In this document: positions 1-64,000 of the stretch, one piece after another
How the letters are laid out: the number at the start of each line of letters is the position of its first letter
Position numbering within the stretch: position 1 is the stretch's first letter
DNA from: Granulicella mallensis
GTDB taxonomy: Bacteria > Acidobacteriota > Terriglobia > Terriglobales > Acidobacteriaceae
NCBI RefSeq assembly: GCF_014203225.1
Contig: NZ_JACHIO010000003.1
Coordinates: 124,001 to 188,000, forward strand
Direction of reading: 5' to 3'
DNA length: 64,000 bases
The notes under the pieces: model-generated
What the model was told of the DNA's origin: nothing
Databases searched by the model: none
Seen by the model: the letters and a program-made list of their open reading frames with translations, nothing else
Program-made: the position numbers and the translations under genes

Positions 1-1107
1 TAAATCTTCTTGCATACATGAGAAGGACTCGACTATCGCTTCTACACGTTGACGGAACCTTGGGCCCATTAGATACTCGTAAATCATCTCTGCCTTCGTC
101 TGTTGACCAACTGCGATTAGGCGTGTCGAACTCACTTGCTGAAGGGTATGGCGCAGAATGGTCGCGACTGGCAATACACATTTCGGATGTGTGACCCACA
201 CGCCATCTATGACGTCGAATGTCTCAATTCCCTCTGGCAAGGTTTGAGAGACGAGAACAGACAAATCGGCTTTCGCCGTGCGCTGATCGTCTCGCAACTT
301 AGCTAGCCAACCGTTGCTCCAATTCTTGGTGCGCTTGGTTTCCCACAAGATGGTGCCACTCGTTATACCGCTGGCGTTACCGACGCGATGAAGTGTGTCT
401 CCACCGAACTCGCCTTTCGGTACTGGCTCTATGGTGTCGAACGGAAACTTAGCCCGAAGGGTTTGCTCCAATTCAAGCTCCTGCACTTCACCTTGCAACT
501 GCTGGGAACCCTGCTCAGCTTTCTGTTTAAGCTCTTCGATCTTCTGTTGCATCGAAGCGATGGTTTGATCTTTTTCCATCACCTTAAGGCGAAGGCCATC
601 TTCCGCTTCACGTTTCGCTTGCGAACGGACTTCGGTCAAACCGCTCTGGACCCGCTTCTCGATGGTCAGCTCCAATTCACGCTGTGCGTCATCCAGATCT
701 CGCTGCTTCTTGATGATGTCGGCCTGAGCCTTTTGAGCTTCAGCAAGTTTTTCGTCACGCGCCTTCAATACCTCCTGAAGTTCGCGGAGTTCTTGCGCTC
801 TCGACTCTAGCTCCGCGGCACTAGCCAGCTTCGCTTTCTTGGATTCTTCCGCGATGACCCGTGCCCGTTCGGCACGAAGCTGATCCGCGACTTGGTCAGC
901 GATTTGTGAGTCAAGTGTGCGTTTTTCTTCTGCGATTTGCCTCTCTTTGTCCCTCAGAGTCTGTTCACGCTTCGCGACATCAGCGTCTTTATCCGACATC
1001 TGTTTTTCATATTTTTGTCGGGTTGCCTCCAGCAGCGGCGCGGCCAAGGACTGCGTTAAGGGAAAGTCAGTTTTGCATTGGGGGCAAGTGATACTCGGTT
1101 CGGTCAT
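1..1107 (-). CDS. DUF2130 domain protein, C-terminus cut by window edge
   Basis: The reading frame runs from an ATG at 1107 to the left edge (about 369 codons, no stop seen). Its start overlaps the TGA of the helicase gene upstream (ATGA), so the two are probably translationally coupled. The protein opens with a Cys-x-x-Cys pair (CPQC, residues 8-11) resembling half a zinc ribbon. A long charged helical or coiled-coil stretch follows (about 30-220), then a globular part holding WETKRTKNW near residue 255 and a KLRDDQRTAKAD stretch. These match the DUF2130 family as I know it. The E-x-K pattern resembles PD-(D/E)xK nucleases; nuclease activity is inference. Function is unproven. The gene is incomplete only because of the window boundary. 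Confidence 0.85.
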   Translation of the reverse strand, partial: MTEPSITCPQCKTDFPLTQSLAAPLLEATRQKYEKQMSDKDADVAKREQTLRDKERQIAEEKRTLDSQIADQVADQLRAERARVIAEESKKAKLASAAELESRAQELRELQEVLKARDEKLAEAQKAQADIIKKQRDLDDAQRELELTIEKRVQSGLTEVRSQAKREAEDGLRLKVMEKDQTIASMQQKIEELKQKAEQGSQQLQGEVQELELEQTLRAKFPFDTIEPVPKGEFGGDTLHRVGNASGITSGTILWETKRTKNWSNGWLAKLRDDQRTAKADLSVLVSQTLPEGIETFDVIDGVWVTHPKCVLPVATILRHTLQQVSSTRLIAVGQQTKAEMIYEYLMGPRFRQRVEAIVESFSCMQEDL

Positions 1108-4019
1108 GTTAATCTCCAACGGATCGTAAATAGAGGAACCAATTCCTGTTTTTGTTTCAGCTTGCCCTCTATGTCGGCTATCAAGGTTTCTCGGCGTGCT
1201 TCTACCTCGTCCTGAGCGATGAAGAGATCTTTACGACGCTGATTGCGCGTTGATGTTAAGTCTCTTAGGCGGCGCTGATGTTCCAGCTTGTGCCGCAGGC
1301 CTGTAGAAGCGACCGACTCACGTCGCACCTCGCGAATCTCCTTATCGAGATCTTTAATCTCCTGCTCCAAGCCGAACTTGAGGTCTTCGGTCCAACGATC
1401 GAGTTTCTCGATCTCCGAGTCGAGCCACTTGCCGTTGCGAGACTCAAGATCGGCGAGAACTCTCTGCTGTTCTTTCTCCAGCTCGACGGCAAGCGTTTCT
1501 GGGGCTTCCAATAAGAGTGATTGGCCGGAGACAGCCCCAAGATCGAACAAACGCTTACAAGCGCTCGGCTCAAGCGGCTGCCCGTCATCCATGATTCCGG
1601 CGAGCAGAATATGATCCTCTGTTTCGAACCCGCTAAGGGTAAACCGGGAACAACTCAGCCATCCGCTCCGGGCAGGCAGAGACTCCAAGACAGCGATACG
1701 CTTACCGCTTCCGGACAGATCGAATTCCAAATCTACTTTCGGAGTCGGAAGCACGCAGCAGCTCCGCAGTACCTGCTGTGCCAGCGGGTGGCCGACGCGA
1801 TAGGTGTTGGCGTCCTCCACATTTTTGCCCATCCGGTAGGGACCGGGATTTACGGGCTGCGGGCTTTCGACGAAAACTGGGAACGGATCACGTTCCAAAT
1901 GGAAGGAGTGGCCTGGCGTATCGAAACGGGCGTAGGGGGCTAGGTAGAAGGCCGTAAGCCTCCAGAGCAGGTCTTGAAAACGCCCGAGGGATTGTCCGCT
2001 GGTTACGCGGACGCGCTCGATCACTTCCTGATCGAAGTTGTTGAGGAGCTGCTCGCTCGCGTCGCTACGGGCCTGGGATATCTGCGATTCGAGTTCCTGT
2101 TGCAACTGATCGAACTGCAACTCAATCTGTTCAGTTGTCCGGCACTTTTGGTAGATAGCAACGATGCGCTTCTCAAAGTCCACGCCGGATTCGACCACAC
2201 CAATTACCTCGTCGCTGGCACCGAATACGCCATCGAACAGCTTGAACTTCTCGGCGAGGAGCTGATAGACCCGAACATCAGCGGCATTTGCTCTGTTGAG
2301 GAAATTCACAACGACCACGTCGAACTTCTGTCCGTACCGGTGGCATCTTCCAATGCGCTGCTCGATCCGTTGGGGGTTCCACGGCATGTCGTAGTTGACG
2401 ACCAGATTGCAGAACTGGAGATTGATACCTTCCGCTGCCGCTTCTGTGGCAATCATGATGCTGGCCGTATCTCGGAAATGCTCGACCAAGGCTGCACGTT
2501 TGTCGGCGGTTGGTGAGCCGGTGATTCGGTCAGTCCCGGCGTGCTGTTTCATCCAGGCTTGATAAATAGACTGACTCTGGGGATCGGTGTTCGTGCCGTT
2601 GAAGAGCACAACCTTACCGAGGAACTCGGTCTTTTGCAGAAGATTGAAAAGATATTCTTGGGTACGACGAGATTCGGTAAAAATGATGGCTTTTTGTTGA
2701 AGAGCCCCGGTTCCGTCTGCCATGCGCGCCGTTCGCGCGGCTTCAAAACCACGTTGTAATGCCGTTAGCAACGCATCACCTTTGGAGTTGGTCTGAATCG
2801 CCTTGGCGAGAGCATGGAAGTGATGGAGTTTGTCCTTCTCAGCGCGAAGCTCAGCTAATTGCTCTGGCGAGAGCCGTTCAGGTGATTTCTTGCGGGCTTC
2901 GTCAGATTCCGATTCTGAACCTTCGTCCTCATCGATCCACTCATCTTGTACTTCCGGCAGCGTCTCAAAGTCTTCGGCTATTGAGGCAGGAACCTCTTCG
3001 GCCTGTTTTTGGAAAGCTTCTGCCGTTTCCAGCTTGGTCGCAAGCCCCAACAGTGTGTCAGAGATAGCGTAGGTCGATGAAGCAAGCAGCTTCCTAAGAA
3101 TGAGCGTCATGAGTTGCCTCTGGCTCGCTGGAAGTGCGTACAACTTGTCCCCCATGAGGTAATCGGAGACAACTTCATATAGTTGCTGCTCGGCGGCGCT
3201 TGGGTGAAACTCTTGAACCATCGCGTGCCGGTTGGTATACGGTACGTAGGCAAGGACCTGTCTGCGCAGAGTCCGTTGGCAGACTGGCCGAAGGCGTTGC
3301 TTTAGCGCGTCAAAGTCAGCTTTGCCCGCCAAACGGCCAAATTGTGCGCGAAAACTGCGAAGATCCCCGAACGTGAACTCATCGACGATACTGACAAGTC
3401 CGTAAAGCTCCAGAAGAGAGTTTTGTAGAGGCGTTGCCGTTAGCAAAACCTTCTGAAAGCCGCTCACGGCGTTTTTGATGGAGTTTGCGACCTTATTGCC
3501 CGGTTTGTAGACGTTCCTCAGTCGGTGGGCTTCGTCGATTACGACAAGATTCCACGGTGTGCTACGCACATACGGTTCCTTTGACCGTGCGAACTGAAAA
3601 GAGCAGATGATGATCTTGCCCTGCTGAAAAGGGTTTAGATTTCCGGCGCGGATCGCCTCATTGAAAGTCTTGGCCTCAAGGATGACACTCGGTAAGAAAA
3701 ACTTATCGAGCAGTTCCTGGCTCCATTGCTTTCGGAGGTTGGCGGGGCAGATGACAACCAACGCCCGCCGCCGCTCTGCCCAATGTTGAGCGAGCAGAAT
3801 GCCAGCTTCTATCGTCTTGCCGAGACCGACTTCGTCGGCCAGGATCGCTCCCTTTGACAGCGGGGACCGAAATGCAAAAAGTGCTGCCTCGATCTGGTGG
3901 GGATTTAGGTCGACTTGGGCATCTGAGAGCACAGACGCAAGTTTGTCGACATCATCCGAGCCCGACCTCTTGGTCAGAACGTGAGCGAAATACCGAGCGT
4001 GGTAATTTGTGAGGCTCAT
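1104..4019 (-). CDS. SNF2/RapA-type DEAD/DEAH helicase
   Basis: A superfamily 2 ATPase of 971 residues from the ATG at 4019; an in-frame TTG at 4046 would add nine residues. Visible motifs are motif I GLGKT (about residues 65-69), DEAH (about 162-165), TATPLQNS as motif III and QRIGRCHRYGQ as motif VI. This is the pattern of SNF2/RapA-like translocases that remodel protein-DNA complexes rather than unwind DNA. A charged acidic insert (EDEGSESESDE) separates the two RecA-like lobes, and the C-terminal ~200 residues are strongly helical. It overlaps the DUF2130 gene by 4 bp, so they form a pair. Large helicases of this type are frequent in defence islands, but nothing here proves a defence role. 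A plain chromatin-type or repair translocase is the alternative. Confidence 0.85.
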   Translation of the reverse strand: MSLTNYHARYFAHVLTKRSGSDDVDKLASVLSDAQVDLNPHQIEAALFAFRSPLSKGAILADEVGLGKTIEAGILLAQHWAERRRALVVICPANLRKQWSQELLDKFFLPSVILEAKTFNEAIRAGNLNPFQQGKIIICSFQFARSKEPYVRSTPWNLVVIDEAHRLRNVYKPGNKVANSIKNAVSGFQKVLLTATPLQNSLLELYGLVSIVDEFTFGDLRSFRAQFGRLAGKADFDALKQRLRPVCQRTLRRQVLAYVPYTNRHAMVQEFHPSAAEQQLYEVVSDYLMGDKLYALPASQRQLMTLILRKLLASSTYAISDTLLGLATKLETAEAFQKQAEEVPASIAEDFETLPEVQDEWIDEDEGSESESDEARKKSPERLSPEQLAELRAEKDKLHHFHALAKAIQTNSKGDALLTALQRGFEAARTARMADGTGALQQKAIIFTESRRTQEYLFNLLQKTEFLGKVVLFNGTNTDPQSQSIYQAWMKQHAGTDRITGSPTADKRAALVEHFRDTASIMIATEAAAEGINLQFCNLVVNYDMPWNPQRIEQRIGRCHRYGQKFDVVVVNFLNRANAADVRVYQLLAEKFKLFDGVFGASDEVIGVVESGVDFEKRIVAIYQKCRTTEQIELQFDQLQQELESQISQARSDASEQLLNNFDQEVIERVRVTSGQSLGRFQDLLWRLTAFYLAPYARFDTPGHSFHLERDPFPVFVESPQPVNPGPYRMGKNVEDANTYRVGHPLAQQVLRSCCVLPTPKVDLEFDLSGSGKRIAVLESLPARSGWLSCSRFTLSGFETEDHILLAGIMDDGQPLEPSACKRLFDLGAVSGQSLLLEAPETLAVELEKEQQRVLADLESRNGKWLDSEIEKLDRWTEDLKFGLEQEIKDLDKEIREVRRESVASTGLRHKLEHQRRLRDLTSTRNQRRKDLFIAQDEVEARRETLIADIEGKLKQKQELVPLFTIRWRLT

Positions 4020-4235
4020 CTTTGGAATGACAAACTGCGGCAGCAAACCGCGCTTCAGTATCCAAGTCGACGACTCGGCTCTGATGCGCTTCAGCTACCC
4101 CGTAAAGCAACGGATACATTTGACCTCTATGATATGCCGTCCGGCACCGCAATCGTGAATGCGAGGTAGCTGTTAAATCACTAAACCTGAGGGAATAAGG
4201 GCCGGTTCCCAAAACACGCCAAAATCCTCGAAAAG

Positions 4236-4338
4236 GGGAAGGTGCAGGAGGAGGAACTGGACTCCTGCCGCGCTGCCGGCGGGCGGGGGCCGGACCAGCG
4301 GGATGAGGGTGCAGGGAGAAACCAAAGCGGGTTCTCCC
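4236..4338. repeat. Structured repeat, copy A (partner at 53086)
   Basis: About 100 bp that align closely with 53086-53180 in the same orientation. Shared blocks include GAAGGTGCAG, GACTCCTGCCGCGC and GTGCAGGGAG followed by CAAAGCGG. In this copy GCAGGGAGAA (4311-4320) pairs perfectly with TTCTCCCTGC (4332-4341), with CAAAGCGG in the loop. GCAGGAG (4244-4250) pairs with CTCCTGC (4262-4268). It lies beyond the terminator of the parB 3' part, in the 360 bp gap before the helicase gene. The rest of that gap (4020-4235) shows no gene I can support. Function unknown; an RNA, a recombination scar or a plasmid maintenance site are all possible. Confidence 0.6.
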
Positions 4339-4362
4339 TGCCGCTTTTCGGGAGCCTGAGAC

Positions 4363-4392
4363 GAAAAAAGGACCCCGGACGAATCCGGGGCC
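4363..4392 (-). terminator. Rho-independent terminator after parB
   Basis: On the minus strand GGCCCCGGA pairs with TCCGGGGTCC across a four-base loop, followed by TTTTTT. It sits 15 bp past the parB stop at 4407, so it ends the parB transcript. Confidence 0.85.
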
Positions 4393-4406
4393 ACAATGGA
4401 GCAGGG

Positions 4407-5801
4407 TTAGGCAGCTTTCTTTCGTGTCAGTTCCCTCTTGAGCGGGGCCTTTACCGCCGTCGGCGTCTTCTTGGTCGGCGCGTCGGCCTTGGCCTTGATG
4501 GCCTTGGGCTTTTTCGGTGCGAATACCTGCTCAGCCTCGGTAAGGAGGTCGGGCTGGTTCTCGTGAGGGATGCCGATGCGGTCGGAGAGAACGAGGCGCA
4601 GGGCGAGGCCGGTTAGCTTCTCGTCAGCGGTTCCATCCAGTGCGGCCAACACGATCTCATCCTCAGACTGTTGCGCGTTCTCATCGCCGTTTGCGAAGTG
4701 AGTCGCAACCTCCTCAAGGAAGCTGTAGTCCAGGTGGATGAGCAAGCGAAGGAAGATGCGCATCTGTGCCGCGCTGAACGATGCCGGAGCATGTTCGATG
4801 ATGCGGTCGAAGATGGCAACCCGTGCCTTGCGCTGTTTTTCGCGGCGGGTCTGCTCGGCCTCGTATTCCTTCTGTTGACGCTCGAACTCGACTTTGCGTT
4901 CCTCCTCGTTGCGCTCCTGCTCGGCCTTGTACTCTGCCACGCGTTGCTCGTGTTCGGCTTCGCGCTGCGCTGCCTCCTCTTCCGTCTCCTGTTCGGGCGC
5001 TGGTGCCATGACGGGCGGCGGTGCGACCACCTCGCCGGGCCGGTGGTTGGTGTGTACCGGGCACTCCGTGTCGAGGCAAACCGTCACCGTGTATCCGGCG
5101 TGTTTTCCGAAGACAATGATTGCGCCTTTGGCACTTGGGCAGGGTGGCTCGGCGTCGGGGTTATCCGGCTCCGCAAGTTCGCGGTACTGATGTTTCTGCA
5201 ACGCACCGGGACGCTGTTCTTTTGGAGCTCGCCAAGCGGTTTCGATGCTGACAAGCTCAGGACGCGCGGCAATCTCGCGGTCGATGTGCGCCGTCACTTT
5301 GGCTTGGAAGCATGGCGCGTCAAGGCATTGGTCACCCTGCACGTCCGCAAACAGGCTGGTATTGAAACCGCTGCGGCGTGGGCAAGCCACGCAAGCTCCG
5401 GCCTCTGGTTTGAGGTTCGGGTCTTCCCTGTCGAACGGTGCCTCGGCAAGATTCAGGTAGAGGTTGGCCTGAATCCATGCGCTAAGGTGTTTCGCGGGAA
5501 GCAGGTGCGCTTCTTTGTCCTGCCAGTCCTTGCGCCAGCAATTCTCGAACGCGTCGGCTTGATGCTCCTGCGGTAGCCGGGCGATGAGGTTGGCATGGCT
5601 TGCCGTGATGCGCTCCTGCGCGAACGCCTCGGCAACCGTGGGAATCAACTGCAAGAGGGACAAACGAGCATAGACGTGTGCTGCGCTCTTACCGGATTTG
5701 GAGACAAGGGCGGCAACGTCGTAGCCGGGGAGGTCTAAGAGACGCTGAAAGCCTTGCGCCTCTTCGTAAGGGTGAACGTCCACGCGCTGCGAGTTTTCGA
5801 C
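4407..5801 (-). pseudogene. parB: parB, 3' part (split by transposon)
   Basis: This is the C-terminal ~465 residues of a ParB/RepB/Spo0J partition protein. It begins with VENSQRVDVHPYEEA, the segment that normally follows the ParB nuclease-like box. The helix-turn-helix region comes next (KSGKSAAHVYARLSLLQLI), then a cysteine-bearing middle part (CVACPRRSG), an Arg/Glu-rich coiled coil and a Lys/Ala-rich tail. The ParB-box domain is absent here and lies at 11714-12061, beyond a Tn554-type element. The frame upstream of GTC at 5801 stops at once (TAA 5804-5802). A GTG at 5783 could start a truncated protein of 458 residues, but it would lack the CTP-binding/ParB-box domain. As it stands parB should be non-functional unless another copy exists outside the window. 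Confidence 0.9.
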
Positions 5802-5812
5802 TTATCTTTAGT
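5798..5812 (+). repeat. Transposon left-end repeat
   Basis: CGACTTATCTTTAGT lies at the left junction. It matches, inverted, 11766-11780 at the right junction (13 of 15 bases). A further direct copy, TTATCTGTAGT, is at 5870-5880. These are likely recombinase-binding or crossover sequences of the element. Confidence 0.55.
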
Positions 5813-5898
5813 CCTTTAGAAGCTGTCAATGACGTCCACGACGATGGGTTCTTGAACGTGGTGGAAACTTTATCTGTAGTCATCTGTGACGTAGATCA

Positions 5899-5943
5899 GC
5901 CAGCATGGGCGCGGTGAGCGTAGCGAACTGCGCCCATGCTGGC
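5899..5943. other. Perfect inverted repeat upstream of tnpA
   Basis: GCCAGCATGGGCGC (5899-5912) is repeated exactly inverted at 5930-5943 with a 17-base loop, ending 25 bp before the tnpA start. It could form a strong hairpin that limits read-through or translation of tnpA, or serve as a protein-binding site. No T-run follows, so an ordinary terminator is less likely. Confidence 0.6.
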
Positions 5944-5968
5944 TCGTGCCTGGCTCTGGAGGCAGGAC

Positions 5969-7030
5969 ATGGTAAGAGTGCAAAAAATCAGGGTCCCGGA
6001 TACGGGGCGTCTGAGTTGGATCGTCATCGACGGGGAGCATATCCCGGTCGATGTAGTGAACGAGTACCTCGTTTATCTCCATCGTCTCGAAAGGTCGCCG
6101 AACACGGTTAGAGCGTATGCGCATCATTTGCAGGCCTACTGGGATTTTCTGCTCGAGCAACAGCATAACTGGCGAGATCTGAAGCTGCCTCAACTTGCGG
6201 AGTTCGTAAGTTGGGTGCGACATACGACACGAGCTGGCGGTGGACATCGTTCCGACGCCACAATCAATTTGATCCTGGCAGCTATCAGCTCGTTCTACGA
6301 ATATCAGGACAGGCTTGGCGTGGAGACGGCGATCAGCCGCTCCCGGCGCTTAGGGGCGAAGAGTCCTTACAAGCCCTTCCTGCACCATATCAGCCGAACA
6401 CAATCGTTGCGACATGCTGTGGTCCGGGTGAAGGCGATCAAGCGCCTGCCACGCGTGTTCTCACCTTCCGAGGTTCAATCTTTACTCGATTCCTGCACAC
6501 GTCTGCGGGATCGATTCCTTCTGTGCCTGCTGCACGAGAGCGGGATGCGGATCGGGCAAGCTCTGGGCCTTCGTCATGCCGACATCCGGTCTTACGATGG
6601 CGCGATCGATATCGTGCCACGCGCAAACAGTAACGGCGCTCTTGCAAAATCTCGCTCGCCGTATGTGGTGCATGTCTCGAAACAGGCGATGGCACTCTAT
6701 GCAGACTACCTGATTCATGAGTATGGAGAGATTTCGCACGACTATGTTTTCGTGAACTGGTGGGGTGGCCAAGTCGGTGCTCCGATGCGGTATGCAACGG
6801 CCATCGATCTGTTCCGCCAACTCTCGAAGAGGACGGGGCTTCGGGCAACGCCGCATATGTTCCGCCACACCCATGCAACCGATCTCCTGCGGGCTGGATG
6901 GGACGCGGCCTATGTACAGCGACGGCTGGGGCACGCGCATATACAAACAACCGTCAGCACCTATGCCCACTTGTCTGCGGAAGACATGGGCGAGATGTTC
7001 GAGCGTTACCAAAAGGAGCGTGAGCGATGA
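5969..7030 (+). CDS. tnpA: Tn554-type transposase A, tyrosine recombinase
   Basis: A tyrosine recombinase of 353 residues that cuts and rejoins the transposon ends. The start is the ATG at 5969, with GGAGG at 5958-5962 six bases ahead; a longer frame from 5936 lacks such a site. An N-terminal SAM-like core-binding domain (about 30-125) contains RSPNTVRAYAHHL. The catalytic part has Arg in GMRIGQ (about residue 194), H-x-x-R in HMFRH (about 296-299), His in LGHAH (about 322) and the nucleophile Tyr in STYAHLS (about 332). All catalytic residues are present, so the enzyme looks active. Its stop overlaps the tnpB start (ATGA), and gene order and size match Tn554 TnpA. Confidence 0.92.
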   Translation: MVRVQKIRVPDTGRLSWIVIDGEHIPVDVVNEYLVYLHRLERSPNTVRAYAHHLQAYWDFLLEQQHNWRDLKLPQLAEFVSWVRHTTRAGGGHRSDATINLILAAISSFYEYQDRLGVETAISRSRRLGAKSPYKPFLHHISRTQSLRHAVVRVKAIKRLPRVFSPSEVQSLLDSCTRLRDRFLLCLLHESGMRIGQALGLRHADIRSYDGAIDIVPRANSNGALAKSRSPYVVHVSKQAMALYADYLIHEYGEISHDYVFVNWWGGQVGAPMRYATAIDLFRQLSKRTGLRATPHMFRHTHATDLLRAGWDAAYVQRRLGHAHIQTTVSTYAHLSAEDMGEMFERYQKERER

Positions 7031-8859
7031 TCACCAATGCAGTCTGGAACCGTGCAACTCAGATCAAGCTTCTCGCTGAACTACAGGGCTTTTGGGCTGA
7101 TGACCTATGGGACATGCACCACAGCCCCGTGAAGGACTTGTCTCCCAGTGCGAGGCAGCGCCGTCTGCGTTTCCGGTGTAAGTCTACGGCGATCAACGGC
7201 GAGCTGAAGTACCTCTGCTGGAAGAAGTTCTCCAGCGGTGAATGGCGGAGCACTCAGGAGATCTCCCGTGTTCATCGGATGATTCACTGGTTGAATAGCA
7301 TGCCAACCTTACCGTCCTCTCTTCTGGAAAAGGACTTCAGTGTTTGGCGGGACCTCTATCGGACTTATCTGACCGAGCTGGGACAATACAAAACGGGCAC
7401 GACGAGTCGCATGGATGTTGAGCAGCGCCCCCGTGTCACAGGCCGGGACAGTAGCTTCGTCAGCACGCTGCGGCAGGCTTGTATCCTACTCAGGCAGGCC
7501 TATGATCTTCGCCCTGATCGCGAGAAAGATATCTGGGATCTGAAACGGATGGGGGTACCTACTAACCTCTCGCAATCAAACGTAAAGCTGAGCTTCCTGG
7601 TGATCAAACAGGCATGGCTTCGGACTGCGGTCAAGTCCTATCTGAGCTACTGTCTGCCGCTCTACTCAGCGAGCACATGCCGAACTCGAGTGCAGTCGAT
7701 GGCATGCTTCTCCAACTTCCTCGCGATGGAGAAACCGCCGGTGACGACAAGGTCGATCACACGCAGATTGCTTCTCGAATATCTTACCTATCTCCAAGGC
7801 AAAGTACGCACGGCGACCAGCAAGAATCACGTACTCACTCTGCGGAACTTCCTTGAGATGGCGCATCGGGAAGGATGGCTCACAATCGGACCAGATCGCA
7901 TGATCTATGACGAAGAGGTGCCCCAGCCAGCGAAACATCAGCCGCGTTATCTGCCCGCGACAGTGCTGGATCAATTGAATTCACACCTTGGAGATCTAAA
8001 ACCGCCCTGGAGGCGCAAAATACTTATCCTCCAGGAGTGCGGGATGCGGATCAGCGAGTTGCTGCAGCTTCCAGTTGATTGCCTCACGCAAGATGCACGG
8101 GGTGTCCACTACCTGCGGTATATGCAAGGGAAGGTGAAACGGGAGAATGCCATCCCCATTTCACTGGAGATCGCCCGCATCATCCTGGAGCAGCAGGCCG
8201 AAGGGCGCAATCGTGACAAGCCTTCGATGTGGCTCTTCCCGAATGAGCGAGGAGGAGTGATCAAGCAGGCCACCTTCGCGCATCGAATCAACCGGCTGGC
8301 CTATGACCACGACATCAGGGATGCGACAGGAAAGTTGTTTCGCTTCCAGTCACACCAGTTCCGTCACACCGTTGGAACGCGCATGATCAATCTTGGCGTA
8401 CCGCACCACATCATCCAACGCTATCTCGGTCACAAGGGCCCGGAGATGACGAGCCGGTACGCCCACATCCACGATGTCACGATGCAGGACAAGTTGTCGG
8501 AGTACTTGAAAGGCACGCTAATCGACGTGACAGGCAAGCCAGTCCCAGAGGACGGGATGAACGACAGCGCCGATCTCCAGTGGTTTACTCGCAGCGTCCT
8601 TGCGCAGGCTCTGACGAACGGCTATTGCGCGATCCCAATCGTCGCCGGTCCCTGTCCACATCCGAACGCCTGCCTCAACTGCGCTCACTTCCGAACGGAC
8701 GCAACCTTCCTCGAAGTGCATCGAGCCGAACTCCACGAGACGGAGCGAGTCATCGCGAAAGCGGATGCGAATGGTTGGGTGCGACAGAGTGAGATGAACG
8801 AGCGAAAACGAACAAGCCTCATCAACATCGTCACAACCCTGGAGGCCAACCATGGTTAG
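7027..8859 (+). CDS. tnpB: Tn554-type transposase B, tyrosine recombinase
   Basis: The second, larger recombinase of the element (610 residues), overlapping tnpA by 4 bp. It has a long N-terminal region (1-200), a core-binding domain (about 200-280) and a catalytic domain with GMRISE (Arg341), HQFRH (His443, Arg446), LGHKG (His469) and Tyr478. The C-terminal tail has CPHPNACLNC, a cysteine pattern seen in Tn554 TnpB proteins that may bind zinc. In Tn554 both TnpA and TnpB are required for transposition. The gene looks intact. Confidence 0.92.
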   Translation: MITNAVWNRATQIKLLAELQGFWADDLWDMHHSPVKDLSPSARQRRLRFRCKSTAINGELKYLCWKKFSSGEWRSTQEISRVHRMIHWLNSMPTLPSSLLEKDFSVWRDLYRTYLTELGQYKTGTTSRMDVEQRPRVTGRDSSFVSTLRQACILLRQAYDLRPDREKDIWDLKRMGVPTNLSQSNVKLSFLVIKQAWLRTAVKSYLSYCLPLYSASTCRTRVQSMACFSNFLAMEKPPVTTRSITRRLLLEYLTYLQGKVRTATSKNHVLTLRNFLEMAHREGWLTIGPDRMIYDEEVPQPAKHQPRYLPATVLDQLNSHLGDLKPPWRRKILILQECGMRISELLQLPVDCLTQDARGVHYLRYMQGKVKRENAIPISLEIARIILEQQAEGRNRDKPSMWLFPNERGGVIKQATFAHRINRLAYDHDIRDATGKLFRFQSHQFRHTVGTRMINLGVPHHIIQRYLGHKGPEMTSRYAHIHDVTMQDKLSEYLKGTLIDVTGKPVPEDGMNDSADLQWFTRSVLAQALTNGYCAIPIVAGPCPHPNACLNCAHFRTDATFLEVHRAELHETERVIAKADANGWVRQSEMNERKRTSLINIVTTLEANHG

Positions 8860-9301
8860 GAATACGGATGGACTAAAGCGCAGTGCCCGGTCTCGCAGCG
8901 AGGATGCGACGCAGCGTGCCACGGCAGCGATCCTGCTGATGCAGGCTGAAGAAGTGGAGATCAACTTCCGCAGCGTCGCCGCGCGTGCGAAAGTATCGAC
9001 GGCCTGGCTCTACGGAACGAAGTCCCTCCGGGACAAGATCATGAAGATTCGTACGACCTCGCCAGCTGCTGCGGGCGATAATCTGCAACATCGGCAGCGG
9101 CTCTCGCACGAACGAGTCGTGGCGACTCTCCGACTCCGCATTCGGACGTTGGAGGAAATCAATCGCGAGCTGAAAGAGCAACTCGAAGCCGCCTACGGCA
9201 GACTTGCGGTTGTACAGACGAAGCTGAGTTCTTGCACCGAACGTCAAAATGATGCGTTAATCACTTGCGATCGATGCTCCGAGGCATTCCGGGGTACGTA
9301 G
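8852..9301 (+). CDS. tnpC: Tn554-type TnpC (DUF6262-like)
   Basis: A basic protein of 149 residues overlapping tnpB by 8 bp. The first ~65 residues contain a predicted DNA-binding turn (VNFRSVAARAKVSTAWLYG-like segment near 40-55). The second half is an amphipathic coiled coil (LRIRTLEEINRELKEQLEAAY region). Tn554 TnpC is a small accessory factor that affects transposition frequency and orientation. The same place and size here support the assignment. Confidence 0.85.
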   Translation: MVRNTDGLKRSARSRSEDATQRATAAILLMQAEEVEINFRSVAARAKVSTAWLYGTKSLRDKIMKIRTTSPAAAGDNLQHRQRLSHERVVATLRLRIRTLEEINRELKEQLEAAYGRLAVVQTKLSSCTERQNDALITCDRCSEAFRGT

Positions 9302-9361
9302 TTGCCGCAAATGCGACTTTTCAGGCCTTTCGATTGGGCCCAGTCGGCCTAAAATGGTGGC

Positions 9362-11482
9362 ATGTCAATCCGGGCCGTGTCTCTCGTTCTCCTTCTCGCC
9401 GCGCCCAACCTCTTCGCCCAGCAGGCTCCTTCGTCCAGCGTGGCAAAGAGTACTAACGCAGGACACCCTGAACAGTCGGTACTGGCAACTGAGCCCGCGT
9501 GTCCGCTTATCAACTCCAACGCGATCACCCATCAATCGGAGACGGAACCGATCCTGGTGGCGTACGACTCTGGGACGATGGGAGCGTTGCGGGCGGCGAA
9601 GTCGGTAACACTGCATGCGGCCCCGGTGCCCATGAATGGGTTGGGAACGGTCGCGGACTTCCCGATGGCGCGTCAAGCCGACGGCACCTGGCTGGCTACG
9701 GTGAAGTTGGCCGGAAAGAGTGTGGGTTCGGGCTACGTGATGTTCGATGTTGAGGACCAGGACCATCACATCGACCGGAACGGCGGCGCGTATTGGGATA
9801 CGGAGCTTTGCTTCACAAATCGCAACATACCAAACAGCGCCTACATGCTGCCGAGCGGCTTTAGCGCCAAGTTATCCAGCTATAACGGGCGCATCGTGGC
9901 GCCAGGATTCCAGCGGGCACCGGACACGGCACGGGCGCTGGCGATTGCGCGAGAGGATTTTACGAAGCACCCGCAGGACTTCGGCGATCTGTTCTCGATA
10001 TGGTTTTTGGAGACAGAGGGCGGCCTGGGCCGTGGCACTGATGCCGAATGGGCGCAGGTAAGTCGGGAACTGGACGAGCAGATCACAAAAAACGGCACGA
10101 CGAATGGGTTTTTCCTGCAAATCCTGGGGTTCGTTGCGCCAGCCCAAGCGCGCATCGATCCGGCAGTGATCGGGAGATTGCGGGCCGCGATCATCGCGTC
10201 GCCGCGGACGATTCAGCCCTCGCGCTGGGAAGGTACGACGCTGAAGCTGATTCCGAAGCCCGCTTATTGGGATGATGCGGTGGCGAAGGAGGTAGCCCTT
10301 TTCCTTTCGGAACTCGACCTGCCTCCCGCGGAGCAGATCAAGGACCCAGAGGCCCGCGGGGATGCGCTGGAGGCTTTCGTCAAGAAGTACGGGAATTGCG
10401 TAGAAAACTGCAACGAGATCGCCCCCGCATTCGGGCTTGGTGTACAGGCATTTGGCGAGGCAGGCGATCTGGATGGCGCGAAGCGACTGGCGGAGGAGTG
10501 GATGGCGTGGGACCCGAAGAATCCCGATCCGCCGGCGGTCCTGGCGCAGACGTATCTAACGGCGAACAAGCGGCTACCGGAAGCGCTGGAACTGGCGAAT
10601 CGCGCGGCAGAACTCTACAAACCATTTGCGGATACCGTCACGCGGCCAGCGAGCGATCACACGATTCGCTCTCAGATGTACTTTGAGGTCGCGCCGTGGG
10701 CAAGTCATAAAGGCAGAGCCGAATTGCTGCGCGGAAAGATCGAGGCGGAGGTGGGCGACTGGGCAGCGGCTGCGAAGGACTTACAGGTAGCCTGGAATGC
10801 GCTGGCGCAGAACCCGGGCATGGTGATGCAATTCATCGAGGCGGCGATCGCCCTGGGCGGTGCTGACGAGCATATAGGCGACCGGGAGGCGGCGCTGAAG
10901 GCGTATCTGAGCGCAGCCAGCGAACCGTATCAGACCGACCCGAAAGCGCACAACGCATACCTGCGTCTGTTCGTGGCTGAAGGCAAGGGCACCGACCAGC
11001 AGGCCGAGGCTTCGCTACTGGCCGCAGTGGAAGAGTCACGCGCAAAAGAGGCCGGGAACTATGTCCCGGTGGAGTTGCATCGGCCGATTCCGAAGTTGCA
11101 ACTGACGGGCCTGGACGGAAAGGCGCTCAGTCTGGAGAATCGCCGACGGCCGGTTGTGGTGGATTTGTGGGCGACGTGGTGCGGTGCGTGCGCAGTGGAA
11201 CTGCCATCGCTGTTGGCGTTTCAGAAAGCGCATCCAGAGGTGGATGTGCTGGCGGTGGATGTGGCCGATAAGCCGGAAGCAGTGCGGCAGTTCTTGATGA
11301 GCAAGAAGCTTACTGGGCTGCATGTTGCATTGACGAAGGCGTTTCCGGAGGGCATGGCTCAGAACTACCCGACTACGCTTGTTATTAGCTCAAAGCATGA
11401 GATCGCGTTCCTGCACGCGAGCATGCCCAATGATATTGGGGCGGAACTCGCGGCGGATCTGTCGGCCTTGAATCCTCAGTAG
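9362..11482 (+). CDS. Secreted TPR/thioredoxin (TlpA-like) protein, transposon cargo
   Basis: 706 residues starting at the ATG at 9362. A signal peptide (residues 1-20, hydrophobic LVLLLAAP, cleavage after LFAQ) sends it out of the cytoplasm. Residues ~30-170 form a beta-rich domain and ~350-560 look like tetratricopeptide helices (GDLDGAKRLAEEW, KRLPEALELANRAAELY). The C-terminal ~130 residues form a TlpA/thioredoxin domain with the redox motif WCGAC (Cys607, Cys610). Such proteins reduce or oxidise disulfides in the periplasm. It follows tnpC by 60 bp, is co-directional and lies inside the element, so it travels with it. I know of no such cargo for Tn554 relatives; the substrate cannot be told. 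Confidence 0.85.
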   Translation: MSIRAVSLVLLLAAPNLFAQQAPSSSVAKSTNAGHPEQSVLATEPACPLINSNAITHQSETEPILVAYDSGTMGALRAAKSVTLHAAPVPMNGLGTVADFPMARQADGTWLATVKLAGKSVGSGYVMFDVEDQDHHIDRNGGAYWDTELCFTNRNIPNSAYMLPSGFSAKLSSYNGRIVAPGFQRAPDTARALAIAREDFTKHPQDFGDLFSIWFLETEGGLGRGTDAEWAQVSRELDEQITKNGTTNGFFLQILGFVAPAQARIDPAVIGRLRAAIIASPRTIQPSRWEGTTLKLIPKPAYWDDAVAKEVALFLSELDLPPAEQIKDPEARGDALEAFVKKYGNCVENCNEIAPAFGLGVQAFGEAGDLDGAKRLAEEWMAWDPKNPDPPAVLAQTYLTANKRLPEALELANRAAELYKPFADTVTRPASDHTIRSQMYFEVAPWASHKGRAELLRGKIEAEVGDWAAAAKDLQVAWNALAQNPGMVMQFIEAAIALGGADEHIGDREAALKAYLSAASEPYQTDPKAHNAYLRLFVAEGKGTDQQAEASLLAAVEESRAKEAGNYVPVELHRPIPKLQLTGLDGKALSLENRRRPVVVDLWATWCGACAVELPSLLAFQKAHPEVDVLAVDVADKPEAVRQFLMSKKLTGLHVALTKAFPEGMAQNYPTTLVISSKHEIAFLHASMPNDIGAELAADLSALNPQ

Positions 11483-11770
11483 GACACCGCGCTGCTTCCA
11501 GATCATGTAGAAGCCCGGGGGCGCGGTCGAGGGGTTTGCTGGGATTGCTGTGACGTGCGCGAAAAACGGCGATGTCGGTAACTTCAGTTAAGCCCGCCAA
11601 CACCTACGTAAAGTTTCTTTCAGTACAGGTCACTTTTGGTCTGAATCTGACGAAATCGCATTGCCGAAAGGTATTTGGTGTGGTGCACCAATCCTCGGCC
11701 CCTGGCACGTCGTTTACATATAAACAACGTGCCAGGCCGTATGAAGACAATGAAAACTCTTGCCAACTAT
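11483..11770. other. Right end of transposon, non-coding
   Basis: 288 bp between the cargo stop and the parB junction with no supported gene. CCTGGCACGT (11701-11710) pairs with ACGTGCCAGG (11727-11736), and inner GTTTA/TAAAC extends the stem to about 15 bp with one mismatch. The hairpin is 30-70 bp inside the right junction and may be a terminator protecting parB-side genes or a recombination-directing structure. The distal repeat (11766-11780) is the inverted partner of the left end. Confidence 0.6.
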
Positions 11771-12061
11771 AGATAACTCGATTAGCTGCCACTCCATCGC
11801 CTGGGCATCGGTGAGTTCCTTGATGTGGGCGGGGAGTGAAAACTTCTCGGCGATCTGACCCGCACGGAACCGCCTCGCACCTGCGACGATTTCAAAGCGG
11901 TTGTCCTTCGGGCGTACAACGATGGGCTGGATAAGACCGTGCTTTCCGATGGACTCGGCAAGCTCTTCCAGCTTCTTCTGGTCGAACGTCTGGCGGGGGT
12001 TGGTAGTGGATTCGAAAATCTGGTCGATGGCGATGTATTGGAATTCGCTGCTGTCCTGCAT
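11714..12061 (-). pseudogene. parB: parB, 5' part (split by transposon)
   Basis: The N-terminal part of ParB from the ATG at 12061, which has a strong AAGGAGG site. It contains the ParB-box elements TNPRQTF and GLIQPIVVRP, the GARRFRAGQ motif and then MEWQLIELS, after which the frame enters the transposon and stops at 11714. The remainder lies at 4407-5801. Joined without the insert, the reading would be ELS-I-VENSQR in one frame, a protein of about 557 residues. ParB spreads on centromere-like sites and segregates the plasmid with ParA, which is not in this window. The fragment alone has the nuclease-like domain but no DNA-binding helix-turn-helix. Confidence 0.9.
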
Positions 12062-12147
12062 GGTGCCCTCCTTGTGGGCTGTCGCTGGTTGAGGTTGTGG
12101 AGCGTATACGCTGCCCTTCATCCGCTCCGTAGGCGGGGAAACTTGGG

Positions 12148-12558
12148 CTAGGCGTGTTGCTGTCGCTCGAAGGCCACGGCGAAACCTTGCTCTCGCAGGT
12201 TCTTGTCCCACAGCTTGGCGAATCGTTCGTGTTCTTCGTGAAGCTGGGGCTGATAGCAGTAGTTGTCTTCCCGAATAAAGCGGCTCCACTGCTCAATCCC
12301 TGCGAAGTCATTGCGCCAATAGAACGGATTAAGGTGTGCGCCTCCGGCCAAACCCAACTCGAAACACATCTCCGGGTCGCGCATTGCGTCGCCGTTCTGT
12401 TCGCCGTAATGACAAACGGAGATAGCAGGCAGACCACACGGGCCGGATTCGTCGGTCGCCTCGATCACCAGCGTCATAAACGGCGGGTTCTCGATGCGGA
12501 GGTAGAGGCCGTGGTTCCAGCCTCCGGCGGCTTTGAGGATGCGGAGGACGGTTTCCAT
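12148..12558 (-). CDS. Hypothetical plasmid protein (DUF6908-like)
   Basis: 136 residues. The ATG at 12558 shares its A with the ardC stop (TGATG), and GTG at 12561 is an alternative. AGGAGG lies just upstream. The protein is acidic and aromatic-rich, with a start (ETVLRILKAAGGW) and a YGEQNGD segment resembling the DUF6908 family often found next to ardC and parB on plasmids. The family name is from memory and moderately sure. No catalytic motif is obvious. It is coupled to ardC and precedes parB by 86 bp, so the three probably form one backbone operon. Confidence 0.65.
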   Translation of the reverse strand: METVLRILKAAGGWNHGLYLRIENPPFMTLVIEATDESGPCGLPAISVCHYGEQNGDAMRDPEMCFELGLAGGAHLNPFYWRNDFAGIEQWSRFIREDNYCYQPQLHEEHERFAKLWDKNLREQGFAVAFERQQHA

Positions 12559-13469
12559 CACGCCGCCTCCTGTAGATCTGCTTCGCTCAGTTCCGGGGTT
12601 CCGGCTGGTGCTTCCGCCTCGTTCTGCACCGGAGCTTCCAAAGCCGCAAGAATGACGTTGGCGGTCTGCTGCACCACCTCTAAGCTCTCGGCCAAGAGCG
12701 ATGCGTTGCCGTGATAGAGGTTGATATAGTCCGCAGACGCGCTGCCAGTGACTAGCCCAATCGCCTTCCCGACGACAAAGGCAACGGCTTCGGCTTCAGT
12801 CTCGCGTACTGTCTTGGTCGTGGCCGTCCGTCGTTCGGCCTTGTGCATCATCTCGTGCGCTGCTTCGTGTACGAGCGTCGAAAACTCTTCTGCCTTGGAT
12901 TGACCCGGCAGGATGGCAATCCGTCCGCCGTAGCTGACTCCCATTGCGGGCGCAATTTTCGGGTTGTAGACGATCTGGATACCTTGGCTTCTGAGGAATG
13001 CCGCGAGACGGTCGATGCTCTCGCCGGGGTCGCCTGAAACCGTGTGCAATTCTGGAAGGTCTACGCCGTTGGTCTGCGAGATGTCGAAGACGTAGGCATT
13101 GCGGAAGCCCAAAAGGGCGCGGATGTTCTGCTTGGTGATGTCCTTCTCGGCCTCGCTGTCTTTCTTGCGCTTGACTCCCACGATGGGGGCAAGGATGCGA
13201 ATGCCCTTCGCTCCGGCGTTCACACTGCGACCAAGGTTCTTCCATGTCCAGAACCCTGCAACGCGGGTTGCTGTTGGCATCTGTCGCGCAATCTCCAGCA
13301 CGTTTCCAAAGCTGTAGTTATGGAATCGACTCATGGCCGTGAGGTAGTTCGTGAGGGCGTCGGAATTACCAGCCTCTAACTGCTCTATGAGGAGCTTGAT
13401 GTTGGCGACGATGATTTCCTGTTTGGTCGTGGGCTTCTTGCTGTCGATGGTTGTGGCTACATTGCTCAT
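12558..13469 (-). CDS. ardC: ArdC-like antirestriction protein
   Basis: 303 residues from the ATG at 13469, preceded by AGGAGA; the longer frame from 13562 has no such support. The N-terminal ~130 residues match the ArdC single-stranded-DNA-binding domain (YSFGNVLEIARQMP, RVAGFWTWKNLGR). The C-terminal part is a metallopeptidase-like domain with LVHEAAHEMMH (HExxH zinc motif) and a downstream Glu (RETEAEAVAFVV). ArdC proteins coat incoming single-stranded plasmid DNA and blunt restriction in the new host, which fits the conjugation genes in this window. It heads the ardC/DUF6908/parB operon. Confidence 0.88.
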   Translation of the reverse strand: MSNVATTIDSKKPTTKQEIIVANIKLLIEQLEAGNSDALTNYLTAMSRFHNYSFGNVLEIARQMPTATRVAGFWTWKNLGRSVNAGAKGIRILAPIVGVKRKKDSEAEKDITKQNIRALLGFRNAYVFDISQTNGVDLPELHTVSGDPGESIDRLAAFLRSQGIQIVYNPKIAPAMGVSYGGRIAILPGQSKAEEFSTLVHEAAHEMMHKAERRTATTKTVRETEAEAVAFVVGKAIGLVTGSASADYINLYHGNASLLAESLEVVQQTANVILAALEAPVQNEAEAPAGTPELSEADLQEAA

Positions 13470-13981
13470 GTTGTCTTCTCCTTGGGTTTGGCTGCTGCAC
13501 TTTCCGCGTTGAAACGCGGCATGTACATGCCGAACGCCACCTGGCGAAGGCGGGGGTAGCAAGCGTCAAGGGGAGGGGTATCTCCCACCCTTGGAGAGGG
13601 AGCCGAAGGCGGAACGGAAAGGGCGGAGCGTAGCGGAGGTCTGCACAAGCGAAGCGCGGAAGACTGCGGGAAACCCCTTGACGCGCGCGATCGGGGCAGA
13701 GCCCCTTAGCGAGGTTTGGCTTCGATATCCGCGTGCGTCAGCACGCAAGAACTTTTGGGGAGGGCGTTGCGGGAAGGAACGTCCCGCTGAGGTGGGTGGC
13801 GATAGACGCGCAGCGGCTGAAGACAGGGAGGAAGGTCCTCCCTATAAGGGCGTTATCCAACAGATTTCGGGAGTGTTGCATCTCAAGAAACAAGCTGTAC
13901 GCTGGTCACGCGGGTCCATGTGGTTAGAACCACCAATGCGCGAATCTCCAGAGCTTGAAAGCCTTGAAGCTGGAGAAGGCC
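13470..13981. other. GC-rich intergenic region upstream of ardC
   Basis: 512 bp with no supported gene. It holds the 12 bp perfect palindrome GCATGTACATGC (13519-13530) and a CCGCG/CGCGG hairpin (13504-13519), both about 35-60 bp ahead of the ardC start and possible operator sites. Further on are GGGGC/GCCCC (about 13695) and GGGAGGA/TCCTCCC (13826-13842) hairpins. The latter has no T-run. Open frames here on both strands look like compositional artefacts. Confidence 0.5.
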
Positions 13982-14740
13982 ATGGAAGTGGACATCGTTC
14001 AAGATTTGCGTGCCAAGCTCTCTATCGCGATAGAGGCACTACGAAGAGCCGAGGAGCGGGCTTTGCCCGGTCAATTCGCGCTCGAAGTGATGCACGAAGT
14101 TCGCAATCCTCTTGAAGCAATGGGTTACCTCCTGCACCTGGCAAGCGAGGAAGACGATCCAAAAGCTGTCCGAGAATATCTGCGGCAAGCCAACGAGCAA
14201 ATGGCAACTGTCCATCAGATCGCAGCGCAAACTCTCGGTTTTGCTCGTATGCTGCCCACGCCACAGGAAGTGGATTTAGTCGAACTCGCGGAGGCGGCCC
14301 TCCGTATTCATCACCGGCGCATCACCGCTCAGAAAATTCATCTCGTGCGCGATTTCACCACGGCGACCTTCGCAGAGGTCTACACAGGCGAGATTTTGCA
14401 GGTTGTTTCCAATCTCTTAGCCAACGCACTGGACGCTCTCCCAGAGGGTGGCACCGTCTCCCTTCGGCTGCGTAAACGAGGAGCCCAGGTGCAATTGCTT
14501 GTGGCAGACAATGGGAAAGGCATGGCTCCCGATCACATGGCGCGCCTGTTTGAGCCATTCTTCACAACGAAAGAAAACCGAGGAACGGGGTTGGGACTCG
14601 CACTATCCAAGAAGATCATCGAGCGCCATGCTGGACGGATCTTCGCTCGAAGCAGCGCACTGCCCCGTAGAAGTGGCACGACTTTCCGGATCACCCTGCC
14701 TGCGAAGCGTCAGACGGAAGCCGCTGCGACCGACCTTTGA
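13982..14740 (+). CDS. Soluble sensor histidine kinase
   Basis: 252 residues from the ATG at 13982 with GGAGAAGG just ahead. It has no membrane segment and no PAS or GAF domain. A short helix is followed by the dimerisation/phosphoacceptor box MHEVRNPLEAMGYLL (His near residue 37), N-box NLLANALDALPEGG, G1 DNGKGM, F-box FEPFF and G2 GTGLGLALS. The input may come from a partner or through its short N-terminus. A receiver protein starts 140 bp downstream in the same direction and is the likely phosphorylation target. Confidence 0.88.
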   Translation: MEVDIVQDLRAKLSIAIEALRRAEERALPGQFALEVMHEVRNPLEAMGYLLHLASEEDDPKAVREYLRQANEQMATVHQIAAQTLGFARMLPTPQEVDLVELAEAALRIHHRRITAQKIHLVRDFTTATFAEVYTGEILQVVSNLLANALDALPEGGTVSLRLRKRGAQVQLLVADNGKGMAPDHMARLFEPFFTTKENRGTGLGLALSKKIIERHAGRIFARSSALPRRSGTTFRITLPAKRQTEAAATDL

Positions 14741-14880
14741 GGTTGACGTTCGGCCTGTCATGTCCGAGAAGAGTAAGATTTGACGTGGAACCCTCCGCAG
14801 AAATGGCCGCGCCCGCCAAATAGGCCAGACCTCGTTGACAGAACCGGAGTTCCCTGCAAGAAAGAGCCAGGTGACTTCCG

Positions 14881-15498
14881 ATGGATGCAAGCCGCGTTTT
14901 CAAGTGTCGTATTCTCCTAGTCGATGACGATCCTCTAGTGCTTCAAACATCTTCCGCGATACTGCGCAGTTTCGGATTTTCGGTACGCACTGCGGAGGAT
15001 GGATTCATCGCCCTCAAGATACTCAGACAAGTTTTGCCGGACATGATTATTTCCGACCTGAGAATGCCCAACATGTCTGGGTTTGAGTTGCTTTCCATCG
15101 TCCGTCGCAGGTTTCCTCATCTCCCTACGATTGGCATCAGCGGCGAATTTATCCTTGCGACCATGCCGCTGGGCTTGTTGGTAGACCACTTCTTTCAAAA
15201 AGGTGCATACACGCCCGGCGAACTGCACACAAAGATGAAAGAGTTGATCGCGGACTCTCCCATCCGTCCACACATCGGCAAAGCCGATAGGGCACCCCTA
15301 TGGATTCCGCGAAAGGATGCTGAATACATCGTCGTGACGTGCCCGGAGTGCTTGCGATCCTCGTCGATAGCCGATCAAACGGAAGTGGGCGATCTGCAGG
15401 AGACGGAATGTTTTGCCTGCGGAGCGATGATCACATATCTGATCGATTCCAGTGTTCTCAAAGTCCTTGAGGATAAGAGGCCGGAGATGATTGCCTAA
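14881..15498 (+). CDS. Response-regulator receiver with C-terminal zinc ribbon
   Basis: 205 residues. Residues 10-125 are a CheY-like receiver with the acidic pair VDDD, the phosphoacceptor Asp in SDLRMPNMSG, and Lys in FFQKGAYTPGE. Instead of a DNA-binding domain, the C-terminal ~70 residues contain CPECLRSSS and CFACGAMI, two Cys pairs that could bind zinc. A paralogue with the same layout is at 39488-40171. It follows a histidine kinase gene by 140 bp. Output is unknown; a protein-protein or RNA contact through the ribbon is a guess. Confidence 0.85.
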   Translation: MDASRVFKCRILLVDDDPLVLQTSSAILRSFGFSVRTAEDGFIALKILRQVLPDMIISDLRMPNMSGFELLSIVRRRFPHLPTIGISGEFILATMPLGLLVDHFFQKGAYTPGELHTKMKELIADSPIRPHIGKADRAPLWIPRKDAEYIVVTCPECLRSSSIADQTEVGDLQETECFACGAMITYLIDSSVLKVLEDKRPEMIA

Positions 15499-15540
15499 TT
15501 GCTCCGACGTTAGCTCAGTGATTTCGTATTCGCAATAAGC

Positions 15541-15567
15541 AGGGGAACGGTCTGAGACCGTCCCCCG
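15541..15567. terminator. Hairpin between convergent genes
   Basis: GGGGAACGGTCT and AGACCGTCCCC form a GC-rich stem with a tight centre, located between the convergent receiver and DUF892 genes. It probably terminates in both directions, although no long T-run is present. Confidence 0.6.
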
Positions 15568-15591
15568 CTCACTCCCTGAAACAGGCTTGAT

Positions 15592-16170
15592 TTACTTTGC
15601 AAGACTGCTGGCTGCCTTCTTTTCGTCTTCACGGCTCAATTCGGCCGAGTATTTCTCTTTGTTGGATTTCGGCTTCTTCGGCTTTTCCGGCTGTTTCGCA
15701 GAAGCTAGGAGAATTGGCTTGCCGGCGATCAGAATCTTCTTTGCCGCGGCGAGCTCTTCATTGAGATTTTTCGTCAGCAACGCCGCGACCTTCGTCAGCT
15801 TCAATGTCTTTGCCATCTCGATCGAGGCCGTATAGCCTGCGATCTCGTAGTGTTCCGTCCGGATGGCGGCACCGATGATGCCAGCGTCGAAAGATGGACC
15901 TTCCTCATCTTTCTCAAGGGCATCCTTGCCCTCCTCAATGACGCCTTCCATACCATTGCAGTGCTCACCCGTGGGTTTTTCTTCAAGAAGCTCGAAGACC
16001 TGTTTGAGTCGAATCACCTGGCCCTTTGTCTCTTCGAGGTGGGCTGCGAAAAGAGACTTGAGTTTGGGATTTTTGGCACCCTTTGCAAGTTTGGGCAGTG
16101 CTTTCACCAGCTGGTTTTCGGCGCTATACATGTCTCTAAGCTCGTCGATCAGAACGTCTTTCAATGCCAT
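15592..16170 (-). CDS. DUF892 (YciE/YciF) ferritin-like protein
   Basis: 192 residues; start ATG at 16170 with AGAAGA upstream. The sequence opens LKDVLIDELRDMYSAENQL, typical of DUF892. Conserved Glu and His residues follow that in this family line a di-iron site inside a four-helix bundle (HLEETKGQ, RTEHYEIAGY). The last ~35 residues are a Lys/Pro-rich tail not part of the fold. Family members are associated with general and osmotic stress. It stands alone between a receiver and a membrane protein gene. Confidence 0.85.
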   Translation of the reverse strand: MALKDVLIDELRDMYSAENQLVKALPKLAKGAKNPKLKSLFAAHLEETKGQVIRLKQVFELLEEKPTGEHCNGMEGVIEEGKDALEKDEEGPSFDAGIIGAAIRTEHYEIAGYTASIEMAKTLKLTKVAALLTKNLNEELAAAKKILIAGKPILLASAKQPEKPKKPKSNKEKYSAELSREDEKKAASSLAK

Positions 16171-16413
16171 ATTGATCTTCTTTCTCGTACATCAATGTGC
16201 AATCGGTGGGTGGTCACCGAGACGAGCGTGATCCAAGACTGCCAAGTTCTTAGATGCTGAAATCATTCCGGATAGAATGCCCACACATTTTGATCAATCG
16301 ATTCTCAGGGAGCCCATCTTTTGCATCTCAACAATGCAGCTCAGATTCCGACGCAAAAATTCAGTAGGACTTTTTATCGCTGATTGCGTGATGGGCTTAG
16401 AAAGCGGGGCAAG

Positions 16414-17244
16414 ATGAATCAATCGGAAACAACGAATCTGCCACTATCAAGTAGTAGAAAAGATCACCCCGAAGCGGTCGGGTCGGGCGTATCTTGGTCT
16501 GCCGTGGTCGCTGGCGCCTTTGTTACAGCAGCCCTGTACCTGATCTTGCTTTCTCTCGGGGCAGGATTGGGCTTGTCTTCTGTTTCCGTCTGGTCGAATG
16601 TCGGCGTTTCTGCCGCTACGATCGGAACGGCTTCCATACTGTGGTTGATCTTTGCGGAAATCGTCAGCTCTTCTATGGGTGGATATCTTGCTGGTCGCCT
16701 CAGAACGAAGTGGACGGTTATTCACGGTGACGAGGTTTATTTTCGCGATACGGCGCACGGTTTCTTGTCTTGGAGTGTTGCGCTGGTCGTGACCGCTGCT
16801 CTTTTGGGAGCGGCAGCAACAACGATGATCGGCTCACCTTCCGCGAACGGTTCCTCTGAGACAAAAGGCGCTGTGAGTCCGAACGCATACTTCGTCGACG
16901 CCATACTGCGCACCGAAACGCCCAAAACTGATTCTGATACGGCGTCCTTGCGGCAAGAAGTCGGAACGATCTTAGCTACCTCTTTGAAGCAAGGTTCGCT
17001 AGGCAGTGATGATAAGGCCTATCTTGACCGTTTAGTGAGCGCGCGGACAGGGCTCGATCAAGGCACGGCTGACAAGCGCGTCTCAAATGTTTATGCCAAT
17101 GCTCAAAACGCAGCTGAGGCCACGCGGAAAGCAGTCGCCCACACTCTTCTCTGGATTTTCATTGCACTGTTGATTGGTGCTTTCTGCTCAAGTCTTGCCG
17201 GAACAATCGGTGGCAAGCAAAGAGACAACGTCGTCATTCTCTAA
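16414..17244 (+). CDS. Multi-pass inner-membrane protein, function unknown
   Basis: 276 residues from the ATG at 16414; an upstream TTG at 16384 is less likely. Four hydrophobic segments are visible (about 25-47, 58-80, 115-137 and 250-272), with GGYLAGRLR after the second. A polar, probably periplasmic segment (about 140-245) separates the last two. This layout recalls TIGR04086/YrzE-like or PhnA-like membrane proteins seen in Gram-negative genomes, but I cannot assign a function. A 24-residue membrane peptide gene follows 31 bp later. Confidence 0.75.
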   Translation: MNQSETTNLPLSSSRKDHPEAVGSGVSWSAVVAGAFVTAALYLILLSLGAGLGLSSVSVWSNVGVSAATIGTASILWLIFAEIVSSSMGGYLAGRLRTKWTVIHGDEVYFRDTAHGFLSWSVALVVTAALLGAAATTMIGSPSANGSSETKGAVSPNAYFVDAILRTETPKTDSDTASLRQEVGTILATSLKQGSLGSDDKAYLDRLVSARTGLDQGTADKRVSNVYANAQNAAEATRKAVAHTLLWIFIALLIGAFCSSLAGTIGGKQRDNVVIL

Positions 17245-17275
17245 GAAACGCCATCGGCATATAAGGAGATTCCAC

Positions 17276-17350
17276 ATGCGTTCGATCCTGCTTTTGTTTC
17301 TCGGTGTTCCAATTCCAATCGTCATTCTCATCGCACTCTTTAGCCACTAA
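17276..17350 (+). CDS. 24-residue single-span membrane peptide
   Basis: ATG at 17276 with a consensus AAGGAG eight bases before it, ending TAA at 17350. The product is Arg/Ser followed by a continuous hydrophobic stretch containing GVPIPIVIL, enough for one membrane span. Very short proteins of this pattern are widespread but uncharacterised in soil bacteria (established only as recurring annotations, from memory). It lies directly after a membrane protein gene and before a terminator, so it is likely co-transcribed. Confidence 0.65.
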   Translation: MRSILLLFLGVPIPIVILIALFSH

Positions 17351-17363
17351 TTCTCAGGCTCAG

Positions 17364-17395
17364 AGGAATCCCTCACCCGGTTGGGAGGGATTCCT
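17364..17395 (+). terminator. Terminator-like hairpin
   Basis: AGGAATCCCTC and GAGGGATTCCT form a perfect 11 bp stem with a 10-base loop, 13 bp after the small membrane peptide. There is no T-run downstream. Confidence 0.65.
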
Positions 17396-17441
17396 GCACG
17401 GGTAAGGCCGGACGAATTGGTTCAGAACGAAAGGTACGGCG

Positions 17442-17660
17442 ATGGCTCAATATAACGGCACGGTCAAATGGTTTAATAACGCCAAAGGGTACGGGTTTTT
17501 AGGGCACGAGGGCGGCAGCGATGTATTCGTCCATTACAGCTCTATCCAAGGAGACGGCTATAAGTCCTTGAAGGAGGGTGACCCCGTGGAGTTCGATATC
17601 ATTCAAGGCGAAAAGGGTCCGCAGGCCGACAACGTCACGCGACCGACGTCTGCGATTTAG
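17442..17660 (+). CDS. Cold-shock domain protein (CspA family)
   Basis: 72 residues, a single cold-shock domain covering the whole protein. Both RNA-binding motifs are present: KGYGFL (RNP1) and VFVHYS (RNP2). It begins [13 protein letters not shown] as in CspA, while the family DxxxHFS variant is here VFVHYSSIQ. Such proteins melt RNA secondary structure or bind single-stranded nucleic acid. The start at 17442 follows GAAAGG. It is a monocistronic gene between a hairpin and a convergent kinase gene. Confidence 0.93.
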
Positions 17661-17696
17661 GGCGAGGTCGCATTGTAGGAAACTTCGGTTCCGAGT

Positions 17697-19292
17697 CTAG
17701 GCGACTCGATGGTCGGTTCGTGACGCAGCGCTTTCTGCAGCGTGAGGAAAAAAGAGGCTAAACGTAGTTCCGTGCATCTCGCCTTTGGCGCTCCGCACTC
17801 GCATCACTCCACCATTCTTCTGAACCAGATCCTCCGTCACCCAGAGCCCCAGACCGGTCCCTCCAATTCCCTTTGTAGAAAAAAAGGGTTCAAAAATTCG
17901 AGCGAGAGTCGTGGCATCCATCCCTGAACCGGTATCGGCGATAGTGATGCGGACGCCAATCGCGCCATTTACCCAATTGGTTGATTCTCTGCACCGCAGG
18001 AAAAGTGTTCCGCCGTGTTTCATCGCATCGACGGCGTTCGCAACGATGTTGAGGATGATCTGCCTCAGTTCGCCTTCATGGCAATGGAGATGCTTTGCCC
18101 GACATTTATCGACAACTGCTGTGATGGAAAAGTTCCGAAAACGAGCGCGGTAAAGTCCAACAACTGAACTGATCAGCTTTTCCATGTCCAGGTCGGTCGA
18201 ACTGCTGCTTTGGCGATGGAATCTCAGCGTATGCGTGGTGATTTGTGAGACTCTGGCAAGCTCTTCTTCAGCCTGAGCAACGAGAGTTTTCAGTTCAGGT
18301 GTGGGAACCTGTAGCCCAAGGATGTAGAGAAGATTTGTCACCGAAGCCAAAGGGTTGTTGATCTCGTGTGCAATTGAACTCGCCAAACGCCCAACGGAAG
18401 CGAGCTTCTCGCTCTGAAGTAAGGCTCGTTCGGCACTCTTCTCATCCGCGATGTTTCGAAGAACGGCGGAGTATGCGACAAGCGTCCCTGGAGCTTCCAT
18501 ATGCGGAGTGAGCTTGAAGGAGACCTCTACATGAGACCCGTCCTTGCAACGGGTGATTGTTTCTCCAGAGTGTTCGAGTCCCTTCCCTAGAACCTCCAGC
18601 GCTGTCCGGAACGCGGTCCGGCTTTCATCAAGCGAAATCAAGTCCGGGAGCAGTTTCCCGGTGGCCTCCGCAGCACTGAAGCCGAACATCTTGGTCGCCC
18701 CTTCATTCCAGTTTCGCACTCTGCCATCCGCGTGCAACGTAATAATCGCGTCGGACGATCGGAGGATCACCTCCGCAACTTGTTGCGCTTCTTTTTGCAG
18801 GAGGAGGAGGTTTCTTTCGTATATGCGGCGCTCCGACGCGTCGAATAACGCGACACGGATTTCCTTGGGGGTGCCGGCTTCAGATGTCAGAGAAAAGTTT
18901 GCTAACACTGGAACGCGGGTGGACTCCACGCGCAAGTCGAGCGCAATCTCGTTCAGCCGGCCGCTTAGCAAAAGCCTTGGAAGAAGCTGGGAGTCGTAAA
19001 AGATGGCCCCCGCTGAGGTGAGCAGGGTTCGGAACCCGAAAGGAGGCTCGCTATCTGGACCACGCTTAGTAAGCCGGTAAAAGATGCCGTTCGCTCGCAG
19101 AATTTCGCCAGCCATATCCATCACCAGGTAGGCGCACGGCGCGTTCTCGAACAGATCGCGGTATACCGCCAGGTCTGCGATTTGCTGCGCTAAAGGAATT
19201 CCTGGATCGCTTTCGTTACGCTCCCCGGCGAACTCAAGTGCGGGCAATGGCCCGTCGCCTCCAGCATCACGAATTGGCTTCCCGGAAGACAT
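17697..19292 (-). CDS. PAS-domain histidine kinase (RsbQ partner)
   Basis: Cytoplasmic kinase with two PAS domains: one from DLAVYRDLFENAPCAYLVMD and one from LRSSDAIITLHADGRVRNW. A HisKA box (AHEINNPLASV) and a HATPase domain follow (NIVANAVDAM, DTGSGM, FEPFF, GTGLGLWV). The start is uncertain. ATG at 19292 overlaps the upstream hydrolase gene by 103 bp, and TTG at 19247 would overlap by 58 bp. The frame extends to 19526, but that would overlap far too much. The gene directly follows an RsbQ-like hydrolase; in Bacillus RsbQ supplies a signal to the PAS domain of RsbP, and a similar hydrolase-to-PAS relay is plausible here. Confidence 0.85.
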   Translation of the reverse strand: MSSGKPIRDAGGDGPLPALEFAGERNESDPGIPLAQQIADLAVYRDLFENAPCAYLVMDMAGEILRANGIFYRLTKRGPDSEPPFGFRTLLTSAGAIFYDSQLLPRLLLSGRLNEIALDLRVESTRVPVLANFSLTSEAGTPKEIRVALFDASERRIYERNLLLLQKEAQQVAEVILRSSDAIITLHADGRVRNWNEGATKMFGFSAAEATGKLLPDLISLDESRTAFRTALEVLGKGLEHSGETITRCKDGSHVEVSFKLTPHMEAPGTLVAYSAVLRNIADEKSAERALLQSEKLASVGRLASSIAHEINNPLASVTNLLYILGLQVPTPELKTLVAQAEEELARVSQITTHTLRFHRQSSSSTDLDMEKLISSVVGLYRARFRNFSITAVVDKCRAKHLHCHEGELRQIILNIVANAVDAMKHGGTLFLRCRESTNWVNGAIGVRITIADTGSGMDATTLARIFEPFFSTKGIGGTGLGLWVTEDLVQKNGGVMRVRSAKGEMHGTTFSLFFPHAAESAASRTDHRVA

Positions 19293-19978
19293 TGATGTAC
19301 ATATTCTCCCACGATGGCAGGAGCTATCGCATCCTTGTCGCATTGCAGGATAAGCGTTTTCGTTCGCAGCTTGTTCAGATCCGAGCGATTGTCGGAGAGG
19401 AATGTGACGCGGGCGAAGTGTTGGGCATGGATAGGGTCCGTTTTGCAAAAGCTCTGTTCCAACTCTTGCGCAAACTCGGGATGTTCGGGGTTTCCCATAA
19501 TGATGGGCGCCATCATGGCGGACCATCCGGAATGGTTATTGTCCAGCATCTCAAGCAAGTCTTCGATGTCGGCTCGCTCGAAGCCCCCGACGTACTCTCC
19601 ATCGTTGATGTAGCTGGGGGAGGGGCCGATCATCACAATACTCTCGAAGAGCTCAGGACGTTTGATTGCGGCAAGCGCGCCGATCATCGAACTCACGGAG
19701 TGCCCAACGAAAATCACCGGTCCGAGGCTCAACTCGTCAATGATCTCGATCACGTCAGCAGCGTAACCGTTCAAGGTGCTGTATCGCGTTCGGTTAAACG
19801 CGGCGGGATCGGAATCCCCTGAACCGACATAGTCGAACAGCACAATCTTATGGTCGTTCTCAAAGCTCGGTACGACTCCTCGCCACATATTCTGATCGCA
19901 GCCGTATCCATGGGCAAACATCATTGTGGTGGGGCCGCTGCCACTTATCTTTACGTTGTTGCGAAGGACCGATGACAT
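19190..19978 (-). CDS. RsbQ-like alpha/beta hydrolase
   Basis: 262 residues from the ATG at 19978, with GAAAGG five bases ahead. It opens with MSSVLRNNVKISGSGP, as in RsbQ/KAI2-type hydrolases. Catalytic triad candidates are Ser in GHSVSS, Asp in CDKDAIAP and His in TGHCPHLS; the oxyanion region is AHGYGCDQNMW. RsbQ-family proteins bind or hydrolyse a small hydrophobic ligand. Its 3' end overlaps the PAS kinase gene, so the two are coupled and likely form one sensory module. Confidence 0.88.
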   Translation of the reverse strand: MSSVLRNNVKISGSGPTTMMFAHGYGCDQNMWRGVVPSFENDHKIVLFDYVGSGDSDPAAFNRTRYSTLNGYAADVIEIIDELSLGPVIFVGHSVSSMIGALAAIKRPELFESIVMIGPSPSYINDGEYVGGFERADIEDLLEMLDNNHSGWSAMMAPIIMGNPEHPEFAQELEQSFCKTDPIHAQHFARVTFLSDNRSDLNKLRTKTLILQCDKDAIAPAIVGEYVHQCLPGSQFVMLEATGHCPHLSSPGSVTKAIQEFL

Positions 19979-20166
19979 AAAACCTTTCGAACGCTGAGAA
20001 AATAATGACCGCACGAGTCCAACGCTTTCACGATGGTAGTGCATAAGATGCACTTTCTGAGGTTGCAGCAGACATACCCGGCGAATCACGAGTGCCTGCT
20101 TTTATCAGGATGGTATGCACTCGTGTGGTCGCGGCATATTCCCGTGGTTGGGCGTTCCAGCGCCGT

Positions 20167-21126
20167 CTAGGCTGCGATTTGATGCACGTAGTATGGGGTT
20201 TCTCTCGCCGTTAGGATTTCTTCCAAGCGTTTCGGACTCACTTGTCCGGGTGACAGCCACTCCTGAAGAAACTTCTCCTGAAGGGAGATGATCGTGCGCT
20301 GATGTCCCGTAGCGGCCACTTCCGGGAGGGGCTCATCCGTTATCGCGGCAAACGAATAAAGGTCCGGCTCATTTGGTTTCGTCCAGCGATCCCAAATACA
20401 AGCTACGAGCATGTCGGTTGACGGTTGAGGATCAAATTCCAAAACGAGATTCTTTGCTTTCTCATCGGGCGCCAGTTCGCGGTGCTCATAGAGATGAAGC
20501 GGCACATTTTCATAGAATCCGGAGATGACCATCACGGCGTGATGTTGCCCGTAGACCTTGTTCCAGTAGTCATCGAGGCTGTCACGTCGCGCGTTATAGG
20601 TGCCAGGAAATCGCTTGTCGTAATCAGCGGGTTTCCCTGACAGGCGGCAGGCATAGCGCATGGGGCGAATGATCGTCGTATCGTTCTCTCGAACCAGTAC
20701 CGGCGCATACATCATCGGGAAGATGCGAGCGTCTTCGTTGTTTGGCTCGGTGCGTCGAAGGTCAGCCAGCCGTTCAAGCAGGGCTTGAGACTTGGTGGTT
20801 CCGATCCGAATGTCTTCTCTCGCCTTCTTCGTTTCCTTCTTCGCGAGCGATTCTTCTGCGGCCGCTATGCGACGCTTCTGAGCGAATACTTCGCCTTCCC
20901 ACTCCGCGCGCTTCTCTTTGAGATATTGGGCGATGTATTCGGCAATGCGCTTCTGAACGTCTGTCTCGGGATTTACGAAGTTGCGCTGGAGGTCTCGGGA
21001 CATCTTAATGTCCTCGCCCTCGGCTCGACGGCGATAGGCGTCTTCAAACGCCTCCCAATCAACTTTCGCCTCGTAGCGGCGAGAGAGGTGTTTGAGATTC
21101 TGCCGTACTCGCGCGGAGTAGCACAT
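20167..21126 (-). CDS. SRAP (YedK/HMCES-like) abasic-site protein
   Basis: 319 residues beginning Met-Cys-Tyr-Ser. The Cys at position 2, exposed after Met removal, is the family catalytic residue that crosslinks to abasic sites in single-stranded DNA. Conserved GFYE and GHQRT segments carry the other active-site residues. The protein is about 90 residues longer than E. coli YedK because of a charged helical insert (about 30-125, rich in Glu, Lys and Arg). It lies 54 bp behind the DNA ligase gene on the same strand and beside an SOS mutagenesis operon. That fits its role in protecting damaged single-stranded DNA. Confidence 0.9.
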   Translation of the reverse strand: MCYSARVRQNLKHLSRRYEAKVDWEAFEDAYRRRAEGEDIKMSRDLQRNFVNPETDVQKRIAEYIAQYLKEKRAEWEGEVFAQKRRIAAAEESLAKKETKKAREDIRIGTTKSQALLERLADLRRTEPNNEDARIFPMMYAPVLVRENDTTIIRPMRYACRLSGKPADYDKRFPGTYNARRDSLDDYWNKVYGQHHAVMVISGFYENVPLHLYEHRELAPDEKAKNLVLEFDPQPSTDMLVACIWDRWTKPNEPDLYSFAAITDEPLPEVAATGHQRTIISLQEKFLQEWLSPGQVSPKRLEEILTARETPYYVHQIAA

Positions 21127-21180
21127 GGGGCTATTTTAGACTTTCGGTTTGGATTAGGTGCATTCCTAATGTCTCGCTGA

Positions 21181-22242
21181 TTACGTCTCGCGGACCACTT
21201 TGCGTGCATCTTTATCGTCGCGCAGAGCCACAAACTTTGTGTGTCGCAGATGGTCAGCTCCCGTCCATTCGAGGAAGTCGATCCGTGCGACGGCCTCGGG
21301 CTTGAGCCAGACACACTCTTTCATTTTCTCGGCAGTGAGACCCTGCCCCCAGCGCCCGGCTTGTGTCTCAGGCAGATTCGCAAACGGGCACTTTGTTGTG
21401 GTCAGCCCTTTGATCTTTGCAAAGACCTCCCTGCGAGTGGCCGGGACAAAGCCAGCACGAACTCGAGCCGCATAGTGAAGTTCCTTGCCTTGATAGAAGC
21501 CGATGACCAGCGCGTCTAATCCATGCGTTCCGGGCGTATACCCGCCGATGACAAACTCCTGGCCGAGATTGATACGGTGCTTGGACCAAAGCCCGGTTCG
21601 CTGTCCGGGCTGGTAGACGCCGTCAATGCGCTTTGCTACGACACCTTCCAAACCATGCGATCGGACAAAGTTGAGCATTTGCGAGGCTGTCTGGTTTGAC
21701 ACTTCTGACAAGGCCAAGTGGTGGCCGGGCTTGATGACGGAGCGCAGTATCTCGCGACGCTCTGAAAGCGGAAGCATCGTAAGGTCACGATGCTTGTGAA
21801 AGAGGATGTCAAAGGCGTAATAGGTGATGTGAGATTCGGCGGAGCGGAAATTCTGAAGGAGGTTGAAATTGGGGCGGCCATCTGCCCCGGCTGCGACCAA
21901 CTCTCCATCAATGACCGTCCCATGCGGGAGCGAATCGAGAGCAGTGGCGATGTACGGAAACTTTTGGTTGAGTACGTTCCTGCGGCGGGAATACAGAGTT
22001 GTCTCGCCGTCTGCCCTCACTACCTCAAGACGATAACCATCCAGCTTGATTTCATACGTCCATTCCGGTCCTTCCGGCAGTTTCAGCAGGGGCAGACAGT
22101 CCATCGTTTCGATGAAGTCTGCTGTGCGCTTCCCGACGATCTTCTTTTCCACGGTGCGTGCTCCCTCGGGTTTCGCTTCTTCGTCGATCTTTCCATCTGA
22201 TGCCGGAAGGCGAGCAGAAAGTAATTTGGCTTGTATTTTCAA
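21181..22242 (-). CDS. ATP-dependent DNA ligase
   Basis: 353 residues. The nucleotidyltransferase signature YEIKLDGYR holds the Lys that is adenylated. Further motifs are SRRRN, IDGELVA, FDILF, EGVVAKR and LWSKHRI, and the C-terminal ~110 residues form an OB fold (LEWTGADHLRHTKF). This is the ligase module of LigD/LigC-type enzymes without polymerase or nuclease domains. The start is probably a TTG at 22242, since no ATG lies ahead of motif I at a sensible distance. It is divergent from imuA (92 bp gap) and upstream of the SRAP gene, so it is likely a repair enzyme. Confidence 0.9.
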   Translation of the reverse strand: MKIQAKLLSARLPASDGKIDEEAKPEGARTVEKKIVGKRTADFIETMDCLPLLKLPEGPEWTYEIKLDGYRLEVVRADGETTLYSRRRNVLNQKFPYIATALDSLPHGTVIDGELVAAGADGRPNFNLLQNFRSAESHITYYAFDILFHKHRDLTMLPLSERREILRSVIKPGHHLALSEVSNQTASQMLNFVRSHGLEGVVAKRIDGVYQPGQRTGLWSKHRINLGQEFVIGGYTPGTHGLDALVIGFYQGKELHYAARVRAGFVPATRREVFAKIKGLTTTKCPFANLPETQAGRWGQGLTAEKMKECVWLKPEAVARIDFLEWTGADHLRHTKFVALRDDKDARKVVRET

Positions 22243-22333
22243 TCAGTTACGTCACTTCTGCACCGTACACAGTGCGGTGCCATTTGACACCACACGATAC
22301 TGATAGGCGAAGATAAGGCGAAGGTGTTCATAT
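22243..22333. promoter_or_regulatory. Divergent promoter region, ligase/imuA
   Basis: 91 bp shared by two divergent repair operons. Two inverted-repeat candidates are visible: CACCG...CGGTG (22261-22279) and GGTG...CACC (about 22275-22291). Either could bind an SOS repressor such as LexA, but neither matches a LexA box I can name with confidence. Confidence 0.35.
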
Positions 22334-23365
22334 ATGGCCTCCGCCGCCACAATCCGGCTTCAAGTTGAGTCGGCTCTGGCGCGCAGGTACCCATCCGCCC
22401 TGACGCCCCCGCCTCGCATGGTGCGCCCGGTCGTCTCGTCCGGTGTCGCACCTCTCGACGAACTTCTAAGGGGCGGGCTGCCAGTCGGCGCTCTCACCGA
22501 ACTGGTCGGCGATACGTGCTCGGGCCGAATGTCCCTTGCGCTTTCCTTCTTGTCGCAGATCACGTCTTCGGGCAAGGTCTGCGCCTGGATAGACGCCTCC
22601 AATACTTTCAACCCCGCTTCGGCTGCTTCTGTTGGCGTCGATCTCAAGCGGCTTCTCTGGGTGCGTTGCGGTGTGCGCGAAGGTATGTCGGAGCAGGAGA
22701 CACGCAAGTTCGCTCTGCCCTCTTCTTTCTTTACTCCAAAGCCAGCAACAAAGGGTTTGCATGGGGGCGGCCACGGCACGCATCCCCGTGATGAGGTCAA
22801 AGGTCTTTCTGCGGCGGTGGGTAGATTTTTGAGCAACGATACGGTCAATGCTCGTTGCGCCGAACCCATTTCCAAAGCTAGGCCCACTCCGCAACACTTC
22901 GAAGCAAACCTGCAACCTTCCACCGCATCGGTGCGTACGCCACGGCGGGCGCGAATCTATGACGCGATTGAGCAGGCTTTGCGGAGTACAGACCTCTTGA
23001 TTCAAACCGGAGGCTTCAGCGCAATCGTCCTCGACTTCGGAGAGATAGCGAGCGAGGTTGTGGCTCGTATCGAGCTTTCGACCTGGCACAGATACCGCGT
23101 TGCCTCAGAGCAGACCCAATCGAGTATCGTGCTTCTTTCGCAATATGCTTGCGCGAAAAGCAGCTCGGAATTGCAACTACGTCTTTCGCCTTTTGAGGAC
23201 ACCTGTGAGGAGCGCACGGTCTTTACAGGGCTAAGCGCACGCGCTGAAATCCTCCGGCAGCGCTTCCCCACTGCTCCAACAAATGTCGTGCCGATGCGGA
23301 AACCTCCGCAACGCGCGTGCGATGCCCGGTGGGATTATCGGGCGAGTTGGGCGGGGCCGCTATGA
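22334..23365 (+). CDS. imuA: ImuA-like mutasome protein (RecA-related)
   Basis: 343 residues. The N-terminal half resembles the RecA/ImuA fold: VSSGVAPLDELLRGGLPVGALTEL, then a degenerate P-loop GDTCSGRMS in which the usual Lys is Arg. The middle (about 125-200) is a low-complexity insert. ImuA works with ImuB and DnaE2 in damage-induced mutagenesis. Its stop overlaps the imuB start (ATGA at 23362). The loss of the P-loop Lys suggests weak or no ATPase activity, so the role may be structural. Confidence 0.85.
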   Translation: MASAATIRLQVESALARRYPSALTPPPRMVRPVVSSGVAPLDELLRGGLPVGALTELVGDTCSGRMSLALSFLSQITSSGKVCAWIDASNTFNPASAASVGVDLKRLLWVRCGVREGMSEQETRKFALPSSFFTPKPATKGLHGGGHGTHPRDEVKGLSAAVGRFLSNDTVNARCAEPISKARPTPQHFEANLQPSTASVRTPRRARIYDAIEQALRSTDLLIQTGGFSAIVLDFGEIASEVVARIELSTWHRYRVASEQTQSSIVLLSQYACAKSSSELQLRLSPFEDTCEERTVFTGLSARAEILRQRFPTAPTNVVPMRKPPQRACDARWDYRASWAGPL

Positions 23366-24873
23366 GTAGCTTCCCTGAACTCTATGCTTGCATCTACGTT
23401 CGCGAGCTTCCCGCCCAAGCTCTACTTCGCTTGCGCCCTGAGTTGGCGGAGAAGCCGTGCGTCATTTTGGAAGGCGACGCGCCCGGACAGACGGTGTGCT
23501 CGTTGAATACACGAGCTCGTCTCCTCGGTTTGCGACAAGGCATGACAAAGGTAGAAGTTGAAACCTTCGAGAGCGTCGTCGTCCTGCAACGAAGTGTCAA
23601 GATGGAGGGCTTCGTACGGGTGATCCTGCTGGAGTGTGCTGGTGCGTTCTCGCCACGCCTTGAAGACCGAAGCCTGAACGGGATATTTCTCTGCGCCGTA
23701 GATGCGGCGGGTACAGAATCTCTGTTCGGTCCCCCGCAACTCTTAGCAAAGCAGATACGACAGCGCATTCGTTCGGTTGGTGTCGTAGCCTCTGTGACGG
23801 TTAGCGCAAATCTGCAGACGGCGATCTGTCTTGCGAGAGGGCTCAAGAGGGGCGTCGCAATCCAAGTTGTGTCGCGGGGGGATGAGGCGAGATCAATCGC
23901 AGAACTGCCGGTCGCCGTGCTGGATATTACGGGGACGCAGGCAGAGACGTTTGGGTCGTGGGGTATCCGCAATGTCGCAGCTCTCGCGGTTCTGCCGGAA
24001 AAATCTTTAATCGCACGTCTGGGTCAGGACGCCAAGAGATTGCTGCAACTCGCCAATGGAATCCGTCCTCATCTGTTCCAGCCAATTGCTATTCCCTTCG
24101 TCTTGGAAGAGCAAGTCGAACTCGACTTTCCGTTGGATGATCTTGAGTCTTTGCTGTTTGGGCTATCGACGATGTTGGAGCAACTCATCGTTCGCGCGAA
24201 ATCCCGCGTGCTCGCGTTGGCCTCCGTCACCATCACGTTGCGACTGGACGGAGGTGGATCGCACGAACGGAAAGTTAATCCGCGCGTCCCAACCAATGAC
24301 AAGCAACTATGGCTCAAACTACTGCACCTCGACCTCGAAGGTCATCCGCCATCATCGTCGATCCTCGGCGTACACCTCTTCGCTGAACCAGGTGCTACGA
24401 GTAAGGTCCAACTCGGACTATTCTCTCCACAACTGCCAGAGCCCGGTAAACTCGATGTCACTTTGGCCCGTATCGCGGCCATCGTCGGCGAAGGAAATGT
24501 CGGGCAAGCCATACTTGAGGACACACACCGCGCGGGCGATTTTCATGTGGAACCGTTCTGCGTTACGACTCTGGAACCACCCGTCCCGGAAACATCTTCC
24601 CTGCTTTGTCTGCGTCTGCTTCGCCCCGCTGAGCCTACAAGAGTCGAGGTACACCGTGGACTGCCTCATCAAATCAAGTTTCGCTCCCGCTCATATCTGG
24701 TAGAGAAGGCTTATGGGCCATGGCTGGATGGCGGGGATTGGTGGAACGAAGCAATCTGGGGCAATGAACAGTGGGATGTCATCGGCAAAGCGACCGACAG
24801 CGCCGTGCTTGTTTGCAGGCTTGCACGAGACTTCATTCAGAATGACTGGCGGGTGGCGGGACTCTATGACTAG
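23362..24873 (+). CDS. imuB: ImuB, Y-family polymerase-like mutasome subunit
   Basis: 503 residues from the ATG at 23362. The N-terminal ~350 residues have the Y-family palm, fingers and little-finger layout (YACIYVRELPAQ, CSLNTRARLLGLRQGM, LPEKSLIARLGQDAKRLLQLA). The catalytic Asp of DxDxF is replaced (IYVREL), and no paired Asp/Glu is seen later. This matches ImuB proteins, which are non-catalytic hubs that bind the sliding clamp, ImuA and DnaE2. The C-terminal ~100 residues form the ImuB-specific tail. It overlaps imuA by 4 bp and dnaE2 by 8 bp. Confidence 0.9.
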   Translation: MSSFPELYACIYVRELPAQALLRLRPELAEKPCVILEGDAPGQTVCSLNTRARLLGLRQGMTKVEVETFESVVVLQRSVKMEGFVRVILLECAGAFSPRLEDRSLNGIFLCAVDAAGTESLFGPPQLLAKQIRQRIRSVGVVASVTVSANLQTAICLARGLKRGVAIQVVSRGDEARSIAELPVAVLDITGTQAETFGSWGIRNVAALAVLPEKSLIARLGQDAKRLLQLANGIRPHLFQPIAIPFVLEEQVELDFPLDDLESLLFGLSTMLEQLIVRAKSRVLALASVTITLRLDGGGSHERKVNPRVPTNDKQLWLKLLHLDLEGHPPSSSILGVHLFAEPGATSKVQLGLFSPQLPEPGKLDVTLARIAAIVGEGNVGQAILEDTHRAGDFHVEPFCVTTLEPPVPETSSLLCLRLLRPAEPTRVEVHRGLPHQIKFRSRSYLVEKAYGPWLDGGDWWNEAIWGNEQWDVIGKATDSAVLVCRLARDFIQNDWRVAGLYD

Positions 24874-27800
24874 CCGCTACATCGAACTCCATGCCAACAG
24901 TGCCTTTTCTTTTCTGGAGGGCGGTTCCCAGCCAGAAGCTCTGGCAGAGAGAGCCTTCGCGCTCGATATGCCGGCGATGGCATTAATGGATCGCAATGGC
25001 TTCTACGGCTCTGCGCGATTTCACAAGATTGCGGAAGAGAACGGAATCAGAGCGCACGTTGGAGCTGAGGTGTCTGTGACGGGCTTGGGCAACCGCCTTA
25101 CGCCTCCCGTGTGGTTGCCTCACCAGCATCTCACCGAACCGTCTCGCCTTCCTCTCTTATGCGAGACGAGATTGGGATACCAGAATCTCTGCCAGCTCAT
25201 TACGCGCTTCAAGATGCGCGAGACCACAAAGCAGGAGGGCTCCGCAAAGCTGTCCGATGTTGCTGAATACAGCGAAGGTTTGGTTTGCCTGACGGGTGGA
25301 GACGAAGGACCACTCGCCGCCGCGCTGATGATTGGCGGCGAAGCTGCGGGTCGCGAAGCTGTACAACGGCTCGTAGGTGTTTTCGGAGCGAACAACGTCT
25401 TCGTCGAAGTGCAACGGCATCGGGAACGAGCGCAGGAGTGGCGGAATCAAGCTGCGCTCCGTATCGCTGATTCGCTCCATCTACCTGTCGTGGCTACCAA
25501 CGGTGTACGGTACGCAACAAAGTATGACCGAGAGATCGCAGACCTGTTCACAGCAATACGAAACCATACGCAACTCGACCATTCTGGACGATTGCTGGCG
25601 CTCAACAATCAGAGACACCTCCGGTCCGCAGACCGGATGGTTGCCCTATTTCGTGATGTTCCGGGCGCCGTCGAGAACACGGTTGAACTCTCCTCTCGTC
25701 TGGACTTCCAGCTCTCCGACCTCGGTTACGAATTTCCACGTTATCCGGTGCCTGATGGCGAAACGATGGATAGCTTTCTTGAGAAACGCGTTGCGGAAGG
25801 TGTCACCAGACGCTACGGGCCAAAGCGCGATTCTGGCCTTCTCGAACGCGCCAAGAAGCAAGTCGCGCACGAACTGAAGCTGATCGCAAAGCTCGGCTTC
25901 GCCGGATACTTCCTCATCGTCTGGGACATTGTTGAATACTGCAAGAAACACGGAATCTTGATTCAAGGCAGAGGGAGCGCGGCAAACTCGGCCGTCTGCT
26001 ACGCATTGGAGATTACGGCAATTGATCCTGTTGGCATGGAACTCCTCTTTGAGCGTTTTCTTTCAGAGAGCCGCGGTGAATGGCCCGATATCGACCTCGA
26101 CCTCCCTTCTGAAGAAAAACGCGAGCAAGCAATCCAGTATGTGTATCAGCGTTATGGTCAACTTGGCGCGGCTATGACTGCGAATGTCATCACGTATCGC
26201 GGCAAGTCTGCCGCGCGAGAGGTTGGCAAGGCTCTAGGCTTTGATCCTGAATCGCTGCAGCGCTTGTCGGGACTGGTCGCGAACTATGAGTGGAAAGGCC
26301 CGAATGACACAATGGCCCGCTCGTTTCAAAACGCGGGCTTTGACGTAGAGCATCCACGCATAGCGAAGTACCTCGAACTCTGTATGCGCGTGCAGGACTT
26401 CCCGCGACATCTCGGCCAGCACTCAGGCGGCATGGTGATCTGCCAAGGGCAGCTTGATAAGGTCGTCCCACTGGAGAGAGCTTCCATGCCTGGGAGAACG
26501 GTCGTCCAATGGGACAAAGAAGACTGCGCCAATCTAGGCATCATCAAGGTGGATCTGCTCGGACTCGGCATGATGGCCGTGCTGAAAGATTGCCTGTCGC
26601 TCGTGCCCGAACATCACGGCGACCAACTCGATCTCGCTCAACTGCCCGAAGATGAGGAGGTCTATCGGACTCTTCAGCGGGCCGATACCATCGGCATGTT
26701 TCAAGTGGAGAGCCGGGCGCAGATGGCATCTCTGCCACGGAACCGCCCAGAGAAGTTTTACGATCTCGTCGTACAGGTGGCAATCATTCGTCCAGGCCCC
26801 ATCGTCGGTAAGATGATGCACCCGTACATGCGGCGTCGCCAGAATCAGGAGGAAGTGACGTATCCCCATCCTTCCCTTGAATCAACCCTGAAGAGAACGC
26901 TCGGTGTTCCTCTTTTTCAAGAGCAACTGCTTCGCATGGCGATGGTCGTTGCGAACTTCACGGGCTCGGAGGCAGAAGAGCTTCGGCGGGCTGTCGGTAT
27001 GCGTCGCTCTTGGGAGCGAATGAAAAACCTAGAAGGTCGCTTGCGTGATGGCATGACTGCGAATGGGCTGGATATCGCGACGCAGGAAACGATAGTTCAG
27101 AACATCAGCTCGTTCGCACTTTACGGATTTCCTGAGAGTCACGCCGCCAGCTTTGCACTCATTGCCTACGCTTCGGCCTATATCAAAGTGAAGTACCTTG
27201 CGGCTTTCACTTGCGCCATGATGAATAACCAGCCGATGGGTTTTTACAGCCCTGCCGTGATCATCGAAGACGCGCGGCGGCATGGCCTCCGGGTCAAACC
27301 AATCGACATCCAAGTTTCAGATTGGCCTTGCTCTATCGAGCACGAAGACGATCATTCTTTGTCGCTGCGTTTGGGACTTGGCTATGTGCGAGGGTTGCGA
27401 AGCCAATGCGCAGAAACAATAGTCAATACTCGTAGTGCGGGCTACTTCAGGTCGGTCGATGATCTTGTGTTGAGGGTCCCTCAACTCAACCAGAAGGAAC
27501 TGGCACTTTTGGCGAACGTGGGGGCGCTGAATAGTCTCGATGGCGTCGAACATCGACGGGATGCGCTCTGGCAGATAGAACGCGCTGGTAAGCCAGAAGG
27601 CCCGCTGTTCATGCAAGAGAGCGAATTGCTCCGCGAAGAGTCTCCTGAAATACCCTTGCTTCCGATGACGGCCGAAGAGCGGCTGGTGGCTGACTATGCA
27701 GTGAGCAGCGTCACCACGGGACCTCATCCAATGTGGTTCCGACGTAAGGAGCTTTGCCGCCGTGGCTATCTGCGAGCTACAGACCTCGCGCAGCGGCCTA

Positions 27801-28093
27801 ATGGGGCATACGTCAGAACTGCCGGATTAGCCATAGTCAAACAACGTCCCGGTACTGCCTCGGGCGTTGTCTTCCTCACGGTTTCCGATGAAACCGGAAA
27901 CTTCAATGTTTTTGTAGCTCCCGACTTCTTCGAAGAAAACCGTCGACTCATCACGACTGCGAAATTTCTCGTTGTAGAGGGACCGCTCCAAAAGGAGGGT
28001 CCAATTATTCATGTGATGGCGAAGTCGTTTAAGGAACTTTCAGTGGAAACCCGCGCAGGCCGCTTACAGGTGACATCTCATGACTTCCACTAA
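24866..28093 (+). CDS. dnaE2: Error-prone DNA polymerase III alpha, DnaE2
   Basis: 1075 residues from the ATG at 24866, overlapping imuB by 8 bp. An N-terminal PHP domain (IELHANSAFSFLEGGSQPE) leads into a C-family polymerase palm with GRGSAANSAVCYAL and the catalytic Asp pair PDIDLDLP, plus the fingers segment (FQVESRAQMASLPR). A tandem HhH and an OB fold lie at the C-terminus (GVVFLTVSDETGNFNVFV). DnaE2 performs translesion synthesis in the ImuA/ImuB mutasome. Length and motif order are normal, so it looks intact. Confidence 0.95.
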   Translation: MTSRYIELHANSAFSFLEGGSQPEALAERAFALDMPAMALMDRNGFYGSARFHKIAEENGIRAHVGAEVSVTGLGNRLTPPVWLPHQHLTEPSRLPLLCETRLGYQNLCQLITRFKMRETTKQEGSAKLSDVAEYSEGLVCLTGGDEGPLAAALMIGGEAAGREAVQRLVGVFGANNVFVEVQRHRERAQEWRNQAALRIADSLHLPVVATNGVRYATKYDREIADLFTAIRNHTQLDHSGRLLALNNQRHLRSADRMVALFRDVPGAVENTVELSSRLDFQLSDLGYEFPRYPVPDGETMDSFLEKRVAEGVTRRYGPKRDSGLLERAKKQVAHELKLIAKLGFAGYFLIVWDIVEYCKKHGILIQGRGSAANSAVCYALEITAIDPVGMELLFERFLSESRGEWPDIDLDLPSEEKREQAIQYVYQRYGQLGAAMTANVITYRGKSAAREVGKALGFDPESLQRLSGLVANYEWKGPNDTMARSFQNAGFDVEHPRIAKYLELCMRVQDFPRHLGQHSGGMVICQGQLDKVVPLERASMPGRTVVQWDKEDCANLGIIKVDLLGLGMMAVLKDCLSLVPEHHGDQLDLAQLPEDEEVYRTLQRADTIGMFQVESRAQMASLPRNRPEKFYDLVVQVAIIRPGPIVGKMMHPYMRRRQNQEEVTYPHPSLESTLKRTLGVPLFQEQLLRMAMVVANFTGSEAEELRRAVGMRRSWERMKNLEGRLRDGMTANGLDIATQETIVQNISSFALYGFPESHAASFALIAYASAYIKVKYLAAFTCAMMNNQPMGFYSPAVIIEDARRHGLRVKPIDIQVSDWPCSIEHEDDHSLSLRLGLGYVRGLRSQCAETIVNTRSAGYFRSVDDLVLRVPQLNQKELALLANVGALNSLDGVEHRRDALWQIERAGKPEGPLFMQESELLREESPEIPLLPMTAEERLVADYAVSSVTTGPHPMWFRRKELCRRGYLRATDLAQRPNGAYVRTAGLAIVKQRPGTASGVVFLTVSDETGNFNVFVAPDFFEENRRLITTAKFLVVEGPLQKEGPIIHVMAKSFKELSVETRAGRLQVTSHDFH

Positions 28094-28373
28094 TAAGGGT
28101 TCGCAGGTGGGCGGGCACAGAACAGAAGTCGATCAACAGAAACTAGGGCCAGCGCTTGTCATCACGGCTGGCGTCATCCTCGGGATGAGGACCATTCGCT
28201 GGGAAGCTACTCATAGCGATGGCCTAGCGAGCACGGAATGGGAGAAAGAAGTGGAGCATAGCGTACGCGTCGCAAAACGTGTTCTAACCTTTCTGACAAC
28301 TAGATATCCTGACCTTTTTCAGTCAAAGCAAGTTCCTTGGTATGTCGCGACCGATGATGATTCGCCACGTTAG
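28080..28373 (+). CDS. Unknown small protein in mutasome operon
   Basis: 97 residues; ATG at 28080 overlaps the dnaE2 stop by 14 bp, so it is read in the same transcript and probably coupled. The sequence is mildly basic with a short hydrophobic patch (GPALVITAGVILGM) and a helical middle (WEKEVEHSVRVAKRVLTFL). It ends in an acidic DDDS tail. I recognise no family. Its position between dnaE2 and dinB suggests a link to damage tolerance. It could also be a plasmid passenger carried by the overlap. Confidence 0.6.
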   Translation: MTSTNKGSQVGGHRTEVDQQKLGPALVITAGVILGMRTIRWEATHSDGLASTEWEKEVEHSVRVAKRVLTFLTTRYPDLFQSKQVPWYVATDDDSPR

Positions 28374-28383
28374 TGAGGGCTAC

Positions 28384-28674
28384 ATGGAATCTCAGCACTT
28401 CGGCCACAATGTGCCAAACTTAAGAGCGAAGGAGACACGAATGCGGGGCCGTTTATCCGATGCGTCGATCGTCTATCTCTTCCCAAAGGGCAAAGGCGCT
28501 GCGTGTGCTCATGGACTTGAGCTCCTTTTCGCCTTCATGATCGAACGTCCTACCGATTTCACGTTCCTGGAACCGGATGACTTCCTTCGTATGGACTCGT
28601 CGGGCTTTATCGGGATTTCAGAGTGGGATGACTTCGCGCGGCACTACACGACATGCGGCCTCTGTCATGGATAA
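28384..28674 (+). CDS. Unknown small protein with CxxCH end, before dinB
   Basis: 96 residues from the ATG at 28384 (GAGGG upstream); an earlier ATG at 28342 is less likely. It starts 10 bp after the preceding small gene and overlaps the dinB start by 8 bp. A conserved-looking core (VYLFPKGKGAACAHGLELL) is followed by FLEPDDFLRMD and SEWDDFARHY, ending in CGLCHG. The CxxCH resembles a haem site, but no signal peptide precedes it, so zinc or simple coincidence is more likely. No family is recognised. Confidence 0.55.
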   Translation: MESQHFGHNVPNLRAKETRMRGRLSDASIVYLFPKGKGAACAHGLELLFAFMIERPTDFTFLEPDDFLRMDSSGFIGISEWDDFARHYTTCGLCHG

Positions 28675-29821
28675 TTCGATCGACGCAATCGCGGCGATAG
28701 GTACTCGCAAGATCGTTCATGTGGATATGGACGCCTTCTACGCATCTGTCGAGCAACGCGATGATCCGGCCCTTAGAGGGCGGCCTGTGGTCGTGGCGTG
28801 GAAAGGCAAGCGTTCCGTGGTCTGTGCAGCCTCGTACGAGGCACGACGGTACGGAGTGCGGTCGGCAATGCCCGCAATCACTGCGGAGCGTATGTGCCCC
28901 GACGCCGTCTTTCTTCCTCCAGACTTCATCCGCTACAAGGCGGTCTCCAAAGCTGTTCGTGAAATCTTCCAACGGCATACGGACGAAATTGAGCCGCTCT
29001 CGCTCGATGAAGCGTACCTCGATGTGACGGTGAACAAGACCGATATAAAGACCGCAACTTTGGTTGCGAAAACCATTCGACAACAGATTTGGGAGGAATT
29101 GAACCTCACCGCGTCTGCAGGCGTAGCGCCGAACAAGTTCATAGCGAAGATTGCTTCGGATTGGCGGAAACCCAACGGGCAATTCGTTGTCCAGCCGCAC
29201 GAGGTTCAGGCTTTTCTCATCCCATTACCTGTTGGAAAGATTCCCGGTGTTGGCAGAGTTACCGAGGCGCGAATGGCCGAGGTTGGGATAAAAACCGTCG
29301 GTGACATCTATGCGATGGATCTGATGACACTCGAAGGTCACTTTGGGGGTTGGGGCACAAGGCTGTTTCAACTCGCGCGAGGTGTTGACCACAACCCGGT
29401 CGTCTCCAACCGAGTTAGCAAACAGATATCGGCCGAGGACACTTTCCCCGACGATATCCCTTTAGCGGACTGCGAACCGCACATTCGACGACTAGCGGAA
29501 AAGGTCTGGGCTGCTTCGCAAGGAAATGCGCGTCGCGGTAGGACAGTGGTGCTCAAACTCAAAACGAAAGAGTTCAATTCCCTTACTCGCAGCTTGACGC
29601 CGCCGAATGTCCCCATAACGCGTGAGGATTTCACTGGCTTTGGTCTGCATCTTTGTTCTCGTGTTGATTTGGATGCGCGGCAGCTCTACCGATTGGTTGG
29701 GATCGGCTTGAGCAACTTTGAAGTTGAAGGGGATGTCGAACATGATGTCGCGCCCCTGATTGACTCGCCCGGTAGTCATCCGCTCGGCTTGAGCGACTTG
29801 GAAGCAACTGTCCTTGACTGA
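28667..29821 (+). CDS. dinB: DNA polymerase IV (DinB)
   Basis: 384 residues from the ATG at 28667. The Y-family catalytic acids are intact: HVDMDAFYASVE at the N-terminus and SLDEAYLDV near residue 105. The fingers segment AASYEARRYGVRSAMP, helix-hairpin-helix thumb (IPGVGRVTEARMAEVGI) and a complete little finger follow. It is therefore a genuine polymerase, unlike ImuB. It is the last gene of the imuA-imuB-dnaE2-X-Y-dinB operon, overlapping the preceding small gene by 8 bp. Confidence 0.93.
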   Translation: MDNSIDAIAAIGTRKIVHVDMDAFYASVEQRDDPALRGRPVVVAWKGKRSVVCAASYEARRYGVRSAMPAITAERMCPDAVFLPPDFIRYKAVSKAVREIFQRHTDEIEPLSLDEAYLDVTVNKTDIKTATLVAKTIRQQIWEELNLTASAGVAPNKFIAKIASDWRKPNGQFVVQPHEVQAFLIPLPVGKIPGVGRVTEARMAEVGIKTVGDIYAMDLMTLEGHFGGWGTRLFQLARGVDHNPVVSNRVSKQISAEDTFPDDIPLADCEPHIRRLAEKVWAASQGNARRGRTVVLKLKTKEFNSLTRSLTPPNVPITREDFTGFGLHLCSRVDLDARQLYRLVGIGLSNFEVEGDVEHDVAPLIDSPGSHPLGLSDLEATVLD

Positions 29822-30133
29822 TGAAAAGAGCGTTTCCCGGTAGGAATCCGCGCCGCTGCGCTGTGGAACGCGATACTTACAATGCGGCCTAATCGTTCCT
29901 TTAGTTTGAGCCGTATTTTGCAGATTTAGTTCTCCACCAAGCCATGCGATAACTACAAATGCAATGCTATCGGCGCCGGACATCCCGATGCTGTCTCTTT
30001 CAACGACGTCGGCTCGCCTGACGGAAGGCAGACATCTGGCCTCAAGGTCCACATCAACGCACAAGTCGTCAGGATTGAGGACCTGAACTGGTACTACAAA
30101 CTCCTGCAACTCTGCCCTGACATTCCAGGTGAG
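29822..30133. other. Gap with coding-like sequence lacking a start
   Basis: The frame of the next gene stays open upstream to a TAG near 29926. It reads like protein (SGLKVHINAQVVRIEDLN, WYYKLLQLCPDIPG) but has no ATG, GTG or TTG. The first ~100 bp after dinB show nothing. A 5' deletion of the following gene is the simplest reading. Confidence 0.5.
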
Positions 30134-31003
30134 TTGAAGTCTGCGGTCGTCCTCGCCCGTTTCGATGCGTTACCGACTATGAGAAAGACTGAGATATGGA
30201 CCGCGCTCGGCAAGGTATCAATTCACGTTGTCGATCCGAGGCCATACAAGACAAGCGTTGATTCGCTTCTGCGCACAGCCATGAAGCGTGAGAATGCCCC
30301 GGAGTATCTCAGGCAGAGTGCGTCTGAGGGACTCGTTTGGGCCAGAAACCTTCATCTCCGAACCCAAGTCTTTGCGGCCGAGTCGATCCTTGGAGACTCT
30401 ATAGCTTCGCGGGCCCACCGTCTCTCGCACGCTTTCGGCCAGGACGCGTTCATCATGCCGTTTGAGCGAGTCGAGCCTCCAGAATTGGTGACGGTGGAAG
30501 ACTTCAAATGCGATCCCAAGGGCGTCGTTAGGAAGGTCACGGAGTGGTCTGCGAAAGCAGCAGCAGCATTCCACGCCAGCATTGATGCCTTGGACACATT
30601 CGGCGCTGATGACGGTATTTACAGGTTCAACTATGGCCAACATATTCGTCGGAAGATGATGCGCCCACTGATGGACACTCACGCCTTCGACCAAGGAGAC
30701 AACCAGCAGATGCGGGTCTTGGAAGACGTGCGAGGCAAGCTTATCGAGAGCATGACCGATCCAAACGACATGTTCTCGCGAATGCAGAGGATGAGGAAAC
30801 CAAGCCAGAAATACATTGAGTTTGATTCTAAGGACACACTGTTCGGACAAGCAGCCGACATTGCAGCCGGGATTGCGTCAGCCTATTTCGAACGTGAGGG
30901 GATAACCGGAATCGTCTCCCGTTTCGAACACGTGACCTACAACGGTAAGAGAACGCGCCATGCAGATATCGCGAAGATCACGCATGACCTTGGTAGAGGC
31001 TGA
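30134..31003 (+). CDS. Hypothetical protein, probably 5'-truncated
   Basis: 289 residues from a TTG at 30134, with coding-like sequence continuing about 65 codons upstream but no start codon. The protein is mixed alpha/beta, with a DPRPYKTSVDSLLRTAMKRE segment and a helical centre (VRKVTEWSAKAAAAFHAS). The C-terminal region (AADIAAGIASAYFEREGI, then VSRFEHVTYNG) resembles the end of DUF3800-like RNase H-fold proteins only vaguely. I do not assign a family. It lies between dinB and a decayed transporter gene, in a stretch that looks like a recombination junction. Confidence 0.55.
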   Translation: MKSAVVLARFDALPTMRKTEIWTALGKVSIHVVDPRPYKTSVDSLLRTAMKRENAPEYLRQSASEGLVWARNLHLRTQVFAAESILGDSIASRAHRLSHAFGQDAFIMPFERVEPPELVTVEDFKCDPKGVVRKVTEWSAKAAAAFHASIDALDTFGADDGIYRFNYGQHIRRKMMRPLMDTHAFDQGDNQQMRVLEDVRGKLIESMTDPNDMFSRMQRMRKPSQKYIEFDSKDTLFGQAADIAAGIASAYFEREGITGIVSRFEHVTYNGKRTRHADIAKITHDLGRG

Positions 31004-31049
31004 CTATCCATACGGGAGACAGGCACTATGCTGCTAGTCTCATTGGAAT

Positions 31050-31343
31050 ATGTCAAACGATACGGTTTTTATAACCTTAGCGGCCGTCCCGGATCAAGAT
31101 TTTCACGTTCGTGTCCGGGAACCAAAGGCCAATAAGAAGTATCCAGATCCCCTTACTGGCAAAGGATCGAGCATCATGATCGCTGCCATAGTCGGCGGAG
31201 CGCTCATTCCGCTTCTCCAAGGACGAATGGCGGACGGCGCGATCGGACTCCACCACGCGTTCTTCCTACCAGTTATCTGTTACGCATACATTTCGGTGTT
31301 TGGATTCACTAGAACACGCCCGGACGGTATCCAGCCATGCTGA
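31050..31343 (+). pseudogene. FucP-like sugar transporter, C-terminal remnant
   Basis: The last ~70 residues carry the end of an MFS permease of the FucP (fucose or glucose/galactose:H+ symport) type: GSSIMIAAIVGGALIPLLQG, then a loop and the final helix FFLPVICYAYISVFGF. The other ten or so helices are absent. The first ~28 residues (MSNDTVFITLAAVPDQ) do not look like FucP, so the frame is a junction of unrelated sequence with the remnant. It cannot work as a transporter. An OprB sugar porin gene lies nearby on the other strand and may be a relic of the same sugar-uptake locus. Confidence 0.65.
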
Positions 31344-31633
31344 CTGTCTGGCGGCGACCCCCAAGAGTGCAGCCTAGACGGCTGCGAGACATTGCTCGGT
31401 CCCTGCCGCTATTCGTTCGTTGACGACAAGGGCGTTTCTCGGTACCTACCTTTTCGTGAGCCTGAAAAGGGACCTGGTGCCGCATATGGAAAACAAGCCG
31501 CCACTTTGTTGAAGGTGTCGTTTGTCATTCTGTCCACCTCGTTATCTTCGTGCATTTCGTTCATTCAGACCTCCCCTTACGGCGTTTAAAACCAAGTTCC
31601 CCGGTGCTCGGTATGGGGCGTGCAAACCACGTT
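31344..31633. other. Intergenic remnant region
   Basis: 290 bp between the FucP remnant and the end of the OprB gene. A 65-codon open frame (31392-31589) exists, but I find no start site, family or coding character to support it. It is probably debris of the same deletion. Confidence 0.4.
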
Positions 31634-32947
31634 TCAGAACTCCACTTTGGTGCGGAATCCTATGACCAGGGCACGCCGCACTCCCCCGCCGACATTGGCG
31701 TAGTACTGAACAACGGGCTGCAAAAGAAGCATCGGTAAAGGATCCAGGAGCGTGTTGAACTCGACACCATGTTCGAGCTTCCATGGTGCAGCACCCGCGG
31801 GAACAAATTGTCCGCTTAGATGGTTTTGTACGTATCCCAAAGACATCGTATTGTGGAAGTTGACTGGCAACGGTTCATCGAAACGCACTCCTGCCGTCAG
31901 CATCTTATCGTTACGATTCACTGCGGCGGGGCTCCAGTCGTAGGCCAACGTTCCATCTAAGCCTTTCGCTCCTGCCCGATCTGCTCGCCAAAGCGCTTGG
32001 TTCGCCATCCAATAGAGTAGATAGTTCCCCGATATCGGTGTTGTGCTTGTGGGATCGGCGAACTTCCCCGGATTATAAGAAGCCCCGAACTGGTAAAGGC
32101 CGGAGTACCCTTTGCGACTGTCTACGTTATCAAAAGCCCGGACAGCGGTTGCTCTCTTCCCGGGAGTGAAACCGATCTCAGAAGCACTCACGGGGGTGCC
32201 GTTAAATTGGGGAAACAAGCCGGTGGGATTCTGAGAAAAGGGAGATTGGACGCCAGCCATCACCATCGATTTCACATAGAAGTTGTGGATGGGGACGGTT
32301 CTCACTTCGAATGCTGGCGTAGACGGCGGATCGAAGGACTCGTTGGTTGTGGAAAGATTTCCCAGCGCGTAGCCCATTGGTTCGAAGATGAAGGATGCCG
32401 CGTCGTATTGGGAGCCATAGAAGTCCTGGCCCGCGAACTGCCCAACTCGTGCGGTGAGGCGCTCATTGAACCATCGCTTCTCGATCCACCAAGAGTCGAG
32501 CCGAAATGTGTTCTCGCTGGACATCCCGCTGGGGCTGCTGAGCAAACCTAGGTACGTTCCGAGATTTCCTCCGCCTTGCCAGAGGGCTGTAGCGTGAAAA
32601 TAAAGACCTTGCGTGTGGGAGAGTTTGCTGAAATCGATATCGATTGTTCCACGGAAACGATTCCAAGCTGCAAAACGCTCAGACTGCTCGCTCTTTATGT
32701 TCCACAGTGAATCGCTGACGTATTGAAGATCGAAAGCAACACCGTGTTCCAGCAGCCGGGATCGCTGTCCGTCCCAATCTCCGAAGAGATGACCGTGTGG
32801 CCCCTGACCCGTTTCATGACTGTCAGGTCCGCTCAACGCGTATTCCTGCGAGGTCTGTGAACGAGCGCCTGGGGCGAAGAGACAAAATGCCGCATTGGCT
32901 AGAATGGCGAGTTTGCACATTAGTCTAGGCATGGTCTTGTGGCTCAT
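31634..32947 (-). CDS. OprB-type carbohydrate porin
   Basis: 437 residues with a signal peptide (about 1-30, cleavage after ARS). The body is typical OprB: LFGDWDGQRSRLLEHGVAFDLQYVSD near the start, then alternating amphipathic strands and a terminal aromatic residue (VEF). OprB porins form outer-membrane channels for sugars. ATG at 32947 overlaps the upstream FUSC-like gene by 23 bp; an internal ATG at 32932 overlaps by 8 bp and is equally possible. It is the last gene of the long minus-strand run starting near 39.3 kb. Confidence 0.88.
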   Translation of the reverse strand: MSHKTMPRLMCKLAILANAAFCLFAPGARSQTSQEYALSGPDSHETGQGPHGHLFGDWDGQRSRLLEHGVAFDLQYVSDSLWNIKSEQSERFAAWNRFRGTIDIDFSKLSHTQGLYFHATALWQGGGNLGTYLGLLSSPSGMSSENTFRLDSWWIEKRWFNERLTARVGQFAGQDFYGSQYDAASFIFEPMGYALGNLSTTNESFDPPSTPAFEVRTVPIHNFYVKSMVMAGVQSPFSQNPTGLFPQFNGTPVSASEIGFTPGKRATAVRAFDNVDSRKGYSGLYQFGASYNPGKFADPTSTTPISGNYLLYWMANQALWRADRAGAKGLDGTLAYDWSPAAVNRNDKMLTAGVRFDEPLPVNFHNTMSLGYVQNHLSGQFVPAGAAPWKLEHGVEFNTLLDPLPMLLLQPVVQYYANVGGGVRRALVIGFRTKVEF

Positions 32948-33512
32948 TTCTTAGCATTTCTGGCCCGCTGGATTTTGCTTTTGAGGTGATCCACACGCCC
33001 GCAACTCCGACGCCTACGCCAACAACCGTATCGATCAAGCGGAGGATGGGCTGCTTCCAACCTGGATGTGGACTCAGACCAGCAACGACCATGATGACTG
33101 CGGTCGTAATCCCGGTCGTGACAATCTCATCAGCACGATCGAACAGGGACATTGTGATTGCACCTAGTCCGATCAACGTGACCATGCCCACGAGACTGAA
33201 TGGGAAAAACAATAGGTAAATCAAGCAGAGACCGAAGCTGAGCAAGGTCGCCCACATTCTGGAGGCAGCTGCTCCGACGCTGCTGTCGTAGCTATAGCGA
33301 TAGACAAACACTGTTGCCGCAACTGCCCACATGCCTCCTAACAGATCGTCGTCACGGGAAACCGAGAACGCTCCGGAGAGCAAGTGCGTAATCAGCCAGT
33401 AGCTGATTGCACAGAAGACAGACAACATTACCCCGTGAAAAACTGCACGGAACACTGCGGTTGCAGAGGGCCACGCATGCATAGTGTGGGAATCCTTTCT
33501 AGCGGTTGGCAT
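32925..33512 (-). CDS. FUSC/aromatic acid exporter-like membrane protein
   Basis: 195 residues from the ATG at 33512, which has GGAGGAGGAA upstream. About five membrane segments (from SVFCAISYWLITHLL through LIDTVVGVGVGVAGVWI) are arranged like the N-terminal membrane half of FUSC/ArAE exporters. The terminal segment with a conserved RLIDTVVG is a hallmark of that fold. The cytoplasmic domain of full-length FUSC proteins is absent. The gene overlaps the ThrE-like gene by 14 bp and OprB by 23 bp, which indicates one operon. Confidence 0.7.
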   Translation of the reverse strand: MPTARKDSHTMHAWPSATAVFRAVFHGVMLSVFCAISYWLITHLLSGAFSVSRDDDLLGGMWAVAATVFVYRYSYDSSVGAAASRMWATLLSFGLCLIYLLFFPFSLVGMVTLIGLGAITMSLFDRADEIVTTGITTAVIMVVAGLSPHPGWKQPILRLIDTVVGVGVGVAGVWITSKAKSSGPEMLRNEPQDHA

Positions 33513-34773
33513 TCGTTCCTCCTCCTGATGTTGTCTGCCGGCTACCCTCAAATAGGCGATCACTTATCATCTTCGGCACGATCAGCCCAAAGCTCATCGC
33601 GAGAATGATTGCGATGGCCGTCATGCCGTCACTGGCGGTGGCGCTCAGGAGACCGAAGCTTGCAAGAGATGGGTTCGTAAGCTGCACAAGTCCGCCAGCC
33701 ATTCTGAACAAGAAGACTCCCGGCATCATCGACACCACCGCAGCGAAGCCTACAGCAGCGAACGGCATACGCCATTTGTGCGCAACAGGCGCAAGGATCA
33801 GTCCCGCAATCAGACAGGCGACCATAGCGCCCGTGGCGGCATTGCGGTGGAGCTCCACAAGCAATAACCACCTCATCGCGTGGGCCAACATACCAATCGC
33901 GATCGGCCATGCGACCATCCGCAACGGCGTTGAGAAGAACATGCTGTAGGCGAAAACCGCGACGCCAGCAGCGATGGTATCTAGCCAGAGAGTCACGGAT
34001 CTGCCAGTCGGGTCTACAGGAAACGAAACACCAAATATTGCGAGCCCAACTAACAAGCCCGCCGAGATGGCCAAGATGACTAGCGCCGCAAAGACTAATC
34101 GCGCGGTGCCGAGACCGATGCGTCCTCTGACTAAATCCAGAGCACCATTGAGGAGGTGTGGTCCCGGGACCAACACCATGCAGGGACAAACTGCAACGAG
34201 GCGCAGTGTAGAACTCAGTTGATATCGGAACGCCAATGCACCGATCAAACCGGCGAGCAATGAAGCGCAGAACGGTTGAATAAAGACATTTGCGCTGAAT
34301 CGGCCCAATCTGCGGCGAAGAATGGCACCCGCGCCCGCGCTTACGAATATGATTCCTGCCGCAGGCAAATGTTGTACGCCGAAGATCACGGCTAAAGCCA
34401 CAGCGCCTGCTGCGGCAGCAAGCGTGAACAACCAATCAGGGGATGGGTGCGCCTGTGCGATCACACCGATCGTCTTGATAGCTTCAGAGGAAGCGCGCCG
34501 ACCAGACTGAAGGTCATTTATCACCTCCATGGTTGAAGCCACGCGATTCATGTCTACACCGGTCGGTCTGGCACAGACTACGGAGATCAACCGTTCCTCA
34601 TGATCTTCGGCGTGTAGTTGTATTTCTCCCCAATGCACAAGGATTTTGCTATCAACACCAACCGAGTCGGCTAATCGAGAGGCTGCCTCCAAGGTCTGGT
34701 CGGTGGATTGACCATTCACGAACAGCACTCGCGCAAAACTAAGCACAAGATCAGAACGTTCCTCTAACGTCAT
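33499..34773 (-). CDS. ThrE-family threonine/serine exporter
   Basis: 425 residues from the ATG at 34773 with GAAGGAGTG upstream. The soluble N-terminal half (LFVNGQSTDQTLEAASRLAD, ARPTGVDMNRVASTMEVI) is the ThrE DUF1212 domain. About ten membrane segments follow, including VCPCMVLVPGPHLLNGALDL and a second DUF3815-type half with MMPGVFLFRMAGG. Members export small amino acids or dicarboxylates such as succinate. With fumarase just upstream, dicarboxylate export is a reasonable alternative. Confidence 0.85.
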   Translation of the reverse strand: MTLEERSDLVLSFARVLFVNGQSTDQTLEAASRLADSVGVDSKILVHWGEIQLHAEDHEERLISVVCARPTGVDMNRVASTMEVINDLQSGRRASSEAIKTIGVIAQAHPSPDWLFTLAAAAGAVALAVIFGVQHLPAAGIIFVSAGAGAILRRRLGRFSANVFIQPFCASLLAGLIGALAFRYQLSSTLRLVAVCPCMVLVPGPHLLNGALDLVRGRIGLGTARLVFAALVILAISAGLLVGLAIFGVSFPVDPTGRSVTLWLDTIAAGVAVFAYSMFFSTPLRMVAWPIAIGMLAHAMRWLLLVELHRNAATGAMVACLIAGLILAPVAHKWRMPFAAVGFAAVVSMMPGVFLFRMAGGLVQLTNPSLASFGLLSATASDGMTAIAIILAMSFGLIVPKMISDRLFEGSRQTTSGGGTNANR

Positions 34774-34909
34774 GTGAATCACTCCTTCGTCTGCCAATTG
34801 TGGCGGCGGTGCGCTGAATCAGAGGTGCACTCTGCCCGAGGTTGGAGCGACGCGTTAAAACGCCAGCTCCAACCTCATAACAATTGCGCCGGGTTCCCAG
34901 ACTGGTTCT

Positions 34910-36340
34910 CTATGCGGTGGTGGCTACATAGGGCCGAACCATTTTCTTTGGGTCCACAATTCGGTTGAACTCATCTTCAGTGACGAAGCCTAACTTCAAG
35001 GCAGCCTCTTTGAGCGTGAGATCGTTGTCCGAAGCATAGTGCGCAATCTTCGATGCCTTGTCGTACCCGATCACAGGAGCGAGTGCGGTCACCAGCATCA
35101 GCGAACGCTCCACCGACTCACTAATTTTCTTCAGATTCGGCTGCGTTCCTTCGACCAAGAATTTGCGAAAGTTCGTGCAGCCGTCGGTCAAGATTGTTAT
35201 TGAATGGCTCACGTTGAAGATGATCAGGGGTTTATAGACATTCATCTCCAAATAGCCCCCGGCACCTCCGAAACCAACTGCGACGTCGTTGGCCATCACC
35301 TGGACGGCAATCATCGTCAATGCTTCGGCTTGGGTTGGATTCACCTTACCCGGCATGATAGAAGAGCCAGGCTCGTTTTCTGGAATCTCCAGCTCCGCAA
35401 AACCTGCTCGGGGGCCGCATGACATCAGCCGTATGTCGTTCGCAATCTTGTAGAGCGACACCGCCAGGGTACGGAGTGTGCCGGAGAGTTGAACTTGATC
35501 ATCATGTGCACCTTGTACAGCGAATTTGTTCGGTGCACTGATGAACGGGAGACCTGTGAGCCCGGCAATCTCGGTGGCCGCGACCTCCCCAAAGCCGGGC
35601 GCTGAATTGAGGCCGGTGCCTACTGCGGTGCCACCAAGCGCGAGTCGATAAACTCCCGTCAGTGAAGTTTCGATCCGCTCCAAATCGTCCGCGAGCACGC
35701 TCTCGTAGCCCGACCACTCCTGTCCAAGCGTGAGTGGGGTCGCATCCTGCATGTGGGTGCGGCCAATCTTGACGATATCGCTCCAATCGATCACTTTGGC
35801 CGATATGGCGTCGTGCAGGGCCGTCAGAGCGGGCATAAGCCGACGCTTCACGTTTACCGCAGCCGCAATATTCATAGCGGAGGGGAAGGTATCGTTGGAC
35901 GACTGAGACATGTTCACATGGTCATTCGGGTGAACGGGAGCCTTGCTACCTAGAGGTGTTCCGGCTATCTGACAGCAGCGGTTGGAGATCACCTCGTTCA
36001 CATTCATGTTGAACTGTGTGCCGCTCCCGGTCATCCATACATGCAGAGGAAACATATCCTGATGTTGACCCGCGAGAATTTCATCGCAGACCTGAACGAT
36101 CAACTTGTGACGTTGCTCATCGAGCCGCTTGCCGGCATGATTAGCATTGGCCGCAGCTTTCTTCAATGTGGCAAAGGCCGCGATCATTTCGCGCGGTATC
36201 AGATCTTGCCCTATGCTGAAGTGCTCAAGCGAGCGTTGTGTTTGGGCTCCCCATAGCATTGTGCTCGGCACATCAACTTCACCAAGGCTGTCGGTCTCTT
36301 TGCGTACTTCTGTTACATTTGCTTCGGCGGTTGCATTCAT
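34910..36340 (-). CDS. fumC: Class II fumarase
   Basis: 476 residues from the ATG at 36340; the frame extends further upstream without support. The fumarase/aspartase signature [13 protein letters not shown] is intact. Substrate-site segments [24 protein letters not shown] and [16 protein letters not shown] are also present. Fumarase interconverts fumarate and malate without iron; aspartate ammonia-lyase is the main alternative family. It sits between a cytochrome P460 gene and a ThrE-like exporter gene on the same strand. Confidence 0.88.
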
Positions 36341-36417
36341 TGGCTTATCCTCGTCTTCGCGGTTTCTTGCCTGCGTGGCATGTTCAGGGCTCGGGGACTC
36401 AACGACCTGTTCCCCAC

Positions 36418-36933
36418 TCAAGGTGCATAGCGTGTGAAAACATAATCGTGTCCTTTTGCGTGGGCGGCATGACAGGAAAAACAGGTTTCGTGCTGTGCCT
36501 TGTCAACCGGCTTGCCATCTATGAATCGGCCGAAGCCCCATCCGCCGGTTACCGCATACCTTTTCGAGTTCTTGACCATGAATTGAACTGTCGTGGTAGG
36601 CCCAGGGACAAAAGCATCAGGCACGATCTCGTGGCCTTCGACCAGAGGCACTTGTTTCCAAGCCAATTTGGCAAGAATCGTACCGTCCGGGTACGGAAGA
36701 GCACCCTTCTCATATGCGTCCATTGCTTGTGGATTCCCAAGGATTACCCGTAGCTCGTGTAAGCCCAGTTCGTGCGATGGCGCTACCATAGCCCATTGCC
36801 TGTATCCGGGAGGAATCGTCACTCCGTAGATCGGAGAGGCATTGTCCGCCGTCCTGCCCGCCGTAACCGCGACAGGAGCTATCAGGCATGTCCACATCAC
36901 AATCCCAATGACTGAAAAACTGACTCGTTTCAC
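36418..36933 (-). CDS. Cytochrome P460-domain haem protein
   Basis: 171 residues from a GTG at 36933, with AAGGA upstream. A signal peptide (about 1-25, ending VTAG) exports it. The haem site CFSCH (about residues 151-155) is near the C-terminus, as in cytochrome P460, and the [18 protein letters not shown]-like opening is characteristic. P460 proteins act on hydroxylamine or nitric oxide, but many homologues are uncharacterised. It lies 77 bp ahead of fumC and 101 bp behind a hydrolase gene. Confidence 0.85.
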
Positions 36934-37034
36934 GGAATGGTCCTTCTTCCTGTGCCCAAGCATCTTGAGCGAGGTCGTATTCGCCGCCCTGCGGGCTGTA
37001 GTTGTAGTCCGCAGGGCAGATGAGCTATCGGCGG

Positions 37035-38099
37035 CTAAAAGCCGTCGACATCCACGATGGCCTGAGCAAAAGCCTGTGGCGCTTCTTGGGGTAGGTTGTG
37101 GCCCACGCCGCCGGCAATTACACGATGTGCGTACTTGCCGGAGAACTTGTTGGCATATGCACTTCCTTCCGGGTGCGGTGCACCGTTATCGTCGCCTTCA
37201 AGGGTGATGGAAGGTACGGTGATCACGGGACCTACAGCGAGCCGCTTTTCGAGGTCGTCATACTTCGGCTCGCCAGCGGCCAGATTTTGGCGCCAACGAT
37301 AGTTGTGAATGACGATGGCCACGTGATCGGGATTATCGAGGGATGCTGCACTGCGAAGGAATGTAGCATCATCGAAATTCCACTTCGGTGACGCCTGCTT
37401 CCAGATGAGCCTGGCGAAGTCATGCGTGTACTTTCCGTAACCATCCGCGCCGCGATCTGTGGCAAAGTAAAACTGATACCACCATTGGGCCTCGGCTACC
37501 GGAGGAAGTGGCGTCTTTCCCGCTGCCTGGCTGCCAATCAAATAGCCGCTGACGGAAACAAGACCCTTGCAGCGTTCCGGCCACAGTGCAGCCATGATGT
37601 CCGCAGTCCTTGCTCCCCAATCAAATCCGCCAATGAGCGCCTTCTGGATCTTGAGGGCGTCCATGAGAGCAATGATGTCGAGAGCCACAGCAGATTGCTG
37701 CCCGTTGCGGAAAGTGTCGCTCGAAAGAAAGGTTGTGGAACCGTGGCCGCGCAGGTGGGGGATGATGACTCTGTAACCCTTTGCAGCGAGCAGAGGTGCG
37801 ACATCGACGTAGGCATGAATGTCATATGGCCAGCCGTGCAAGAGGATGACCACGGGACCATCTGCGGGGCCCGCTTCAGCATATCCGGTGTTCAGTAGAC
37901 CCGCATCGATCTGCTTGATTGGCCCCAACGATGTCTTGCCGGCTGTTTTTGCGGCTGATCCGGATGAGGCTTCAATACCGGTTCCAGGTTGACCGCTTTC
38001 TGCGAGAATGGAGCCCGACGCGAGCAGCGCAGCTCCCGTTGACAGGCCAATCATTCCGAACCGACGCCGCGTGATTCCAGATACTTCTGTGCTGTTCAT
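37035..38099 (-). CDS. Tat-exported alpha/beta hydrolase (epoxide hydrolase-like)
   Basis: 354 residues. A twin-arginine signal (TRRRFGMIG, hydrophobic to about 33) exports it folded. The fold begins VILLHGWPYDIHAY (oxyanion HGWP), and the nucleophile elbow is GGFDWGAR, with Asp instead of Ser. Asp nucleophiles are typical of epoxide hydrolases and haloalkane dehalogenases. The histidine is in GVGHNLPQEAP. Substrate unknown. It is in the same-strand run with the TlpA-like protein and cytochrome P460. Confidence 0.85.
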   Translation of the reverse strand: MNSTEVSGITRRRFGMIGLSTGAALLASGSILAESGQPGTGIEASSGSAAKTAGKTSLGPIKQIDAGLLNTGYAEAGPADGPVVILLHGWPYDIHAYVDVAPLLAAKGYRVIIPHLRGHGSTTFLSSDTFRNGQQSAVALDIIALMDALKIQKALIGGFDWGARTADIMAALWPERCKGLVSVSGYLIGSQAAGKTPLPPVAEAQWWYQFYFATDRGADGYGKYTHDFARLIWKQASPKWNFDDATFLRSAASLDNPDHVAIVIHNYRWRQNLAAGEPKYDDLEKRLAVGPVITVPSITLEGDDNGAPHPEGSAYANKFSGKYAHRVIAGGVGHNLPQEAPQAFAQAIVDVDGF

Positions 38100-38204
38100 A
38101 GCTTTCTCCTTTTGAGTCTTAGTGATGGGTGTTGATACCGGCCCTTATTTGTCTGACGGCGCGAGTCGTTGTTGACTGGCGGGCAACCCAGACGTGTTTG
38201 ACTA

Positions 38205-39293
38205 TTAGCCAAATGTGAAAACGAAGACCTCCACATCTGGATCGAGAAACTCGATCTCGAACTCGTGGTCAGCGATCGGTTCTGTTTGCCGGATCAGCTG
38301 GTAAAGGCGCGGCTCAATCGCGGTGCCGTTGCCTTGCTCATCGACGTCGACTCCGTGTGTTGAATGGGGAGCTTGCCCATCGACGCTGATTCGATATCTC
38401 ACCGTGGTTCCTCGCACGGCAGGCCCCATGACGAGATGCAAGTCTCGTGCGTGGAAGCGATACACGATACGCGTGCCGGCTTTGTCCGCGATGGCAGACT
38501 CTTTTCCGACTTTCCAATCGCCCGAGAGTGCCCAACGATTGAGATTGAGATTAGATGGGAATGCGTACGTCCGTTCCTTATCCTGATGGAGGCCACCGGA
38601 AGAGGCAAAGTTCTCAGCTTGACGGTAGCCAACGTATGTTTCCGGGGACTTCAGACTATTCCAGGCTGCGGCTCTTTCGATGCTGGATGGCTCGATTGAA
38701 GCTGGGGTCTTATCGAAGCCACGGGCTCCCGCCTCGACGAGCAATTGTTGAAGGATTGCTTCGGACTGTTCGTACGCACCTTCGCCAAATTGATGATGGC
38801 GGATTCGGCCTCTGGCGTCGACAAAGTACAGTGCCGGCCAATATTCGTTATTGAATGCATCCCATATCGCATGCTCGTTATCAACCGCGATCGGGTAACC
38901 AAGCCTCATGTTCTGGACGGCCCAGCGAACATTGTCGAGATTCTTTTCGAACGTAAACTCCGGGGACTGGACACCGATGATTACCAGGCCTTTATCCTTG
39001 TACTTCTCTGACCACGCGCGGAGGTACGGAAGCGTTCGAATCGAATTGATGCAGGAAAACGTCCAGAAATCGACGAGCACGACCTTCCCTCGTAAGCTCG
39101 TTGGCGTCAAGGGTGTCGAGTTGATCCAAACAGCCGCTCCCGCGAGTGAAGACATCTCCCCCTCAATCGGCAGGCGCGATACCCCCTTAGATTGCGCATC
39201 AGCGCATCCAACGCGGCCAAGCTGACACGCCCCTAGGATGAGAGCGCCATTGCCAAGAAAGCGGCGCCGATTCCAGTTGATAGATCCGAACAT
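38205..39293 (-). CDS. TlpA/DipZ-like exported thioredoxin-fold protein, CxxS
   Basis: 362 residues from the ATG at 39293, which has GGAGGT seven bases ahead; ATG at 39299 is too close to that site. A Tat-type signal (NRRRFLGNGAL, then GACQLGRVGC) opens the protein. The thioredoxin domain has VLVDFWTFSCINSIRTLPY. The redox pair is Cys-Ile-Asn-Ser, whereas DipZ-type relatives have Cys-Ile-Asn-Cys. The C-terminal ~150 residues form the NHL-less beta domain seen in DipZ-like proteins (YVGYRQAENFAS). With one cysteine it could act as an isomerase or reductase, or trap substrates by a mixed disulfide. Confidence 0.85.
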   Translation of the reverse strand: MFGSINWNRRRFLGNGALILGACQLGRVGCADAQSKGVSRLPIEGEMSSLAGAAVWINSTPLTPTSLRGKVVLVDFWTFSCINSIRTLPYLRAWSEKYKDKGLVIIGVQSPEFTFEKNLDNVRWAVQNMRLGYPIAVDNEHAIWDAFNNEYWPALYFVDARGRIRHHQFGEGAYEQSEAILQQLLVEAGARGFDKTPASIEPSSIERAAAWNSLKSPETYVGYRQAENFASSGGLHQDKERTYAFPSNLNLNRWALSGDWKVGKESAIADKAGTRIVYRFHARDLHLVMGPAVRGTTVRYRISVDGQAPHSTHGVDVDEQGNGTAIEPRLYQLIRQTEPIADHEFEIEFLDPDVEVFVFTFG

Positions 39294-39487
39294 CTCCATA
39301 CCTCCAGTTGCACCCAAGATCTCCGCCCATCTTTCCAACACAGAACGTCGAGTATTCAGTTGCAATAGATCACTAGGCTCCACGCCGCTGGTTACCTATT
39401 CGTTCGTCGAATCACTCGAAGCAACAAAGACCGTCAAAAACGTGCCCTTCAGGACGGCGATGATCATGACGGTGAGTAATAGGCTCC

Positions 39488-40171
39488 TCATCGCGATAAC
39501 TGCTCCGAATGCAGAGCTGAGCCGAAGTATGTATCAAGGGACGACCGGAGGCCATTCGTCGAGGTCATTGAACTTGGAATCGTTGTTGCGTCAAGCTCCT
39601 TCGCCGCTCGCACTATGGCGAGCTTCACAGGACATGAGCAATGGGGACAATTACTGTCACGCTCGTGGGGCAGACCCTCATGAAGAAAATGAGCGAAAGG
39701 CCTCAGACATTCTGGGCATGCAACGGACATCGTGGAACGCTCTCGGTCATGAAAGGGCAGCGCCGGTACCCATATCGGTGCCTGCGCACGCCTTGATTGG
39801 CGCAACCCTTGGTCCCCAATCGCCGCTAGAATTCGGAACAACAAAGCGGGACTGCTTGAACCTTTGGCGTAAAAGCCATCTGCAGCCACTCCCGCCGGAA
39901 CGTCCTCCCCGGAATAAGCTCCGCTCATCGCTACCGCTGCAATCACCGGGAAGCGTCGACGCACTACGGATAAGAGTTCAAAGCCGGACATACCTTGCAT
40001 GTACAAATCGGATAACAGGACAGTTGGGATACGGTCTCTGATCACGGCCAACGCTGCGAATCCATCGGCAGCTGTCCGGACGGTATAGCCATGCTCTCTG
40101 AATATCTCCGAGAGCAAAATGAGAAGTGTTGGATTGTCGTCGACTACAACGATATCGTTGGCTGCATTCAT
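39488..40171 (-). CDS. Response-regulator receiver with C-terminal zinc ribbon (paralogue)
   Basis: 227 residues from the ATG at 40171 (AGGAGGG upstream). The receiver domain (about 5-120) has VVDDN, the phosphoacceptor Asp in SDLYMQGMSG, and FELLSVVRRRFP, nearly identical to the protein at 14881-15498. The C-terminal part again has CPECLRPF followed by a CPHCSCPV pair, a likely zinc ribbon. A short Ser/Thr tail ends it. No kinase gene is adjacent. Two such proteins on one replicon suggest a small family with a shared output mode. Confidence 0.85.
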   Translation of the reverse strand: MNAANDIVVVDDNPTLLILLSEIFREHGYTVRTAADGFAALAVIRDRIPTVLLSDLYMQGMSGFELLSVVRRRFPVIAAVAMSGAYSGEDVPAGVAADGFYAKGSSSPALLFRILAAIGDQGLRQSRRAQAPIWVPALPFHDRERSTMSVACPECLRPFAHFLHEGLPHERDSNCPHCSCPVKLAIVRAAKELDATTIPSSMTSTNGLRSSLDTYFGSALHSEQLSR

Positions 40172-40256
40172 CGATGGTTCCCTCCTCCTAGTTGTGGGGC
40201 ACAAGCGATACTGGCTAATACTCAATCAATTGCCGTTTTGCCGAAAGCCTCAGTAG

Positions 40257-40672
40257 AGTCAGCAGCGAACTATATCGGTGTCAGTTGCCCCCTCTTTTAG
40301 CGGAGACGTTTTAGACAGATCGCAGATGTTCCACGGCATCATTGATTGCACGTCGGAGGCCGAACCGCGATACCGTTCAAGTTCATTGTTTTCTTCATGA
40401 GCGCTTGCGAATCATCACAGAGGTAGTGTCTTGCCGGCGACGCGATGACGGCGTAAAGACATTTAGCTGTTGATGTAGCCGAGCATTGGAGAATCTGCTA
40501 AGTCTCGAGCCGCAAGTTACGACCGCCGCCTATTCTGCAATCGCTGTCAACAGGTTTCTGGCCGAGCGGGGAGGACAACTGCCATACCAGCAAGAGATCG
40601 AAGATTTAATAACTGGCGGTTTCTTGGGAGAGGGATGTCGTAAACCGTCACGCTAACGAGCAAAGTCCAAGC
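40257..40672. other. Intergenic region, no supported gene
   Basis: 416 bp between two minus-strand genes. A 56-codon frame from TTG 40486 to TAA 40656 on the plus strand reads plausibly (LAERGGQLPYQQEIEDLI) but has no ribosome site or known family. It may be the tail of a decayed gene. Confidence 0.35.
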
Positions 40673-41758
40673 TTAGCGCCTAGCGTCCACGGGATAAGTG
40701 ATTATGCTGACGGTGCTCGAAGAAGCATGCTGTAGGTCTTCCAGTGAGCCTTCTAGCGGGGCAAAAGTTTGTTTTGCGATGAAGAGCATTGACTCTTCGT
40801 ATCTTTCGCGTAAAGACATAAGCTCGCGCCACTGCAAATCCGCGTCGGCTGATCTCAATATCAGGCCCGCCAATTTCAGCCGTCCTAAAGCAAGTTCAAA
40901 CTTCTCCCTAGAGGGGTAAGTGCCAAGTCGTGCCGCTGGACACGTGCGCCCCAGTGCATCGGCGATCGCAAGGAATGCGCGTGTTCCCGTCTGGACGCAG
41001 ATTCTTGCGGACTCTCTGTCGGCCGAATCTATGACGCAAGCTGCAAGGCTCGCGGCATCTAGTACCGCCGCACCAGCCAATACCCAAGATTGGTTCTGCT
41101 GCACGGAGGGAGACATGGCAAGCATCGGCATGACCGAGTGCGTGTCACCGAGCATGCGAAACCAGTCCTCCCACGCTCCCCATATATCTTTCATACCCCC
41201 CGCGATACCCGCCCTCTGACACCATTCAAGCAGCGCTACACCGGTCGGCTGATCGCGAGTACGGACATACAACCATGAGGTTTTGTCTTCACGCGCCCGA
41301 ATAACAGTCTGATACCCAGGAATAAACGTGAAAAGAAAGACCACGATGCCGAGTCCGAGTGCACCCTCAGGAATAGCAAGCCATTGACCTGTGATAGTTG
41401 TAGGAGTCGCAAAACCTAGTGTGTTCAAGGCAGACCCTGAGGCGAGAAACGCTTGATGCCACGTCCCTACAGCGGACAACCCCCAATACAGGAGAACGAA
41501 GGAGGTCATTGCGCCAACGAAGTATACGAAGATAAGCGAGAGAAGGTACGCAGGGAAGAACCAGAGAAGAATCAGATGACGGGTCTTCGGATCGTGATTG
41601 TTATGCAGTTTGAATGAAACTATTGAATAGACGACCCGGCTGGCCGCCTCAGCAAACCAATCGCGATAGTGTCGGTTGATCAGGGCGATACGGATCATCG
41701 ATCTCAGAATAAGAACGAGCAACCACAGGCCAAGAATCGTTATGAGAACGTGTGCCAC
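40673..41758 (-). CDS. Two-helix ion-channel-like membrane protein
   Basis: 361 residues with about four hydrophobic segments in the first 165 (residues 3-25, 68-95 and 128-150 are clearest). Between two of them, SALNTLGFATP resembles the re-entrant pore loop of two-helix potassium channels (usually T-x-G-Y/F-G-D), but the final GD is missing. The remaining ~190 residues are soluble and helical. I would call it channel-like but not assign an ion. It is 69 bp from the acetolactate synthase gene upstream and may be co-transcribed. Confidence 0.6.
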   Translation of the reverse strand: MAHVLITILGLWLLVLILRSMIRIALINRHYRDWFAEAASRVVYSIVSFKLHNNHDPKTRHLILLWFFPAYLLSLIFVYFVGAMTSFVLLYWGLSAVGTWHQAFLASGSALNTLGFATPTTITGQWLAIPEGALGLGIVVFLFTFIPGYQTVIRAREDKTSWLYVRTRDQPTGVALLEWCQRAGIAGGMKDIWGAWEDWFRMLGDTHSVMPMLAMSPSVQQNQSWVLAGAAVLDAASLAACVIDSADRESARICVQTGTRAFLAIADALGRTCPAARLGTYPSREKFELALGRLKLAGLILRSADADLQWRELMSLRERYEESMLFIAKQTFAPLEGSLEDLQHASSSTVSIITYPVDARR

Positions 41759-41827
41759 TCTAGAACCTCTAAAGACTTACTACTGAGATGATCTGGTTGT
41801 CCGACGGAGATCCATGCGACGGGCGAC

Positions 41828-43501
41828 TTATATGATCGCCGATTCATGAACTCGCTCAAAGAGCTTGACGCTATCGCTGTAGTCGACACGCACACCAATC
41901 AGTACGGGGCCAGGAGTCTCAAATGCATTTCGCAGGGCTGGTGCAATGTCTTCGGGACGTTGAATGAATAAGCCCGTAGCCCCGAAAGCTTCCGCATACT
42001 TGACCGTATCCACAGGCCCCAGTTTCACTCCGGAGGTGCGACCATATTTCAGTTTTTCCTGGGCTCCAACCATGTCGTAGCTCCCGTCTATCCAGACCAT
42101 ATGGACCAAATGTGATTTCAGGCGCACTGCGGTTTCGAGTTCGTTGGCGGAGAACAGAAAGCCCCCATCTCCGGAGATCGAAAGCACCTTCTCATGGGGA
42201 CGAACGATTGAGGCTGCTATGGCCCAGGGGAGCGCTACCCCCAATGTTTGCTGACCGTTCGAAATAAGAATTTGCCGTGCACGAAAACTGAATAAATAAC
42301 GACTGAGGTACATGCTGCAGGTGCCCATGTCAGAGCAGACTGTCACATCGGGTGTCAGCATATTTTGAAGTTCACTGATGAGACGCATGGGATGAATGGG
42401 GACGCCGGACTTCGTAGCGGCTTCCTTCATTAGTCGCTGTCGATCTTCGGCAATCAATCGCAAAAGCCTTGCGGACGATTGAGCAAGTTGCGACCTATGG
42501 AGCAGGGAGGATAGAGCGGACAGCGTTTCTTCAATGCTTCCAATCAATTCAACTGCGGGCACATAGTCGTTCTCGATATTTGCTGGCATCACGTCCACGT
42601 GAACGATTGCGCGGTCGCGACCTCCGTTCCATAGCGACGGCCAATACTCTACTGCATCGTAGCCGATGGTGATGATGACATCACCCGATTCCAACAGGGT
42701 ATCGGCTGGTTGATTGGCAATCTGCCCAACGCGTCCGCCAAAGCAAGGAAACAGCTCACGTGAAATGGCCCCTGCCGCCTGAAAAGTTCCCACGACCGGG
42801 AGTGTCGTCATGCTTAGCAGCTTGCGAATCGCGTCGCCGCATTGGGGTTTACTCGCCATGAGGCCCAAAAGAATCACGGGGGATTCTGCGGAGTTGATCA
42901 GACGTGCGGCTTCACGCAGCGACCTCTCTGGAGCTGGCCCGTCTCCTACAAAGGTGGACAGGGTAATTGGGGCGCATTTGGCCTCCCCTGTGACGATGTC
43001 CATCGGAAGACTGACAAAGGCCGCGCCAGGACGGCCCGACTCTGCGGCGCGGAAGGCCGCCGAAAGCACTTCCGAGGTAGCACCTGGAGAATCAATTTCG
43101 GCCGAATACTTTGTGACAGGTTTACATACTTCGACCGAATTGAGAGTTTGATGGATCGACTTCAGGCGATCTGCGACGGCGACCGCCCCGCCAAGGGCAA
43201 CCATCGGATCACCTTCCGAATTGGCAGTGACTAGACCTGTGACTAGGTTAGATACACCCGGCCCGGAGGTAGCAATCGCAACGCCCGCCTTACCGGTCAG
43301 GCGTCCAATCCCCCCAGCGATAAAAGCCGCGTTCTGCTCGTGCCGGCATTGAACAGTCTGAATGCTGGAATCCAGCAATCTATCGAATACCTTGTCGATT
43401 TTTGCGCCTGGAACTCCAAACACGTGAGTGACCCCACGCGCCTCCAGTGTTTCCACAATGACGTCCGCACCCGTAAGCGACTTCTTTTCCCTTTGTGTCA
43501 T
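41828..43501 (-). CDS. alsS: Acetolactate synthase, catabolic (AlsS type)
   Basis: 557 residues. A TPP enzyme that joins two pyruvates to 2-acetolactate. The catalytic Glu lies in CRHEQNAAF and the TPP/Mg site in GDGGFLFSANELETAVRL. Lack of a FAD-associated region and the LTGADVIVETLEARGV start place it with catabolic AlsS rather than IlvB. The start at 43501 lies 23 bp behind the acetolactate decarboxylase stop. The two enzymes give the pyruvate-to-acetoin pathway. Confidence 0.9.
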   Translation of the reverse strand: MTQREKKSLTGADVIVETLEARGVTHVFGVPGAKIDKVFDRLLDSSIQTVQCRHEQNAAFIAGGIGRLTGKAGVAIATSGPGVSNLVTGLVTANSEGDPMVALGGAVAVADRLKSIHQTLNSVEVCKPVTKYSAEIDSPGATSEVLSAAFRAAESGRPGAAFVSLPMDIVTGEAKCAPITLSTFVGDGPAPERSLREAARLINSAESPVILLGLMASKPQCGDAIRKLLSMTTLPVVGTFQAAGAISRELFPCFGGRVGQIANQPADTLLESGDVIITIGYDAVEYWPSLWNGGRDRAIVHVDVMPANIENDYVPAVELIGSIEETLSALSSLLHRSQLAQSSARLLRLIAEDRQRLMKEAATKSGVPIHPMRLISELQNMLTPDVTVCSDMGTCSMYLSRYLFSFRARQILISNGQQTLGVALPWAIAASIVRPHEKVLSISGDGGFLFSANELETAVRLKSHLVHMVWIDGSYDMVGAQEKLKYGRTSGVKLGPVDTVKYAEAFGATGLFIQRPEDIAPALRNAFETPGPVLIGVRVDYSDSVKLFERVHESAII

Positions 43502-43523
43502 GGTCTTGTTCCTCTCAATTCGT

Positions 43524-44345
43524 CTATTCCGTTCTCGCCAGATCCGAGGACGGATCTCTGCTCAGGTCCGTGGTCAAGAAACTGCCTTGGTCCGGCAGCT
43601 GTATGTCATATTCACAAAGTGTCTGGACGCCAATGCGCAACGTCATAGCCCTCACGTCCAACACGTGGCCGCCCTCGCTGCGATCCTTTGAAAGGAAGTG
43701 GAAGTGATATCCGGGCACATTGAACGCACTGGAATATCCAGGCGACCAAAAACACACGAGGGTACCCTCCACGCCTTTGAACTCGAATTCTCTTTGCGCT
43801 TTTGCGGCATCCGCCAACCGGATTCCCGCCCCCACTGGGCTCACGGCACGGGCATGTATTTTCTCGAAGGCTCCATCCACATGAAAGGCATAAAAGAGAT
43901 TGTTCGACTCACGATGCTGATCACATACTCTTTCCAGATCACCAAGATTCGTGATCGTACCCGTCTCAAACATCGCTTCTGGTTGATACCGCGTGACGAC
44001 GGCAAAAGGGATTTGGAAGTCGTCATCACGACGCAGCACCTTACCGTCGCTATGCACTTGATAAATTGCCCCATCCGAAATCACCATCTCCCCGTCGAGA
44101 TTCTCAAACGTCCCCAGCCCAAAGTCGCCGTGAAGCAATAAATCCCGTGAAGAAATCGCGCCGGTGTAAACACCCTCGACAAGAGCGCTGGAAGTAGAAA
44201 TCTGGTACATGCGATGTCCATCGTTCTTGAAGTAGTCGCCGAGCGCCGCACCCGCGAGACTGTCTACCGATGTTCCTCGTCTGCTTGCGGCAACACGAAG
44301 GTCGTTATAGGTACGCTCGGCTACCACGATGTTGAGAATTGACAT
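43524..44345 (-). CDS. budA: Alpha-acetolactate decarboxylase with RHH-like N-terminus
   Basis: 273 residues from the ATG at 44345; the frame continues upstream to 44729 without support. Residues ~50-273 are a full acetolactate decarboxylase: YQISTSSALVEGVYTG start, zinc ligands in HFHF (His214, His216) and GGH (His227). It converts 2-acetolactate to acetoin. The first ~45 residues (LNIVVAERTYNDLRVAASRR, GTSVDSLAGAALGDYF) are extra and resemble a ribbon-helix-helix DNA-binding unit. Such a fusion could autoregulate the operon. It precedes alsS in one operon. Confidence 0.88.
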   Translation of the reverse strand: MSILNIVVAERTYNDLRVAASRRGTSVDSLAGAALGDYFKNDGHRMYQISTSSALVEGVYTGAISSRDLLLHGDFGLGTFENLDGEMVISDGAIYQVHSDGKVLRRDDDFQIPFAVVTRYQPEAMFETGTITNLGDLERVCDQHRESNNLFYAFHVDGAFEKIHARAVSPVGAGIRLADAAKAQREFEFKGVEGTLVCFWSPGYSSAFNVPGYHFHFLSKDRSEGGHVLDVRAMTLRIGVQTLCEYDIQLPDQGSFLTTDLSRDPSSDLARTE

Positions 44346-44706
44346 TATGCCTGCCCTCCCGCTTCTTCTGTCTAGCAAGGTGCAATCGGGTCGCCAAAGG
44401 CGGCGCAGCGAATTCAACGTGTTTTGTGCATCTTGGCCGAACCTTTGGATCACCGGATGTCGACAGCACGACATGCGTGTCGGCTGCCCTGCACCGATGC
44501 TCGCTGTAGACGGCATTGCGCTCAAATGCATCGTCTGTCTGAGTGGCGACGTGGTGTCGCCGCCTCGACAGGCCGTAATGCTCTTCGAAACGCAATCGTG
44601 GAGCAAATGCACGTAGTTATGCCACGAAATCGTTTGGACATTTGAATGCAACGATCTACTGCAAGGGAGATGCGCGCAAGAGCCTACCCCTTCTATGGAG
44701 GTCTTC
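44346..44706. promoter_or_regulatory. Divergent intergenic region, budA / dipeptidase
   Basis: 361 bp between divergent genes, so both operon promoters must lie here. I see no clear -10/-35, sigma-54 element or strong inverted repeat. If the RHH segment of the decarboxylase binds DNA, this is its likely target. Confidence 0.4.
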
Positions 44707-45888
44707 ATGAGCTTGAAAGCAGCAACCAATTTCAGTACCGAGGCAAACGTTCACACGGGACATCGCAACAGATCACAGTCAAACGATCTTGCCGTTCGCG
44801 CCCGAAAGCTGGCAGACGAAGCTATCGGCATCGATAGTCACATCGACACGGTACAGCGCATCCTGGTGATGGGCGAAGACCTTGGCAAGAGGTGGGATGT
44901 CGGTCACGTCGACATTCCTCGGCTACATGCTGGCGGGACACACGCACCGTTCTTTGCGTTGTGGGTTCCCGTCTATTTTCCTGGCGCAGAGGCTGTGCGC
45001 AGAACATTGGATTTGCGCGACGCAATGCAAACCCTGTTTGAAACGCGCAAAGATGAAATTGAGTTAGCCACCACGGCGGATGACATCGAGCGGATCGTCA
45101 AGGAGGGCAAGATTGCTGCCTTTATTACCGTTGAGGGTGGACATACCATCGATGACGATCTGCGCGTGCTGCGAATGTATTACCAACTCGGTATCCGCTC
45201 CATGACGTTAACCCACTCGCGCAACAACAATTGGGCGGATTCGGCCACGGACACGCCAGTGCATAACGGCCTGACGGATTTCGGTAGAGAAGTTGTACGT
45301 GAGATGAACAGGCTGGGCATGGTGGTAGACGTGTCTCACGTCGCCGACAAGACCTTTTACGATGCGCTTGAGGTAACGACCAAGCCAGTAATGCTCACCC
45401 ATTCGTCTATGAGAGCAATCTCGGATGTCCCGCGCAATGTGACCGACGAGATGCTTTGGGCGCTCGCGAAGAATGGTGGTGTTGTCGGCATCACCTTCGG
45501 CGAGGGTTTCATCAATCCGAAGGATGCGGAAGCTTTGCGATCGGCCATTGAGATTGAGACGACAGCGCCAGTGATGGCTGGCCGCACATTGGATGACTAT
45601 GCGGCTCAGGATGTCCGCAAGCTATTTGGCACACGTGTCAAAGTTGCGGCAACGGTTGAAGACGTTGCCGATCATATCGACCATGCAGTGAAGGTGGCAG
45701 GGATCGATCACGTCGGGATCGGCAGCGATTTCGACGGGGTGTCAGGCCCTCCGAACGGACTGGACGATGTCTCAAAGATGCCTGCACTGATCGAAGTACT
45801 GCTGGAGCGAGGCTATTCGGACCGGGATCTAAAGAAAATACTTGGCGGAAATACGCTTCGCGTGATTCGCGAGGTGACTGGTAGGTAA
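44707..45888 (+). CDS. Membrane dipeptidase (peptidase M19)
   Basis: 393 residues from the ATG at 44707, five bases after GGAGG; an upstream ATG at 44695 lies inside that site. Zinc and active-site residues are in DSHIDT, VEGGHTI, DVSHVADKTF, THSSMRAI and GIGSDFDG, in the order of renal dipeptidases. The enzyme hydrolyses dipeptides, often with D-residues or dehydropeptides. No signal peptide is evident, so it may act in the cytoplasm. A RidA gene follows 64 bp later, and the pair may work on imine-forming amino-acid products. Confidence 0.92.
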   Translation: MSLKAATNFSTEANVHTGHRNRSQSNDLAVRARKLADEAIGIDSHIDTVQRILVMGEDLGKRWDVGHVDIPRLHAGGTHAPFFALWVPVYFPGAEAVRRTLDLRDAMQTLFETRKDEIELATTADDIERIVKEGKIAAFITVEGGHTIDDDLRVLRMYYQLGIRSMTLTHSRNNNWADSATDTPVHNGLTDFGREVVREMNRLGMVVDVSHVADKTFYDALEVTTKPVMLTHSSMRAISDVPRNVTDEMLWALAKNGGVVGITFGEGFINPKDAEALRSAIEIETTAPVMAGRTLDDYAAQDVRKLFGTRVKVAATVEDVADHIDHAVKVAGIDHVGIGSDFDGVSGPPNGLDDVSKMPALIEVLLERGYSDRDLKKILGGNTLRVIREVTGR

Positions 45889-45952
45889 GCTTTCTGCCAC
45901 GTCAGAGATGTGCGCTCGGTTGGTTCAACAATCACCCTACAAAGGAGACTTC

Positions 45953-46324
45953 ATGACTACAGCATCAAGAGCTATCAACTTTACCAAGGGCATGCCATTC
46001 AGTGACGGCTATGTCGCGAACAACACCTTGTATGTCGCGGGACAGCAGGGGCCGTCGTCCGACGGCAATACACTCGACATAAATATCACGGAGCAAACCA
46101 CGAACGCCATCAACGCAGTCAGGAAGGTGCTGGACGAAGCTGGTTTCCGCATGTCGGACATCGCATCGGTCACGGTATTTTTCACGGATCTCAACGATGT
46201 CTCGTTAATAAACACCGTCTACAACGCTTCAATACCTGATCCCAAACCAGCGCGAACTGCAGTCCAGGTAGCCGGATTGATCGGCGGCGCAAAGATCGAG
46301 ATTTCCGCAATAGCGGTTCGGTAG
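45953..46324 (+). CDS. ridA: RidA family protein (Rid/YjgF)
   Basis: 123 residues from the ATG at 45953 with AAAGGAG upstream. The Arg in PARTAVQVAGL that holds the substrate carboxylate in RidA is present, followed by GGAKIEISAIAV. RidA enzymes hydrate reactive enamine/imine intermediates from PLP enzymes. The start (FTKGMPFSDGYVANNTLYV) is typical of environmental Rid subfamilies. It is in an operon behind the dipeptidase and ahead of a metallothionein gene (72 bp). Confidence 0.9.
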   Translation: MTTASRAINFTKGMPFSDGYVANNTLYVAGQQGPSSDGNTLDINITEQTTNAINAVRKVLDEAGFRMSDIASVTVFFTDLNDVSLINTVYNASIPDPKPARTAVQVAGLIGGAKIEISAIAVR

Positions 46325-46396
46325 CAGCGCAAGCATGAGGCAGAGTAAAGCACTGCCGGCATTCGCAATCAAGGGAATAAACGGAGGATTACGGAA

Positions 46397-46555
46397 ATGG
46401 AAACTCAAGAGAAAAGTAAGTGCGAGCACGTCCCATGCTCGTGTCTCGTCGAACCTGGTCAAAAGTACTGCGGTGACGCCTGTCGCAACGCGGGGAGCGA
46501 AGAAGTCGAGATCGCCTGCCAATGTGACCATGCCGCATGTCCTCTGACGCTTTAG
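46397..46555 (+). CDS. Bacterial metallothionein-like Cys-rich protein
   Basis: 52 residues from the ATG at 46397, nine bases after GGAGG, to TAG at 46555. It has nine Cys and two His in the order C-x-H-x2-C-x-C, then YCGDAC (C-x3-C), then C-x-C-x-H-x3-C. This is the SmtA/BmtA metallothionein pattern, including the zinc-finger-like YCGDACRNAG turn. Such proteins sequester Zn, Cd or Cu. The gene lies in the RidA to DUF4136 interval, on the same strand as both. Confidence 0.88.
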   Translation: METQEKSKCEHVPCSCLVEPGQKYCGDACRNAGSEEVEIACQCDHAACPLTL

Positions 46556-46631
46556 GAAGGAACCTCGTTCAGCACATACCCAGACCGGGAGGTGATGGGC
46601 GTTCGCACTTGTCTGCCATAAGGAGAAACGT

Positions 46632-47180
46632 ATGAGGATTCAGCGCAGGATATCTTTATTTATCGCGACCGCGACCTTCCTTCTGTCGACATCGTTCGCA
46701 CAGCAGGTGAAGACTGACTACGATCGAGGCACAGACTTCAAGCAGTACAAGTCGTACTCTTGGGGAAATGTCCGAACGCCAAATCCCTTATGGGTCAAGC
46801 GGATCAAGGCGGCGGTCGATTCCGCCCTTCTATCGAAAGGTTGGACTCAGGTTCGCTCTGGCGGAAATGTGTCCATCATGGCCATGGAAATGACCCAAGA
46901 TCATCAGACCCTTAACACCTACTACGACAGCTTCGGCGGCGGATGGGGATGGGGAGGAAGGTTTGGTGGGCTCGGCGATGGTTTCGGTCAATCTACGACG
47001 ACGCAAGAAACGTATCGAGTCGGCACCCTGATTGTCGATTTGTTCGACTCAAGCACCAAACAGCTGATCTGGCGAGGATCCTCAAGTGATGTCTTGTCCG
47101 ACAAATCCAACAAGAACATCAAGAACCTGAATAGACGAGTCGCGAAAATGTTCAACAGCTTTCCACCCCGCAGACGCTAA
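46632..47180 (+). CDS. DUF4136 exported protein
   Basis: 182 residues; AAGGAG eight bases ahead of the start. A signal peptide (1-23, cleavage after SFAQ) leads to a DUF4136 domain (TDYDRGTDFKQYKSYSW, AVDSALLSKGW, LIVDLFDSSTKQLIWRG). No lipobox Cys is present, unlike many relatives. A Gly/Trp-rich loop (GGGWGWGGRFGG) interrupts the domain. It is probably periplasmic; function unknown. It ends 36 bp before a hairpin shared with the convergent activator gene. Confidence 0.85.
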   Translation: MRIQRRISLFIATATFLLSTSFAQQVKTDYDRGTDFKQYKSYSWGNVRTPNPLWVKRIKAAVDSALLSKGWTQVRSGGNVSIMAMEMTQDHQTLNTYYDSFGGGWGWGGRFGGLGDGFGQSTTTQETYRVGTLIVDLFDSSTKQLIWRGSSSDVLSDKSNKNIKNLNRRVAKMFNSFPPRRR

Positions 47181-47207
47181 GTACTGGGAAGACAGAAGCC
47201 TCAGTCG

Positions 47208-48209
47208 TTACGCGAAAGATTGCTCCCTCGACTTTGGTCCGTGGGAGCAATCTGTTTCCCCGTTTGGTCGAGAAGCTATTTCACGGAAGATTCCGTGACG
47301 TTGCATCATGGTGATCAGAGTCGTCCTGGCCAGTCCCAGTTGGGCGGCCGCTCCACGCCGGCCGCCAACAACCCAATTGGTCTCCCGAAGCGCAGCTGTG
47401 ATGTGAGCCCGCTCGGCATCAGCGAGCGTTCTGATTGGTGCCGATTCTCCAATCGAGGTCGTTAGATCGATCGCTGACAAGTCAAGGACGGACCCTTTAG
47501 CCATAATTACGGCACGTTCGACTACATTTTGCAGTTCCCTGATATTGCCAGGCCAATCATGGCCTCTCAAGGCTTCCATCATTCCGTCGGAAATGCGATC
47601 AATCGACTTGCCCTGTCTCTTCGCAAACTTGCAAATAAAATGTTCTGTCAGCGTTCGAATGTCGTCCTTTCGTTCCCGCAACGGCGGCAAGCTAATCGGA
47701 AACACATTCAACCTGTAGTAGAGGTCCGCTCGAAACTTCCGATCTTGGACCATGCGCCAAAGGTCTTGGTTTGTGGCTGCGATTACCCTCACATCAAGAT
47801 TAATCGGACGCCCGCTACCCAGCCGCTCGATCTGCATTTCCTGAAGGACTCGGAGCAACTTCGGCTGTAGGTCGAGCGGAAGATCTCCAATCTCATCCAG
47901 AAAAAGCGTTCCTCGATCAGCGCTCTGAAACCTCCCCACAGTCTGGGTCACGGCCCCAGTGAAAGCACCTCGTTCATGCCCGAACAGTTCGCTTTCGAGC
48001 AAGGCATTCGGAATCGCAGCGCAGTTGACGGCTACAAAGCGATTGTGCCGACGCTGACCGGCCTCGTGAATTGCTTGAGCAATCACCTCTTTACCGGTTC
48101 CAGTTTCCCCTTGCAATAGAACCGTCGAGTCGACAGGGGCGACCATATCAATCTGGTCGCGGACGGCTTGAAAATTTGCGCTAGAACCGATCAAAGTAGT
48201 AGCAGCCAT
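47208..48209 (-). CDS. Sigma-54 activator lacking a sensory domain
   Basis: 333 residues from the ATG at 48209 (GGAGGGT upstream). It consists of an AAA+ sigma-54 interaction domain from its first residues: Walker A GETGTGKE, GAFTGA loop, DEIGDLP Walker B, and arginine-finger region FRADLYYRLNVFPI. A Fis-type helix-turn-helix follows (AAAQLGLARTTLITMMQRHGI). There is no N-terminal GAF, PAS or receiver domain, so control must come through a partner, as for PspF-like activators. Its target promoter is not identifiable here. Confidence 0.9.
   Translation of the reverse strand: MAATTLIGSSANFQAVRDQIDMVAPVDSTVLLQGETGTGKEVIAQAIHEAGQRRHNRFVAVNCAAIPNALLESELFGHERGAFTGAVTQTVGRFQSADRGTLFLDEIGDLPLDLQPKLLRVLQEMQIERLGSGRPINLDVRVIAATNQDLWRMVQDRKFRADLYYRLNVFPISLPPLRERKDDIRTLTEHFICKFAKRQGKSIDRISDGMMEALRGHDWPGNIRELQNVVERAVIMAKGSVLDLSAIDLTTSIGESAPIRTLADAERAHITAALRETNWVVGGRRGAAAQLGLARTTLITMMQRHGIFREIASRPNGETDCSHGPKSREQSFA
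47217..47253 (+). terminator. Hairpin between convergent genes
   Basis: AGATTGCTCCC and GGGAGCAATCT form a perfect 11 bp stem with a 15-base loop, followed on the plus strand by GTTTCCCCGTTT. It would end the DUF4136 transcript and lies inside the 3' end of the activator gene. Confidence 0.6.
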
Positions 48210-48436
48210 CGTGTACCCTCCAGGAAAAACCAAGCTTGATCATCGGAAGTTGTCTTGGTGCTCATGCGTCGATTGTCGACTAATTTCTGGCGAGAAAAAG
48301 CCCCCCATTGGGAGCCGGAAGAGCTACTTCGGCCTTCAGAACGACTCTTTTGAGCGAGGAATTTCCAAATGCTGTCCGAACAATTCTCCTATGGAGCCGT
48401 TCGGCCAACATATATGTCTATATGCCGACTCGGCTG
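48210..48436. other. Intergenic region upstream of activator
   Basis: 227 bp holding the promoter of the sigma-54 activator and the 3' side of the DoxX gene. No clear motif seen. Confidence 0.35.
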
Positions 48437-48808
48437 TCAACGCTTAAGGTCTATCCTCTTCCAACCAAACAACCTTGAATCGAGAGACCATGCGCCGGGC
48501 CCAAGAAGGGCCAACGCGGCGCCGATGGACGCTAACAAAATACACGGACAGGGATTTGTGCTTTGCGTGATGATGCTCCAAATTGCGAGGACCACCACTA
48601 AAGATCCTGCAATGGGCGTCCACAACCCCGCGACCAGAAGGCTCCCATCTGCAATTGCGGCAATATCCCAAAAAGCGGGCTCTAGCGGTTGGCCAGTTCG
48701 GAATTTTTCGATTCCATGAATGATGAGAGCGAGACCGGCCACAAGGCGTAGGAGCAGAAGTCCCGCGCCTGGCCAGCCGCGAGCGAATGTAGAGAATAGA
48801 CGACGCAA
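48437..48808 (-). CDS. DoxX family membrane protein
   Basis: 123 residues from a TTG at 48808 with GAAGAGG upstream. Four membrane segments are visible: LLLLRLVAGLALIIHGIEKF, AIADGSLLVAGLWTPI, SLVVVLAIWSII, and CILLASIGAALALLGPG. The GIEKF and LxxGLWTP features are DoxX/DoxD family marks. Members are membrane partners in thiol or quinone redox. It stands alone between the activator and the two-component genes. Confidence 0.83.
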   Translation of the reverse strand: MRRLFSTFARGWPGAGLLLLRLVAGLALIIHGIEKFRTGQPLEPAFWDIAAIADGSLLVAGLWTPIAGSLVVVLAIWSIITQSTNPCPCILLASIGAALALLGPGAWSLDSRLFGWKRIDLKR

Positions 48809-48855
48809 GGGAACCTCTTCATGAGGTTAGGCGATTCTCGAATTTGAGGAGACCC

Positions 48856-48884
48856 CCAAAAGAGTCGAGAATCCTCTCTTTTGG
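48856..48884 (-). terminator. Terminator after two-component operon
   Basis: CCAAAAGAG pairs with CTCTTTTGG around an 11-base loop, five bases past the response-regulator stop. An overlapping GATTCTCGA/TCGAGAATC pairing (48833-48873) could form the alternative structure. Confidence 0.6.
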
Positions 48885-48888
48885 ATCG

Positions 48889-49521
48889 CTAAGCCTCGAT
48901 GATTCCCCTCTTCAGACCGATCATGGCAGCTTGAGTTCGATCGTTGGCGTTTAGTTTCGACAAAATATTTTTGACACGGCCTTTGACTGTCTGCTCAGTG
49001 AGCGACAGTTGCGTCGCAATCTGTTTGTTTGCGTTCCCTGCCGCAATCAACCGAAGTACATCAACTTCGCCGGCCGTCAGATGGTCATCCATCGCATGTT
49101 CTGCGAGCGCAAACGAAGCATCGGGCGATATGGACTTTCTTCCCGCATGAACAGCACGGATGGTTTCAAGCAGTTCTCTATGAAGTAGAGTCTTCAATAA
49201 ATAACCACGAGCCCCAGCCTTCAAAGCCCTGATGACTTGTACATCTCCGGTGTAGGTAGTGAGTACGATGACCTTTGCATCCGGAAATTCCCCCCGAATG
49301 GCTATCAATGCATCAAGGCCGTTCATCTCGGGCATCTGCAAGTCCATTAACGTTATATCTGGCTGATGCATGCGGAACTGTTGGATCGCTTCTCTACCAT
49401 TGGCGGCTTCGGCAGCCACTTCCATATCCTTATGATCGGCCAAAATAGCCACTATGCCTTGGCGAAAAATGGAATGATCGTCGACGGCCAGGATCCGTAT
49501 TGGTGTCGGACTACTATTCAT
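48889..49521 (-). CDS. NarL/LuxR-type response regulator
   Basis: 210 residues from the ATG at 49521, overlapping the kinase stop by 8 bp. The receiver has AVDDH, the phosphoacceptor Asp in LMDLQMPEMNG, and Lys in GYLLKTLLH. A LuxR helix-turn-helix follows (LTAGEVDVLRLIAAGNANKQ, SLTEQTVKGRVKNIL). It should be phosphorylated by the coupled kinase and bind DNA as a dimer. Targets are unknown. Confidence 0.93.
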   Translation of the reverse strand: MNSSPTPIRILAVDDHSIFRQGIVAILADHKDMEVAAEAANGREAIQQFRMHQPDITLMDLQMPEMNGLDALIAIRGEFPDAKVIVLTTYTGDVQVIRALKAGARGYLLKTLLHRELLETIRAVHAGRKSISPDASFALAEHAMDDHLTAGEVDVLRLIAAGNANKQIATQLSLTEQTVKGRVKNILSKLNANDRTQAAMIGLKRGIIEA

Positions 49522-52500
49522 TTTGTAAGTTTCGATCCCCTCTGCGTAACACAGACCATCGGGAAACGCGCGGCTTCGCGTAGGCACTGGTTGCTGGAAT
49601 CCTTAACTCCACTTCGCTGCCCGAACCCAGTTCGCTCCAGACTTCGATGATGCCTGCAACCAGTGTCGCCCGTTCGCGCATACCGTGCAAGCCCCAATGC
49701 CCTGGAGAAATGTGTCCATTGAGAACACTCTGGTCGATTCCCTTTCCGTCGTCTCGGATTCGGATTCGCAGTTGGCTTTGGTCGTAGTGAATCTCAACTT
49801 CGATGTGTTCCGCCTCCGAGTGCCTGATGGCATTCCGCAGCGCCTCCGCGGTGATCCGATATGCTTCGTCTCGAACTATTGGATTCAGAATGCACGGAGT
49901 TCCTTCTATTTGGACTCGAAATTGAGGAGGATGTTCGCGTGGCGGTCCGCTCAGAAGCTCATTCCCGAAGTTGCTGACAGCCTCTCCCAAATCAATGGTT
50001 GATAATTCGACAGACCGCAATTCTTGGAGGGCATCGCGGCCTTCAATGATCGCATCCGACGCCTGCTCAATGGCACTCTCCATACGTGTCTTGGCCACGT
50101 CAGGCTCCCTCGGGAGTAGATTGGAGACGGCTTGGAACCGAAGGAGTAATGCGCTGAAACTCTGCAGCAATGTGTCGTGAAGATCGCGAGCAATTCGCGT
50201 CCGTTCGTCCACACGGACGTCAAGAGCCATTTGAAATTGCCGCTCAAGTTGTTGAAGGCGGAATTGGTAGACGATCCATAGGACTAGAAGACTGGCGACC
50301 ACAACAATGGCTCTGAACCAGATCGTCTGATACCACGCTGGCAATATGGAGAAGTCCACAATGGCCAGTTCGTCGGACCACTTTCCGTTGATATCGGAGG
50401 CCGCAGCCGCGAAGTGATAGTGGCCGGCTGGAAGGTTGCGATACATGACTGGACTCGCGGTGCTAACCTCGTGCCAATTGGCGTCGGTCTCTTGCAATCT
50501 AACGCGAAAGCGGACTGCATCTGGATCGGACAGACTGATAGCGGCGTACTCGATACGCACGCTGGAGGTGTGTGCCGGGAATGTCAGCTGATGGTCGGGC
50601 TCGTAGTTCTTGTCGTCGGCTGAAACCGATTGGATCGTGATCGGAGGGGCTGCCGGTGGAGTTCGAAGCTGTTTTGGATCTAGTGATACCAAGCCACCAT
50701 CGACGGAGAACCATAGCCTCCCATCGCTTCCCTGAATGGCAGAAGGAAGCGGGCGGATTTGCGGGGCGAAGCCCGGCAGACCTTCTCGATTCCCAATGCG
50801 CTCACCTTTAACGCGATAAGAGGGATCTTTGAGTGCTTCAAGTATTTCAGCCCGACGGATGTGGATGATTCCAGAAAGGCCGTTGAGCCATAGATCTCCA
50901 TCGGCAGTTTCGACGATCCCGGATATTCCGAGCAGCCAGTCTCCGTTAACCGCGGCAATCGTATGAAATTTTCCTTCATCGAATTGCTGTAATCCAAACT
51001 CTCCGCCGATCCATATCTGCGATCCGCGCCCATATATCGCGGTGATGGTACCCACTCGGATACCGTCACTTGGATGAAACACCTTCACTTTCTCTCGTTC
51101 CAAGGAAGCCAGTTGTCCCCTTGAGTAGCCAAACCAAACCCTTCCAAGGCTGTCGGAAAACTCACTTATTACGTCCGGCGTCGGGAAACCGCTATGCACA
51201 TCAGGGATCGTCCACACGCCCCTTACCAATCGATATAGGCCGAGCCTTGAAAAGGAAACCCAAAGTCCCCCGCTTCCGTCCGTTGTCATCGCCTGGAGGT
51301 AGACACCATCACCAAGTCTCTCTTTTGGGAGGGCGACATAAACCATCTTGCCGTTTACGAGATGCCAGAGGCCCCCTTTGCCCCCAAACCACACAGTTCT
51401 ATCGGGAGCCCAATATGCGAGCGTCCAATCTCCAAGACCAACAGAATTGAGAGCATCGGTTTTTCCATCTACCACGCGGTAGGTGTTAGGGATCTTCCCG
51501 CCCCACGTTGCGACCCAGACCTCCCCGACATCACCAGCGGCTATTGCAAACGGCCCTGGCGCAGATCCAAGGCGCTGTTTGACAAACGGAATATAAAAGA
51601 ATCGATGGATTCCATGGTCGTCGCTAAACCAAATATTCCCCTCGCGATCAACCAGAGATTCTGCCCCAAACGGATGAACCTCATATGTCTCCGCATTAGC
51701 AGGGGCGGCTTTGGCCAACGCAGCTTTGATGTCGTCGGGTGTCGACACTCGCATCAGCGGAAGTTCCGCGGAAGCAATTATCCATACGCTGTTGGTTCGG
51801 TCAACTAGTTGCGCCGAATCCTTTCGAAAAAGCGGATAGGTAAGTAAAGTATGGTTCGGTTCTTTTTGAGCGCTTGACCGATGCTGAGTCTCCATACGCC
51901 TCGTTATAACCCGGTGGTCGGCATCTAGAGTGAAACCGTAAGCGGTCACATCATCATCAGTTGCCTCAAACCGGTTATCACCGGGAAGCAGGTACAGCAA
52001 CTTGTGTTTGTCATAGCCAGTAAGGACCCACATCGTACCTTCCCGGTCAAACGCCAATCGCGTAAAGATTCTTGGTCCGTTCCACTCGGAGCCAAGACGG
52101 CGCCACTTGGAATGGTCAAATTCCCAAACGCCATTCGCAGTACCTGCCCACACGATTCCCTTAGGATCTTCAGCAAATCCGTTGACGGTCCCGGTCGCCG
52201 CCCCGTCATCCCGGCTGTAGTTTCTCACCCGGCCGCTATTCACGAAGCTGAAGCCACCAAACTCGTAGCCGACCCAAAGACCGCCTGTTGTGGGCGCGAA
52301 TATGGAAATCACATTCGTGGAGAGGAGTTGATCGCCAGACGACGCATGAAAACGCTCGAACCGCGTGCCATCAAACCGAAATAGTCCCCCAGGACCACCA
52401 AGCCATAAGAACCCATCAGCTGTCTGTGCCATGCTTTGGATATATTCCGGCGCACCTTGCTGGACCGTCCATGATTCCTGCATGACCGCTTGGTTACTTG

Positions 52501-52696
52501 TCCGCGCTGTTGGAGTGGACGCCGAATCGCTTGCATTCTCGTCCTGGACGCTCGCCGGAATTGCACGCGATAGCCCATCTCTCGCTCCGTTGGCAAAAGC
52601 CACGGGGGCCACAAAGCATGCGAGCGCGGCGACGCAGCTGACTGCGGCAAGCAAATCAATTAGCGGGTTCTGCCGAACGAGCACTCCAAGACTCAT
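49514..52696 (-). CDS. Reg_prop/Y_Y_Y hybrid-type sensor histidine kinase
   Basis: 1060 residues from the ATG at 52696 with GGAGG upstream. A signal or anchor helix is near 12-35. A large periplasmic two-component-regulator propeller follows, with repeats such as DGFLWLGGPGGLFRFDG, GGLWVGYEFGGF, GKIVWAGT-like and GSQIWIGGEFGLQQF. A Y_Y_Y domain (about 690-760), one membrane helix (IVVVASLLVLWIVY), a HisKA_3 box RIARDLHDTLLQSF and a HATPase domain come next. It lacks a receiver or AraC domain, unlike Bacteroides hybrid versions; output is through the coupled LuxR regulator. Ligand unknown; relatives sense glycans or other extracellular compounds. Confidence 0.92.
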   Translation of the reverse strand: MSLGVLVRQNPLIDLLAAVSCVAALACFVAPVAFANGARDGLSRAIPASVQDENASDSASTPTARTSNQAVMQESWTVQQGAPEYIQSMAQTADGFLWLGGPGGLFRFDGTRFERFHASSGDQLLSTNVISIFAPTTGGLWVGYEFGGFSFVNSGRVRNYSRDDGAATGTVNGFAEDPKGIVWAGTANGVWEFDHSKWRRLGSEWNGPRIFTRLAFDREGTMWVLTGYDKHKLLYLLPGDNRFEATDDDVTAYGFTLDADHRVITRRMETQHRSSAQKEPNHTLLTYPLFRKDSAQLVDRTNSVWIIASAELPLMRVSTPDDIKAALAKAAPANAETYEVHPFGAESLVDREGNIWFSDDHGIHRFFYIPFVKQRLGSAPGPFAIAAGDVGEVWVATWGGKIPNTYRVVDGKTDALNSVGLGDWTLAYWAPDRTVWFGGKGGLWHLVNGKMVYVALPKERLGDGVYLQAMTTDGSGGLWVSFSRLGLYRLVRGVWTIPDVHSGFPTPDVISEFSDSLGRVWFGYSRGQLASLEREKVKVFHPSDGIRVGTITAIYGRGSQIWIGGEFGLQQFDEGKFHTIAAVNGDWLLGISGIVETADGDLWLNGLSGIIHIRRAEILEALKDPSYRVKGERIGNREGLPGFAPQIRPLPSAIQGSDGRLWFSVDGGLVSLDPKQLRTPPAAPPITIQSVSADDKNYEPDHQLTFPAHTSSVRIEYAAISLSDPDAVRFRVRLQETDANWHEVSTASPVMYRNLPAGHYHFAAAASDINGKWSDELAIVDFSILPAWYQTIWFRAIVVVASLLVLWIVYQFRLQQLERQFQMALDVRVDERTRIARDLHDTLLQSFSALLLRFQAVSNLLPREPDVAKTRMESAIEQASDAIIEGRDALQELRSVELSTIDLGEAVSNFGNELLSGPPREHPPQFRVQIEGTPCILNPIVRDEAYRITAEALRNAIRHSEAEHIEVEIHYDQSQLRIRIRDDGKGIDQSVLNGHISPGHWGLHGMRERATLVAGIIEVWSELGSGSEVELRIPATSAYAKPRVSRWSVLRRGDRNLQNE

Positions 52697-53085
52697 CGCG
52701 CCTCCACGTTGAGAATCATGCAAGCGACTTCGCCCGTTGGACCTCATACGAGCGTCATCACGACTATATTCTCGAATGCAAAGGCCAAGACCGAATACGA
52801 TCTGCGAAATCCGAACGGATGATTTCATCAGAGGCTTCTATAAAAGGCAGTGCACGTCTGGTGCCGATGCAAGAGCCTTTTGCGGCGAATATTACTTCAT
52901 TAGAATCAATAAGTTATGGGATCTCGATGCGGCCCTGGGAATGCGCGGGCGGCACTAATGTCGTCCGTTCGCCTCAGGTGTCGGCACACCGACAGCCAGC
53001 TAGGACCAATTAAACCCAAGGCCGGAGAGTAATTTAGATGGTCAAGAGTGGATGCCTTTATGATCACAAACCGCTACCAGATAAA
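52697..53085. other. Intergenic region upstream of sensor kinase
   Basis: 389 bp containing the kinase promoter on the minus strand and no supported gene. Open frames here are short and unsupported. Confidence 0.35.
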
Positions 53086-53180
53086 GAGGAAGGTGCAGAA
53101 GGAACCCGACTCCTGCCGCGCAGCGGCGAGCCGACAATAGGAGATTAGAGTGCAGGGAGGAAATCAAAGCGGCTTCTCCT
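53086..53180. repeat. Structured repeat, copy B (partner at 4236)
   Basis: About 95 bp matching 4236-4338 in the same orientation: GAAGGTGCAG, GACTCCTGCCGCGC, GTGCAGGGAGG and CAAAGCGGCTTCTCC are shared. The second stem (GGAG...CTCC around CAAAGCGG) is kept. It starts 113 bp beyond the relaxase stop, at the border between conjugation genes and cargo. Confidence 0.6.
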
Positions 53181-53292
53181 GGCGCCATCCTCGACGGAAA
53201 GGGATGAGGCAGCAGTCTACGCGCCATGTGATCGTGGGAAGGAAACGCCATGTCCTATGGATTGAGAAAGCCAAGGGAAATGAATTTGAAGG

Positions 53293-56200
53293 TCATAAGC
53301 TCAATCCCTGATCGTTCCCACCGAAGCCTTTAGAAAGTGACTGCGCTTGCGAGATTTCGTTGACCGCAAGAGCGACGTGTCCTGCGTGTTCCAATGCGTG
53401 TTCCCTCGTTATTGGTTGAGCATGGCGGTCATAGAATTGCCCTTGTGGGTCAATGTGCAGCCAACTGGCACTTTCGTTGTGCTGATAGCTCTGAATGTCG
53501 CCAGTTTCCCGCCGCCACTCGTAACCAGCGTTCTCGTTCGGTAGCGCGACCAGGAGAGGTGCATAGTGCCGCTGGTCGCTTTCGGTAATGGTCTGTAGGG
53601 TGACGGCTACGGGAGTAAGTTCATCTTCGGACTGCCGCCTCTGCTCTTCGGGGCTTTGTTCACGGGTATTGGTCATGGTGTTCTCCTTGGGTTGAATTGA
53701 AGTATTTGAGCGCTCTTGCGTCTGGCTGTTGGGTTTGTTGAGTTGCATAGCGGAGGTCTTGCTGATGTCCGTGTTCAATCGCTGGGCCAAAGTCGTTGCA
53801 TCATTGGTATAGAGACGAGCGTCTGAAACAGCGCGGGATACTGAGACATACGCGAAGCGAGTGTTGATGAGTTCTGGATGCGCCGTGGTGTCCATATTGA
53901 TGAGGACTCGATCCGTAGTGAGGCCTTGAGAACTGTGTGACGTGACTGCGTATCCGTGGTCGAAGTGCCTCATCTGGGAGCTGTCGAACGTCACGCTTCG
54001 ACCCTTTTCGCCGTCCATTCGAACGGTCATGCTGATCCCGTCGATTCGCTCGATGGTTCCCAAGTCTCGATTCTTCACGTCCATCTCGGGTTTGCTAACC
54101 GTGAACTGCAAGCGGTCCCCCTCTGCGAACTCCCGACTGATCTCGCGGTAGGCGGCGATGCCGTGGAGTCGTTCCGGGTTATAGCTGACATTCTGACCGT
54201 CCTGCCGTTCTACGGTGAGGCGGTTCTCCCTGGGGTCGGTGGATAGGACGGTCGCGTAACTGCCACGGTCGAGTCCAAGTTCTTTGCTACCTCGGGTGTA
54301 GAAAAGGACATCCTCTGGCTGGTATAGCGCCGCCCAATTCCGGTCGGCACTTGTCAACTCCGACCTCTGGATCAGAACGGTCATCTGGTGGTTTTCCGCT
54401 GGCAAGACTCCGGTGCGTTGCAGTTCGGCTCGGACAGCGTCATTGATATCGCGGCGGCCCGCGTTGTCGGGCGATACTATAAGCGTGCCCTCGGGTCTCG
54501 CAACGTATTCCTTTGCGATGGCGTCGATGCGCTGTTGGCGGTCTGGGATTTCGGTGACGCGCCCTTGTTCCTGGAGTAGTTGAACTCCCACATTCGTCTC
54601 ATTGCGCGAAAGATGTTCGACGGCGCGTAGTAGTTCAGGATCTTTCTGACGAACGATTTGGTCGAGATGGGAAGTCCGCATCCCTGCTTCCTGCATCTGC
54701 TCGAAAGGCTTCCCGGCATCGACCCCTTGGTGTTGTCGGGTGTCGCCAATGAGCAGTACGCGATCCTGCGGACCGATCTTTTGAAGGAACGCTTGCATCT
54801 GGCGAGTGCTAGCGAGACTCGACTCATCAAGCATGTAAAGATGTCGCGCGGTGGGATCACCCGAACTACGTTCTGTTCCGCCGCGAGACAGAAACCCTTG
54901 CAAGGTGTCGGCTGGGATACCGGCATCGCGGAGCTGACCAGCAGCGCGGCTGGTAGGCGCAAGCCCCTCTACGGCGTAGCCGTTTTGCTCTGCTCCTTCG
55001 CGGATACCTGAAAGAGCCGATGTCTTGCCCGAACCGGCCAAGCCTTGCAAGCCGTGTATCCGGTCTTGCGAGGTCAGTATTTCCTCAATGGCTTTGCGCT
55101 GCGCAGGGTTAAGCAATTCGCGTTCGCGGGCATGAGATGCTGCGTCTTCCCTGCCCATGATCGGTTCGCTCTTGAGTTGGCCCTGCTGCATGTGCTTGAT
55201 CGTTGCAAGTTCTTCAGCGATAGCTTCTCTGGTCGTGAACTGCCTTCCTGTCTCATGCTTTTGTCCGGGTACGGATTGGAACTCGCCAGAGGTGACCCGC
55301 TCCTCGAACCGTTCGCGCACCTGGCGGTATGTGAGATCGCCCATACCGCGCCGTAGGGCGTCGCGCATGAGATCGCGTTCGTCTGTGACGGCCTCCCGCT
55401 CAAAGTTGCGGCTCTTGGAGAACGTGACGGCTTCCTGTACACGCTTCGGCATGGTCGCGAGGGGCATTTGCTCGATACCGTTCGCCCGATGTCTGGCATC
55501 TCGAACGACCTGATCCGCTTGATTGCCGAACGCTGCCGCAACCTGTCGGTGAGCCGCTAGAACCTCGGACGGAGTGTGAATTTCTTTCTTGTCGCGGGTC
55601 GAATGAGCGGCGATCTGCGCGGCCTCTGGCCCCGCAAAGCCACTCTTTTCGAGGTATTCGCGAATCTGTTGGCTCCGTGGGCTTGAGGCGTCAAGGTATT
55701 CCTGCGTGTACCCCTTGATCTCCGGTGCTCCGCTCCTGCCAGGTGTAATTTCGTAGCCCAACTGATACAGACGGTACATCAGCTCAGATTGATAAACCGC
55801 CGTCGCAAATTGCTGACTGTCGAAGTAACTCTGAGGCTGAACGGCGCGGGTGGAACCGTCTGCCCGTTCCGTCATGTTGAAGATGACCGCATGGGTGTGA
55901 AGCTGTGGCGCGGCATAACCGTCAACTGGACGTGCGGTGTCGTGCTCGAATTTTGCGGCGATGAATTTGCCGGTGGTTTCAGCGGCGCGGTTCCCGCCGA
56001 TTCTTGCTTGGGTATACCGCTCCAACTCTGTGAGGGCCGTTGTCACTGCTTCCCGATGAGCATAACGAACACGGTCGTCTCCGCCGACAAGGGCGGTCAG
56101 TGAGACAGACTTGGGCGCGGAAAACGTAGCATCCCATCCCGCTCTATGCTCGACGGGCTTTACCGTAGCTCCGTCTGTGGTCGTGTACTCCTGGCCGTTA

Positions 56201-56430
56201 CGGTGCCGGACAAGCTGTTCGCCGGTCAAGGGATTCTGTCCGTCACTGAGACGAGCAAAATGCACTGCGTCGATACCCCCGGCAAGACCGTACTGCTCCG
56301 CCATGCGCCCTTGCCACTCTCCAAGAATCGAGTCGCCCTGCTTCCAATAGTTCTGCTCCGCAGAAGTGAACTCCTTGGCGTGATACGTCTGTGCTTGTCC
56401 AGAGCTAAGTGGTTTGGAGATAGTAAGCAT
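53293..56430 (-). CDS. traI: MobF relaxase/helicase (TrwC/TraI)
   Basis: 1045 residues. The N-terminal relaxase domain has candidate nucleophiles Tyr15 and Tyr28, the EWQGRMAEQYGLAG segment, SAPKSVSLTALVG, and the metal-binding HTH (His178, His180 in LHTHAVIFN). A RecD-like SF1 helicase follows with Walker A GLAGSGKTSAL (463-470), LLIGDTRQHQGVDAG and a late AVTSHSSQGLTTDRVLINMD motif. The enzyme nicks oriT, stays bound to the strand and unwinds the plasmid during transfer. The C-terminal ~150 residues are polar and poorly conserved. It follows the T4CP gene by 8 bp. Confidence 0.95.
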   Translation of the reverse strand: MLTISKPLSSGQAQTYHAKEFTSAEQNYWKQGDSILGEWQGRMAEQYGLAGGIDAVHFARLSDGQNPLTGEQLVRHRNGQEYTTTDGATVKPVEHRAGWDATFSAPKSVSLTALVGGDDRVRYAHREAVTTALTELERYTQARIGGNRAAETTGKFIAAKFEHDTARPVDGYAAPQLHTHAVIFNMTERADGSTRAVQPQSYFDSQQFATAVYQSELMYRLYQLGYEITPGRSGAPEIKGYTQEYLDASSPRSQQIREYLEKSGFAGPEAAQIAAHSTRDKKEIHTPSEVLAAHRQVAAAFGNQADQVVRDARHRANGIEQMPLATMPKRVQEAVTFSKSRNFEREAVTDERDLMRDALRRGMGDLTYRQVRERFEERVTSGEFQSVPGQKHETGRQFTTREAIAEELATIKHMQQGQLKSEPIMGREDAASHARERELLNPAQRKAIEEILTSQDRIHGLQGLAGSGKTSALSGIREGAEQNGYAVEGLAPTSRAAGQLRDAGIPADTLQGFLSRGGTERSSGDPTARHLYMLDESSLASTRQMQAFLQKIGPQDRVLLIGDTRQHQGVDAGKPFEQMQEAGMRTSHLDQIVRQKDPELLRAVEHLSRNETNVGVQLLQEQGRVTEIPDRQQRIDAIAKEYVARPEGTLIVSPDNAGRRDINDAVRAELQRTGVLPAENHQMTVLIQRSELTSADRNWAALYQPEDVLFYTRGSKELGLDRGSYATVLSTDPRENRLTVERQDGQNVSYNPERLHGIAAYREISREFAEGDRLQFTVSKPEMDVKNRDLGTIERIDGISMTVRMDGEKGRSVTFDSSQMRHFDHGYAVTSHSSQGLTTDRVLINMDTTAHPELINTRFAYVSVSRAVSDARLYTNDATTLAQRLNTDISKTSAMQLNKPNSQTQERSNTSIQPKENTMTNTREQSPEEQRRQSEDELTPVAVTLQTITESDQRHYAPLLVALPNENAGYEWRRETGDIQSYQHNESASWLHIDPQGQFYDRHAQPITREHALEHAGHVALAVNEISQAQSLSKGFGGNDQGLSL

Positions 56431-56438
56431 AGGCGGCC

Positions 56439-58502
56439 TCAGACGCGCATCGGTTCATCCGCTGCGATTGGCACATCTTCTTCGTGGTCGTCACTGGGAC
56501 TGTCTGGATCGAGTTGGCTCGCCTCGATCTCTTCCTCGGTTGGCTGCTCGGACTCCTCACCCTCGGACACCTCTGCCTCTTCGGTGGCCTGAGAGGATGT
56601 AGACAAATCGGCCTCTAGGTCGATGCTCGGAGCGGCTGGGGCCGGAGCCTTTGGAACAAGAGTCTTCGGGTCGAATGGAAGTTCGTCATCTTCTACCTTG
56701 CGCGGCACGAATCCCGGCGTGGTTTGAGCAACGTCCATGTACTCGAAATGGAAGCGGGCGACATTGTTGCCCAGCTTCAGGAACGCATGGCGATTTTCCA
56801 GACCGGAGATTTCAGAGTCCATGACCAAAGGCTCGACCTGGCGATCTATGGTGAAGTTCTTGCCGGAACGAGAACCGTCGAAATGCGTCTCCTTCATCCG
56901 TTCGATCTCAATTTTGCCGATGGCGTTCGATACCCACTCCGCTGCTTTTGGCTCTGTCGTTTTCAGAAATATTTTGGTCGCGGGCTGCGAAAGCATGACC
57001 TCGGCCAAATGTCCGTAGATGACTTCCAACTGCGCCTTCCCCTGAAATCCGAGCACGAGCGGGTTCTTCGATTTCCGGTTCTCAGTGATCGCGGTGTGGA
57101 GCTGCGGGAGCCGCTGCAGACTGGCGAGCTCGTCGAGAACAAACCAGACAGGGGTCTGGTTCTCCTGCGGCGCGGTGAGCAGACGCATGACGAGCAAGTC
57201 GATCCAGAGACTATGCAGTGGACGCAGAGCCTCGCGCTCGGTGGCGCTGGATGTGATGAAGATCCAGCCCTTCCGTTCGACGGCCCATTCCGTGGCGCTC
57301 CACGTTTTGTTCTTTGCCTGCACCTTGGTGGGCAGCATACGAAGGCTGTCTGCAACAAGACCTAACGAAGCCAGAACGCCATTCCGCTGCTGCTGCGCTC
57401 CTTTCGCAATCATCGCCTCCATCTCGGTGCCATGTACTCGCTTATCAATCTCGGCCGGGTTGGAAAGCCACTGAACAAGCTGCTGCGGATTCGGTCCGTA
57501 GGTCAGGAGATGGGCGAATATCTTCTGCGGCGTTTCCGTGAAAAATTCACCTTTCTTGTCGCTTGTCGGCTGGTACAGCGACGCGGCGATTGCCTTCGCC
57601 TCCGCCTTCCGGCGTAGCTCCTCGGACGGTCCCCAATAGGGGCAACGCTCGTCCAATGGATTGAGGACCAGGTCGCCGCGCCTCTCGTCATAGAACCGCT
57701 GAATGAACTCACACGCTGGATCGTAGACGATCGCCGAATGACCCCGGCTTTGTATCTGCCGGAGGATTTGCATAATGAGCGTCGTTTTGCCCGCTCCGGT
57801 ATCTCCCATCAGTTCGATATGCTGCGCCTCCGCCTGCAAAGGAATTCGCATCATGTCCTTGGCTTCAGTCGTGACGAAACCAACCCCATCGCCAGCGACG
57901 GTCTTGTTAAACTCCCTCGGAGTGAGGAGTACCGGACCTTTGAGACGCCGGCCATACTTCAATTCCTTGCGGCGGCGAATGTCCTTACGGATTGAGAAAG
58001 GCAGTTGGACAAGCAGAGAAACCAGTCCGAAAATGAGCGGCCACTCGTAGATGTCCCTGAGCTGATCCCCGGCATAAACCGCGTTCCGCAGATAGGTGTG
58101 CAAGCGACTGTCGATGTACTTCTGTTCGGTGCCGCGATAGAGCACGTCAAGCCCTCGGCGCTGCGCATCGCTAGAGAGTGCGAGTGGGATTTGCTTTCCC
58201 TGCGAGGCCAAAGTCGTACCCACCTGCACGTCTGACTCCGACGCGATTTCCGCTCCGGCGCTGACGCCTGCGGCATAGAGGAGTTGGTAGGGATGCGTCT
58301 TGTTGAACGCCCCTCCCACAGCACTCCGTACATAAATCGGCGTGTAGAACTGCTGCAGCGGCGTTTGGCCGTAGCTGAACCGGAGGTACAGAAATAGCCC
58401 GGTGAACACGAATGCGAGGAAGACCGCGCCGTAGGAATAGATTGGGCTGTGTGGCGGGAAGATGATCGTTTCTTTGCGGCCCCATTGTGTCGTCGGCATC
58501 AT
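56439..58502 (-). CDS. traD: Type IV coupling protein (TrwB/TraD/VirD4-like)
   Basis: 687 residues with two membrane regions (about 22-42 and 155-170) and a hexameric ATPase domain. Walker A is GDTGAGKTTL (233-242), Walker B VWFVLDELASLQRLPQ, and EPKAAEWVSNAIGKIE is T4CP-typical. The last ~70 residues are very acidic. It delivers the relaxase-DNA complex to the type IV channel. ATG at 58502 (ATGA) or 58499 overlaps the RHH gene stop. The order RHH-T4CP-relaxase copies trwA-trwB-trwC of R388. Confidence 0.94.
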   Translation of the reverse strand: MMPTTQWGRKETIIFPPHSPIYSYGAVFLAFVFTGLFLYLRFSYGQTPLQQFYTPIYVRSAVGGAFNKTHPYQLLYAAGVSAGAEIASESDVQVGTTLASQGKQIPLALSSDAQRRGLDVLYRGTEQKYIDSRLHTYLRNAVYAGDQLRDIYEWPLIFGLVSLLVQLPFSIRKDIRRRKELKYGRRLKGPVLLTPREFNKTVAGDGVGFVTTEAKDMMRIPLQAEAQHIELMGDTGAGKTTLIMQILRQIQSRGHSAIVYDPACEFIQRFYDERRGDLVLNPLDERCPYWGPSEELRRKAEAKAIAASLYQPTSDKKGEFFTETPQKIFAHLLTYGPNPQQLVQWLSNPAEIDKRVHGTEMEAMIAKGAQQQRNGVLASLGLVADSLRMLPTKVQAKNKTWSATEWAVERKGWIFITSSATEREALRPLHSLWIDLLVMRLLTAPQENQTPVWFVLDELASLQRLPQLHTAITENRKSKNPLVLGFQGKAQLEVIYGHLAEVMLSQPATKIFLKTTEPKAAEWVSNAIGKIEIERMKETHFDGSRSGKNFTIDRQVEPLVMDSEISGLENRHAFLKLGNNVARFHFEYMDVAQTTPGFVPRKVEDDELPFDPKTLVPKAPAPAAPSIDLEADLSTSSQATEEAEVSEGEESEQPTEEEIEASQLDPDSPSDDHEEDVPIAADEPMRV

Positions 58503-58876
58503 GCACGCTCCAGGTCTTGCATTGCATCGGTAGCCACTTCGCGTTTCCGTTTCTTCACTTCGGCAAGCATGTTGTCGAAGGCTTCCGGGGTCAATTTCTG
58601 GCCCGTCGCGAGTGGCCGAAAGAGATTGGTCAGCATCAATCGAATGCCCATGATCTCAGTGAGTTCCGTGCTCGCTTCGACCGAACCTGCGTCTCGCGCA
58701 AGCTCATCGAGAATGAGCCTGCGGATGAGTTCTCCACGCTGCAAACCGCGTGATCGTGCCAGCCGCTCCACGTTCTCAACTTCGCGCGGGTTCAATTTGG
58801 TCGTAACTCCCAACAGCCGATAGTTGGCTCGCTTCTCGGCGTTGGTCGTGATTTGCATGTCATCTGTGAGCTTCAT
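58499..58876 (-). CDS. Ribbon-helix-helix relaxosome protein (TrwA-like)
   Basis: 125 residues; AGGAG six bases ahead of the ATG at 58876. The N-terminal part has a beta strand and helix-turn-helix (TTKLNPREVENVERLARSRG, then QRGELIRRLILDEL) fitting a ribbon-helix-helix fold. The rest is helical and probably multimerises. In R388 TrwA binds oriT, stimulates the relaxase and coupling protein and represses the trwABC operon. Identical order and the GTGTCC array just upstream support that role here. Confidence 0.82.
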   Translation of the reverse strand: MKLTDDMQITTNAEKRANYRLLGVTTKLNPREVENVERLARSRGLQRGELIRRLILDELARDAGSVEASTELTEIMGIRLMLTNLFRPLATGQKLTPEAFDNMLAEVKKRKREVATDAMQDLERA

Positions 58877-58894
58877 ACTCGGCTCCTGAAAGCG

Positions 58895-59018
58895 GTGTCC
58901 TTAGGTGTCCCTGAGTGTCCTCAAGGACACCTGACACCCGTAAGTCTCTGCATTTGCAACTTGTGTCTGAGGCGGTTCCAAGTGTCCCTGACACGACCCT
59001 CGGAGGGGTGGAGTGTCA
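58895..59018. promoter_or_regulatory. GTGTCC repeat array: candidate operator/oriT
   Basis: GTGTCC occurs at 58895, 58905 and 58915 (exact 10 bp spacing), then inverted as GGACAC at 58925, so 58915-58930 is a perfect GTGTCC-TCAA-GGACAC palindrome. Further half-sites are GACAC at 58933, GTGTCC at 58982, GACAC at 58990 and GTGTCA at 59013. The array fills the gap ahead of the trwA-like gene. One-turn spacing is what RHH tetramers bind. The region may be its operator and/or oriT. A GGTGC/GCACC hairpin (59028-59042) flanks it. Confidence 0.65.
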
Positions 59019-59061
59019 CAATTCTTCCGGTGCGAAGCACCGTGCCTGCACCGGAACGAAT

Positions 59062-59388
59062 TTATGCGCGAGCTGCAACACTGCTGGCACCCTCACTCTT
59101 CGGCGTTGGCATGGCGGCAACCGGCTTCTTGGCACCCCCGGATGGCGTCACCGGTTGCACTGCCTTCCGGATACGCAAAGTCGCGGTCACCTTGGACGCC
59201 TCCGGAGTCTTTTGGAAATCCCGAAATCCGGGATCTTTGCCGAAGACGTATTGAAGCGCCTTCTCTACGACATCGTCTGCGGTGGCCTGGATGTAAGCGG
59301 CATATTGATCGACTTGCATTGCTGTCGATTCAGATAGCCGAATCGAAGCGCTGATCTGTTTGGTTTGGGTGACTTCAAGCAGTGGCAT
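59062..59388 (-). CDS. Second ribbon-helix-helix-like plasmid protein
   Basis: 108 residues from the ATG at 59388; AAAGG nine bases ahead decides against the ATG at 59397. The start (EVTQTKQISASIRLSEST) and following helix (AMQVDQYAAYIQATADDVVEKAL) fit a short RHH DNA-binding unit. The tail is Ala/Pro/Lys-rich. It overlaps the virB11 stop by 14 bp and is therefore in the same operon. It may be a second relaxosome or regulatory factor; the family is uncertain. Confidence 0.7.
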   Translation of the reverse strand: MPLLEVTQTKQISASIRLSESTAMQVDQYAAYIQATADDVVEKALQYVFGKDPGFRDFQKTPEASKVTATLRIRKAVQPVTPSGGAKKPVAAMPTPKSEGASSVAARA

Positions 59389-60397
59389 TGTGGGCATCCT
59401 TTCGAGATGATTCAGGGGTAAGGTTGTGAGCCGATTTCGGCGAGCAATCGGCCCGATAGAGTGGGGTGGTTTCAAAGCGTTGAAGCCGACGATCGTAGGC
59501 TTCAATCTCAAGAACTTCGCTGATGCGACGGCATCCCGGTTGGCGCTCCACATGGACAACGAGATTGACGGCCTCGGCGATCTCTGCTTCAACGTCAGAA
59601 ATGGTGGCTTGTGCGTGACTCCGCATCACCAAGTTGGCGAATCTCCGTAGGGCCTTCTCGGCGGAGTTCGCATGAATAGTCGCCAGCGATCCGCCATGCC
59701 CTGTATTCAAGGAATCGAGCAGCGTACGCGCCTCGGCTCCGCGAACCTCTCCCAGGATGATGCGATCCGGTCTCCATCGGAGAGCGGACTTCAAGAGGTC
59801 GTCGAACGTGACGGCCGATTTGAAGGTATCGGTCTGGCATTCCACAGCCAGTAGGTTCGGCTTTTGGATACGAAGCTCAGACGTATCCTCGATCACGACA
59901 ACGCGCTCATGCTCTGGGATTGCGTTCGCGAGGATGTTGAGCAGTGTTGTCTTCCCGGTTCCGGTTCCGCCACTAATGAGCAGCGTCTTTCCGCTGCGAA
60001 TCTGCTCTTCCAAGAGATCGGCGAGAGAGCGCGTCAGCGCGCCGCGAGCAATCAGGTCTTCAGCCGTGAACTTCCGGCTGGTGAACTTCCTTATCGTCAC
60101 GGCGGGCGAAGGCCGCACGACGGGCGGAATGACAGCCGCTAAGCGGCTTCCATCGGGAAGCTGCGCGTGCAGGACCGGATTGTCTTCGTCCAACCGCTTG
60201 CCGAGCTTGTTGGCGACCACTTCGAGGCCGGTGCGGAGCTTGCCGGCGTCGAAGGAAATGCTCTCTTCCCTCCGCACAATACCGTCTCGCTCGTACCACC
60301 ACGAAGCGTCGGGATTGCCCATAATCTCGCTGATACTGTCATCCAGTAGAAGCGGCTCGATGGGGCGAAGGAACGGAAGGATTAGCTCGAAACTCAT
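59375..60397 (-). CDS. trbB: VirB11/TrbB-type secretion ATPase
   Basis: 340 residues. N-terminal domain (ISEIMGNPDASWWYERDG, DGSRLAAVIPPVV) and a RecA-like C-terminal domain with Walker A GGTGTGKTT (143-151), Asp box EDTSELRI and GEVRGAEARTLLDSLNTGHGG. It is a hexameric ATPase at the base of the type IV channel, needed for pilus assembly and substrate transfer. The sequence is closer to TrbB than to Agrobacterium VirB11. It lies 62 bp behind an SSB gene. Confidence 0.93.
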   Translation of the reverse strand: MSFELILPFLRPIEPLLLDDSISEIMGNPDASWWYERDGIVRREESISFDAGKLRTGLEVVANKLGKRLDEDNPVLHAQLPDGSRLAAVIPPVVRPSPAVTIRKFTSRKFTAEDLIARGALTRSLADLLEEQIRSGKTLLISGGTGTGKTTLLNILANAIPEHERVVVIEDTSELRIQKPNLLAVECQTDTFKSAVTFDDLLKSALRWRPDRIILGEVRGAEARTLLDSLNTGHGGSLATIHANSAEKALRRFANLVMRSHAQATISDVEAEIAEAVNLVVHVERQPGCRRISEVLEIEAYDRRLQRFETTPLYRADCSPKSAHNLTPESSRKDAHNATA

Positions 60398-60459
60398 AAC
60401 GGGATCTCCAGTGATGGAAGCCCAGCGTTTGCCGGGCTTCCAAGGGTGAAAGATAGGGC

Positions 60460-60843
60460 CTACGCGGCCACGTCCTCTGCAGGGCTGTCGTCGTGATCTT
60501 CCGCTTCCACGGCGGCCTTCTCAGCGCGGTCAAGCTTCAGGATCGAATCGACCTTGATTTCCCAGATGCGCTGCTTGCTGTCCGTCTTCTTGCTGTCATA
60601 CTCCCGGCTGCGAAGCTCACCCTCAACCTGGAGATGTGCGCCCTTCTTGAGGGTCTTGGCGAAGTCCGAAAGCTTCCCGAAAACCACGCAACGGTGCCAC
60701 TCGGTATGCGAGATGTACTTGCCGTCTTTCTTGTAGGAGGACTGGGTTGCCAGCGAGAGAATTGTGAAGCTGCGGTTGTTGTTGGCACGAACTTCTGCGT
60801 CACTGCCGAGGAAGCCGATGAGGTTTACTTTGTTCTGGTACAC
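60460..60843 (-). CDS. ssb: Single-stranded DNA-binding protein
   Basis: 127 residues with one OB fold (NKVNLIGFLGSDAEVRANNN, HTEWHRCVVFGKLSDFAKTL, GAHLQVEGELRSREY). The C-terminus is acidic but ends DVAA, lacking the DDxPF tip that recruits host repair proteins. Plasmid SSBs protect the entering strand in the new host. It is placed inside the transfer operon between virB8 and virB11. Confidence 0.9.
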   Translation of the reverse strand: MYQNKVNLIGFLGSDAEVRANNNRSFTILSLATQSSYKKDGKYISHTEWHRCVVFGKLSDFAKTLKKGAHLQVEGELRSREYDSKKTDSKQRIWEIKVDSILKLDRAEKAAVEAEDHDDSPAEDVAA

Positions 60844-61295
60844 GATGGTGTCTCCGTTTGGTTGAATTTCCCGATCTTGCTCGGGTCACTAAATAGCGAA
60901 GAGGGCCCGGCTCCCAAGTGCCGAAGCTCTGCATTTACGGAGGGTCCCGAAGGGAAACCGTAACCCGTAGGGCGGCGTAGCCGAAGCAGAAGAGCGAGCT
61001 GCCGCAGGGCGCCGGATAAGCCCCGAAGCAGTGACCGTGCAAAAGGCGGGATACCGGACGGCTGACACATACGGGACCAAAGTTTTCATCTGCGTCTTGG
61101 GTGCAGAAGTTCATCGCCATTACCGCACGAACGGAGCTGGCACTCGTACCCGCAAGCAGGCTTGAATCGGAACCTGTGGCCTGGGTTGGAAGGGTCTCGT
61201 ACCCCCGCGCCATCCCACGTAGGGACAGGTGGGGCAAAGCAGCCGGATTGGCAGCATGTCTGGACATCTCTAAGCCTCTGGAAAGTCGATTCTGT
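60844..61295. other. Intergenic region between ssb and virB8
   Basis: 452 bp of GC-rich sequence with no supported gene; a 127-codon minus-strand frame has poor coding character. It probably carries an internal promoter for ssb and the genes after it. Confidence 0.4.
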
Positions 61296-61982
61296 CTAGC
61301 TGAACGCCTGGTCGGCACGGAAGCGAACGATGGTCAGTCCGAGAGGGTCAACGGCAAGCTCATCGTTCTTCACACTCTCGCGGAAGACATAGGTAACGCT
61401 GGCTGTCCATCGCTCCCGCTTGAGCTCGGTATGATCCGCCGGATTCGTGTACACCCGTTCAAACTCAATCCGAGCCGAATACGGTGATTGCCGGAGGTCG
61501 TCAAGAACGACATTCTTGACCTCTACGTCGATGTACGGAAGGGTCGCATCTTTAGCGTAGGTTTGGATGATGTTGTCTTTGCGCTCCTGCTCGATGACTG
61601 CCCTTTGCACGTCACTGTTGAGGAAGTACAAGGCATTGGTCTGATCGCGTTCGATAGTGAAGCGATTGCGTGAGAAGTAGAGCTCTGCCCACCGGGTCAA
61701 GTAATACTTGTTCTCGGCTTCCTGGGGTCTGTACTGGAAGTTCCGGTAGTCAATCGCTTCCGCGTGTCCTACGTCGTTGATTCGGACGATTAGCGGGTGC
61801 ATGGAAGCAAGCGCCTTCTGGCTCTTGAAGACGAGCGCGGCGAGCGCGAGGCAAATGACCACAAGAGCAATGATGGTGACCTTCAAGTAGGTATTCATCA
61901 CGAGCGGATCGCCATACTGTTCCAGATAGCGTTCCGCGGCTCTTGTGATCTCGGGGGTGGCTTTTACCGTTGCTGTAGTCAT
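61296..61982 (-). CDS. trbF: VirB8/TrbF-type T4SS inner-membrane protein
   Basis: 228 residues with a cytoplasmic N-terminus, one membrane helix (VTIIALVVICLALAALVF, about 34-51) and a periplasmic NTF2-like domain (YYLTRWAELYFSRNRFTIER, YIDVEVKNVVL, ERWTASVTYVF). VirB8 proteins nucleate assembly of the transfer channel. It starts 10 bp behind the VirB6 gene. Confidence 0.9.
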   Translation of the reverse strand: MTTATVKATPEITRAAERYLEQYGDPLVMNTYLKVTIIALVVICLALAALVFKSQKALASMHPLIVRINDVGHAEAIDYRNFQYRPQEAENKYYLTRWAELYFSRNRFTIERDQTNALYFLNSDVQRAVIEQERKDNIIQTYAKDATLPYIDVEVKNVVLDDLRQSPYSARIEFERVYTNPADHTELKRERWTASVTYVFRESVKNDELAVDPLGLTIVRFRADQAFS

Positions 61983-61992
61983 TGGAAACTCC

Positions 61993-62862
61993 TTAGCCCA
62001 TCAGTGCGCCGGTGGCGGCGGTTGTAGCGAGACTGGAAACGATACCCGTGCCGGCGTCGTGGCCGCCGACGTGGCCGGAGAAAATGGTCGCCGTCATCGC
62101 CGGGATCTTGAGAAGGATGAAGCCATTGACGATCACCAAAAGGATGAGTACGGGCAGCTTCTCAACCATGGTTGCGGGATCTGTGAATCCGCTCATCATC
62201 GCGTAGTAGTGAGCCAAGAGCTGAGAAAGAACGCTCAGAGTCGCGGCGGCGACGACTTTGTAGAAAGAGAACGCAAGGAAGGCCCTAAGCCAGCCCCAAA
62301 AAAGAAATTCGAGCTTCTCGAATACAAGGAACGGAATGAAGATCGGCCCTAACAGCCCGACGATGGCGCTAGCCACCGCACCGTAGGCGATGATGACGGA
62401 GATGAGAGCCGAAAGCCCGGCTAGAAGAACCTGGATCAACGCTAAGATGATCGCGTTATAGGGGTTCATAACGGTAGACATCATCCCCGGCCCTTGGCTC
62501 GTTTCGGCCTGCTGCAAAGTGCTGAGAATGCTGTTCGCACTGTCCGTCCCGATCAGGTCAACAAGCTGCTGTGCCCCGCCGTTGATGAACCCCTTTAGCG
62601 AATACCCAATACCGGGGATAGAGGAGTCATAAAACTTGACCATGACGTAAGCGAAGGTGATGAGCATGAAGAAGTTTAGGAACTTCGCCATGCTGAAGCC
62701 TGGGCCGCCCTGAGCGGAGGCTAAAGCCTCCTGAACGCCAAACCAAACGAGCATAACCGTTGCCAAGGCAATGCAGATATGGACACCCATCGCGTCAATG
62801 GAAGGGGCCATTGTGGACGTGAGCGAATTGCATGCTTGCGTGATCCAAAGAAAAATATCCAT
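61993..62862 (-). CDS. trbL: VirB6/TrbL-type polytopic T4SS protein
   Basis: 289 residues, mostly hydrophobic, with six or more membrane segments (about 28-48, 57-75, 135-155, 158-185, 195-215 and 240-260). A Gly/Ala-rich C-terminus follows. Size, topology and location between the virB5-like and virB8 genes identify it. It forms part of the inner-membrane channel. Confidence 0.85.
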   Translation of the reverse strand: MDIFLWITQACNSLTSTMAPSIDAMGVHICIALATVMLVWFGVQEALASAQGGPGFSMAKFLNFFMLITFAYVMVKFYDSSIPGIGYSLKGFINGGAQQLVDLIGTDSANSILSTLQQAETSQGPGMMSTVMNPYNAIILALIQVLLAGLSALISVIIAYGAVASAIVGLLGPIFIPFLVFEKLEFLFWGWLRAFLAFSFYKVVAAATLSVLSQLLAHYYAMMSGFTDPATMVEKLPVLILLVIVNGFILLKIPAMTATIFSGHVGGHDAGTGIVSSLATTAATGALMG

Positions 62863-62884
62863 ATCCGCCTCGCTGTTCGGTGGG

Positions 62885-63688
62885 TTAGTAGCGCATTGCC
62901 GCCGCTGCTCCGCTATAGGACGGGGCCGTTGTCATATAGCCCGTCTGGAAGTGATTAGCTTGCTGGAAGGTGGCTTTTAGTTGGTCCTGTTGCTGCTTCT
63001 GAGCCACGATTTGCTGCAGCGCATACGCCTGGCTGATCTGATTCGCTTCCTGTTGCGCCATGAGTTGCAGAATCAGTGCCTGATTGATTCGCTGGAGCGT
63101 TGCGAGTTCAGTGTGCTGCGCTGGGTCTGTTGACTGCGTGGCGGACTGCAAAGCATTGATGTCCGTCTGTCTTTGCTGAGCGTTCGCGCGAATCACTCCC
63201 AATGTCTGCATGTTGCTGGCAGTGACAGCGTCATTCAGGTCGGCGGTAGCACCCTGTGCCGCGATCTGTTGCTGGGAAGACAAGCTCACATTTCCATAAC
63301 CATTCAACTGCGTCGTGCGTGGAATGGAGGCCTGTTGATATGCATATTGGGTGCCGACGCCGTTGTTCGTGGAGTTCACCCATTGCTGGGAGTTTCCATA
63401 GGTATTCGCCGCTTGGTTGATCGCCATCCAATACGACGAAAAGGACATGAAGGGGCGATAGAGGCTGTCGGGAGACATCGCCATCTGATGGGCCAAGTTG
63501 TACGTCGAAATGGCGTTGTCTGCCAGTTTGACGGAGTTGGTGAAGATGTTCTGGCCTTGCTCGATCTGTTGCAGAGCGTGGGCAGACTGCGTTGGATCGA
63601 AAACCACTCCCGAACCGAACTGCGCTCGGGCAATGGTCGAACCTGAAATCGCGAGCAAGAGGGTGATTTTAAGACAAAACGGCTTCAT
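62885..63688 (-). CDS. trbJ: VirB5/TrbJ-like periplasmic T4SS protein
   Basis: 267 residues with a signal peptide (1-22, cleavage after ARA). The mature part is Gln/Asn-rich and helical (ALQQIEQGQNIFTNSVKLAD, then TDINALQSATQSTDPAQHTE). VirB5/TrbJ proteins are minor pilus or adhesion subunits. The neighbouring lipoprotein and VirB6 genes fit the TrbJ-TrbK-TrbL order of RP4-like systems. Confidence 0.82.
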   Translation of the reverse strand: MKPFCLKITLLLAISGSTIARAQFGSGVVFDPTQSAHALQQIEQGQNIFTNSVKLADNAISTYNLAHQMAMSPDSLYRPFMSFSSYWMAINQAANTYGNSQQWVNSTNNGVGTQYAYQQASIPRTTQLNGYGNVSLSSQQQIAAQGATADLNDAVTASNMQTLGVIRANAQQRQTDINALQSATQSTDPAQHTELATLQRINQALILQLMAQQEANQISQAYALQQIVAQKQQQDQLKATFQQANHFQTGYMTTAPSYSGAAAAMRY

Positions 63689-63739
63689 GTTTGCGTCTCC
63701 TTCGTAGATCGCATGGACGGTTTAGGTTGTGGTTAATAG

Positions 63740-64000
63740 CTACTGAGAAGCGGCTTGGAGCTGCTGCTGGAGAGCACCAGCTTTTTTCGCCTCCTGGTCG
63801 CACTTCTGCTGCTGCAAAGCTTCTTGTTTCGGGGTCGGTGCCTTCGCAGTCTTCCCGCTAAGAGCGGCGCTTGCTCCGCTCGTCATTGGCGATACGCAAT
63901 CGTCGACATATTGCTTGTGCGCCTGTTGGTACTGCTGCTGCAAAGCAGTCACGTCCACTTGCTTACCGTGGCAACCGGCTAGGGCAATGCACGACGCGAG
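63740..64000 (-). CDS. Lipoprotein (TrbK-like), N-terminus cut by window edge
   Basis: Open from the right edge to the stop at 63740; 86 residues are visible. The visible start reads ALAGCHGKQ, a clear lipobox (LAGC), so the mature protein is lipid-anchored. The body is Gln/Ala-rich and helical (ALQQQYQQAHKQYVDDCV). A GTG at 63958 would start after the Cys and is not the true start. In RP4 the lipoprotein next to TrbJ is TrbK, the entry-exclusion factor. Function here is inferred from position. Confidence 0.72.
   Translation of the reverse strand, partial: LASCIALAGCHGKQVDVTALQQQYQQAHKQYVDDCVSPMTSGASAALSGKTAKAPTPKQEALQQQKCDQEAKKAGALQQQLQAASQ

Follow-up and report, generated by a model that had tools for sequence, protein, structure and literature searches.

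Organization of the locus

The window, by which we mean the whole stretch of 64,000 nucleotides that was analysed, contains a 185-bp gap (58877-59061) flanked by two minus-strand genes. Downstream on the minus strand lie the genes for RHH1, a coupling protein and a relaxase-helicase (Table 1). An earlier, sequence-only reading had described a repeat array filling the gap before the RHH gene of a trwABC-like module, and an RHH-TrwB-TrwC operon of the MOBF type does adjoin it. Upstream, the order is RHH2, a TrbB/VirB11-type ATPase, a single-strand DNA-binding protein (SSB), VirB8 and TrbL; VirB10-, VirB9- and VirB4-like open reading frames, named by eye, lie further along the same contig. Two tyrosine recombinase genes (window positions 6455-8472), possibly an integration module, are situated about 45 kb from the relaxase gene on this contig of 406 kb.

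The relaxase passes the curated TrwC/MobF domain cut-off (NF041492, 226 bits; cut-off 100), and it matches the TrwC structure 1omh (E 1.7e-39) as well as TraI structures. Residues Y16 and Y28, which are predicted to be the catalytic tyrosines, and the HxH metal motif in LHTHAV align with TraI by eye. At E <=1e-80, the relaxase was matched in 18 of 28 genomes of the genus and in 36 of 396 genomes of the phylum, the window's own genome being counted in both.

The two small proteins beside the gap are more difficult to classify. The RHH_1 score of RHH1 lies just below the Pfam cut-off of 20.5 bits, and the helices of its model fit. A comparison of RHH1 with PDB sequences gave no relative (two hits at E 0.11 were taken as chance), and a fold search with the model gave nothing significant (best E 1.7). 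In viral contigs, eight stretches fit a pattern for RHH1, none of which is a relative. RHH2 is possibly also a ribbon-helix-helix protein; it matched no family significantly, and its model has helices, with a best fold-search E of 0.56, which is not significant. RHH2 directly precedes the core described below in nearly all modules, and its variation is unlike that of RHH1.

Table 1. Features at and around the gap, in window coordinates
Feature	Position	Strand	Evidence or remark
MOBF relaxase-helicase, TrwC/TraI-like, 1045 aa	53293..56430	-	PF08751, 286.5 bits
TrwB/TraD-like coupling protein	56439..58502	-	PF10412, 271.6 bits
RHH1, TrwA-like, 125 aa	58499..58876	-	Pfam RHH_1, 20.3 bits
RHH1 N-terminal half, approximately residues 1-48	58733-58876	-	Varies with operators; C-terminal half conserved
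Operator block 2, GTGTCC x3 (10-bp spacing) and inverted GGACAC	58895..58930	.	Predicted binding
ACTTA element, between both operator blocks	58941..58945	-	Exact ACTTA counts across loci
Operator block 1, GTGTCCCTGACAC	58982..58994	.	Repeated word; predicted binding
Hairpin 2, CCCT-CGG-AGGG, 5' of predicted nick	58997..59007	+	96.7% of cells pair
Core AGGGGTGGAGTGTC, predicted transferred strand	59004..59017	+	42/42 syntenic gaps; R388 rules
Hairpin 1, CGGTGC-GAA-GCACCG, GNA loop, 10 nt 3' of predicted nick	59028..59042	+	99.6% of cells pair
RHH2, small conserved protein	59062..59397	-	Conserved beside core
TrbB/VirB11-type ATPase	59375..60397	-	PF00437, 157 bits
SSB, predicted leading side	60460..60843	-	PF00436, 71.4 bits

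Two distinct parts of the gap

The hexamer GTGTCC occurs at 58895, 58905 and 58915, i.e., at a spacing of exactly 10 bp, and again at 58982; an inverted copy, GGACAC, lies at 58925. The evenly spaced triple, which had been pointed out previously, stands up to controls: when the gap was shuffled 2000 times with dinucleotides preserved, a constant-spacing 6-mer triple arose in 0 shuffles, and a 6-mer with as many copies as GTGTCC (five, both strands) arose in 4. Among 1277 segments of 185 bp, taken at a step of 50 over the 64 kb, the GTGTCC count of five was reached once and a constant-spacing triple was found three times, in each case in a segment that overlaps the array. Two details of the sequence-only reading have to be corrected. 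The perfect palindrome that it listed does not exist at a length of 8 bp or more in the gap; what is present instead is GTGTCC-TCAA-GGACAC (58915-58930), with 6-bp arms and a 4-bp spacer. Additionally, the GTGTC at 59013 is better left out of the RHH half-sites, because it belongs to a conserved core that is common to relatives with quite different operator words.

On comparison with relatives, the gap splits into a conserved, nic-like core and a variable operator part. The original proposal of an oriT or a TrwA-like operator is supported in silico in both of its halves, which concern separate parts of the gap, and the assignment of the GTGTCC array to the variable, operator part is likewise supported. 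The comparison set consists of 60 fetched loci, the second module of the window's own genome (L007), and the window. Within it, we delimited 42 gaps, the window's included, by matches to RHH2 and RHH1, i.e., independently of the core motif. All 42 contain the core pattern [GT]ACA[ACT]T[TC][CG]A[TC]CCCT, and 30 of the 42 contain its strict form with AGGG. A further six loci without an RHH1 match also have the core, for a total of 48 aligned cores. On the plus strand, the layout is CCCT-nnn-AGGG-RTGGAGTGTC (58997-59017), followed by 10 nt and then by a hairpin with a GNA loop (59028-59042). A purine directly follows RTGGAGTGTC in 45 of the 48 aligned cores. We predict that the nick, which had been expected somewhere near the repeats, falls between 59017 and 59018 on the plus strand, give or take 1-2 nt; the core has an R388-like orientation and distance to the RHH gene.

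Distribution of the core

In the window's own genome, the exact core pattern occurs twice, both times before an RHH-TrwB-TrwC module. The second module (positions 8915-9453 of locus L007, on contig C13) has the same kind of core and operators made of GCTCCC words, and the N-terminal half of its RHH1 differs from that of the window. With at most one mismatch, the core is found at 30 places in the 28 genomes of the genus, versus 3 for a reversed control. Of these, 17 are exact matches, 16 of which adjoin homologues of RHH1, RHH2 or TrwB: 12 lie in fetched modules and 4 on contigs with RHH2 and TrwB homologues. The remaining exact match (L101, 9368-9904) has a core and an RHH1 homologue, with no TrwB or TrwC within 18 kb on a large contig, and it is perhaps a mobilisable element or a remnant. 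Among the 13 one-mismatch places, 8 are in fetched modules and 1 is a few kb from a truncated relaxase, while at L103 and L104 tblastn found no module gene; another two (G003:C1 and G014:C203) lie outside the fetched set.

A scan of public genomes returned at least 117 stretches with the core, and among the matches listed 113 carry acidobacterial names. Together with one viral contig, the matches listed give 118 core places: 101 are beside RHH1, 6 are beside RHH2 only and 11 are beside neither. Three of the 11 (L117, L194 and L196) run out of DNA within 205 bp. By eye, and among the matches listed, six places (L113, L117, L131, L133, L162 and L194) have common operators of a GGTAACC type, and at L113 an RHH-like open reading frame starts only 844 nt downstream, after an unrelated one. 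The core also sits between the corresponding genes on pACIX903, a circular plasmid of Granulicella tundricola that is typed as conjugative.

Apart from the window, the comparison set has 61 loci, and 14 of these lack the core motif (L055, L056, L064 and L086-L096). By eye, L086 does have a core, with one base outside the motif, and L064 matches only part of TrwB. The other 12 (L055, L056 and L087-L096) are more distant MOBF loci, whose relaxases are 48-55% identical; the 6 kb fetched shows no core, and another oriT may serve them.

Operator words differ among relatives

Between the core and the RHH1 start, loci have repeated words of their own, which in most relatives are words other than GTGTCC. 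We analysed this region in 36 non-redundant loci (the 42 minus 6 that are near-identical). Only the window and L057 carry GTGTCC as a repeated word. The top word exceeds shuffled sequences (at 0.05) in 26 of the 36 and does not in 10. Direct 6-mer repeats are most frequent at lags of 47 (81 repeats), 10 (31), 21 (30), 57 (20) and 37 (15), where shuffles give 0.64. A repeat at a lag of 37, 46-48 or 57-58 is present in 29 of the 36 loci and missing from 7. The operators commonly form two blocks about 47 bp apart, or one turn more or less. An exact ACTTA is located at an offset of 51-53 from the core in 12 of the 36 loci and at 42 in 2; we use only these exact counts, because a search with a nine-letter motif mixed the ACTTA element with operator words.

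Operators vary with the N-terminal half of RHH1

In the window's group of five loci, identity is 0.88-0.94 in the core, falls to 0.36-0.68 over the operators and the first approximately 48 codons of RHH1, and is 0.70-0.94 in the remainder of RHH1. Three loci that form a second group have a similar, less even dip, to 0.51-0.81. Among 54 pairs of loci whose relaxase N-termini are at least 90% identical, the median identity of RHH1 is 0.87 in the C-terminal half versus 0.40 in the N-terminal half, and identity is below 0.5 in 37 pairs for the N-terminal half and in 8 for the C-terminal half.

Operator similarity has a partial correlation of 0.156 with similarity of the N-terminal half (1 of 2000 permutations as high), of 0.094 with that of the C-terminal half (39 of 2000) and of 0.028 with that of the relaxase (565 of 2000); all three correlations are weak. 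In the comparisons of pairs, it should be noted that the counts are not independent, because pairs of loci share history. Where C-terminal halves are alike, the median operator similarity in the first set is 0.52 for pairs with like N-terminal halves (n=14) versus 0.07 for pairs with unlike ones (n=20). In a second set of 84 further loci among the matches listed, the medians are 0.46 (46 pairs) versus 0.07 (44 pairs). The second set was obtained by dropping 34 of the 118 listed places (17 had no RHH1 hit, 9 were identical to first-set loci, 6 had no clean open reading frame and 2 were duplicates), and it may still include first-set loci with another start codon. Operator type follows the N-terminal half of RHH1 more than it follows the rest of the module.

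It might be that the operators and the N-terminal half simply diverged together by fast point mutation, with no exchange of a cassette. Neighbouring DNA can diverge together, and, in a comparable case, the authors of the SmpO study favour mutation for the protein (PMC8136818). Moreover, an exchange between L061 and L046, suggested by their words, found no support in a comparison at the DNA level. However, pairs with unlike C-terminal halves and like N-terminal halves reach a median operator similarity of 0.22 in the first set (7 pairs, 2 of them near the baseline) and again in the second (116 pairs among the matches listed), against a baseline of 0.05-0.06. Point mutation also fits poorly with L057 and L058, which are 0.99 identical in the relaxase N-terminus, 1.00 in the C-terminal half of RHH1 and 0.39 in its N-terminal half. 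Finally, L068 is a clear mosaic, whose closest relative changes at the core and again inside RHH1: to L075 and L080 its identity is 0.84-0.88 in the initial 100 nt counted from the core and 0.52-0.72 in the N-terminal half, versus 0.34-0.58 for the greater part of RHH2 and 0.40-0.48 for the C-terminal half, and L066 or L072 is the better match for its RHH2 and C-terminal half. Because only this one mosaic is clear at the DNA level, joint point mutation keeps some weight, although we consider it unlikely.

As to how a cassette might move, we can offer only a tentative idea that we think has a rather low chance of being correct: the operators and the N-terminal half of RHH1 would be exchanged as a block with one crossover at the nic core, possibly through relaxase-mediated recombination from nic to nic. 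If true, elements with one relaxase type would retain many oriT identities, each insulated from the others, even inside a single cell, as implied by the two modules of the window's own genome, whose cores are of the same kind and whose operators differ.

Hairpins and the predicted strand of the nick

Hairpin 1 is supported by covariation. Both sides change in four of its six pairs (45 distinct sequences), although few clades account for these compensatory changes (for each pair, 3 or 6 sequences). Its loop is GNA in 46 of 48 aligned cores and ANA in 2, and the closing C-G is invariant. The window's hairpin is the sole exact copy in the 64 kb. Among the matches listed, 86 of 117 places with enough DNA, some of them previously seen loci, have, at exactly the expected offset, six pairs and a GNA loop. 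An exact core with neither a module nor hairpin 1 is seen in L173 and in the viral contig (L224). For hairpin 2 we observed no compensatory change, and the same is true of an outer helix (ACAC with GTGT), in which 93.3% of cells pair.

Hairpin 1 is stronger and better conserved than hairpin 2 and lies a constant 10 nt from GACACT, and both strands fold. These properties would suit an oriT in which the minus strand is nicked, with hairpin 1 as the relaxase hairpin, a nick about 9 nt away from it, and RHH1-TrwB-TrwC entering the recipient first. However, the stretch from hairpin 1 to such a nick is less conserved than its 14-nt plus-strand equivalent, at approximately 1.25 versus 1.84 bits per column, where both values are averages and the motif fixed part of the 1.84-bit columns. 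R388 is also oriented the other way relative to its RHH gene. We regard a nick in the minus strand as unlikely, though as a serious alternative.

It is very unlikely that the gap is solely the control region of an autoregulated operon, with the oriT located elsewhere. The GTGTCC array by itself does resemble a repressor site, directly before RHH1, but the core persists in loci with other operator words, and its position and strand are like those of R388. Least plausible of all is that hairpin 1, a stable structure downstream of RHH2, serves the trb operon upstream as a terminator or RNA element, given that the gap has no terminator-like site (a T-run after a hairpin), that a search of Rfam up to E 1 gave no match, that the spacing between hairpin 1 and core is constant, and that the GNA loop is of the DNA-hairpin type on the other strand.

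Proposed function

We consider it highly probable that the gap is the oriT of a MOBF conjugative module combined with the control region of RHH-TrwB-TrwC, in which the operators and the N-terminal half of RHH1 constitute an exchangeable cassette. Comparison of sequences carries this proposal, through the core, the hairpin covariation, the linkage of operators with the N-terminal half and the one clear mosaic. According to the proposal, the relaxase would bind hairpin 2 and RTGGAGTGTC on the plus strand and nick at approximately 59017/59018. Transfer of the strand would then begin, as in R388, from the RHH2/TrbB/SSB side and end with the relaxase operon, and hairpin 1, whose structure is conserved, would form once the strand is single. 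RHH1 would bind the GTGTCC blocks and thereby mark its own oriT for its relaxosome, and it would repress its own operon, both by analogy with TrwA. Across the family, the operators and the N-terminal half co-vary as a single cassette would, and the core and, in most cases, the C-terminal half are kept. The C-terminal half might contact the relaxase or the coupling protein.

Several observations count against this explanation. RHH1 scores just below the Pfam cut-off and has no PDB sequence relative and no significant fold match, a scan of the gap for sigma-70 promoters found none (a TTGACA-like string is present in many cores), and hairpin 2 lacks compensatory changes. The loci without a word above shuffles (10/36) or without a repeat at a common lag (7/36), and the 12 loci with more distant relaxases and no core in the 6 kb fetched, must be weighed in the same way.

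The gap gives conjugative elements of Acidobacteriaceae a specific candidate oriT that can be put to the test, and its relatives supply many natural pairs of RHH protein and operator next to a single conserved nic core. Such a set could be used to distinguish cassette exchange from point mutation in the switching of relaxosome specificity, and it allows a search for a recognition code of RHH proteins.

Comparison with known systems

An oriT combined with a TrwA-like operator is already known as a kind. In R388 (IncW, MOBF), the order oriT-RHH-TrwB-TrwC is as in the window, whose relaxase is related to TrwC, and the nic sequence lies opposite to the strand of the RHH gene with its hairpin on the RHH side. 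The window has this MOBF layout of a hairpin, then a conserved nic stretch, on the strand opposite to the RHH gene. The distance from the start of the RHH gene is 156 nt for the R388 nic (with the CDS read as trwA) versus 141 nt for the core. TrwA is reported to bind oriT and to repress trwABC (PMC3264647). In the mutagenesis of R388 nic, as described, nucleotides 12-25 were essential in full libraries with the loop free, and a purine was required after the nick (PMC4176350); the core's 14 conserved nucleotides and the purine that follows them fit these rules. The letters themselves do not match: R388 nic (GGTGCGTATTGTCT) and the core agree only in the terminal TGTC and the following purine. 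Unlike R388, the window has different hairpin letters, an additional GNA hairpin 3' of the predicted nick, operators that vary between relatives, and TrbB, RHH2 and SSB on the leading side, where R388 has stb genes. SSB genes have been reported in leading regions (PMC11541004), and the window's SSB gene, on the predicted leading side, agrees with this.

DNA hairpins of the type d(GCGNAGC) have a GNA loop closed by C-G, as does hairpin 1 on the predicted transferred strand, and DNA in which such loops cap G-C stems has been called extraordinarily stable (PMC4686876). These mini-hairpins, however, are described there as oligonucleotides, and a role beside a nic site is our own suggestion for hairpin 1. 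For the division of RHH1 into two halves, the likeness is to PcfF of pCF10, whose N-terminal RHH part is reported to bind oriT and whose C-terminal stalk is reported to contact the relaxase (PMC6514445), as in the split that we propose. PcfF belongs to a Gram-positive plasmid, and we liken it to RHH1 by description.

The nearest known case is the oriT/SmpO system of the pWBG749 family in Staphylococcus, from which RHH-based switching of specificity is known. There, too, an RHH accessory protein has sites that are particular to each locus and are arranged as two blocks next to a conserved core, and the N-terminal residues of SmpO are reported to set specificity (PMC8136818). The relaxase family and the phylum are different, and the blocks are 65-67 bp apart, versus about 47 bp here. 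As reported, its authors saw no compelling evidence for the replacement of smpO by recombination, and for the protein the study leaned to mutation as the source of switching (PMC8136818). A search of open-access literature by title gave no earlier oriT for conjugative elements of Acidobacteriaceae, and, measured against that literature, cassette-like exchange in MOBF modules of this family would be new.
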